Positions 1 through 41,372 of a stretch of 41,372 nt of DNA are shown here, in pieces (within the stretch, counting starts at the first letter, position 1; every line of letters starts with the position of its first letter). The translations under genes and the position numbers were made by a program. Source of the DNA: Saccoglossus kowalevskii (lineage: Eukaryota; Hemichordata; Enteropneusta; Harrimaniidae). The notes under the pieces were generated by a model. It did no database searches. It worked only from the letters and a program-made list of their open reading frames with translations, and was not told the origin of the DNA. The DNA lies in assembly GCF_000003605.2 (NCBI RefSeq), contig NW_003135350.1:41368-82739 (forward strand), read 5' to 3'.

Positions 1-391
1 TCGTTTTGTAATGATATCTTTAATTCTCTAATTTTGGTGAATATTTTTGTCATTTTTGGTAAAAAGTGATATTTTCTACTTCTTGTTAAAACGACAAGTC
101 CAATTGCTTTGATATTACATATATAGGTACTACATGTGGACCACTCTCAATTTGTTCATTTCATGATGATATCTTCAATTTTCTAATTTTTGTCATTTTT
201 GGTAAAAAGTGATATTTTCTTCTTGTTAAAAACCACAATCATTTATGGTGAAAAATGATATTTTTGAACTCTTGTTGAAAACAGCAAGTCCCATTGCATT
301 GATACTATACATATTGTTCATTTTCTAATGATATCTTCTGTTCTTTAATTGAAATGTCTATTGCTAACAGCGGAGCTATCTCAGCCGAGAG
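1..391 (+). repeat. Family A repeat, 5'-truncated copy
   Basis: This is the same repeat as the complete copy at 31306-31712, in the same orientation. Shared blocks include the 'taatgatatctt' segments, 'ggtactacatgtggacc', 'cttgttgaaaac' and the closing 'cagcggagctatctcagccg'. The end forms a small hairpin CAGCC-GAGA-GGCTG, whose loop differs from the second copy (GACA) while the stem is unchanged. Internally it contains about three diverged copies of a roughly 157-bp unit, more than the other copy. The 5' end lies outside the window. Confidence 0.85.
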
Positions 392-1977
392 GCTGCTTGT
401 TTTATTACTTTTGGTAACACACTTCATATAGGACTAGCTAACAGAAACTTGTATTGATTTTGAAAGCTTGTCTCTTTAATGATCTGATGCTGACCCGGGC
501 TTGATTGTTTTTATTCAACTTTAGAAAGTACTTAAACAGTTCATGTGACAGTTGGTTAAACAAATATGAATTAAAACCATAAAATTTGAACAGGACGGTG
601 TATGCTTATCAGTAACAAATGAAAAAAATGAGTACCCAAATGGTCCTCAAAACCAATCTATGCTCTCAGTTTTCTCTCGGTGATTGTTGTAGCGATGTGA
701 TTAATTTACATGACAATATGCGTTTATCATTTATAGTGTGTGCATTTTTATGGTAATTTAATTCTGTTCTTCATCACTATCATGTTCTAGAGCCATATTA
801 ATACAAGAAAGGGAACATGTAACATACTAACATGACCTTTGAGTCATATATCCATCATCTAATCTGAAAATCCCAGAGTTAACAGACAGCTGTCTTATCG
901 TTCATGTAACAAGGAGTTTAGAATGACGTAAAAATGACAGATCATGCTGATCCAACCATGCTGATACCTTGCTGCTATTTATCAATATTATTAATAACTC
1001 TCAACCAGTATTGTCCAAGCCATGACAGATAGATGTAGGATTGCATACCATGTAAACTTGTTATGCTGTCACATTGTTTGCATGCTTTTCGGTATTAATA
1101 CCAAAGTCGCGCTAATACCGCAAAATCTGATTCTGCTCAGCTGGGACATGTATTGTTTCAACTTCAACCTACGTGCATATGCATTTGTTCGTCAGCTGGC
1201 GGGATTAAAAAAAAGTTCAACTTAAGGTGAGGTGTAATAGTCAATGATAACAATGGTAATAAACGCATATGGTTGCGTGGTGGAAGTTTCTTTCATTAGG
1301 TTGGTGCAGATTGAATTGGAAATCAAACGTGATATGCTTCATACTTTTACATTGCTATTTAGGATTCAGAACATGAGAAATGTGTGGTCATCCCACAGTT
1401 TACTTTTGAAAATGAAATATTTTTCATGTAGCACATTGATTACACACTGGCTTTCAATTTCACTGATATAGATATTCAAATCAACTAATCAACATGATGG
1501 AACATGTAAAAAAACAAGGAAAACATAGAGTCTATGATAAAACACATTGTTTTACTGGAAAATTCTTCAGTTTAAAACAAGAAGATTTTAAATTAAAAAC
1601 CAGTGAAAGTTACCTAACCTATTCACCAACAGTTCCCTCTTCTTATCACAAATTCACAAAATAGTCTGCACTTTCCTACAGAAGATTTGGACAAAAATAT
1701 AGTCAAATTTTTTGAGTGAAAACTGAAAACTAACACAAATTTTGTTTGTTGGCTCCAAAATTAGGGTTCATTTCCAGAAATATTGAAAAATATAAACAAA
1801 AAAGTACAGAATATTTTGGGTGAGGAAGTTTGGTGGTGAAAAAGTTAATGTTTTTACAGTAGGTCATAAGGTGAAAGAACATCTTCACGTATATAAAATT
1901 TGTTTGGTATCATAAACTGACTGATGTATTATTAAATCCTACTATTGTTAAAAAAATTATTTCAATTGTCATTTAAA
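392..1977. other. Non-coding AT-rich DNA, no gene recognised
   Basis: Open frames at 1022-1225 and 1244-1471 on the plus strand are 67 and 75 residues long, rich in residues encoded by AT-rich codons, and resemble no family I know. No clear repeat boundary, RNA gene or splice-bounded open segment was found here. Confidence 0.6.
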
Positions 1978-2009
1978 TTAGCTAATAGCTAATTAGCTAA
2001 GTGCTAATT
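1978..2009. promoter_or_regulatory. AGCTAAT-rich palindromic cluster (homeodomain-type)
   Basis: Four close AGCTAAT or GCTAATT motifs lie in about 32 bp. They include a perfect 14-bp palindrome TAGCTAATTAGCTA at 1986-1999 centred on TAATTA, the core bound by many homeodomain dimers. Binding is an inference from the motif only. Confidence 0.35.
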
Positions 2010-2037
2010 CTTTTCCATTTAGTTAATGAGAATTTCT

Positions 2038-2051
2038 CCCATGATGCATTG
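2038..2051 (+). promoter_or_regulatory. ZNF143/Staf-like motif
   Basis: CCCATGATGCATTG matches the core of the Staf/ZNF143 site (CCCANNATGCANTG type). It sits at the edge of a short GC-richer stretch (2035-2110) in AT-rich DNA. Related motifs are arrayed at 39984-40485. No adjacent transcript start can be seen. Confidence 0.35.
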
Positions 2052-2952
2052 TCACATCTCTTGGGGGCCCTGTGCGCAGTGAATGGAATCTGTTTAGGAG
2101 TAGTTGTGCTCAACAAGTTTCATTGTTTCATTTTTTTCACACATTAAGAAATTAATTTTGATATTAACATGTATTAAAAACTCGGAAAAAATTATATTCC
2201 TCATATCATTAAATTTTCAAACACAAATAGACGTTGCTTATTGATGGACTGTAAAGAGATGCAACTGAATGATTCAACGTGTCCATTCTGTACTAATTGA
2301 TAACAATTGACAACAAGTCAAAGGTCAGTGAGGACTGACATGCTTTAGTGACTCTGGCACGTGCATGAATTAATACATGAGTAAGTTGTCAATGTCTTTA
2401 CCTGAACTTGTCAGTAAATTGTCATAGTAATCATTCAGCAAGACAGCTTTAGGTATTAAGCCAAGCTACAAGCTGCTGGGATTATAGGCTTAGGATGTCA
2501 AGCCATGTATTTCCGTTTAGAGAGACAGAGAGAGAAAAAGAGAGAGTGAGAAGGGTTGTGAAATAAATCATGATTACAGAACTATTAAAAGCACATCTCC
2601 TTAAGAAGTGCATAAATCAAAAATAACATTTGCTCTACATTAAATCCTGGAGATACTACTTATTTTGACAATAAAACAACAGTTTTTGGCAAAAATAACA
2701 CAGCGCATATGCTATTACATGTAATAAAGCAAATATGGTATTCAAATATGACATTTTGACCACTGATATACCTCTGTCATTTAAAAATAATAATAAAAAT
2801 AATGCCTTTATTGAAATCATATCTTCTTCAGGATCTGGATTTTTAAAATTCAATACAATTTATGTATGTGTATGTGAAAATATGTTAGACGTACTTCCAT
2901 TTTCTAATGCTGATAACATGTTGATAATACTGTAAACGAGCACTTATAATTC
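2052..2952. other. Non-coding DNA, no gene recognised
   Basis: This stretch contains a nuclear-receptor DR1-like site (AAGTCA A AGGTCA, 2315-2327) and a GA-rich run near 2520-2550. The overlapping short frames on both strands near 2656-2935 look like chance openings in AT-rich DNA. Confidence 0.55.
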
Positions 2953-3593
2953 AGTCTTTGTGCGTCTGTGCGTGCGTGCGTCCTTCCGGAGTCATATCTC
3001 AGAATTCCTTCATTCTTTGCATGTGCCTAGTACTTTATGTGGGACATATGCACAATGCAGTGTTTAGCGATCCGATTCAAAATGGCCGACTGGCAGTCAT
3101 CTTGTTTTTTGAAAATGTTGTATTTTGGACATGCTTTGTCAGTTTTCATTCAAACTTGGTACATAGATTATACATGTTAGGATACATGTCCATGACGATT
3201 TATTTCACAATTGGATCAAAGATGGCCGACTGGCAGCCATCTTGTTTTTTGAAAATGTCGTATTTTGGACATGCTTTGTCAGTTTTCATTCAAATTTAGT
3301 ACATAGATCATACATGTTAGGATACATGTCCCCGACCGTTCCTGAGTCTGTCTGTTCGTCCGTGTGTCCGTCCGTGTGTCCGTCCGTGTGTCAGTCTGTG
3401 CAGAGTCATATTTCAGAATCCTGTGGACTGATTCCGTTCATTCTTTGCATGTGCCTAGTATCTTATGTGGGACATATGCACATGCAGTGGTTTAGCGATT
3501 CGATTCAAAATGGTCGACTGGCATTCATCTTGTTTCTTGAAAATGTTGTATTTTGGACATGCTTTGTAAGTTGTCATTCAAACTTGGTACATA
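2953..3593 (+). repeat. Family B tandem-unit repeat, left part
   Basis: This is an array of units of about 140 bp. Each unit carries the imperfect palindrome (A)AGATGGCCGACTGGC-AGCCATCTTG; the cores lie near 3081, 3221 and 3508. The array begins twice with a TCCG/TCTG-rich simple tract (2955-2990 and 3345-3400) followed by 'gtcatatytcagaa' and 'cattctttgcatgtgcc', so two head-to-tail copies of the whole element are present. Open frames across it (2958-3299, 3242-3682) simply translate the repeat and are not host genes. The array is interrupted at 3592 by a DNA transposon and resumes at 4817. A second locus lies at 20255-20935. Confidence 0.9.
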
Positions 3594-3736
3594 CCGTATT
3601 ATCCCGGGCACGCGCCCCTCCCTGGGCAACAAAAGTTACATGTTGGGGACATCCTCGGTTAAACGCCCAGGGTGATTTTTAGCCAAGAACGGGGTCAACA
3701 ATAAAGTTTTATTTGTCAAAAACGAACGCGTTCGAT

Positions 3737-4019
3737 TTATTTAAATAGTGTGTTTGTTACGGTAGTTCTTATTTTGGAGTGTGTGGTGGCCCTGAAAAGG
3801 ACCGCTTTGTTTGTGTTTTTATGTAAAAACTCATTGGAACGTAAGACGAACCATGCAGCACACACGTTCTGCTTTCTCTTCATTCACGATGAATCCAATA
3901 TTGCAGTATTGCAACGATCCATACCTTGGTGAGTGGTTTGAAGCACTTAGCTTTGGTTTCAAAACGTAGTATTTCGCTGACTGTGAATCCATAACGGGAG
4001 CTAGCACTTTTGAGACATC
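3737..4019 (-). pseudogene. Out-of-frame continuation of the HIRAN frame
   Basis: On the minus strand this stretch is open for about 94 codons in the frame one base away from the HIRAN fragment, ending in TAA at 3737-3739. I do not recognise a second domain. It begins exactly where the upstream frame shifts at a short A run, consistent with one ancestral protein of about 165 residues. The histone-like stem-loop at 3784-3803 lies inside this frame, which argues that either the frame or the hairpin is not what it seems. Confidence 0.4.
3784..3803 (-). other. Histone-type mRNA 3' stem-loop
   Basis: Read on the minus strand the sequence is GGTCCTTTTCAGGGCCACCA. It has a 6-bp stem (GGTCCT/AGGGCC with one G-U pair), the TTTC loop and the ACCA tail, preceded by ACAAAGC. 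This matches the replication-dependent histone stem-loop consensus GGYYYTTTTCARRRCCACCA at every position. A purine-rich patch (AAAATAAGAAC) follows about 10 nt downstream, where a histone downstream element would sit. No histone coding sequence is readable next to it. Confidence 0.65.
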
Positions 4020-4228
4020 TTGAGTAAACTTGCTACTTTCTTTCCATCCTTCATCACAGCTATGGCATTACGGTCATGTGGATTATTTTTCTGTCGTTGA
4101 AGAATAAACATTTTGCCGACCTCAAGTCCATTACGATAACCATAATGAGGCATGCCGACGATGGGAACTTGTTGCATCATCGTTATTTTTGTAATTTTGT
4201 CATGTGTGTGGGTGCGTGAATAAATCAT
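4001..4228 (-). pseudogene. HIRAN-domain protein fragment inside the transposon
   Basis: The frame starts at an ATG and gives 75 residues, ending at a TAG. Residues 21-70 carry the HIRAN signature: VPIVGMPHYGY (21-31), then LEVGKMFILQR (35-45), then NNPHDRNAIAV (48-58), then DGKKVASL (61-68). HIRAN domains in HLTF/Rad5 bind free 3'-OH single-stranded DNA ends at stalled forks, and stand-alone bacterial versions occur with DNA-processing enzymes. Here the frame breaks just after the domain, at about 4019-4021. Shifting by one base opens a further frame of about 94 codons to a stop at 3737-3739, which suggests a one-base deletion in an older, longer protein. A donor-like ATG|GTAAGT occurs upstream on the same strand at 4496-4504. 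The domain call is fairly firm from motif order; its function in the element is unknown. Confidence 0.7.
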
Positions 4229-4457
4229 GTTAATGAGGTCGACCAGAGTTTATTTTCAGTCTGTTTTTTTATGTATCGCCATTTGGATATGTTTATGTAT
4301 TCACAATAGTTTGTAAACATTTCACATCAGTAATAAAAGGTTTATTTGTTTCATAACCCTGTCTGCTATTCTTCAGTAATTACGATGCGATGTATCAATA
4401 CGTGCATAAACAAAATTATGCTAATGAGGTCATCACCATCGACTTGAATGCACTGAT

Positions 4458-4482
4458 CACGGTTACTAAAAAAGTAACCGTG
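4458..4482. repeat. Perfect 10-bp palindrome inside the transposon
   Basis: CACGGTTACT and AGTAACCGTG are separated by five A residues. The arms are perfect. It lies between two near-identical short direct repeats (ATGTTAATGAGGTC near 4227 and ATGCTAATGAGGTC near 4418) and the right end of the element, and may be a subterminal transposase-binding or promoter structure. Confidence 0.6.
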
Positions 4483-4816
4483 CATTAATTACAATACTTA
4501 CCATACTTTGTAGCCAATTTCAGTGAGTAATACAACTTCATTCACTGACATAAAACAAGTTTTATTCTTGAAAATCGACCCCGTGTCTTAGTGTTCCCAC
4601 AGTTCTTGACCGAGTGCTCACGTTTATTTAAACCTCGCATAAATCAAGAAATAAGTACGTGTACAAAGTGTACGAAAGCATTCGTTTATTTGACCTTATC
4701 ATACGATCACAAAAACAACTTTTTAAAATCTTTTTTGGGGTGGTCCTCGGGTAAGCGCCCACCCCCATTTTTTCATGATTTTTATGTTCTGGGCGCGTGC
4801 CCGTGGTAATACTGTA

Positions 4817-5175
4817 TATTATACATGTTAGGATACATGTCCATGACGATTTATTTCGCAATTGGATCAAAGATGGTCAACTGGCAGGCATCTTGTTTTG
4901 GTTTTTGTATATGGTATCTTGGACGTGCTCTGTCAGTTTTCATTCAAATTTGGCACATACATGTACTTTATACATGTTAGGATGCATGTCCATGACAATT
5001 TGTTTCAAAATCTGGTCAAGGATGGCCGATTGACAGCCATCTGACTTTTTGGCCTTACTACTATATTTCCACAATTTATGTACCATTTTCATTCGTATTT
5101 GGCACATACATCATACATATCAGTGTGTTTCATAATCAGATCAAAGATGGCCGAATAACGGCTGTTTTTATTTTT
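4817..5175 (+). repeat. Family B tandem-unit repeat, right part
   Basis: The B array continues directly after the transposon. Palindrome cores AGATGGTCAACTGGCAGGCA, GATGGCCGATTGACAGCCAT and AGATGGCCGAATAACGGC lie near 4871, 5020 and 5144, with decreasing similarity towards the right. The open frames at 4797-5044 are repeat translations. Confidence 0.85.
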
Positions 5176-5185
5176 GGCCATATTA

Positions 5186-5289
5186 CTACTACACAGAACA
5201 TGTGTTTTGATGTAAATAAACAATCTGTTGTATACGCCACTTGGAACTGTAGTTTCAAGGATACGCTCGCGACAACCCCTCCGCTTTAA
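5186..5289. mobile_element. Right part of a diverged TTAA MITE (family H)
   Basis: The end 'cgacaacccctccgcTTTAA' and the inner 'tgttgtatacgccacttggaact' align with the right half of the intact element at 14262-14418 ('gacgaccctcacgcTTTAA', 'tgttgttatcgtcgcttgggact'). The left end was not found, so this copy is probably truncated. Confidence 0.5.
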
Positions 5290-5649
5290 TATGATGAGCA
5301 CAAAGAGAACTTTCAAAAATTTAACAGGGACTGTGTCATTTTCAATGACTTGTTTTAACTGATATTTAAAATCAACTACCGGTAGGTTAAATCCACTTGA
5401 ACATGTGGAATAACAATCCTATGGAAGACATTGTTTGTGAACTTATGACCAAGAGAAATTGCTTAGAACATTATGAAATTGAATACCAGTTTTAAATGTG
5501 AAATTGTAATCCATCCAAGTTTACCGTGTTCTGAAAATCCTACATTCCAAAAACTATGTTTAACAGAAGGAATATTTTCAAAACTGTAAGCACACATAGC
5601 CAGAAATGGTTGATGTTTGACATAGGTCAATGGGGTTTACTCTGTCCAC
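5290..5649. other. Non-coding DNA, no gene recognised
   Basis: I see no repeat boundary, conserved motif or coding signal in this interval. Confidence 0.5.
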
Positions 5650-5745
5650 GCTGTCATAGCATGTCATTGTTTACAAATAAGTGTCTACACATGAGGATTT
5701 AAGCAAATGTTGATATCGTTGCTAAGGACACATGCATGCTCATGT
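5650..5745. mobile_element. Diverged internal piece of family H MITE
   Basis: 'catagcatgtcattgtttac', 'aagtgtctacacatgag' and 'gttgatatcgttgctaaggac' align in order with 'catagcttgttattatttac', 'aagcatctacccatgag' and 'gttgttatcgtcgcttgggac' of the copy at 14262-14418. The terminal repeats are eroded. Confidence 0.5.
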
Positions 5746-7335
5746 TTTCTTCCCTGAAATCACTGTTGCCATAGAAATATACTTGTACCGACCTAGTTAT
5801 CGTGTTAGAAATAGTGGATATTTCATTTCATTCAGCCTTCATTCCTGTGGGTGGGTTGGCTGTTTTAACTGCAAACATGATTAAAACAATCTGACATTTA
5901 CTCAAAAATTACTTCAGTACCATGTGCAAGTATCTGTAGCGTTACTTGATAGCTCTTGCTATTTTTACAGTGAAATTTTAAAAGCAATTTACTAATTAAA
6001 CTTTGTTGACAGGGAGGGATTTTTAGTTTGGGGTGGGATTGGTGGTTGTGGTTGTGTGTGCGTGAATTTAATGACTAACAAAATATCAAGACAGATATTT
6101 TTCTGCTTTCGTTACAATCCTGATTTTAGTGTTTTTATGAATCTACTTCAAGTGTACCAGTGAGTGATTCCTAAAAAATAATGCAGTTCTTGCTTTTATT
6201 TGTCGGAACATATCTTGACAGTCTTTCATTATTTCCTGTTACATGACTACTGTGGACTGTAAGTGGACATCGGACAATACACACAGTGAAGTAGCCTTTC
6301 CATACAGGGGTTTAAACAAATTTAGTAGTACTCAGACGACTGAATTTCAAGATCATTCTAATCTATTGGACCCATATATAAATTTAACAAAATACCTCCA
6401 AAAACATTTGTGCAGATTAACAAACTTTGTCTTACTCCTGCATTTGTGTTGCAGCAATCCATTTAACCAAAATACATGTGTCTAAAATATATGTGTCTGA
6501 TCTCCTTAATATTCTGGCTTTCAGAACATGTAGACATTGCCATTCATGGAATGAGTAGCAGAGGTTAAAGGTTAAAGATCATGACCCATGATCATTTTTC
6601 CTCCAGCTGGTAATGCACACAGCAAACGTTCACCAGTATCAATTGATATCCATTCTAATGTCAGATATAGTTGCAATTTTGTATCAAAATTTAGAGTCTA
6701 AAAATTCCAGCTTAGTCATGAGGCAGATTCTGTGATTGTTGTCAAAATGTTATCTAGAAAACAGAAAAATCAGAAATTTTTCAAATTTCAATAAAGGTTG
6801 GTCAAAATTAGAATTTCAATGCCAGTGATGTGAATTATTATCATTTTCATTTGACATTTTTTTCAATTCAAATAATAGTATGATAAGGCAGGGACAAGTG
6901 ATAACATATTTGTATGATTGCTTATACCATATAGCTGCAGGCATTGTGACTGGTTCATATCTCTATCACTGTATGCGGCAAATCAAATATCCTGACAGGT
7001 CACCGTTTGTACATGTATAGTTTCCTGTAATTTTAGTACTGAATAGTGAAATGATAATATTAATATAAAACTCAGATTTTACCATTCTTGCCATATTGCT
7101 GTCACCTGATTAATTGTTAAATTATTTTCACCCCACAAAAATGTTGGTGCAACTTTTTCTCCCTTTTTACATATTTTTCTATAATTTTTAAATTTTTAAC
7201 TAAATGGGCATTTGCATTGGCTTGTCTTAATATTTTTGATTAAAAAAAAATGTGTTAATTTTGTGAAAACTGTCATACCGGTAATTAACTTTGGCATTCA
7301 TTGCTACACGCTTGTTTGCTGCAAATGTTATTATT
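5746..7335. other. Non-coding DNA with one DR1-like site
   Basis: AGGTTA A AGGTTA at 6562-6574 is a relaxed nuclear-receptor DR1. The 80-codon frame at 6243-6485 has a real ATG, but no family resemblance and no splice support. The remainder is AT-rich sequence without recognisable repeats. Confidence 0.5.
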
Positions 7336-7715
7336 TTTATGCAAAGAAAACTGCAACTTTATAAACATTCTTTGAAAGACGTTGAATCAGCTGGCCATCA
7401 AGACAAACGTATTTGCTGTGAAAAATACTTTTCGCACAACAGAAACAGCAACTTTATATACATTATTTATGAAAGAAGTTGAAGCAGCTATCTAGCATAC
7501 AATACAAGCTCATTTCTTATGTAGCATCTTTTCTTGTGTAAAAAGAAACTTCAATTTTAGAACATTTTTTTGAAAGAGGTTGAAGCGGTAGACCTAATAA
7601 GCTCATCTATAAAAAAGACTTTCTTATGCAAAAAAAATGTAACTCTAAAAACATTTTTCCTGAAAGAGGTTGAAGCAGTAGACCTGACAATCTCATTTCC
7701 TACAAAAATATGCGA
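7336..7715 (+). repeat. Four-copy diverged tandem repeat, ~96 bp unit
   Basis: Units share 'tttcttatgcaaaa', 'aacattttttTGAAAGAGGTTGAAGCAGT' in parts, and 'gacaagctcatttc'. The GAAAGANGTTGAA core begins at 7374, 7471, 7572 and 7662, giving periods of 97, 101 and 90 bp. The last two copies are most similar. The open frames at 7291-7482 and 7570-7806 are repeat translations. Confidence 0.85.
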
Positions 7716-7760
7716 CTTGATTCATTCCACAAGCTTCATTATGGTCATGCAATTATTTTT

Positions 7761-7831
7761 CTGCTCAGTTTCGCAAGGTAATGTGGCTGCTCAGTTTCCG
7801 TGGTAATGTGGCTGCACAGTTTCCGTGGTAA
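7761..7831 (+). repeat. Three-copy 25-26 bp tandem repeat
   Basis: CTGCTCAGTTTC...GGTAATGTGG begins at 7761 and 7787, with a third copy (CTGCACAGTTTCCGTGGTAA) at 7812. Copies two and three are nearly identical, indicating recent duplication. Confidence 0.85.
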
Positions 7832-8098
7832 AGATTATTGTACAACAAAGCAAACACATGTCGTGATGAAAAAATGAAAAGAATCAATCAATATATACTG
7901 GTAGATTAAAAATGAAAAACGCAGAGGTGGTCTAAAAAATGAATTAGAATTACGGCGTAAGTGCGTCAGACTTTATCGAATTATTATTTTTCAGACTCTC
8001 AATTACCTAAAATTAACAGTTATTTTTAGCCATCTCAGTTTAGGTTTCACTTGGTCGTTACCTTGTTATTTGGTCATCTGTCAATTTTCAATATACTG
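7832..8098. other. Non-coding DNA
   Basis: No feature could be identified in this short interval, which precedes the CTCF-like site. Confidence 0.5.
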
Positions 8099-8112
8099 AC
8101 ACAAGAGGGCGC
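8099..8112 (+). promoter_or_regulatory. CTCF-like core motif, forward
   Basis: ACACAAGAGGGCGC matches the bilaterian CTCF core CCASNAGRKGGCRS at every position except the first. CTCF binds this core with its central zinc fingers and is present in most bilaterian lineages. A weaker match on the opposite strand lies at 37576-37589. Occupancy is not shown by sequence. Confidence 0.45.
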
Positions 8113-10069
8113 TCTTTAAGATTGAAATGTTAGTGTGAGTTTTTTTGTAATATTACACATTTCTGCATCTCTTTTGTTTTGTTTCAAATGACATTAATCC
8201 ACATTATGTAATGTAATTAATTATACATGAAAATGTTTTATTCAGAAAAAAAACACATCACGAAATGTATTAAATGTATAACTATTGTGGTATTTAGAAT
8301 AATTTCAATAAAACTTCCTTGCAATTCTCAATAAATCATCATGAAATCAACAAATGAAATAATGCATATAGTAGGTTTTTTTTTTTAAAACGAGGCGCAG
8401 CACCCTAATACTCTTTCAACTTTCAAGTCATAAACATAATTCTGGAGCAGCGCACTTCTGTGCTGCTGTACAACATGAAATCTTTCTCAAATATATTTTT
8501 CTCTGTGAAAACTTCCCAGCAACACCAACTGACAATGTGTCTGGACACCAAATACACTAAAATTACTCCAAAAATATTTCAATGGCGATAGATACACCGT
8601 TAAAATTGCTCAGAAACCTTCTGATACCTCCCTCCCCCCTGCTTAATTGCTCCGCACTGTGTGTGCTCCCTCTTGTTCATTTTTTCTTGAGAACCCCTGA
8701 TATAGGGTAGAAAATGTCGTTATCATTTGTGCATTTCCTCCACATTTGTTTCCTGCACTGTACCATGTTCTGAGATTACGGCAGTTTATTTATAGCAAAA
8801 TCCCGTAATCCTGACATAAACTATGCCAGAGATATTCTGTATATCTGTGTGGATGAATCATTTTCATTATTGCAGAATTTATATTTAGTTACAATAGATA
8901 CTAGTATACTGTTTGATTTTAAAAAGCTGAATTTATTTTTATCTGACCCCCACACTTGTTGGTTTTTATGCGTAAATCTTGTTTAATTACGACACAGTCA
9001 TTATACATACATATATATACACAAGAAACTTATTGATATAAAGGCAGGGTAAAGACAGCCATTAAAAACCTGTCTACCTTGCCATATCCAATTTACTTCA
9101 AAGTGTAAAATGTTTATTCACCACAGCAATGATTAAAATCATATTGGAAATGCTTGGATGCCAGTAAACACTGATAACGATATTGAAACCAATCACTTCT
9201 GTACTTCTGGTTAGTTACCCATGATGCCTCTCAATGTGGAACATTCCATTCTACCATAGGGATGCCACCATATTGTGCACTGATGATGGGCTATGATATT
9301 AGTGAACTACTATTGAATATCAGCTGCAGAATGTGTTATTAATTGTCTTCCAATAAAATAAAATGAAGTTAACAGTTGGCATTTTGATAAATTTTTACCT
9401 TGCCCTTATCATCAAAGATAGAAGGGAAAGGTATATTAAGAAAAAAAATGTCTGTCGTCGTTGTTGTTGCCGTCGTCGTCATTGTTAATAATTGTTATGT
9501 GTGCACAATAACTTTACTAATTCTATTCCAAACTTTATCAAACTTAGTCACCTAATTTATCACTATAAAACCTTCCCTTAGTTCGAATGTCCTGTGTAAA
9601 AATATCATGCAAAAAATTGAGATAATCCGATAAAATATTTTGACTGATCACTGGTGATACACATTCAAAGGTCACTGATCCCAGTGGGAATATGCATTGT
9701 TGTATGTGTTCAATGAAGCAAATCATTTATCTTGTAATAATATCATTGATAATGTATTTCCCAAATTCCATGGAAATACTAGACTGGGTTTCAATACCAA
9801 CTCATGGTACACATTTGCAAACCTACCAATAAAACAGCAAACAAGATGTCTGATAATGGATATAAGCACTCCTATGAATTGGGTGCCAAACTTTTGATCA
9901 GGATCTGAATCCAATAGAAAATCTGTTTAGTCCAAAGTTATCAAAACAAAAACAATGTTTTTTTTTTACTTTTCAAATAATACGGTAGTCACATAATGAA
10001 TATAATAAGGCAGTTCATATTTGTCTCAGTAAATCATTAATTTTGGTTGGTTGGGAGACAAAATGTTAC
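8113..10069. other. Non-coding DNA with a hairpin and short simple tracts
   Basis: Contents include a near-perfect hairpin GCAGCGCA-CTTC-TGTGCTGC at 8447-8466 and a GTC/GTT-rich tract at 9452-9482. A ZNF143-like CCCATGATGCC lies near 9218. Segment 8395-8720 is GC-richer and may be an old repeat, but no second copy was found here. Facing short frames at 9544-9914 have no recognisable product. Confidence 0.5.
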
Positions 10070-10236
10070 CCCCCCCAAAAAAAAATGTTATCACCCCTCC
10101 CCCCAATCAAGCTGAAACACTTTGTGTTAGCAAAATTTGTCTCTCAAACATCAGGAAATAGCATTTCAGAGGGTCAAGATTGCAAACATTTTTAAGGGCA
10201 AGTATGCCCAGGACCCCCTCTAGTAAGGGCGCGCAT
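10070..10236 (+). repeat. Repeat E, forward copy
   Basis: This copy shares with the inverted copy at 11590-11764 the blocks 'caatcaagctgaaac', 'ctttgtgt', 'aaatttg', 'gaaatagc-tttcagagggtc' and 'accccctct'. It contains C-rich and A-rich runs (near 10070-10084). The 61-codon frame at 10180-10365 begins in it and is not a gene. Confidence 0.8.
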
Positions 10237-11332
10237 TCGTTGATGGGGAGCAGATATCACCCCCTCATGCAAAATTTCCTGCAGCTGTCTCTGGAAAATA
10301 ATATTAAAGGGCAAGGTCACCAGAGTTCAACTATGTTACTAGAAATGGAAATAGAAAGTATTTAGTTGGGAACTGTAATCGTGAGAATACAAAAATCCTT
10401 TGTTCTGACAAAAAATGAACAATTAAAAATTGATGTAAAGCAGCAAAAAATGTGACATTTTGATGAGTAATTTTGGTTATGAATCTTGCCGTGTAGCGTA
10501 AATGAGTTATTAACCACGTTGTCATACATGGCTACTTCAGGTCACCTCATTCTTTCTCTCGCAAAGTACTTCATTAACTATGCATCGCTTTTAACGTTTT
10601 TTTTCTCCCAAACTTGGTGTACTTTATTATGATTCATAAATTCAGCATGATAAGCGAACCAATTGGTCATAAGAGTTCATTGACTGTAACTGATGACAGG
10701 TCAAACTGTGAGGGCAGTATACAACACTGTCTGATAAAGATCTCCATGGAATTCAGTCTACTGGCGATAAAAAATGACGTCTAGAGTTGGAATGATGTTT
10801 GCAGTTCATTTTCAGAATGTTCCACTCCATTACATGTTCATAGAGAACATGTTCTTTTTTCACATTTTGCAATTTTTCATCTTTTACATGTACAGCATAG
10901 TTATCCGTTTTTCTGAGATTTGTATCAAGTTCTGAACCATACGGCAGTATTATGTACTTATATTTATGAAATGGTATTCGAGATACCATAGGATTAGTTT
11001 TATATGCATAGAATTTGAGCAGCTGTTATTAAGCCAGGAATTTATAGGCAGTGAGTGTGTAAATGTATTGTATCATTCATTAAAATATGTTGATATATAA
11101 CACTAGAGTTGTCTTAATTAAGGATGCGCTTTCTGTGTGAATATTTCAACTAAACATCTGATATCTGTTTGTCACTATATCACAATGACACGTACGTTAG
11201 CTGTGCTCCATTCATTAGCATGCATGGTGGCTAATTTAAATATTAATGCATCTAATTTACATATGAAATGAAATAGCAATGCCCTCTGATGTCAAACTGC
11301 TACAAGGCCTTGAAAGACTAGACGAGTAAAGA
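10237..11332. other. Non-coding DNA, no firm gene
   Basis: A minus-strand frame at 10753-10989 (78 codons) has balanced composition but no family resemblance and no clear splice sites. An AT-rich motif group near 11215-11250 repeats GCATGCAT, CTAATTTA and ATTAATGCAT. Confidence 0.45.
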
Positions 11333-11527
11333 CTAAAATCGAGGAACGCTACCGTCATGCTGAAAGAGTCTGCTGTTGATATCAGATTCGTATCCAGTGA
11401 TCACAGCTGTTCTCACATCATCCTCTGTACTTCTATAGAGATCATCACTATCCCGTAGTTTAGTCTCAATTTGTGTAATACTTTTTTTTTGTTCCCTCAA
11501 ACGAGGACGTACATGTACATGTGCCAA
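11333..11527 (-). CDS. Possible terminal coding exon, unknown protein
   Basis: The minus-strand frame closes with a TAG at 11333-11335. Its last 50 or so residues are acidic and mixed in composition (for example TKLRDSDDLYRSTEDDVRT and GYESDINSRLF), unlike the K/N/F/I-rich translations of surrounding AT-rich DNA. The segment is also GC-richer than its flanks. The only upstream acceptor-like site (tcctcgtttgag, near 11495) is weak and no poly(A) signal was seen close downstream. I recognise no family. A chance open frame is the main alternative. Confidence 0.25.
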   Translation of the reverse strand: MAHVHVRPRLREQKKSITQIETKLRDSDDLYRSTEDDVRTAVITGYESDINSRLFQHDGSVPRF

Positions 11528-11589
11528 ACCAGAATCTTATATCAGATTATTTCAATAAAAAAAAGAGGCGATGGCATGAAATTTTGTAT

Positions 11590-11764
11590 TGGATGGGGGT
11601 GGGGGGTTAAGAGGGGGTCTGCTCAACAGATGCATGCTCCCCCTTAAACATGTTGAAATCTAGACCCTCTGAAACGCTATTTCGTGCATTTTGAGGGGCA
11701 AATTTTTCTGACACAAAGGGTTTCAGCTTGATTTTGGAGGGGTGACCCCTCAACATTTTTTTTC
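11590..11764 (-). repeat. Repeat E, inverted copy
   Basis: The reverse complement aligns through its length with 10070-10236. It carries G-rich runs (about 11594-11608 and 11737-11743) and continues weakly to about 11806. The two copies form an inverted pair about 1.35 kb apart. The class is unknown; no terminal repeats or coding part is visible. Confidence 0.8.
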
Positions 11765-11809
11765 AAGGAGATTACCGCCCCTCTGCCCTCCCTTTGCCAC
11801 CGCTGAAAA

Positions 11810-12371
11810 CAAATAATTGGGAGTTGAAAAGGGGCTTGAATCACAGCCCACTGTCATAACACCATTATGTGACTATAAAGCTATAAAATATGATCTAACA
11901 TGACGCTATGTAATAACGAAGATTCAAAATGAAAATAAAATCACAATGTGACAATTTTCTAAAACTTCTTGCACAGAACATTATTTATCTTTTTATCTCA
12001 TGAGCAAAAACAAATTTGGGAAAGCTTTTTTTATTCTCTGTACAAGCACCTCAAAGTAGCCTTGAAAAAAATTTGCTCAATTTCTGCAGTCCCATTTACA
12101 ATGATTTTTAGTTTATCCTTTACATCTGTCAGAATTATTTTGTTTTTCTGCTCTCAAATAAAATGTGTTCTTTATCATCAGAAAGGTTGTTCACACAAAC
12201 CCTTCAAGTCCTATAAAACTGTCTGTCTTCTGAAAAAAAAATTTAGATGAATATGAAAAATTTGAATAAATGACAAGCAAGTACTAGATCAACCATGATA
12301 CAACTAAACAAAATTTGCCAGAAAAATCTCACTGACAATTTTTTGCTCTTTTTTTTTTTTATTTCCTCCAG
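11810..12371. other. Non-coding DNA ending in a strong polypyrimidine tract
   Basis: The plus-strand frame at 11969-12250 is AT-rich and unrecognised. The end of the interval has a branch-point-like CTGAC near 12332, a T-rich tract and CTCCAG at 12366-12371, the acceptor for the candidate exon that follows. Confidence 0.5.
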
Positions 12372-12488
12372 AATCTTACAGTACTGGCTAAAATTCTACA
12401 GTCACATTTCAGTCCTATGTATGAAAACAGAAATAATGGTCATGTGACACCGATTTCTAAACAGAATTGACCTACAAATTAAAGACAG
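12372..12488 (+). CDS. Candidate 117-nt exon with full splice grammar
   Basis: Upstream are a branch-point-like CTGAC, a long pyrimidine run and TCCAG. Downstream is an exact consensus donor CAG|GTAAGT. The length is a multiple of three. In the frame starting at the first base it encodes 32 residues beginning NLTVLAKILQ, followed by TGA at 12468-12470, only 18 nt before the donor. That position would not trigger nonsense-mediated decay and would suit an alternative C-terminal exon. The other two frames close early. I recognise no family with confidence. Splice-like chance in AT-rich DNA remains possible. Confidence 0.35.
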
Positions 12489-14257
12489 GTAAGTCACATG
12501 GGACTTGGTATTTGACCTTATGAGGGCAGTAGACATCTAGACTGTCAAAACAACTGCCTTCACTGTTATCGATTGATTCTTGTCTCTGTGTGCATGTAAT
12601 CTGTCATTCTACTTGAATACTGTTCTGTTTCTGAATTTCTTTTTTATTATGCAAATTGAAGATTTGTATACTTGAAAAAAATGATTTGATTTGTTTAAAG
12701 TATCAACATTAAAGTCAGCTTTTGTCTTATAATTTTTTACTTTTTTTCAACAACTTTTGATAAATTAAATTCCATAGCAACAAAAAAAGACATAAAATGT
12801 GCAAAGTGTCGCACTAGAATTTCAGACAAATTCATATTAATTCATGGTTGTGGTGCAGTTCTTGTACGATTAAACCAAACCAAATCTAGCCATTTTCTAT
12901 ACATTTGGGGGAGGGGGTGTCATTATAATTCCCACTTTCGTGAATTTTTTGGCCAAATATTTAGGGTAACCAGGATCATAGTTCACACTAGATGCTTTTG
13001 CTATCAGTTTAGTAAAATCTTTCTCTACCTATGTGAATTTCAAAAAATGTTTCTGCTGTAAGAGCCAGACGTGGTTTTAGCGCACAGACGCTCAGACTCC
13101 AATCTGTCTGCTGTTTGCAATGGTTAGACAAATTAACATATGAGAAAATTGACGAAGACAAAAAAAAAAGTGATTTTAATGCAAAGACTCCCACACCACC
13201 TCAGAACAGATAACAATTCTATGGGGGGACCTTATGTTATAGAGATTCTGCATAAATGCTAGAATGATTTAATTTAGTCTGCCATCGTAATATTCAAATG
13301 AATTGTCAAATATTGTTTCAATCTATATCAGTTTGACCCTGCCTTCTGCCCATGGACACTACATATTACATGTATTATTTATATTTTTGCAAAAATTTAA
13401 TCATATTGTCACTTTGATGGTGATTGTGTTCCCGCCAAAAATATAAGATCAAAATCGCTGTCTGCAAATTTTCTACCTATATTTAGTTAGTTTACTGTTA
13501 ACAAATATTGTCTGCAAAATTGTGTTTACATTTATTCTACATTTTATTGAAAAATATATATATTTTTTAAAAATGTTACTAATTATTATGTAGTCTGCTA
13601 TAAGTTACAATAAATCAATGTTGAAATGTGCCATTCGCATAAAATTTCAACTTTGTCGTATGAGTGGTGCAAACTGTGCATAAACCATGTGGAATTATTG
13701 TCTTTATTTCAATATGTCAACTCAAACCTCTAAAAATAAACGTTGGTATGATTTGTTGCTGCTTTCCTAATTAATCTGAATTATCTTGACACAATTCCGT
13801 CCGAATAGATAACAGGCACGATTGTAAGGTCTTCTGATAATTATTATTTTTAGCTCATTAAAAAAGTAATAAAGTTACGTACTTTGGTGTTAATTGGTTA
13901 TTAACATGGTATCTTGGAAGCATACTGTAAGAGGTGGAACTCTGCACCACATCATATTTCCTTCAGTAATTGATTTTTTCGAAATATGAATATTTGATAT
14001 GGGATCAAAATCTAGGTTTCACATATTGACTTATGGTGTTTTGTTGTATCATTCAATGATTTCACAATCTGTAGTCGTCTACGTTGTGTGTGTTGTTAAC
14101 TTTAGTTGGCTACATTACTTTACAATACTTTACTTGGAATGTATTTTTACTGAAGTGATAAATCATTGATAAGATAGTCATATTATTTTATTTAAGATCA
14201 TTTATTTAGAATTCAACTTAATAGTGTTTTTTTTTTATTAATGTCACTAAGCATTAT
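12489..14257. other. Non-coding AT-rich DNA
   Basis: The minus-strand frame at 13009-13194 is short and unrecognised. TGAGGGCAGTA at 12521-12531 also occurs at 10709-10719. There are G-rich runs near 12907 and 13220. I see no repeat boundaries. Confidence 0.5.
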
Positions 14258-14261
14258 TTAA

Positions 14262-14418
14262 AGCAGGGGAGTCGTCACCTGCGCATGGGTCAGATGGCCA
14301 TAGCTTGTTATTATTTACAAACAAGCATCTACCCATGAGCCTTTGCATTTTTAGCATGTGTTGTTATCGTCGCTTGGGACTCAATTCCCGCACATGCACA
14401 GGTGACGACCCTCACGCT
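14262..14418. mobile_element. Intact 157-bp MITE with TTAA duplication (family H)
   Basis: The ends are inverted repeats: left AGCAGGGGAGTCGTCACCTG (14262-), right whose complement starts AGCGTGAGGGTCGTCACCTG. TTAA flanks both sides (14258-14261 and 14419-14422). A TTAA target is characteristic of piggyBac and Kolobok elements. It is too short to encode a transposase. Diverged pieces lie at 5186-5289 and 5650-5745. Confidence 0.85.
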
Positions 14419-14422
14419 TTAA

Positions 14423-15506
14423 TGTGATTAATTATTGTAAACCGTTTAATTTTCACTGTAGAATATTGTGGTATTTGTGAAAAAGACACTGACATTCTCA
14501 CTGCTACAAAATCTTAGGGTTGCGTTGTGTAGAATAGTACAACAGATCACCAAGAGATATAAAGTCACTTGGAGTATTTGCATAATGTTGTCAAAGTACA
14601 ATACAATACTGCAATTGGTTCAACTCAAAGTGGAAGATTCCAGAGAATAGTTCAAAAGCAAAAATTTAATGTGAAACATTAATAAATTATTACAGATGAC
14701 AACAATACTGGCAAAATACCAGGATGTGCAAACTTATGGAATCATAAATATGGCCTACCGTGTTAAATATAGAGAAACAAACAGTGTATTTGATGTAATA
14801 TTCACCATTTATTTTCAAGTGGAATTTGTAATTCAGTTCAAAAACATTTATTTTGTAAACGTCCAATTTTGTTTAAAATTGGTTATAATGTATCTAATTG
14901 TGTTAGAGAGTAGTAATTGTAACACAAAAACATTCAACAGTTCAACCAGCTTCAAACAGGTTTACGGTAATCACGGAAATGAAAAAAGATGTCAAACATT
15001 CAGTTTTAGAATATTAAAGGGAAACGACATTGACATTGAATTGAATAGAAATCATGTCAGAACGGCAAGTGTTTAATGTATTCACTGTAGTATGTAAAAC
15101 ATCTTTCCACGCGTCTATCTTGATATTCAAAATGAGATTTTTTTTTTTTTGCAATAAAATCTCCTGCCTCCAGTCATGTTTAAATTAATAATATAGTTAG
15201 TGGTGAAAAAAAACGGGGCCTTTGATTGAAATGTTCTAAAATAAGTGACCTCAGAATGAAGTCCTGATTCTTTTTCATGATGGCTCTTAGTGGTCGTATT
15301 TTATTTTTTTTTTCTATATAAATTTTTTTTTTACAGTCTGTTTATTTTGTTTAAGTTTTTTTTTTCTAATTTCAGTGGAAGTTAGTTATTTAGTTTTATT
15401 ATTCCTGATCAAATATAAAATGAGATGAAAAAGGGAATTTTAAAAGTCATCTTCAAACTCAATGCATAATACTTGTAGCTAAGCTGTGAGTAATAAAATA
15501 CTGGTA
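14423..15506. other. Non-coding DNA; a 126-codon open frame of doubtful status
   Basis: The stretch 14435-14470 begins like family G (TTGTAAACCGTTTAATTTTC) but its right end was not found. The plus-strand frame at 14696-15076 starts at ATG and is the second-longest frame in the window. It is biased to residues from AT-rich codons, contains no motif I recognise and has no splice support, so I treat it as chance. Confidence 0.45.
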
Positions 15507-15706
15507 CTGTGAAATACTTTATTTTAGCTGGAATTAATTTTCGCTGAAAAGAATTTTTGGGTGTTTTGTGTGAATTTTATTGTCACTGATTTTTCACAAG
15601 TTGAATGTAAAATATACAAAAAAAAAGTATAATTGTAGGATTTTATTTTTACTGAATCATTCCTCCAGCGAAAACTAATTCCAAGCGAAAATAAAGTATT
15701 TTACAG
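15507..15706. mobile_element. Family C palindromic MITE, 200 bp
   Basis: TA flanks both ends (15505-15506 and 15707-15708). The left end CTGTGAAATACTTTATTTTA pairs with the right end, whose complement reads CTGTAAAATACTTTATTTTC. 'aattaattttcgctgaaaa' and 'ccagcgaaaactaattcc' form the inner arms. The centre contains 'tgatttttcacaagttgaatgt'. Further copies lie at 21839, 23239, 31818 and 32147. Confidence 0.9.
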
Positions 15707-15708
15707 TA

Positions 15709-15818
15709 TTGTGAAACACTTAATTTTCACTGCTTGGAGTTTTGCAATGATTTTATGGCATTCATGAAGACAAAATTTCTAGAAAATATTTCTTTTACTA
15801 AATGAAAGTGCTTCACAG
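15709..15818. mobile_element. Family G-like short MITE abutting family C
   Basis: It starts TTGTGAAACACTTAATTTTC immediately after the TA that closes the neighbouring family C copy and ends 'aatgaaagtgcttcacag', an inverted repeat of the start with mismatches. The right-hand TA is not preserved. Confidence 0.6.
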
Positions 15819-18364
15819 TCTAACATTGGGCCATTCAAGTTCAACTCGTAGAATTATGGTCTACTAGTCTATTTGACACCCAATAAAAGTTTTTCTATAG
15901 ATGTAGCATTCTCAAAAACATTTTAACACTGCCATGATATGTTTTCTGCTCGACAAAATCAATGAAATTCTTTATAGTGTCGAGATTATGTGATCTTACT
16001 AAAAATAGAATTAACATAATCGTAGAATGCTGCACAACACATGAACCAGATCGAATAAGGACAGCGTGTGCAGATAATGTCAATTTCAACCCTAGCTCCG
16101 TTACTTTTCTGTGATTTTTTTCTTTGATTTGTGAATCCCAAAGAAGTTTATTTCCTAAACTAAAGAAATTATTTCAATATCACAAGTTATAAATATGGCT
16201 GTCACTATTTTAATAACATAATACTATTTCCGTGAGAAATGTTATGTGAGGGAACTGTTCTGAGGATTTAGCATTGTCATGAAATGTTGATCTTTTCTTA
16301 TCATTTTATTTTGCCGTCGGTTACTAAACCATACGACAAATGTGTGTATACACCATACACATTCAAATGTCTGCATTGCTTTTCACTGACTTTAGCATTT
16401 GAATTGAAGTGACCCTTTATAACCACACCTCCTATTCAACCAATGTTCCACAAAAGAGACTATTTTAACTCTTTGTGCGTTAACTTTTGTCACATTTCAC
16501 AAAGTTAAATGTTTTCCGTAACTTTTGATCAAAACCTGTAGCCCTTGAAAAATTATGTCTATCTGATCCAAAATAAACAAATAAATTAAATAAAAATCCG
16601 TTAAAATGATCAAAATATTGCGCCAATAAAATTGTTAGCGGGAATAATTATGGTAATCAAAAGGTTAATATATGTATCTTTTCAACGCCATCAAAATTTG
16701 ATCCAAATCTGTAGGGGGTGTAAGATTCTTGTCTGTCAGAGTCAGAATTAATTGAAAAAAAATTACAAATATTTGGATAATTTGTTTGGGGTGATGTCAG
16801 ATCTAGCAGTATAGGGAGTTCATTAGAAGTTAATTAATTCAATGTATTGCGTTAACCCTAAATTATTCTTCCTGGACCCGAATATTATAGAAGGTTACAA
16901 GGCATTCCTTTTTCAACAGATAAACAGAATAAAATGTTAAGTCATCTTCTGTTCAGAACTGTACTGCTAACTGTATCTCTAAAAACGGACAAACTGCATC
17001 ATTGTTTTTTCATTATGATGCCGTTCACATCTTCAATCCTGTATTTTTGCATACACTTGCGTGAATAGTGTCTCTCTGGTCAAAATACATCATATTTATA
17101 GGTTTTTGTATACGATACATGCAATTTTTGTTTTATGTACATGTACATCTGTGGTAGACCCACTTCTAGTAGCGCAAATACTGTTCATGTTAAGGTACAT
17201 GTAAATCGTTGTTTTGGCGGGATTTATTAGTTCACCTAACCCACACTGAATCAAATAAACTAATCATTTCCATATTAAAGCGTATTTACTTATAATAGAA
17301 CATATATGGTATACCAACCTGGCATTGTACGGGATAAAATCATAGACACGTACTATTTCCGAAATGGAATTAATTCATGTAATTGGCGGGGTCATTCGAC
17401 AGCTTAAGTTGTATACGCATTAAAATTCAGAATTCTAGTATGTACGGTGTTTGATGGGTTGTGAGAAAATGTTTGAATCGATAATGGAAAAAGAGGAAAT
17501 AGTGCAGCCATCTATTGCAGTGTATTTGTTCACTGAGCTCATATATAAACAATAAGGTTTTGAGAAAGTTTTGACATATGTAAATGATGGAATGATTTGA
17601 ATATTATTTCTAGTTGATCGATTGCTTTGTGTGTATCGCAGTCAGTGAACTGTGAAAAACCAAAACTCCTGCCGACAACTGAGCATGTGCTGTTCTTGCA
17701 TATCTTGATAAATAAAGTAGCATAACAATAGAAATCCAGTCGCTATTTGCACATTAATCTGAATGATATCAATATCGACTGAACATTCAATTAAATAATC
17801 GCAATGCGGTATTAATTAGATTTTTCATCGGCTACTTGTTGATGTCTGTCGGCGGCGCCTGTTTCATCTTTGGGAAGCTAGCCGTAAGGATCATATGTAA
17901 ATTTTCTAATAATGCGAGAAATTAAACTAGAGTGGAATCAATGACCTTGCTGGAACACAATACAACATATGGAGGATCTGTGAACTTGAGATAAAGTGAT
18001 TAGCGTCAATATCAGCGGATAACTTTTAACTGGTCTGAAATGCTTTAATTTTATGAGAATTTCATGATTCTGGTTGAAATCGCAATTTTTTTTTTATAGT
18101 ACTTGTATGTGAAAACGTGTCACATGGTTCTGAGTCACCTATAATTTGATGATATTTTGTCTATGTGAACACATTCTCATTATAAAATCTATTTTCAGTT
18201 TATTTATTTCATTATGCAAAATGGTATCATTGGTATGGTTTTGTGGAGTTGTCATTGCACTAAGAACAATTTAATGGATAGTCACTCTTCAATTCTGATA
18301 CATTGTCTCATTTCAGTAATTTATCTCTGAATTTCAATACTAGTATCTTTTCTTGTAATTTTAG
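15819..18364. other. Repeat-poor non-coding DNA
   Basis: The minus-strand frame at 15895-16089 is unrecognised. The 17160-18060 part is richer in CG dinucleotides and mixed sequence (for example 'gtcggcggcgcctgtttcat' near 17848) and lacks the repeats seen elsewhere, so it is a reasonable place to look for conserved non-coding sequence. Nothing more can be claimed. Confidence 0.5.
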
Positions 18365-19736
18365 TTGGATAGGGGAATTATATTTTACCATCTAAGTGCT
18401 AAAGTAAACTTTTGTCACCTTTTTCATTCACATTGGTCAAAAATTTGCAAATTACTGAACAATATAAAAAAATGTACAATATGTTGTTCCAGAATATTGA
18501 CCAGAAAAAATGATGGCATTCAGAGGATTACCAATCCTGCAACCATCTTAAGATTTTGCATTAACGGTATTTTTTGTGTAAATGTTAAATCAGCTCAAGT
18601 TGCCATTTTGAAGTCAAATTTATACTATGTTAGTGATCATTGTTTTTGCTTGTCAAGAGTGGTCATCTGCATGCTGTGAAAATAGCTTTTTTTACACTCA
18701 GTAAAAGTGTAATAGTTTACGTTGAAATGCATAAACGACAACTTTTGGGTGTGTGTGTGTGTCTGTCTATGTCAGTTAATGAAAAGAACTGTTTGAAATT
18801 ACTAACATGACATGTGAAATTAATAAATGGGTTGTCATTATCTACAAGTCAGTGTGAGGCCAATCAATTCTAGTTATCTTACTATTGAAACACCGTGAAA
18901 TGTTGCTCACATTAAAATTTTACAATGTCAGTCATCGCACCACACTGTGTTCTGTTTGGGTCCTATGCAAAATGTACAATGCTTGTAAAATAAACCGTTC
19001 ATTTACGTGAAACACATACTTTATGATGACTGTAATGTTTTAAAGAATTTTTTGGTCCACATTAATTTTGCTAAAATTTTGCACAGTTTCAGTAATATTT
19101 CTATGATACAATACAAGTTTGAAAATAAACAAAATATGATATTGTTTATAGAAGTTGATCACAAATCCTCTCTAACTTAAGTGTCTTTTCACAAACAATT
19201 GGATTTAAATAAGGTGGACTACTATTTTGTGGAGTGTTACAACTTGTAAGTGGTGGCGAAACGGTAATAGTATATGTGAAGTAAATACAGTATTTGTGGC
19301 TTTTAATTCCATATTCCACTCTAACCTTTTGTACGAGAAAAAACATAACAAATAGCTGTATCTATTGAGAGAGGCTGTGGGAGAAAATCATAATATTGTG
19401 AAATTACACGATATTTCTATTAAAATTTGAAAGTATATTCACAGAGTGTAAATACGAAAAATCAATTATACGATATTCAGTGTGACTCGATAAAAGTATC
19501 GCATTTGTATGAAACTGTGTTTAATAAGGAAGTGCATCTCTCAGCAAAATTACAAAAAAAAAATATCGAATACGGGAAAAAATTCCTTTCAATAGTGATA
19601 ATTACATGTGACCCCCACTGAAAGGAACCATAGTATAGCGTTAATTGAAATTTATGTTAGATGATGTGCAAATAAGCGGTATCATGCTTTGATGTCAAAG
19701 TCGTTTTTTTTTTTATCAAAATATGCTTTTCCGCAG
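18365..19736. other. Non-coding DNA with AT-rich open frames
   Basis: A plus-strand frame runs 104 codons from 18365, directly after an acceptor-like 'ttcttgtaattttag', but its composition is AT-driven and it resembles no family. A short TG run lies near 18751-18764. Frames at 19146-19346 (minus) and 19427-19621 (plus) are likewise unsupported. The interval closes with a pyrimidine-rich 'gcttttccgcag' at 19725-19736. Confidence 0.45.
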
Positions 19737-19865
19737 ATGGTGTCATCAATAGAATTTCTTTGCCACTTGAAAGCAGGAACATTCCACGACATCCCTGCTC
19801 ATGTCAGCGGTGGTACTGAAAGAGTGCCGCAATTAACGCACTATGATAAGAATCCGCAATTCTGA
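19737..19865 (+). CDS. Candidate last exon, 42 codons, unknown protein
   Basis: Directly after the acceptor-like CTTTTCCGCAG the sequence is open for 42 codons, starting with ATG and ending in TGA at 19863-19865. Composition is mixed (for example KAGTFHDIPAHVSGG and PQLTHYDKNPQF) and GC content rises sharply over the flanks. A second frame from the same acceptor is also open for 26 codons, which weakens the case. A perfect 9-bp inverted repeat TTGCCACTT/AAGTGGCAA (19760-19768 and 19865-19873) brackets it. I recognise no family. Confidence 0.3.
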   Translation: MVSSIEFLCHLKAGTFHDIPAHVSGGTERVPQLTHYDKNPQF

Positions 19866-19873
19866 AGTGGCAA

Positions 19874-20254
19874 GTTCATATTAGTCAAAGATCTGCTTTT
19901 TTGTAAGAGGTTTTATAAACGTGAGCTTTTGATGCGAACGTCAAAGAGATATACCATACTTTAGATTTTGAAAATAAATCAATGTTATAACAATGAAAGT
20001 CCTTTCATAAGTTTGACCTTTCGCCAGATGTCTGTTTAATAACGATGTTACTTTATGTCAATGTGATGTACTTGACAACATTCAATAGAAAGTCATTTTT
20101 TTTAGTTTTTTTCATAGGTAGTTGTTCCTGTCAAGTGCCTTCTCTTTTTTGTGCTCGTTAGAAACAACATTTTTGTGTAGGACAAGGTTGTAAAAAGATG
20201 TCTTCTTTCACGTTATTCTGATCTTTTTAGTTTGAAACAGGGACTTGTGATTTG
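19874..20254. other. Non-coding DNA
   Basis: No feature was identified between the candidate exon and the family B array. Confidence 0.5.
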
Positions 20255-20935
20255 GTCTTCATCCATCCATCCGTCCGTCTGTCTGTCCGTCCAGTGTCAT
20301 ATTTCAGAACCCTGTGGACCAAATCTGTTCATTCTTTGCATGTGCCCAGTAATTTATATGGGACCTATGCACATGCGGTGGTTTACTGATTCAATCCAAG
20401 ATGGCTGACTGGCAGCTATTTTGGTTTTTGAAAATGTGGTATCTTATGCATGCTTTGTTAGTTTTTGTTCAAATTTGGTACATATGTTGTACATTTTAGA
20501 TTACATGTCCTTGACAATTTGTTGTACAATCGGATTAAAGATGGCTTACTGGCGGCCATCTTGCTTTTTGACCATACTACTATATCTCCAAGGCTTTTGG
20601 ACCATTTTCATTCATATTTGGCACATACATCATAAATATAGGAATACATGTTCATGTCAGTTTTTTCATAGTCAGATCGAAGATGGCCAACTGGCTTCCA
20701 TCTTGTTTATTGGAAAAAGTTTTTGTTCAAATTTGATACAAACATTATATATGTTGAGATGCACATCCATGCTGATTTGTTTCATGTTCAAATCCACAAT
20801 GACCAACTGGCAGCCATCTTGTTTTTTTTCAAAATGTACACGTCCATGACATTTAGTGTCACAATCAGGTCAAAGTTGGTTGACTGCCTGAAATCCTGCT
20901 CTTTAACCATACTACTATATTTCTGTACATGAGCC
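20255..20935 (+). repeat. Family B tandem-unit repeat, second locus
   Basis: It begins with the same CCATCCGTCCGTCTGTC simple tract and 'gtgtcatatttcagaaccct' as the first locus. Palindrome-bearing units follow, with cores near 20400, 20540, 20681, 20799 and 20871 (spacings about 140, 141, 118 and 72). It is more diverged than the first locus, and its open frames at 20421-20932 are repeat translations. Orientation is the same as at 2953-5175. Confidence 0.88.
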
Positions 20936-21836
20936 CGGACAAAGGAAATTCAGTTTGGATTCAAAAGATGCATAGCATATCCTTTTAAATTTCTGACCAT
21001 ATATTTTGAAAGAGTAATTTAATACATCTTATTTGTGTTGATACTAGACCAGCTATTTATTCACTCTTAGTTACTAACTATGCTTTCGGTCTGTAACTTT
21101 ATTTTTTGCATGAAATTAATAAAATTTCTCCTAACTGCAACAGGGACAATGTCATTGACAATCATTAACATAATCATGTCAGCTTCTTCATTTTAGGTTT
21201 GTAAGATGCAAGATTTCTTTCTCACCATGAAAAAAACCTAAAGTTTCCTCTTGGCTTGTAGTGAACATCATAGAGCAATAGGTAACATCATTAAATGCTT
21301 CTTGCGTGGTATGCATTTTGTTTCACGAGTTCTTAAAAATTTTCGCTTATTGTGTCATTCTGTTGCTTCAATTCCCTCATCAGACAGGACCACTAATTCA
21401 AATTTTAAAGTATGTCTGCGTATTGGGACAACTGAATGTCATTAATGTATGCTCTATTCGTATAGAAATCATAGTGAGGTGTAAGAGGCAGCAATAGTCA
21501 GTATAAGCTGCACTGCACTGAACTACAAAGTATCCTAAATCACAGTCACTCCATCAGATAGAGAGATTGTGCCTAAATGAATATGGTGGAATTAAGTATA
21601 AAGACATAGTGTGTTTCAGAATGACATCATTACTGTGTTTATTACATTTACATAATCTCTCATTCCTGACACCCTTATACATGTACTTTGTTGCCGGACA
21701 TCATCAGGGATTGTGTTAGTAATTTCAGGTTAATAATAATAATAATGATAATTTTATTAACACTTACACATTCCCCGGAGGGATTGGCAATGGTTACAAA
21801 AGTTTAAAAAGGAATAAAAGGTTACAAAACAGTAAA
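20936..21836. other. Non-coding DNA with a short AAT tract
   Basis: 'taataataataataatgataattttattaac' (split here by description, near 21732-21762) resembles the simple 3' tails of some invertebrate non-LTR or SINE elements, but no element body could be defined. The frames at 21251-21497 are unrecognised. Confidence 0.45.
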
Positions 21837-21838
21837 TA

Positions 21839-22045
21839 CTGTAGATTACTTTATTTTCGCTTGGAATTTATTTTCGCTATTTTCGCTGAAGGATTATTCC
21901 GTGAAAATAAAATCCAGCGAATATACTTTTTTTCATATATTTCACATTAAACTCATCAAAAATCAATGAAAATAAATTCCATATAAAATGCTCAAAATGC
22001 CTTTTCAGCGAAAATTAATTCCAGCGAAAATTAAGTATTCCACAG
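21839..22045. mobile_element. Family C MITE, inverted orientation
   Basis: TA flanks at 21837-21838 and 22046-22047. The internal asymmetry ('gaaggattattccgtgaaaat' on the left, 'aaactcatcaaaaatcaatg' in the centre) shows this copy is reversed relative to 15507-15706 and 32147-32343. The ends read CTGTAGATTACTTTATTTTC and, on the other strand, CTGTGGAATACTTAATTTTC. Confidence 0.9.
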
Positions 22046-22047
22046 TA

Positions 22048-22417
22048 GATAAAAAAACAAAAAACAATCTAAGCTAATACATTACAGAGCAAGCAAGTAT
22101 AAAATTATGATACTACGATAGATAGAAGACAAAATGCAAAACTCAAATAGTGAGAGAAGGTTGTCACTGGGGTTGCTGTCTTATTTCAAAACACTTCTTT
22201 AGGTACCTTGCTACAGGGAGTGTTAGACCACTGTTGTTTAGCAAGGCTATGAATTGTGTCTTTGGTGGCAAGTTTTTAAAGTTTTGGATTTACAATCTCT
22301 GTGCCACATTTATATGCAAGTATACTTTCTATTTTGTTGACACACACTAAATCACATACACTGCTCAACCTTTAACCAATATTTGCATAAAATTTGTCTT
22401 TATTAATTTTAAACTCA
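22048..22417. other. Non-coding DNA between MITEs
   Basis: A short plus-strand frame (22150-22350) has no recognisable product. Nothing else was seen. Confidence 0.5.
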
Positions 22418-22601
22418 TACTGTAAAATCTGTATTAGAAACCGCGGCTTCTATTAAAATGGTACAATGCAACAGGGGGGATGCGGCTTCTAATAGAGCAT
22501 CTACACATATGAGAAATGATGAATTTTTGGTTCTCAATTATTCAAAAAAAATAGGTGCGACTTCTAATAGGAATGCGGCTTCTAATACAGATTTTACGGT
22601 A
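22418..22601. mobile_element. Family D MITE with TA duplication
   Basis: The ends are inverted repeats of about 24 bp: TACTGTAAAATCTGTATTAG on the left, and TACCGTAAAATCTGTATTAG as the complement of the right end, each including the flanking TA. Inside, GCGGCTTCTAATAG-type blocks recur in both orientations. It is followed at once by a GC-rich tRNA-like element. Confidence 0.88.
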
Positions 22602-22603
22602 GT

Positions 22604-22879
22604 TGCTGTCGGCCAGATCTGAAGGCCTTTGCCGCATTCTGGCCATGCTGTGTGGCGCGTATCGCGTGGACGGGTTTCATGTTCTCTGCACGTAATAAGC
22701 TCGGTTATTAAGCATCCTTTTTTGGGGATGCCCGGTGGCCGAGGGGAAGACGTGTAGTGGCGTGAAGCTAGGCGATTTGGTGCCGTACGCGAGCGCCGGT
22801 TCGAGTCACGCACGCAGTACGTATTTACTAAATTAGACATAGTCTTTACCTTGCCGTTTATTCGGTGTTATTTGCTGTC
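22604..22879 (+). mobile_element. GC-rich SINE-like insertion with tRNA-type A and B boxes
   Basis: An A-box TGGCCGAGGGG lies at 22736-22746 and a B-box GGTTCGAGTC at 22798-22807. The spacing fits a long-variable-arm (Leu/Ser-type) tRNA. The acceptor and T-stem halves do not pair well, so this is a tRNA-derived head rather than a working tRNA. The 8-mer TTGCTGTC occurs at 22604-22611 and 22872-22879 and could be a target duplication. The body is strongly GC-rich against an AT-rich background. A left hairpin GGCCAGA...TCTGGCC starts at 22612. The 100-codon minus frame 22538-22840 is antisense to it and not a gene. Confidence 0.6.
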
Positions 22880-23238
22880 TTTATTAATGACTGCTGTTAA
22901 AATCTGGTAATTTACCGGTAAATACAAATTTATATGACATAATGGTCACTGAACTATGTTGTATGTTCGCACAAAAAAAAAGTCAGACATTCATGGAAAT
23001 GGATATTTTTTGAGCAATTCATCATTGGTTGCTATGGTAATAAGATCTCATCATATCTCACATATTCATGTTTGGTAACATGTGCTGGTGAATTACTGAT
23101 GATTATAATTGATTTTTTTTATGAAATAATGCTGTAACATGCTGTGTAAGGTGATAAAAAGCAAAATTTGAGTTCTACCTGTGTGTGTAAGAATTTAAAA
23201 ACAAATGTGATAAAATGATTTGCCTCTGTTTTTTATTA
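22880..23238. other. Non-coding AT-rich DNA
   Basis: No feature was recognised. Confidence 0.5.
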
Positions 23239-23412
23239 CTGTAGAATACTTTTATTTTAACTTGAATTAATTTTCGTGATTTGTATGGAATTTATTTTCA
23301 CTAATTTTTGGCAAGTTAACTGTAAAATATAGGAAAAAAGGTATATTCGCTGGATTTTGTTTTCACTGAATCATTCCTTCAGCAAAAATAGTGAAAATAA
23401 AGTATTTTACAA
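23239..23412. mobile_element. Family C MITE, shortened copy
   Basis: It has the left end CTGTAGAATACTTTTATTTT, inner 'aattaattttcgtga', the central 'tttttggcaagttaactgtaa' and right 'cagcaaaaatagtgaaaata'. The outermost right bases are decayed (ttttacaac) and an internal arm is missing compared with 32147-32343. Confidence 0.8.
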
Positions 23413-23477
23413 CCTTTGTAGTTTCTCTGAATTTGACAAATTATTCCCTTTGAGTGGATCACAAACAAAATGAATTA

Positions 23478-23590
23478 CCGTATTTGTTCTATTAGTAGTG
23501 CATGGGCTTATGTTACAAATTTGAGAAATTTGTATTTTAGTAATTCTGGGGCTTTATATATGTTTTGATTGGAGACGTGCTTCTAAATTC
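23478..23590. mobile_element. Family D MITE, diverged
   Basis: It begins after TA with CCGTATTTGTTCTATTAGTA and ends in 'gacgtgcttctaaattc', an eroded inverted block. The right boundary is approximate. Confidence 0.5.
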
Positions 23591-25972
23591 TGGCCTATAC
23601 TTTACATATCATATCGTATCTGTTCTGTTTGAAGCACATCTTCAATAAAAGTGAACATAAATCACAAATCTCATTTATTGAATAATGAATTATTGAAAAT
23701 GTGACTTATTTTAAACACCCATATCAAACACATTGCAACCCCATTGCTTTCTACTTCCTATTCCTATGCATCGATTTCATTGTCAGTAGTTTTATGAAAC
23801 TCTTCTGTTACAAATTTATTTGCTTTAATTATTGGGCTGCTTCGTTTTTGATTTGAGTCGCCACTCACCATGTTGTCACCACTGTATTAAATACAGATTC
23901 TCAAAGATATCTGCTATAAAATGATCTACTATATTGCTTTAATGTTTTATCTAAACTCTCACAGTATTACAATTCACAGTGTGTGATTTTAATGGGATCT
24001 ACAGCACATGGTTGTGGGATGCGAACACCTTTTAATTAATGTACTCTCTCATTGTTTTCTTTTTCGCATGAAATATACAATACATACACGCACAAAAAAG
24101 TCGACTACGCCAACCAAAATCATCCACAGTATACGCGGTTGGGTGTAGACTGAATCGGTATTACTTCAGAAATCAAAATTGTAGGAAACATCTATTTTTC
24201 CATGATCTGCTATTTGGAATTTATAGCCCACTATTAATCCCGGCGATCTCGCATTTCTAAAGGATTTACGGAAAGAACAAGGAAAAATAACGCTCATGAG
24301 TCATAGCCATTTCCTGTTAATGAATAGACTCTGTTTGTTATCGAACTGATTGGTGAATAATTGCGCTTTTTGGTGCGATAATGATTTCCGTAGAATGAAG
24401 AATGATGAGAGGAGATTCCCTAGTTTATTGATTTTGCTGAGAACAATTCCCGTTCCAGATCCAACGCTTGTCCACGACATGACCTGAGGTGGAATCAGTT
24501 ATTCTGCTTAGTTCGATAACTCTAATCCGTACTTTGGTGTCAAACAATAGGATTGTTCGCTAGTGTATTACTTGTTAAGTTACGATAGTCACTAGATTGT
24601 CATTGTGGAGGATGCGTTTATTGATAGAATCAAAAAATTATTGAATTTCCTGGCATACATCTACGTCTACATGTCGTGATTGATATGTTGTTTAATTCGT
24701 TCCTCAAACTTTAATCAGTTCAGTGTAAAACTTGGACAGGGTATCATCAGCTGTCACTGTGAAACAGTGTTCAGTCAATCAAAGGTAATATGAATCCAGT
24801 TTTGTCATTGGGCGTCAACGGTAGTTACACCAATGTTGTGGTTTACTGAGGGGTGACTGTTCCACCCCTTTACCATTCATTCATCATTGGATTTATTTTA
24901 TATTTGGAAATGAAAAATGTCACTTTTGCCTCTAACGGCTAAAGAAACCATGAATTATTCTGTGAAAATTGTTGTAATTTAACACAAGTGATGTAAATGA
25001 AATGTCAGAATATTATAATGCTGAATATAAAGTACTGTAACTTATATTAATTTGCTAAATGGTTTTGAGATTTCTTCTTTTTGTTTGCCAAGTGGCTAGT
25101 TAAAAAACCCAGTTAGTAAAAATGGTGTCTAAAACTTGTTTACTCTTAATGGAAGCCAAGTCCTGTTTTGTTGCTTCCCAGCTTTTAATGTAAATAGTGT
25201 TTAATTGCCACCCCCTCCATCTCTACCCTGTCCTGGCAGTTGCTATTTATTAGAAGGATAGACATTGTAATTAATGAATTAATAAATATAATTAGCATAA
25301 TTAAATAAATCTGTTTTTAAGTGCTTGTTTGTTTAGAAGTATATTCCCAACATTATTTTTTAATTGAATGCTATTAAAGCGCCTAAGTACATGTCTTTAC
25401 ACTGCCCTTTGTCTAATATGGGTCTCTAATTTGGGTTCCCAATATCAGTCAGACACATCTGCAGGTTTTACTTGATCACAAATTTGAGCATTCCAGATGA
25501 TTGTTTTAAGCTTGAAAGACCTGGGAAGACAATATCCAACTATTGCCCTGCAAAGTCCTTAATTTGAGACCAAACCAGATTTTTAGTAGGAACCAAATTG
25601 AGTGGATTTGGCAGCATATGCTGTGTGGAAATTGTGTACAATTACATATTCAGTTCAACTATTGAACAATATTTTATTTCAAAAATTGGTCAGACAGTAA
25701 TTTTACAAATTGTCAGGTCCTTTCATTGATTCTCCTCGCGCCCATTTCATCAGGGTTAGCATTGTTGTCGTCTCTTTTTCCCTGACTTCTTTTAATAGAA
25801 CAAAAAGCACTGGAGTCACCTTTGCACAAAAGTCTCGGTTTTAATTGAGCGTTGAAAAAAAATGCAGCAAAATTTTTTGAAAAGTAACTAAAATGAACAA
25901 TGTAGTGAAAATGAAAGTGAAACGCTTCTTAAAATGTCAGCAGGATTGTCAAATTAATTTTTTTTCTGACAG
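23591..25972. other. Repeat-free non-coding DNA, candidate regulatory stretch
   Basis: No mobile element is seen here, in contrast to both sides. Within 24100-24850 base composition is mixed and several recognisable binding-site types occur: TGATTGAT (Hox/PBC type, 24677-24684), TGTGGTTT (Runx type, 24837-24844) and an E-box CAGCTG near 24750. These are motif-level observations only. No coding frame is supported. Confidence 0.4.
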
Positions 25973-26078
25973 GTTTGAAGTTTCCCAGTGTCACACTCCT
26001 GGCAGAAAGAACCCCAGAAAGAAACAGGGCAGCCACAAATGCATCTCAGTAGTGATTTAGAGAGGCACTGAATAGCGT
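25973..26078 (+). other. Exon-like segment, coding status unclear
   Basis: It is preceded by a strong acceptor (AATTTTTTTTCTGACAG) and followed by T|GTAAGT at 26079. The segment is clearly GC-richer than its flanks. Two frames are open for 25-28 codons and then stop, so it could be a terminal coding exon or part of a non-coding RNA. No family is recognised. Confidence 0.3.
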
Positions 26079-26629
26079 GTAAGTAGCGAGATTGATTGGA
26101 TTCAGTACGCTAGCTATGTAATCAAGCTAATCTCACATTAGTTGCCGCAGTAGGTTTATTAACTCAAGTAAAAAGTTGTGTGTATTGACAGCTGTGTTCA
26201 AAGAGGATGAGTCAACGTGTCTTTTAATCAATATTTTTAAGAAGCTTTTCAATACCGTTTCACATATATCTCGTTAATGAAGGATAACCTTCTATCAGGA
26301 TCTCAGTAGGCTGATTAGGTCAGCTGTTGGGTCAGTGTCAACTACAATAGACGCCTGTTAGTGACTGCCGCATTCCTGACAAGAAGAGTGTCTTTCTTTT
26401 GTGTTTTAGAGTTTTGTCGGAAATGGAACCATTAAGACCAGCTTGCGTAGTGACATAATGAATAGTTAGATTCTGGTTTAGGTTTAATTCATGTTTTCTC
26501 TTCTTTTGGACGTGGTCACTCCTCCTTCTCCTCCCATTTCCTAAGAGTTCTATATATCCATTCAAAGCTCTTCTATTCAGTAATTTGTAACGCAATATTG
26601 AATTCCTTAACATATACTTGTATTTCCAG

Positions 26630-26711
26630 ACAGTTTAAGGGCTGTGTCTGTCCCTCTCCTCTAATCTCCTCACTTCACTTTGGCCATCTATGCATTATTT
26701 TAGCTATAAAA
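26630..26711 (+). other. Exon-like segment, 82 nt
   Basis: An acceptor-like ACTTGTATTTCCAG precedes it and AAA|GTAAGT follows. One frame is open throughout (27 codons after one leading base). Its phase does not join to the next exon-like segment at 27261, so a shared coding transcript is not supported. Confidence 0.2.
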
Positions 26712-27260
26712 GTAAGTGTTTTGAAATGATTTTTATGTTGTTTTTATTGTTAACTTTGGCAAGTTACAAGAGCCTGATTATTTTGCAATTGAAAAAAAAA
26801 ATAGTTATTGCATGATTGTTTTATGATTAGTTGAATTCTAATCTAAGACGATTTTGAGGTAAGTTCCAGTTAATTGGTGAGAGGATTAATAGTTTTGTTC
26901 AGATAAAGTACTGTGTGTGAACAAGCCAGTGTAGTTAGTCTGTAAACTGTCGGTGGATTTGCTCTCTGATATGTGCCTGTACAATTCAATGCGTTTTTTT
27001 TTTTGGCGAGATTTTAGTATATCTGGTACCATTTCCACTCTGATTTTAATATACTTGTCTGAGTGTGAGGGACCCTGAAGTTGATTGGCAGTCATATTCT
27101 GAATTTTGAAAAACCTATTTTCTATACTAATTAAATGAAGGTGAATTCATAATTTGAACATCTGTCTTTTGGTGTATACCCGGTATGTATATTTATGTTT
27201 GGAAATTTTCACATTAATCACACCGCGATAGAACATTTGAAAGCAAGAATCCTTTTCAGC

Positions 27261-27307
27261 TATTTACAGTATTTTTGTAACAACTTTCACATACAGAGTA
27301 GGACAGG
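27261..27307 (+). other. Exon-like segment, 47 nt
   Basis: It is flanked by ATCCTTTTCAG and CAG|GTGAGT, both good consensus matches, with one open frame. It is short enough to be chance. Confidence 0.2.
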
Positions 27308-27412
27308 TGAGTCTTGTATGTTCTGTCTAACTACTACCTCAGTTTATGTGAATTTTAAATTGAACTGTAAAAAAACAAGCCTTTCAGTGAATCTATGAAT
27401 AGTAATTATCTA

Positions 27413-28099
27413 ATTTGCATTTTGAACATCAGATGAGAATTACCCTTATTCAGACACTTTTAGATGAAATGAAAATTGAGAAGGCTGATTTAAAGAAACA
27501 CATAGTCTAATTATTTTTTTTTACTTAAATGTGCATATTAATTAGCTGATTTGCATGTTAATTCTCTTATTTCAGCATCTTGAATTTGATCTTGATATTG
27601 AATGGATCAAATGATGAGATGTAGGACATTTAAACAAAGACCATTAGTTTTGAAACGACAATAGTGTGTTGCTGGTTCATGATCACAAAATTAAGGTGAT
27701 TGCATGAAGTAGCCCAATGCTTGCAATGCTCCGGGGAGAGCACTGATGTAACAATCAAGAAGCATGTAACCTTTCAATCATCCTTCACAACTTTTTTGTG
27801 AATTCTCTTTTAAATATGACCCTAAATAGCTCAATGCGTAAAAATCAAAATGGCACTTTTGTTTGAATTGGAGTATTATAGCTCAACTTCTGTGAATAAG
27901 AGGCTCAGTTTCAGTGACAATGATAGAGTAGTGATAACTCTAAATTTGCATATTAATTAGATGTACTGCGTGATCAGGTTACTTATCAAACTTAGTCCTC
28001 TGTAATGTCACAAGCAGTGAGGTGAGTTACGTGGCTGTGGCTAATGTATGATAACCCCGTCTCCGCAGGTGTCACTGTTTATGCATCACACATGCAAAT
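27413..28099. promoter_or_regulatory. Cluster of octamer/POU-type sites
   Basis: Four octamers (ATTTGCAT or ATGCAAAT) lie at 27413-27420, 27549-27556, 27944-27951 and 28092-28099. GCATATTAATTAG occurs twice exactly (27533-27545 and 27948-27960), and GCATGTTAAT at 27553-27562, all of the GCAT-N2-TAAT form bound by POU-III proteins. Elsewhere in the window octamers are scattered roughly one per 7-8 kb. The last octamer sits in 'catgcaaatgagctaataaa', next to a homeodomain-type site and an ACAAT (Sox-type) motif. Confidence 0.45.
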
Positions 28100-29215
28100 G
28101 AGCTAATAAAACAATACCAGATTCGACCCAGATTAATAAAAAGTCCACGTACGTTAATTCATTCAGTTCCATTGTTCATTGAAAAGTTATTATTACTAGT
28201 TTTTACAACTGAAAGTCTATGGTATGGTATGAGTATTTTTCTATTTTTTTTTTTGTAGACTGTTTGCAAAAGTACTCAAAAGTCAAAGTCAAAAAAATAT
28301 GTAGCGGTTTTGTAAAATGTTGTCTTAATATTATGCCTTTAGTCACAGATCTTCTTTTCTGAGCTTTTAATTCACAAAATGTTAAAAATTCCTAGTATTA
28401 AAAAATTAATTGGTTTACAATAATCGAGGTATTTGTCTTTTCACCCATGAGATTTTTTTTGTCAGAAATGTCTTTATGCGACAGATGCTAAAGTAGTGGT
28501 GTCATATTACACTTGTAATCGCTGAGCGTAATTGAAATTACTTTCTTTTTATAACAAAATGCCTCTAGTATTTATTTTATAAATGTTTAAAATATAAAAT
28601 GGATTCCGTCTGAACAGATATGAATATATTGTCTGTTTCCATTTATATGCTTTACATGTATGTTACCCACATTTATCACAGAAATATTCTTTTGTGAGTG
28701 GAGAAAGGAGATACTGATAGATGGATGAAGAACAAAAGACAGGGTTGTATTACAGTATAATGAAACAAGGATAGTTTTTCATCTGAACTTGAAAAATTAA
28801 TTGCATGCCCCATTCCCTTAAAGGCATTGTAGCTGACTTATTATTTCTTTCTTTGATTTGATTGTACAGATACATGTATGAGAAAAAACAATACATGTTG
28901 TACTGTCTAAAAATTTTAAACCAGAGATTGTATTGTAGTGGGTGGAACATCTGTGGAGAGGGTCATCAGAGTCTGTGATGTTGGCAGAATGAGTACTAGG
29001 CTGTTCTGGAGGGAAATGTCTGCTCAGGGCAGACCTATTGTTCAATATTCATCTTTTTTTTTGCCTCCCAGATAAAAAAAGGATTTGATAGCTAAACATT
29101 TATAATTTTCCAAACCATAATTTCCCGCTGGGACATGAAATAATAAAAGGTTTACTTAGAAAAGGTCGATTACATGAACAGATGCACACAAAATTGCAAA
29201 CACTGTATTCTTTAC
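28100..29215. other. Non-coding DNA
   Basis: The minus-strand frames at 28750-29045 overlap each other in different frames and match nothing known. No repeat was recognised. Confidence 0.5.
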
Positions 29216-29233
29216 CTGTAGTCGTTTGTTCTC
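29216..29233 (-). other. Possible 18-nt microexon
   Basis: On the minus strand a T-rich acceptor ending TTTCAG is followed by 18 nt (GAGAACAAACGACTACAG, open in one frame as six residues) and a donor CAG|GTAAAG. Microexons of this size occur in neural genes, but no neighbouring exon can be shown, so this is a weak call. Confidence 0.15.
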
Positions 29234-29235
29234 CT

Positions 29236-30437
29236 GAAATAAAAAAAAATTGCTACAAAAAAAAAGCATCAGACGTTATTTGGTCTCCAAGAGTTATGGC
29301 GTCAGTATTTCACCATGTCTCCAGTGTTTTGGAAGTACATGGTATAACCATTGTGAGAGGACCTATGGCGTCATCTTTCAAAGAACACAGTCACTGTGTC
29401 GATGTGATAGCAGTGTCTATGTGTGTATAAAAGAAACACAGTTACAGCTCCAAGAGTTGAAAAGCTGCCTTTAAAACTGGTAATGTGTTTGCCGTCGCCA
29501 CTAAGTCTAGGCAGTTGTAAGCTTAGCTAAGTAAGTTGGCAAGTCAACACTCGGGTAGGTGTTCCCCTGATATCAGCCGAAGTTGTCTGCAAGTCACTTG
29601 ATAAACGTTATGCATGTATGTTGGTCTAATATCGGATTATTTCATGGAATTTTTCGGATGTGATAACGATGGTAAAGTGAAACAGCAAATACATTTTGAG
29701 GAAGAAAAATTTTGTGCAACAATCAATATGTTGATGATAATGTGCAAACATTTGGGGGGGGGGGGGGGGGTGAATTATGTACACCCTCCCCAGAAGACCC
29801 CTCTTATTTTCTACATGTACCCATAAAAACAGGTGTGTTCTATCTGTGTTTTACATCTCTATGAAAAATACCCCAGATGAAGAGGAAAATAAAATTAATT
29901 TTGTGTTAATGGAAACATACGTGTTGGGACACATAAAATTTGTAATACTATGCAATGAAAGTTTGTTATCGTATATATTAATGACTTTTGTTTGCTTTTT
30001 GTATAATCTCATCATGGTGGGTATTTCTCGGCCCAGATTTTATCGTAGAGTATCAAATTGGTTGTAGGATCATACTTTTTTTACTACCTTCCCTTGAAGA
30101 TTTGTCTTCTTGTTCTCATGGGTGTCATGATTACTATATATTTCTACTATATTTACTATCTTTTATGTGTTTTTTTTAATATTTTCCACAAAAAATAAAA
30201 ATCCCATCTATTATGCACATTGGTTCATCAAAAAACATCATGGTTTTGATAATTTTCATAAAAACAGACAATGGTATACAATATTGCAGACTCTGTGTTT
30301 ATATTTTAGCAGTCCAAAAAAATTGTTGCTGCAAAATTTGTTTTTCATATGGTAGATACCATATGGTAATCATTACTTTATTTGTTTAAAAATATTCATA
30401 CTTTTTATTCCCCTGGGTAGAGATTTTTCTTTTTCAG
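29236..30437. other. Non-coding DNA with a 17-G homopolymer
   Basis: A run of 17 G lies at 29754-29770, the longest homopolymer in the window. Overlapping plus-strand frames 29182-29474 and 29614-30355 show no domain. The interval ends in the pyrimidine tract before the candidate exon at 30438. Confidence 0.45.
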
Positions 30438-30573
30438 CAGTTTAGATCGGGCGATGATTCAACCAAATCAATCTGAATGCAGTCACTTCAATTACGAGGT
30501 AGACTATTTTGCTCTGAACCACAACGGAAATTGTCTCCCAACAGTAAAAAAAGTTCTTTCCATGGGAGATTAG
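30438..30573 (+). CDS. Candidate terminal coding exon after a NAGNAG acceptor
   Basis: The acceptor is TTTTTCTTTTTCAGCAG, a tandem NAGNAG site giving starts at 30438 or 30441 in the same frame. The frame is open for 44 codons (beginning SLDRAMIQPNQSEC) to a TAG at 30571-30573. Composition is mixed and includes four charged-to-polar blocks and two cysteines. Eight bases after the stop a perfect 9-bp hairpin begins. The preceding in-frame stop lies in the pyrimidine tract, as expected for an intron. I recognise no family. Confidence 0.3.
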
Positions 30574-30580
30574 TTCTTGA

Positions 30581-30604
30581 CCCCAAGGGTGCAAACCCTT
30601 GGGG
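30581..30604. repeat. Perfect 9-bp hairpin
   Basis: CCCCAAGGG and CCCTTGGGG are separated by TGCAAA. It is the most stable short hairpin noticed in the window and lies just after the stop codon of the candidate exon. Its role is unknown. Confidence 0.7.
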
Positions 30605-31305
30605 GGTTGAGGATTCTTAAATAACCAAGGTCATGTTTAGTTGCAGGGTTTCTCTTCTGCTCAATAAACCCTGGTTACATTGATACCGGTTATTTACATG
30701 TAGTGTGTGTGTAATTACCATTCATTCAGTATAATACTATTTGTACAAGTAGCGGTATGTACCCTATAACAACAGAATGCATTTGCCGCACTCCCCTATA
30801 CAGAAATTATACACATTTTTACATTTATTCACTTTTAAGCGAATTTGATATTTATTTTGGGTACAAGTTTTGAAAAATATCATGCCCAGCATTTGCAGAT
30901 CAAAATTATTCTAAAATCAATTAAAATTTTCATCAGAATTCAAAAAAATTAACAAAACAGCAGTCTAAGTTTTGTGAAACTGATATGCAGTATTCAGGTG
31001 TGTATTCAGCCACATTGAGAATGCTGTAATAATAAAATGTTCAAATATAAATTAAAATGTAATACTAGATACACATCTATATATGACGTATTATTACATG
31101 TAATTTGTAATTGCGAGTCTAATATCAACATTCTATGTTTGAAGGTTACTTATTATATCATATTATATTTCATATATTGGGTAAACATGTGTATTTGTAA
31201 GAGATACTTCAATAAAATGAACAAATGTTTTGTAAAATCAAATCAATATTAAAATAATTGTAAATTTAATAAGGTTGGAAATGGTTTGGAAATATACCTT
31301 TTTTT
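30605..31305. other. Non-coding AT-rich DNA
   Basis: The frame at 31037-31252 is AT-driven and unrecognised. No repeat was found until family A begins. Confidence 0.5.
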
Positions 31306-31712
31306 AGCTCCGCTGTCGACTTTGTCGAGCGGAGCTTATCATATGAGTGATTGTCCGTCGTCGTCCGTGTCAATGTTTTACTTTTTCGACTTCTTCTTGA
31401 AAACTACAAGCCTGAATGCTTTGATACTTGGTGTATATGTACCTTGGGTAGACCTCTCTCAGATTTGTTTATTTTGTAATGATATCTTCAATTCTCTAAT
31501 TTTGATGAATATTTTTGTAATTTTTGGTAAAAGTGATATTTTCGACTTCTTGTTGAAAACCGCAAGTCCAATTGCTTTGATATATTATACATATAGGTAC
31601 TACATGTGGACCTCTCTCAGATTTGTTCATTTTCTAATGATATCTTCTGTTCTTTAATTGCCATGTGCATTGCTAACAGCGGAGCTATCTCAGCCGACAG
31701 GCTGCTTGTTCT
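31306..31712 (+). mobile_element. Family A element, complete copy
   Basis: The 5' end is a strong hairpin (31306-31336): AGCTCCGCT...CGAC, loop TTT, GTCG-AGCGGAGCT. The 3' end repeats AGCGGAGCT and then forms CAGCC-GACA-GGCTG. Between them lie two diverged tandem units of about 157 bp, starting near 31382 and 31539 (TTTTCGACTTCTTSTTGAAAAC). Terminal hairpins plus internal ~160-bp tandem units resemble bivalve 'pearl' elements and other Helentron-associated interspersed elements. That classification is an inference. Open frames 31286-31794 are repeat translations. Confidence 0.75.
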
Positions 31713-31803
31713 ACATTTCTCATCCAACTCATCAAAAATCAGTGAAAATAAATTCCATACAAAACACCTAATACATGCAATTAATTCCACCTAAAATTTA
31801 CAG
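31713..31803. mobile_element. Family C MITE, half copy
   Basis: 'catccaactcatcaaaaatc', 'agtgaaaataaattccata' and 'aattccacctaaaatttacag' match one half of family C in reversed orientation. It abuts the 3' end of family A, so one of the two was inserted or recombined at this junction. Confidence 0.7.
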
Positions 31804-31817
31804 TATTCTTGTAGTTA

Positions 31818-31994
31818 CTGTAAAATGCTTTTCTTTAGCTGAAATTAATTTTCCCTGAAAATACATTTTCTGCATTGTATGAAGTTTATTTTCATTGATT
31901 TTTGATGAGTTGAATATAATAGAAAAATATTTATAAGATATTTTCGCTGATTCACCCCTTCAGCGAAAATAGTGAAAATATATTTTAGGCAAAG
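31818..31994. mobile_element. Family C MITE
   Basis: It begins after TA with CTGTAAAATGCTTTTCTTTA, includes 'tttttgatgagttgaatat' and 'cccttcagcgaaaatagtg', and ends in a decayed 'attttaggcaaag' before TA. Confidence 0.8.
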
Positions 31995-32146
31995 TAGATT
32001 ACTGAGAATTTATATTCTGCGATTATGCTTTTCCACAGCTTTTTTGAGAACAAAAGACTGTATTTCCATGATGGTAAACATAAAGTACTTAATTAGCATA
32101 GTCTATTGATATGCAAATATGATATGTACTCATAAAAAATAAAATA

Positions 32147-32343
32147 CTGTGAAATACTTTATTTTAGCGGGAATTAATTTTCGCTGAAAAGGCATTTTGG
32201 GTGTTTTGTATGGAATTATTTTCACTGATTTTTGATGAGTTGAATGTGAAATATAGGGTAAAAGTATATTCGCTAGATTTTATTTTCACGGAATCATCCT
32301 TTCAGCGAAAATAAATTCCAAACGAAAATAAAGTATTCTACAG
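32147..32343. mobile_element. Family C MITE, best-preserved copy
   Basis: TA flanks at 32145-32146 and 32344-32345. The ends CTGTGAAATACTTTATTTTA and (complement) CTGTAGAATACTTTATTTTC are nearly perfect inverted repeats, extending into GGAATTAATTTTCGCTGAAA and TTTCAGCGAAAATAAATTCC. The centre is 'tttttgatgagttgaatgtg'. At 197 bp it encodes nothing. Confidence 0.92.
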
Positions 32344-32448
32344 TACTTATTTTTTTCAACAAACTACACATAAGAGAGTAGATATTTAAGTTTAATGTTT
32401 TGTTTTTAGTTTCAGCAAAAAAAAAAGATCACAGTATAAAAAAAAATG

Positions 32449-32588
32449 TACTATATTAGTAGCAGACATAAATTACAGAGGTATTCTTCTGTCACAAATA
32501 ATATTTTAATGACTGAATATACAACAAATATGATTTTTTGTTTATTTGTACTTCTATTGGAAATGTGCTTCTAATAGAGCAAATATGG
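32449..32588. mobile_element. Family D MITE, diverged
   Basis: The right end GTGCTTCTAATAGAGCAAAT followed by ATGG-TA matches the family D terminus in complement. The left end (TACTATATTAGTAGCAG) is decayed, so the start is approximate. Confidence 0.55.
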
Positions 32589-32592
32589 TACT

Positions 32593-33724
32593 GCTTCTTT
32601 GAAAAAAGAGGGGTAAGCAAAATATTCTGAATCAGTGTAGTGTCCAACAATGCTTATCAGTTTTTGATGGCAAAAAAAAGAGGCTGAAAAAAACAACTGT
32701 ATTTTTGTCTTTCTGAAAAACGAGTTCAAGTACACTGCGATATGGTGACTATAAATTGATTTTATGAAGCTGATTTATGGAAAGTCTTTGTTTAATATTA
32801 AAGTTAGACATGTACGCTCACTGGCTGATTTGTCTCCTTTTCACCAAAAAAAATAATTAACATGATTTATGAGGTCAGTTTTGAATTTTAAGACGGTTCC
32901 ATTAAATAGTAATTTTATCTGTCCTTAAATGAACTAGGCCTTAAATGCTGTTAGAAGCAATGGCAAGTTGCTATGGTGACAAGCTGTTGAACTTCAATCG
33001 TCACAAAAATTGTCAGTTGTCCAATTCTGGGTTAGTGGCGGGGTGAATTATTGCTGACTATTAAATTTTGTTTTTTATTTTGTTATGAAAATTTATGCAA
33101 CAAAAAAATGTACATTTCCGTGTAAATGTCAATTTTGCTGTTTGTAGTAGTATTCATCTTTGCGACATTTAGTCCTCTGAATCGTCCTTGAATTACCCAA
33201 TGATGAACAGCAAAAATGTAATTGTTTAGCAGTACTGCTTCTGTAATTTGTAACAATTAACCTTGAATTTGCTTCCTCCTGATACTATCCATATTAATAT
33301 GACAGCGCCTATAACATCACTTATACCTGTATACACACACATCTATTGACCTTTGACCTGTAACCCTATATTGTCATTCCCCCCCTCCCACGTTTAGAAT
33401 TTTGAATAGATTATCGTCAACTCAATATTCCGTTGATTATGAAATAACATGTTTCCATTCCGAGATAATGAAGTCCCGATCAATATAATCCATATCGCAG
33501 TGTATGGCGCTACATTTATTACTACATTATTTAGATTATGTGCATTGCGTTAACGTGGGGGTTTTTAACATTATATAGGTCATATAACAAACATGATTAG
33601 AGTTAGCAACCCGGCCGCTATGAGCAGGATCTTTTCTCAGAACTCTCCAGAGTGCATGTGTTCCTTTCTAGGATTGAGAAACACGTCAAGAAAAATTGAA
33701 CTAATTCTCAAAAGACACAAGTAA
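32593..33724. other. Non-coding DNA with regulatory-looking part
   Basis: The first part has no identifiable feature. From about 33290 to 33700 the sequence is mixed, CG-containing and repeat-free, and includes the perfect DR1 at 33347-33359. Confidence 0.45.
33347..33359 (-). promoter_or_regulatory. Perfect nuclear-receptor DR1 site
   Basis: TGACCTTTGACCT is, on the minus strand, AGGTCA-A-AGGTCA: two perfect half-sites with one-base spacing. This form is bound by RXR homodimers, HNF4, COUP-TF and PPAR-type receptors in animals. Function here is inferred from motif only. Confidence 0.5.
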
Positions 33725-33726
33725 TA

Positions 33727-34012
33727 CTGTGAATTACATTATTTTAGCTGTGGCGAGAGATAACACATGTAATTTACTGTAAACCATACCATTTTCATTG
33801 CTAGGAATTTTTTTAATTTTATGATGTAAGGGAATTTGTAAGGACATAATTTTGTGAAAATCGATGCGACTTCATCTTCATTTCCACTGTTACAGAATTT
33901 GGGGATTTTTACTGACTTGTAATATTCATAAAAATGTGTCTCTCATGAATTAAAGTGGTTTGCTGTATTTTAACTGATTTTAAAATCGCACTGAACATAA
34001 AGTATTCCACAG
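33727..34012. mobile_element. C-like MITE interrupted by a nested MITE
   Basis: The outer ends CTGTGAATTACATTATTTTA and (complement) CTGTGGAATACTTTATGTTC form inverted repeats. The interior is split by the element at 33777-33965. The boundaries are accurate to a few bases. Confidence 0.7.
33777..33965. mobile_element. Family G MITE nested in the C-like MITE
   Basis: TA flanks at 33775-33776 and 33966-33967. The ends CTGTAAACCATACCATTTTC and (complement) CAGCAAACCACTTTAATTCA are inverted repeats with mismatches. A related copy lies at 34327-34496. Confidence 0.75.
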
Positions 34013-34326
34013 TTAAGTTGTCTTTGTCAGGTGCCTCACAATGAACTGGAGTGACTTTACATTTATATTTAATCAGAGTTCAGTACAAGTGTTGGTTATG
34101 CACACGCTACATACCGCTATAGCCCCAATGTCAACAACACCTCATACAACCATGAACTGAATAAATGTTTAAATAGGACTTCCAGTCGCTCAAGAACAAA
34201 ATTCTGAAAACTGAAATGTTCCTGTCACTCAGTGCATCAGTGTTTGTTGCACTGTATTATTTCCATCCAGTAGAATATTTGATTCTGCCGAAAAAAAGAA
34301 TATTTGCGCTACACAATACAAGAGTT

Positions 34327-34496
34327 CTGTAAACCATTTTAACTACTGACAATTTTTGTCATTTCAGTATTCCAAAATATTTTGCAAAAGTAATTGATAC
34401 TTTATGTCATAGAACTCCAGAGAAATTTTCAGTGCTACAAAAGATTTTCACTGAATTGCAAATGTTTGTCTCTGACAAAATTAAAGTCGTTTACAG
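34327..34496. mobile_element. Family G MITE
   Basis: The ends CTGTAAACCATTTTAACTAC and (complement) CTGTAAACGACTTTAATTTT are inverted repeats. TA follows on the right (34497-34498). It shares 'gtctctgacaaaattaaagt' with 'gtctctcatgaattaaagt' of the copy at 33777-33965. Confidence 0.78.
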
Positions 34497-34676
34497 TATT
34501 TTTTTTGGATATGTTTTGTTTGTGTTGTTTTTTTGTGTGGGACGCCATGGATCTACATTGTACTTATCGTAATGTTCACGAAATTTGAAACATAAAATGG
34601 CTGCCAAACAAATGTAACGATTATTGTTCATTTAATTTTCACTTTAGTGTTGCATTGTGTCTTATGAATCTGCATA

Positions 34677-34712
<36 letters not shown>
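34677..34712. repeat. (AAT)12 microsatellite
   Basis: This is a pure trinucleotide run of about 36 bp followed by the degenerate gaagaagaataata. Confidence 0.95.
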
Positions 34713-34714
<2 letters not shown>

Positions 34715-36608
34715 AGAAGAATAATAGAATTTAATCAATTATATAAATTATTTCTAAGTATACTCAATCACTTTTCAGCAGTAGGTTCTCTAAAAAATCC
34801 ATATTTTCACTTTATTGCTACTACCCTTCTTCCCCTTTTAATGTAATGTAAACACCCTAATATACACTAACTTTTATGGAGTTAGGGGGACCTTTTACCT
34901 GGATGCTGAAATAATTTAAGTTTAAGAGAGTATATCTTTGTCAGCCTATCATCATGCAACACATTGTAACAAAAGTAAATGACTAAAATAAACTAAATAT
35001 TTCTAATTACATTATTTTTCTTTACTTATTAATATGTGAAATTTATGAGTACGGCCGATTGACAGTGTTACCGATATTCAATTTCTCATCTGTCGTGTAG
35101 AGACAAAAGTTATAAAAAATGACATCTGACACACAAAGTTATAAACATATTTTTATGGAAGGCAGTAAATCAGACTTCCTTTGTGTGAAAATTATCATCA
35201 TGATGCGAATATTCAAATGATATTCTACGCAAGGTGGTGTAACGGGTAATAAAATCACCAAACATGAATTTTTATGACGTTTAATCTATACCAAAACAAA
35301 GTGCACGCATAGACAGGTTGAGTTCATTAATATAGTCACATTATTTGAAAGTTATTACCCCTATAGTCGGCACTTTTCAATTGTTCTCCTTTTTTATCAC
35401 GCTTTATTAAATTATATTCTTCGTCCGCTGAATTGTTTGTGCAACATACAAAATTTATGTGTATTTTTAAAAAAATTTCTTTATTAATTTTTTAACCAAA
35501 TAGACAGTTTTCTATTCTATTCTGTTGATTGAAATTCTTGAAAATAAATATATGGAAAAATGGAAAGGCAAAACAATTGAGGATATAAAAATTTATAGAT
35601 TCTAATTATAGATTATTATAGATATTTACTCAAATTTAGATGAGTTCTGATTGTTTGTCATAATATTAATGATTTGATTGAATTGTATCAGTAACGATCT
35701 ATTCTGCTAATTCAGCTCAAAATTACCCTTCAATTCACACAAATGAACAAGATTGCAAATTTGTGTACACCAACTTTTTGGTAAAAACCTAACTTTTTGG
35801 TAAAAAAAAAAATGGTTTATTCTCATTAAAATTGCATAATTTTAATTTATTTTTCCATAAACTTTGAAAAGACGTATAAAGACATCGCACTGTGATGTAA
35901 AATATTTTGATGTAAAATGTTTTTGTCAATATTTGTGAATATGTGATCTACACAGGCTTCTGCTGAGACGACATTGCCTTAAGTTCTTTATTAACAGGAT
36001 TCTTACCAATCAGTAACTGCACGTGCTCGATCACTATCGCAAAACATAAACAAGTACGATGGCCTATAGCCAGTGGGAAATATCATTTGGTCCTAAATTG
36101 TTATAAATTTTCATGAAATTCCATAAAAAAGGCTTTGTGACGAATTATTATGATATTCGATGATCAAAAAGTAATAATTGTAACTACTATTTGTTAAAAA
36201 AAAACACAGTACGGTTGTATGCTAATGAAGTATCAAGTGATATATGTCCCTTTTTGCGTGATAATGTTGTTCTCATGATTTCCGCGACTGAATCTTGTTT
36301 TAAAATTGGTAAAATCAGTTGTTAATTAATAAATTATGATTGATGTTAAACTGCAGTGACCTACGTCAAAACAAACACAAGATCAAAAATTAAATGTTAA
36401 CTTCCCAGGATGCAGTTGGTGAATTAGTCATCATTGCTCAGATTAAACAATAGGCTTGATATTGATGTGGACATTGCTAAATTGTTTTGTCACGGAAACT
36501 GATCTTTTTTTTTATCATGTGCATATATGTAACAAGAATTATTCTTCAAATCCAGCCTCAGATTACTTGTCATAGAGATCTCTGTCATCAGTAACCTAAC
36601 CTGTCCCT
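34713..36608. other. Non-coding AT-rich DNA
   Basis: I found no repeat boundary, open frame or motif group worth naming. 'aactttttggtaaaaa' is duplicated in tandem at about 35772-35806. Confidence 0.5.
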
Positions 36609-36657
36609 ATTGGATCAAATATATCATGTGACCAAAACGTACCAATCAGAGGCCAAT
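36609..36657. promoter_or_regulatory. CCAAT-box cluster around an M-box
   Basis: ATTGG (36609-36613), TCATGTGA (36624-36631, the MITF/TFE-type M-box), CCAAT (36642-36646) and CCAAT (36653-36657) lie within 49 bp. Spaced CCAAT boxes of opposite orientation are typical of NF-Y-bound promoters or enhancers, but no transcription start or exon was found nearby. Confidence 0.3.
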
Positions 36658-39149
36658 TTCATTGACAATGACAGCTTGTTTTTAGAAATTGCCTTTTTCC
36701 CTGTTATATTTTAGGATATACATGTATATGTGAAACTTTTTGGATATTTTTTTTTTATTTCTTTCTTTTGTTTTGATATCATAAAGCATATTATTGATAA
36801 AAATCATATTTTGTTTCCCAGGCTTTTGAAAATAAATGGCCCTTCTAAGCGGACAGTTATAGATCTGTCAAACTAAATGTGTGTCTGCCTGCTTGTTTAG
36901 CAGCGACCCAACTTGCATGCTAATTAGACTCCGTTCCCATTAACTTCTCATCAGTCTCACAACCTTGTGGTTTTGTCTTTTTAATATGAAATATATAGAC
37001 TAGCTGGCTGTATTGTTTGCTGCTAATGCATTGTCTTAGTGATTATTCATCCGGAAATAGTGACACCAATATTGTCTTTGTGCTCAGAATTCAGAATCGA
37101 CTTTAATGAGATTTTGATAGAGTGTCTTCTGAATGACGATTCATCAAATTCTCTGACAGTCTTCAGATTGTCGTCTTCCATTGTTTTTGAGATATATCGA
37201 CAGATTCTTAATAAGTTTTAGCGTCACAGAAGAATGTTCAAATAATTCGAAATGCTTAATTCTTTGAATATGCTCTTGTCTCTCGGAGCATCATAATTTT
37301 TTCCCACAAAAAATTTGTGTGCTACATTTTGTGAATTTTTATGTATTTTACTATAATTTATTTGTTTTTGGAATAAAATTGATTTTAAAAATAAAACAAC
37401 TAGTTTGTGAAAGGTGAGAAAAGTGGCTTTAACATTGATAGGGTTAATTTTTTTTTTTTATACATCCATTTTTAAAAAATTTTGATGTCACTGGAGAGTA
37501 CCGACAAGTAATTTCGGTATTACCAGTAAGGCATAGGTTCAAGTGCAAGATCTATCCTGACACCTCCCCCAAATATCGCCCTCTACAGCCCATGATGGAA
37601 TGCATAATTGTTTCAAAATTTTAATCCAACATAAAAATGCGCAATTGTTCAGATTTTTCACATTTTTTCCATATTTTACGATTATTTTTTGTTCATTTTG
37701 CACCAAATAATTACCTATTGGCGGCAAAAAAATGTAGGTTTATTTTGTGAAAAGTTACAAAAAATTCTCGTCGGTTTTAAAGAGTTAAACAATACAGCAC
37801 TTCGTAAATTGGGCAGTTTACAGGTGGTTGGGGTTTGGGAAAAAATCAGTAGAAAGAAGTGGTAGGTGTTTAGGGTTTTTAGAAATTTTGTTATCATTAT
37901 ATGAGTAAGCTTATTGAGAAAGAAGTGTTAGGTTTTATAAACGTGTCTTGTTTGCACATGGCCTGGCTTACACAGTGCTTACAAGTAGGTTATAAAGTTT
38001 GCAAACACTAATATTACACTGTCAAATGATCAATAGCAATTATTCTGATAAGCCATTGCACAATACAGGACCTGAGGGGTTTCCATTTTAATTGTAATCA
38101 CTAACAAAATCTGACCTATCGGTAGTCATAATAGTTTTTGTCTGGGCATTGCTGTGTAAATCCCTTTAATACTAAAAGAGTTTCTTTTATGTCTCCAGAG
38201 TTACCAAAAACTGATGAAATTCGGGAATGAACTCCGAATCCGATTGTCAGGATCCGTCCGAGCAATAATAGGATCATATTCTGCTAAGAATTAAAGAAAA
38301 AAAAAAAACGCTTGCAATAAGTACTGGAACTGGGATTCATTACAATAAGACAGGTAATTGGAGATTTATTTGAATATCTGTGGCTGGCTGTAGCATGTAT
38401 TAGTTTTAGTATTATTCCGCATTTCTTTGTGTGAGTGATTGTGAACCAAGTCATCATCTCCATCACTTTTGATCAAGTTACATTTTCTCTGGGGAGATGA
38501 TTTTTAATTTTCCAACAGCGGATATCACACTGACGCTGGAGTGCAGGGCAAATATTTTGACATTTTATGAAACAATCAGACAACGTTACAAGGAAACGTG
38601 TGGTTGAGGAGATTGCATGTTGTAAAACGTTAGATTGTTTGTCACTGGGTGATAGGTGGTTTATCAGGAGTTAAGGTGGGTGTGTGCAATATTGCCATGA
38701 CAACCATATAGAGGATGCTATTGAGAAAAAAACACCTTAAGATAGAACTCTATCCAAAAAAGAAAAGACCCCAAATTTGTTGAATACTGAGTAAATAAAA
38801 CACTTGATTAGTGTTAAATAATGAAAATGATAGCGAGAAATTCAGCTAAGGTAGACATTTTGTCAGTTTTGGAACTTTTTTTTTATTTTATTTTATTTTT
38901 TTATTTTTCAATGACTCCTATTCTGGAATAAAATTTAATGTTTTCTGATTGAATTTTTGGCAATTGTCAAGAAAATAGCATTTTCACAAAATACTTGTTG
39001 CAACAAAGTTATCATCTACAATGTACGGTAACATAATAGAACTTTGTTTACTTTTGGCTAAACCCCAAATGAACAGTTAAATTCTAATTTAAACAACAAA
39101 TTATTAATCTTCTCAGAGTGTTGGGTTCTACCTTGAAAGATTTTTTTGT
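36658..39149. other. Non-coding DNA
   Basis: Short frames at 37039-37221 (plus), 37539-37897 (minus) and 38284-38466 (minus) have no recognisable products. A CTCF-like motif lies at 37576-37589. Otherwise no feature. Confidence 0.5.
37576..37589 (-). promoter_or_regulatory. CTCF-like core motif, reverse
   Basis: On the minus strand GCTGTAGAGGGCGA matches CCASNAGRKGGCRS except at positions 1, 3 and 14. It points towards the better site at 8099-8112, i.e. the two are convergent, 29.5 kb apart. Confidence 0.3.
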
Positions 39150-39440
39150 TATATTAATTCATAGGATATCTCGTCAAACCACCGCTTTGATGAATCACCT
39201 TGAAAAGAGTTCCTCTAATCGCATTGTTTTAATTAAGGCGGGTCTCAAGTGATGTCTGTTACCTGTACCCACCGGATAAAATGCCTCAGAATCAATTAAG
39301 GCTTAACTCTGGATCCACCTCCCGTTTGTCTGACGGGAAGGAAGTTTATCTGGAGTAATCAAGGTGGTCGCCATCTTAATCATGTTGTCATGGCGAGAAG
39401 GAAGTCTTGATTAAAAAAGATTCCAGCTTGTCCAAAGGCA
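39150..39440. promoter_or_regulatory. Candidate cis-regulatory block
   Basis: This is a repeat-free, higher-complexity stretch with TCF-type sites (CTTTGAT 39185-39191; ATCAAGG 39358-39364), an NK2-type TCAAGTG near 39246, and several homeodomain-type TTAATTAAGG and CAATTAAGG motifs. A splice-like pair on the minus strand (CTTCCTTCCCGTCAG and CAG|GTAACA) is present, but all frames between close early. Confidence 0.35.
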
Positions 39441-39983
39441 GTGACCTTTATGTTTTCAACCACTTCTGTATTTACACCAAGGAAATTGATTACCATGGCA
39501 ACCAAGATGCCTGATTTTGTTTTGCATGTTCTTCTATTTCAATATATCCTTTCCAATTTGGGAAGTATTTTTTAAGAGTATGAAAATTCCATCCAGATAA
39601 CCTCACAGTGTCTTGATATATACGAAGAAACAGTTGTTTTACTGGGACTGTAGATTAGAGTCTACACTGTAAGTTCAAGTTCACTCTGGTTTGTGTGAAC
39701 TCTACAGTGGGTTTGAAAGATTCAGTCCACACTGTTAGTTCAAGTGGGTTGTACATTGTACATTTCAGGTGCAGTGAGAACCAATTGTAAAATCATCAAG
39801 GAATTTTAAAATCATTTCTTGGTATAGTATTTCATCATTACAAAATGCCAACATGAATTGAGTGCTAAATTTTCGTATATAGCTTAGGGAGATGAAGAAG
39901 AAACAACACAACCAATGAGCTGAGAATTGAAAAAACACTTATATGCCGCAGGGGTAATATTCCGTGTATATTGCTGCACAGTA
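39441..39983. other. Non-coding DNA with a short imperfect duplication
   Basis: 'agtctacactgtaagttcaag' type sequence at 39659-39680 recurs as 'agtccacactgttagttcaag' at 39724-39744, a 65-bp tandem duplication with divergence. Confidence 0.5.
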
Positions 39984-40485
39984 CCCGTAATGCAACAGAG
40001 TGATATCCATGTTCATTTACCCAGGGTGCAACATGTTTGAGCCAGCTAAGCTTTAATAACTTGTGCTTTCAGTCACCCACAATGCAAGTGTGTTGAATTA
40101 CACTGTTGATCATTCACCCACAATGCATCATGTTCAAGTCAGCCAAACTTTAATTACCCAAACTATCCGTGTGTTTTTGTCAGCCACAATGCAAGTGTTA
40201 AATTACCCACAATGCAATGTTAGACCATTTATTGACAATGCATCATTTTTCAGCCAGTCAAACTTTAATCATCCATACTATTTCTATCCCATAATGCAAT
40301 GTGTGAGCATTTTTCTCTAATGCAACATGATGATTTTTATGCCGGGGGATTCTGTCGTCTATAATATATGTTATATGTGCAATTACTATGAAAGCAACTT
40401 ACTAATTTCACTTCAGTCTTCAATTAAGCACAATTCAGTTAGCTTGATGAATCCGGAGTAATATTAGCTTACCCATAATGCAACT
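39984..40485 (+). repeat. Degenerate array of ACCCACAATGCA-type motifs
   Basis: About ten copies of CC(C/A)(A/G)(C/T)AATGCA lie near 39988, 40022, 40077, 40119, 40181, 40207, 40237, 40291, 40316 and 40473. A higher-order unit of about 105-118 bp is visible: 'caatgcatcat...cagccaaactttaattaccc' near 40121 recurs near 40239. The motif resembles the ZNF143/Staf core CCCANNATGCANTG. The open frame at 40063-40320 is a repeat translation. Confidence 0.8.
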
Positions 40486-41069
40486 GTGAACCAATTGAGC
40501 TCTTCAGTTATTCAATCATGCTCTATCTGACAATAAGTAAAAAAAAAATGATTCCAGCGGCGATAATATTTTGACAGTTGCCGTGAGATTCAGAAATGCT
40601 TGCATGATTGGGCAAATACAAATCAGATAAAAATTGTGATATTTAAGTAAATATTAAATTTGCCTCTGGCGACAGTGAAAGGTGTCATGCACAAAGTCAA
40701 CCACTTAACTACATTGTTTTCGTCTTCTCGTCGTACTTTAATGCGTTCTCTGATTGACTCTACAAATATGCGTAAGAGTGAAACCACTTGACTGGCAAGA
40801 TTCTCTGATCGGTTTTCATGTCACAACTTTTACCCCCAAGATTGAGGAGTTTTCATTTACAGTGTACATAAAACTGTTAAATTGCAGTTCTGAAGATTTG
40901 ACCTGAAAATAGGAGGTCATGAATGATAAGTCATGTGATAGAGATGAGACATTGTGTTGTTTTGGGGTGTTTATTTGTTTGTACATTGTATATAATGTGA
41001 AGGGAAATCTGAAGTAGGTACTTGTAGTCTGCCATGTACAATTTAAACTATTCTGTACTGTAATTTTTG
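40486..41069. other. Non-coding DNA
   Basis: The minus-strand frame at 40816-41118 (100 codons) overlaps the start of the terminal tandem array and has no recognisable domain. No other feature was seen. Confidence 0.5.
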
Positions 41070-41372
41070 GTTTGTTGCCTGGATACAGTGGCCATATTGG
41101 AGGGGAACATATACACAATTATAGTTTGTGAGTATGGTTGCCTGGATATGGTTGCCTATGCTGGACAGTATCACATTTCACACATCCATACATCTGGTTG
41201 CCTAGACACAGTGTCCATATTAGAAGGCATTATTACATATCAGACACCAACAAAACACAAAATATCTTCCATCTGGTTGCCTTGACACAGTATTCCTATT
41301 GGAGGGCATTATTTCAGGCCACACAGCAATACAACACAGAATATCCCACATTTTGTTGCCTCAACACAGTAT
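41070..41372 (+). repeat. ~80-bp tandem array running off the window
   Basis: Units start GGTTGCCT(A/T)GACACAGT at 41196 and 41276, with a further start near 41354 and less regular copies at 41073, 41136 and 41150. Each continues with 'ccatattggagggcattat' and 'acaacacaraatatc'. The array is cut by the window end, so its full length is unknown. Confidence 0.88.

Follow-up and report, generated by a model that had tools for sequence, protein, structure and literature searches.

The window (the whole stretch of DNA analysed, 41,372 nucleotides) holds a copy of a transposon family, here named F1, which carries on its minus strand the remains of a gene for a HIRAN-domain protein followed by a histone-type 3′ end (Table 1). 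The sequence-only reading had proposed 24-nt inverted ends and a TA duplication for this copy, and both hold: TA lies at either flank, 21 of 24 bases agree between the ends, and together with flanking bases the pair reaches 27 nt at 89% complementarity. With a pattern built from both ends (up to 3 mismatches), only the places at 3594 and 4791 matched in the window, and shuffles gave 0.

Table 1. Features of the F1 copy and its insertion site (positions in the window)
Feature	Position	Strand	Basis or remark
F1 transposon copy, 1221 bp	3594..4814	.	ends, TA flanks, empty site; no transposase detected
Left terminal inverted repeat, 24 nt, CCGTATTATCCCGGGCACGCGCCC	3594..3617	+	inverted-repeat search
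Right terminal inverted repeat, 24 nt, partner of CCGTATTATCCCGGGCACGCGCCC	4791..4814	-	inverted-repeat search
TA target duplication, left	3592..3593	.	
TA target duplication, right	4815..4816	.	
Sister repeat unit with empty site	3113..3219	+	103/107, gapless
Second sister unit with empty site	3253..3331	+	72/79, gapless
Histone 3′ UTR stem-loop, RF00032	3763..3808	-	29.5 bits, E 5e-6; stem about 3788-3803
Histone-downstream-element-like purine stretch, decayed	3759..3775	-	AAAATAAG in place of AAAAAGAG
HIRAN gene, family ATG to stop (TGA 3831-3833)	3831..4180	-	frames, family alignment; start and shift by counting
HIRAN domain, first part, one frame, profile 3-51 of 96	4034..4177	-	PF08797 match, converted to window coordinates

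For the empty-site test, the flanks of the element were joined with a single TA and aligned to the repeat units of the window. The exact-length empty site that had been suggested in the neighbouring sister unit was recovered (Table 1). The joined flanks also align to a unit at 20432 (84/107, gapless) and to one at 4914 (84/106; 6 gap positions fall at the site). Since they restore the neighbouring unit without a gap, the element was inserted into one unit of a pre-existing repeat array. Units with words like AAAGATGGCCGACTGGCAGCCATCTTG occur at 2999-3566, 4815-5190 and 20280-20880; the stretch at 20.3-20.9 kb is a separate, diverged array.

Other repeats were seen in the window. A palindromic MITE-like piece lies at 22418-22601, with ends TACTGTAAAATCTGTATTAGAAACCGC / TACCGTAAAATCTGTATTAGAAGCCGC; across 56 bases, one of its ends shares 77% identity with the end of the pogo-type element L081 found elsewhere in the genome. 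Units of about 165-200 bp (beginning TTTATTTTCGCTGGAATTAATTTTCGCT) occur at 15503-15708, 21859-22018, 23237-23403, 31810-31979 and 32145-32349; such units are also present in the flank of the pogo element, at positions 57-221 of locus L081, and the longer matches are 71-84% identical. A 79-bp tandem repeat (2.3 copies) occupies 41190-41372 and extends past the window end.

The minus-strand frame had been read as HIRAN from its motif order. The profile search agrees, since the open frame scored 30.4 bits against PF08797 (E 3.5e-7, cut-off 24.7; hmmscan, Pfam). A second frame (VSKVLAPVMDS...) continues the domain and runs to the stop codon. Reading the two through, with an X placed between them, raised the score to 42.9 bits (profile 3-73 of 96, E 4.5e-11), against only 29.7 bits for an alternative continuation. 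The frameshift lies at about 4020-4037, a place worked out by counting. The HIRAN domain is thus split over two frames, and the window copy is a frameshifted pseudogene. The best solved relatives of the read-through are human HLTF HIRAN chains (E 2.4e-5). No RING or SNF2 domain was matched in the 8 frames of the window element scanned, and an NCBIfam search gave no match. The window copy is best explained as a dead, non-autonomous, TA-target DNA transposon of the Tc1/mariner-pogo kind, and the living form of F1 as having coded for a small protein, about 117 residues long, with the HIRAN domain.

F1, its sister family F2 and the HIRAN gene

The 572-Mb assembly (4830 contigs) was searched with the window element as query. 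At least 55 match rows were obtained (40 of 225 candidates scored), and copies whose match starts at base 1 or 3 of the element and runs to base 1219 are 83-91% identical to it. The F1 end pattern with up to 2 mismatches was found at 60 forward and 62 reverse places, 122 altogether, and a reversed-pattern control at 0; the proposed TA-target transposon is a real family whose genome copies share the 24-nt ends. Among the matches listed, CCGTATTACCCCGGGCACGCGCCC is the commonest end form. Both ends were present in 25 of 40 fetched F1 loci, with TA at both sides in 22 of the 25; these two-ended copies measure 1008-1703 bp, and 13 of them fall within 1242-1292 bp. Viral contigs scanned for F1 ends and protein gave no match. 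An end-pattern match in Hyphomicrobium was taken as chance, about 0.5 being expected by our own estimate (20 fixed bases, 257 billion bases).

In some copies the HIRAN gene is interrupted by a nested insert of about 400 bp. At L060 the insert spans positions 435-850 of the element, approximately. There it is accompanied by an 8-bp duplication, CTCCCGTT, and has its own inverted ends, CACAGTCAGCTGGCA; from these features we take it to be a hAT-like (MITE) element. The longer form was also considered as an intron-bearing ancestor and was rejected on account of the duplication and the inverted ends, and because the insert is absent from the F2 copies compared. Insert sequence was found in 10 of 40 F1 loci, and the same right junction in 8 of 40, 7 of them among those 10. 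The shared junction indicates that the HIRAN-interrupted form multiplied, and an intact HIRAN gene was therefore unnecessary in cis.

A search of the genome with PF08797 gave 71 places (all 123 candidates scored), and 30 of these loci were fetched. In the frames listed, one (L010) was judged by eye to resemble the host HLTF gene; the rest align with F1 or with a second family, F2. A 1931-aa frame around one HIRAN match (C2593) proved to be a run of N and no gene. TA-flanked F2 ends of the form CCGTAYTTATCCGGGTAWRAGCCC, some with several mismatches, were detected in 6 of the 18 loci searched for them, at distances of 1169-1666 bp. The ends, the HIRAN gene and its 3′ flank align between F1 and F2; the stretch 5′ of the gene does not.

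Selection on the HIRAN gene was assessed in an alignment of 22 F1 and 18 F2 rows, from which 19 of 40 F1 loci, long or partial, were excluded. The test covers the 360 columns whose codon phase could be set by peptide words, which is less than the whole ORF. Differences between the F1 and F2 majorities were distributed over the three codon positions as 21/114, 16/115 and 64/116 (chi-square p 1e-9). Private changes of single copies were flat (80/70/93, p 0.19; F1 29/30/40, F2 51/40/53), and changes common to at least two copies within a family were flat as well (F1 8/10/7, F2 23/20/25), giving no sign of selection inside F1 or F2. In 108 codons 80 residues agree, with pN 0.15 and pS 0.74. The resulting dN/dS of about 0.05 is rough, because dS is close to saturation and 263 of 500 bootstrap replicates were computable, and the codon-position counts are the safer test. 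The third-position excess between the families together with the flat private changes indicates that individual copies decay neutrally and that the founding lineages of F1 and F2 kept the protein. At the level of sequence these counts show purifying selection on the HIRAN gene between F1 and F2, in a comparison of family majorities that by itself cannot separate transposon evolution from host-gene evolution.

The sequence-only reading had also asked for longer copies joining the HIRAN frame to a transposase, and none came to light. Two transposases of this genome, used as tblastn queries at E up to 0.01, found no relative in the 78 loci L002-L079, and they gave no match in the 3234-bp element L102. 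This F1 end pair, the longest among the matches listed, belongs to a copy that has been rearranged; it contains nested repeats and N, and no transposase was detected in it. When 54 DDE_1 and 71 HIRAN places were compared by coordinates, by eye, one close pair was examined (C3979); there an F2-like copy closes before a separate DDE_1 stretch, so that the pair consists of two adjacent elements. In the DDE_1 element with known ends (TA-CCGTAAAATATCTAATTGAGGCCGC), the ends differ from those of F1 and F2. The ends of the Tc1-like (DDE_3) element L083 were searched for and none were found. F1 and F2 elements were probably moved by a transposase coded elsewhere.

Histone-type 3′ ends behind HIRAN and transposase genes

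The histone-type 3′ end, absent from the earlier reading, is a more surprising feature of the element than the HIRAN cargo. The window hairpin scores below the RF00032 gathering threshold of 34 bits. Other F1 copies reach 36-40 bits (L052 39.8, L042 36.2), 2 of 14 loci being above gathering; on the F2 side, 9 of 18 loci matched at E up to 1, the best at 32.7 bits and 0 above gathering. By BLASTN, the block of about 60 bp 3′ of the ORF is about 87% identical between F1 and F2, against about 68% for the ORF. The family majorities agree at 50/58 positions in the hairpin block, 252/363 in the ORF, 38/93 in the stretch before the ATG and 17/40 behind the block.

Over 35 F1 rows, 194 of 210 stem-pair cells are intact, and over 15 F2 rows 84 of 90; the stem is perfect in 25/35 and 9/15 rows respectively. 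These counts are biased to well-kept hairpins, since the rows were chosen by a hairpin pattern (up to 7 mismatches), which 6 of 41 F1 and 3 of 18 F2 loci failed to match and so fell out of the count. Twelve bases past the hairpin, most rows carry AAAAAGAG, the commonest form in both families. It contains the AAAGAG core, which pairs with U7 in mouse according to the available part of PMC7026596. The stem begins 27 nt behind the stop codon in all 3 F1 copies measured and 30 nt behind it in the F2 copy L011 (counted from the row).

RF00032 was then taken over the genome and gave at least 73 matches, 65 of them above gathering, F1 copies and pogo-type and Tc1-like genes included (75 of 50,532 candidates scored). 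The 41 of these 73 matches that were read comprise 24 F1 and 1 F2 element, 4 pogo-type and 3 Tc1-like transposase genes, 4 host histone genes (H2B, H2A and H4 in L084, H2B in L096) and 5 unclassified loci; 7 further matches were placed within or next to F1 ends from their coordinates alone. Of the matches scored, the highest belongs to the pogo-type transposase gene L081 (42.0 bits), and the 4 host histone hairpins score 36.9-38.3.

The transposases of the hairpin-bearing genes were recognised by their DDE_1 (4e-17, pogo-type) and DDE_3 (1.3e-21, Tc1-like) domains. L080, L081 and L082 share about 99% identity in their overlapping parts and have the ends TA-CCGTAAAATATCTAATTGAGGCCGC; L080 and L081 contain N gaps. 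L104 represents a second pogo-type lineage (protein 73-75% identical to L081; hairpin 32.1 bits) and L103 a third (34% identical; 22.1 bits), both hairpins lying below gathering. A DDE_3-type transposase is coded in L083, L085 and L093, with a paired-box-like N-terminus in L083. DDE_1 occurs at 54 and DDE_3 at 27 places in the genome; few are tied to a scored hairpin, a minority of the places having been read.

The spacing from stop codon to stem is 31 nt in H2B, 29 in H2A, 33 in H4, 31 in pogo and 27 in the Tc1-like genes. A block of 59 nt was compared in selected well-kept copies with a single host H2A as reference, and identity to it was 93% for pogo, 85-88% for three Tc1-like, 90-92% for three F1 and 88% for two F2 copies. 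AAAAAGAG is present in the pogo and Tc1-like blocks also. F2 and pogo have CATATTTC in common where the histones shown carry CATCCTC; this is only a hint of exchange among transposons in place of separate captures. The alignments show a histone-type module, as recognised from its sequence, behind the stop codon of both DDE_1 and DDE_3 transposases.

In the host, RF00066 gave no match for U7 snRNA, the Rfam control being likewise silent, and a U7-like pattern gave 0. The five unclassified loci (L089, L094, L095, L100 and L101) have histone stem-loops with no recognised upstream gene; L094 shares 85% identity with L095 across 428 bp, and the two perhaps belong to another repeat family with a histone-type 3′ end.

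Predicted S-phase expression and competing readings

To our knowledge, how eukaryotic cut-and-paste transposons might time their expression to DNA replication is a largely open question. The best reading of the present data is that several DNA transposons use predicted histone-type mRNA 3′ ends, which would link their expression to S phase. Histone pre-mRNAs with a stem-loop and a downstream element are cleaved between the two, receive no poly(A), have no introns and rise in S phase, as set out in the available part of PMC5636114. Host SLBP, U7 snRNP and CPSF73 would process the transposon mRNAs in the same way, without poly(A), the predicted pairing partner of U7 in the transposon 3′ end being CCAAAAAGAGAACUACCGU. 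By such processing, transposase and HIRAN protein would be made mainly in S phase.

HLTF uses its HIRAN domain to bind single-stranded DNA, with a preference for fork-like structures; the binding site includes Y72 and Y93, and N90 and N91 were mutated in tests (PMC4666394, in the part available). By analogy, the transposon HIRAN protein may recognise 3′ ends or forked structures while DNA is replicated, and production in S phase would fit a fork-binding protein. The protein might then help the transposon in trans, through fork-coupled insertion or repair of the excision site, which is the weakest step of the scheme.

Taken together, we consider it fairly probable that the window holds a dead, non-autonomous copy of a TA-target family whose living members carried a HIRAN gene with a histone-type 3′ end, expressed in S phase and helping in trans. 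A broader proposal is made more tentatively, and as a whole we lean slightly against it: the unrelated pogo-type, Tc1-like and HIRAN-only cut-and-paste families of one animal lineage would share the histone-type 3′ module, transposases and fork-binding HIRAN would be made with replication, and the HIRAN-only elements would be a selected helper class acting in trans on 3′ DNA ends at forks. Against the main reading stand the state of the window copy, broken in its HIRAN frame and downstream element and with its hairpin below gathering, and the spread of F1 elements with an interrupted HIRAN gene. On the same side stand the searches that detected neither a transposase between F1 or F2 ends nor a U7 snRNA in the host, the low share of loci with a hairpin above gathering (2 of 14, and 0 of 18 on the F2 side), and the small number of DDE_1 and DDE_3 places that could be linked to a scored hairpin.

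In a rival reading, the transposons captured a host HIRAN gene and the ends of histone genes as functionless passengers. Many copies are broken, the insert in the HIRAN gene recurs in 10 of 40 F1 loci, and the hairpin blocks of host and transposons resemble each other closely, as capture would predict. A mere passenger would hardly account for the excess of third-position differences between the two families when private changes are flat, for a hairpin block kept at 50 of 58 positions where synonymous sites are near saturation, or for the equal spacing of 27-33 nt from stop to stem in unrelated genes. The ends of F1 and F2 are homologous too, so the whole unit seems to have diverged together, and we regard capture without function as unlikely.

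In eggs and embryos, the stem-loop could serve translation or storage driven by SLBP instead of S-phase timing. Transposons must act in the germ line, which suits this explanation. Also in its favour, SLBP binds the hairpin (PMC5636114, available part). The downstream purine element that would pair with U7 is also kept in the best copies, which speaks for processing, and such translation or storage appears improbable as the main purpose. That F1 and F2 each took up a diverged host HIRAN paralogue, the selection being that of the host genes, is quite unlikely: the majority test leaves room for it and a host gene may stand among the 71 HIRAN places, part of which were read, but ends, orientation and 3′ end are common to both families and only 1 of 30 HIRAN loci, the HLTF-like L010, looks host-like (by eye from the frames listed).

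If the reading of S-phase expression with HIRAN help in trans is true, transposase genes with a histone-type 3′ end would give a direct and testable answer to the question of timing: the supply of transposase would depend on SLBP and U7 and need no poly(A). The HIRAN elements would then be a rare case of an accessory gene for DNA-end binding kept by selection in elements with no detected transposase.

Comparison with known systems

In the titles and abstract openings of one open-access library, no paper was found that treats a class of transposons with HIRAN, nor one on a histone stem-loop on transposons. The earlier remark that no well-described transposon class is built around HIRAN stands to that depth of the literature.

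F1 and F2 resemble pogo/Tigger and Tc1/mariner elements (PMC7325037, PMC9976928) in their TA duplication and short inverted ends, and DDE_1 or DDE_3 transposases occur elsewhere in this genome. Among the pogo/Tc1 relatives, TBE and Tec are examples that carry additional ORFs (same sources, available parts). F1 and F2, in contrast, show a HIRAN gene only, and neither this gene nor a histone-type 3′ signal is described in the available parts of these two papers.

The HIRAN domain of HLTF (PDB 2mzn, 4xzf; PMC4666394, available part) is related to the read-through protein at the E-value given above, and in the alignment F1 keeps the NNP-D stretch that holds N90 and N91 of HLTF. F1 has H where HLTF has Y93, and overall similarity is low. 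Unlike HLTF/Rad5, the F1 protein is small and stand-alone, with RING and SNF2 not found in the frames scanned.

Replication-dependent histone genes share with these elements the stem-loop, an ACCA-type tail, the AAAGAG core and a stem 27-33 nt from the stop codon. They differ in that the coding part is here a transposase or a HIRAN protein, and processing of the transposon mRNAs is predicted.

Finally, F1 is like MITEs and gene-capturing transposons, as these are generally understood, in being short, lacking a detected transposase and presumably having been moved in trans. It is set apart from them by the frame that F1 and F2 carry, which evolved under purifying selection between the subfamilies.
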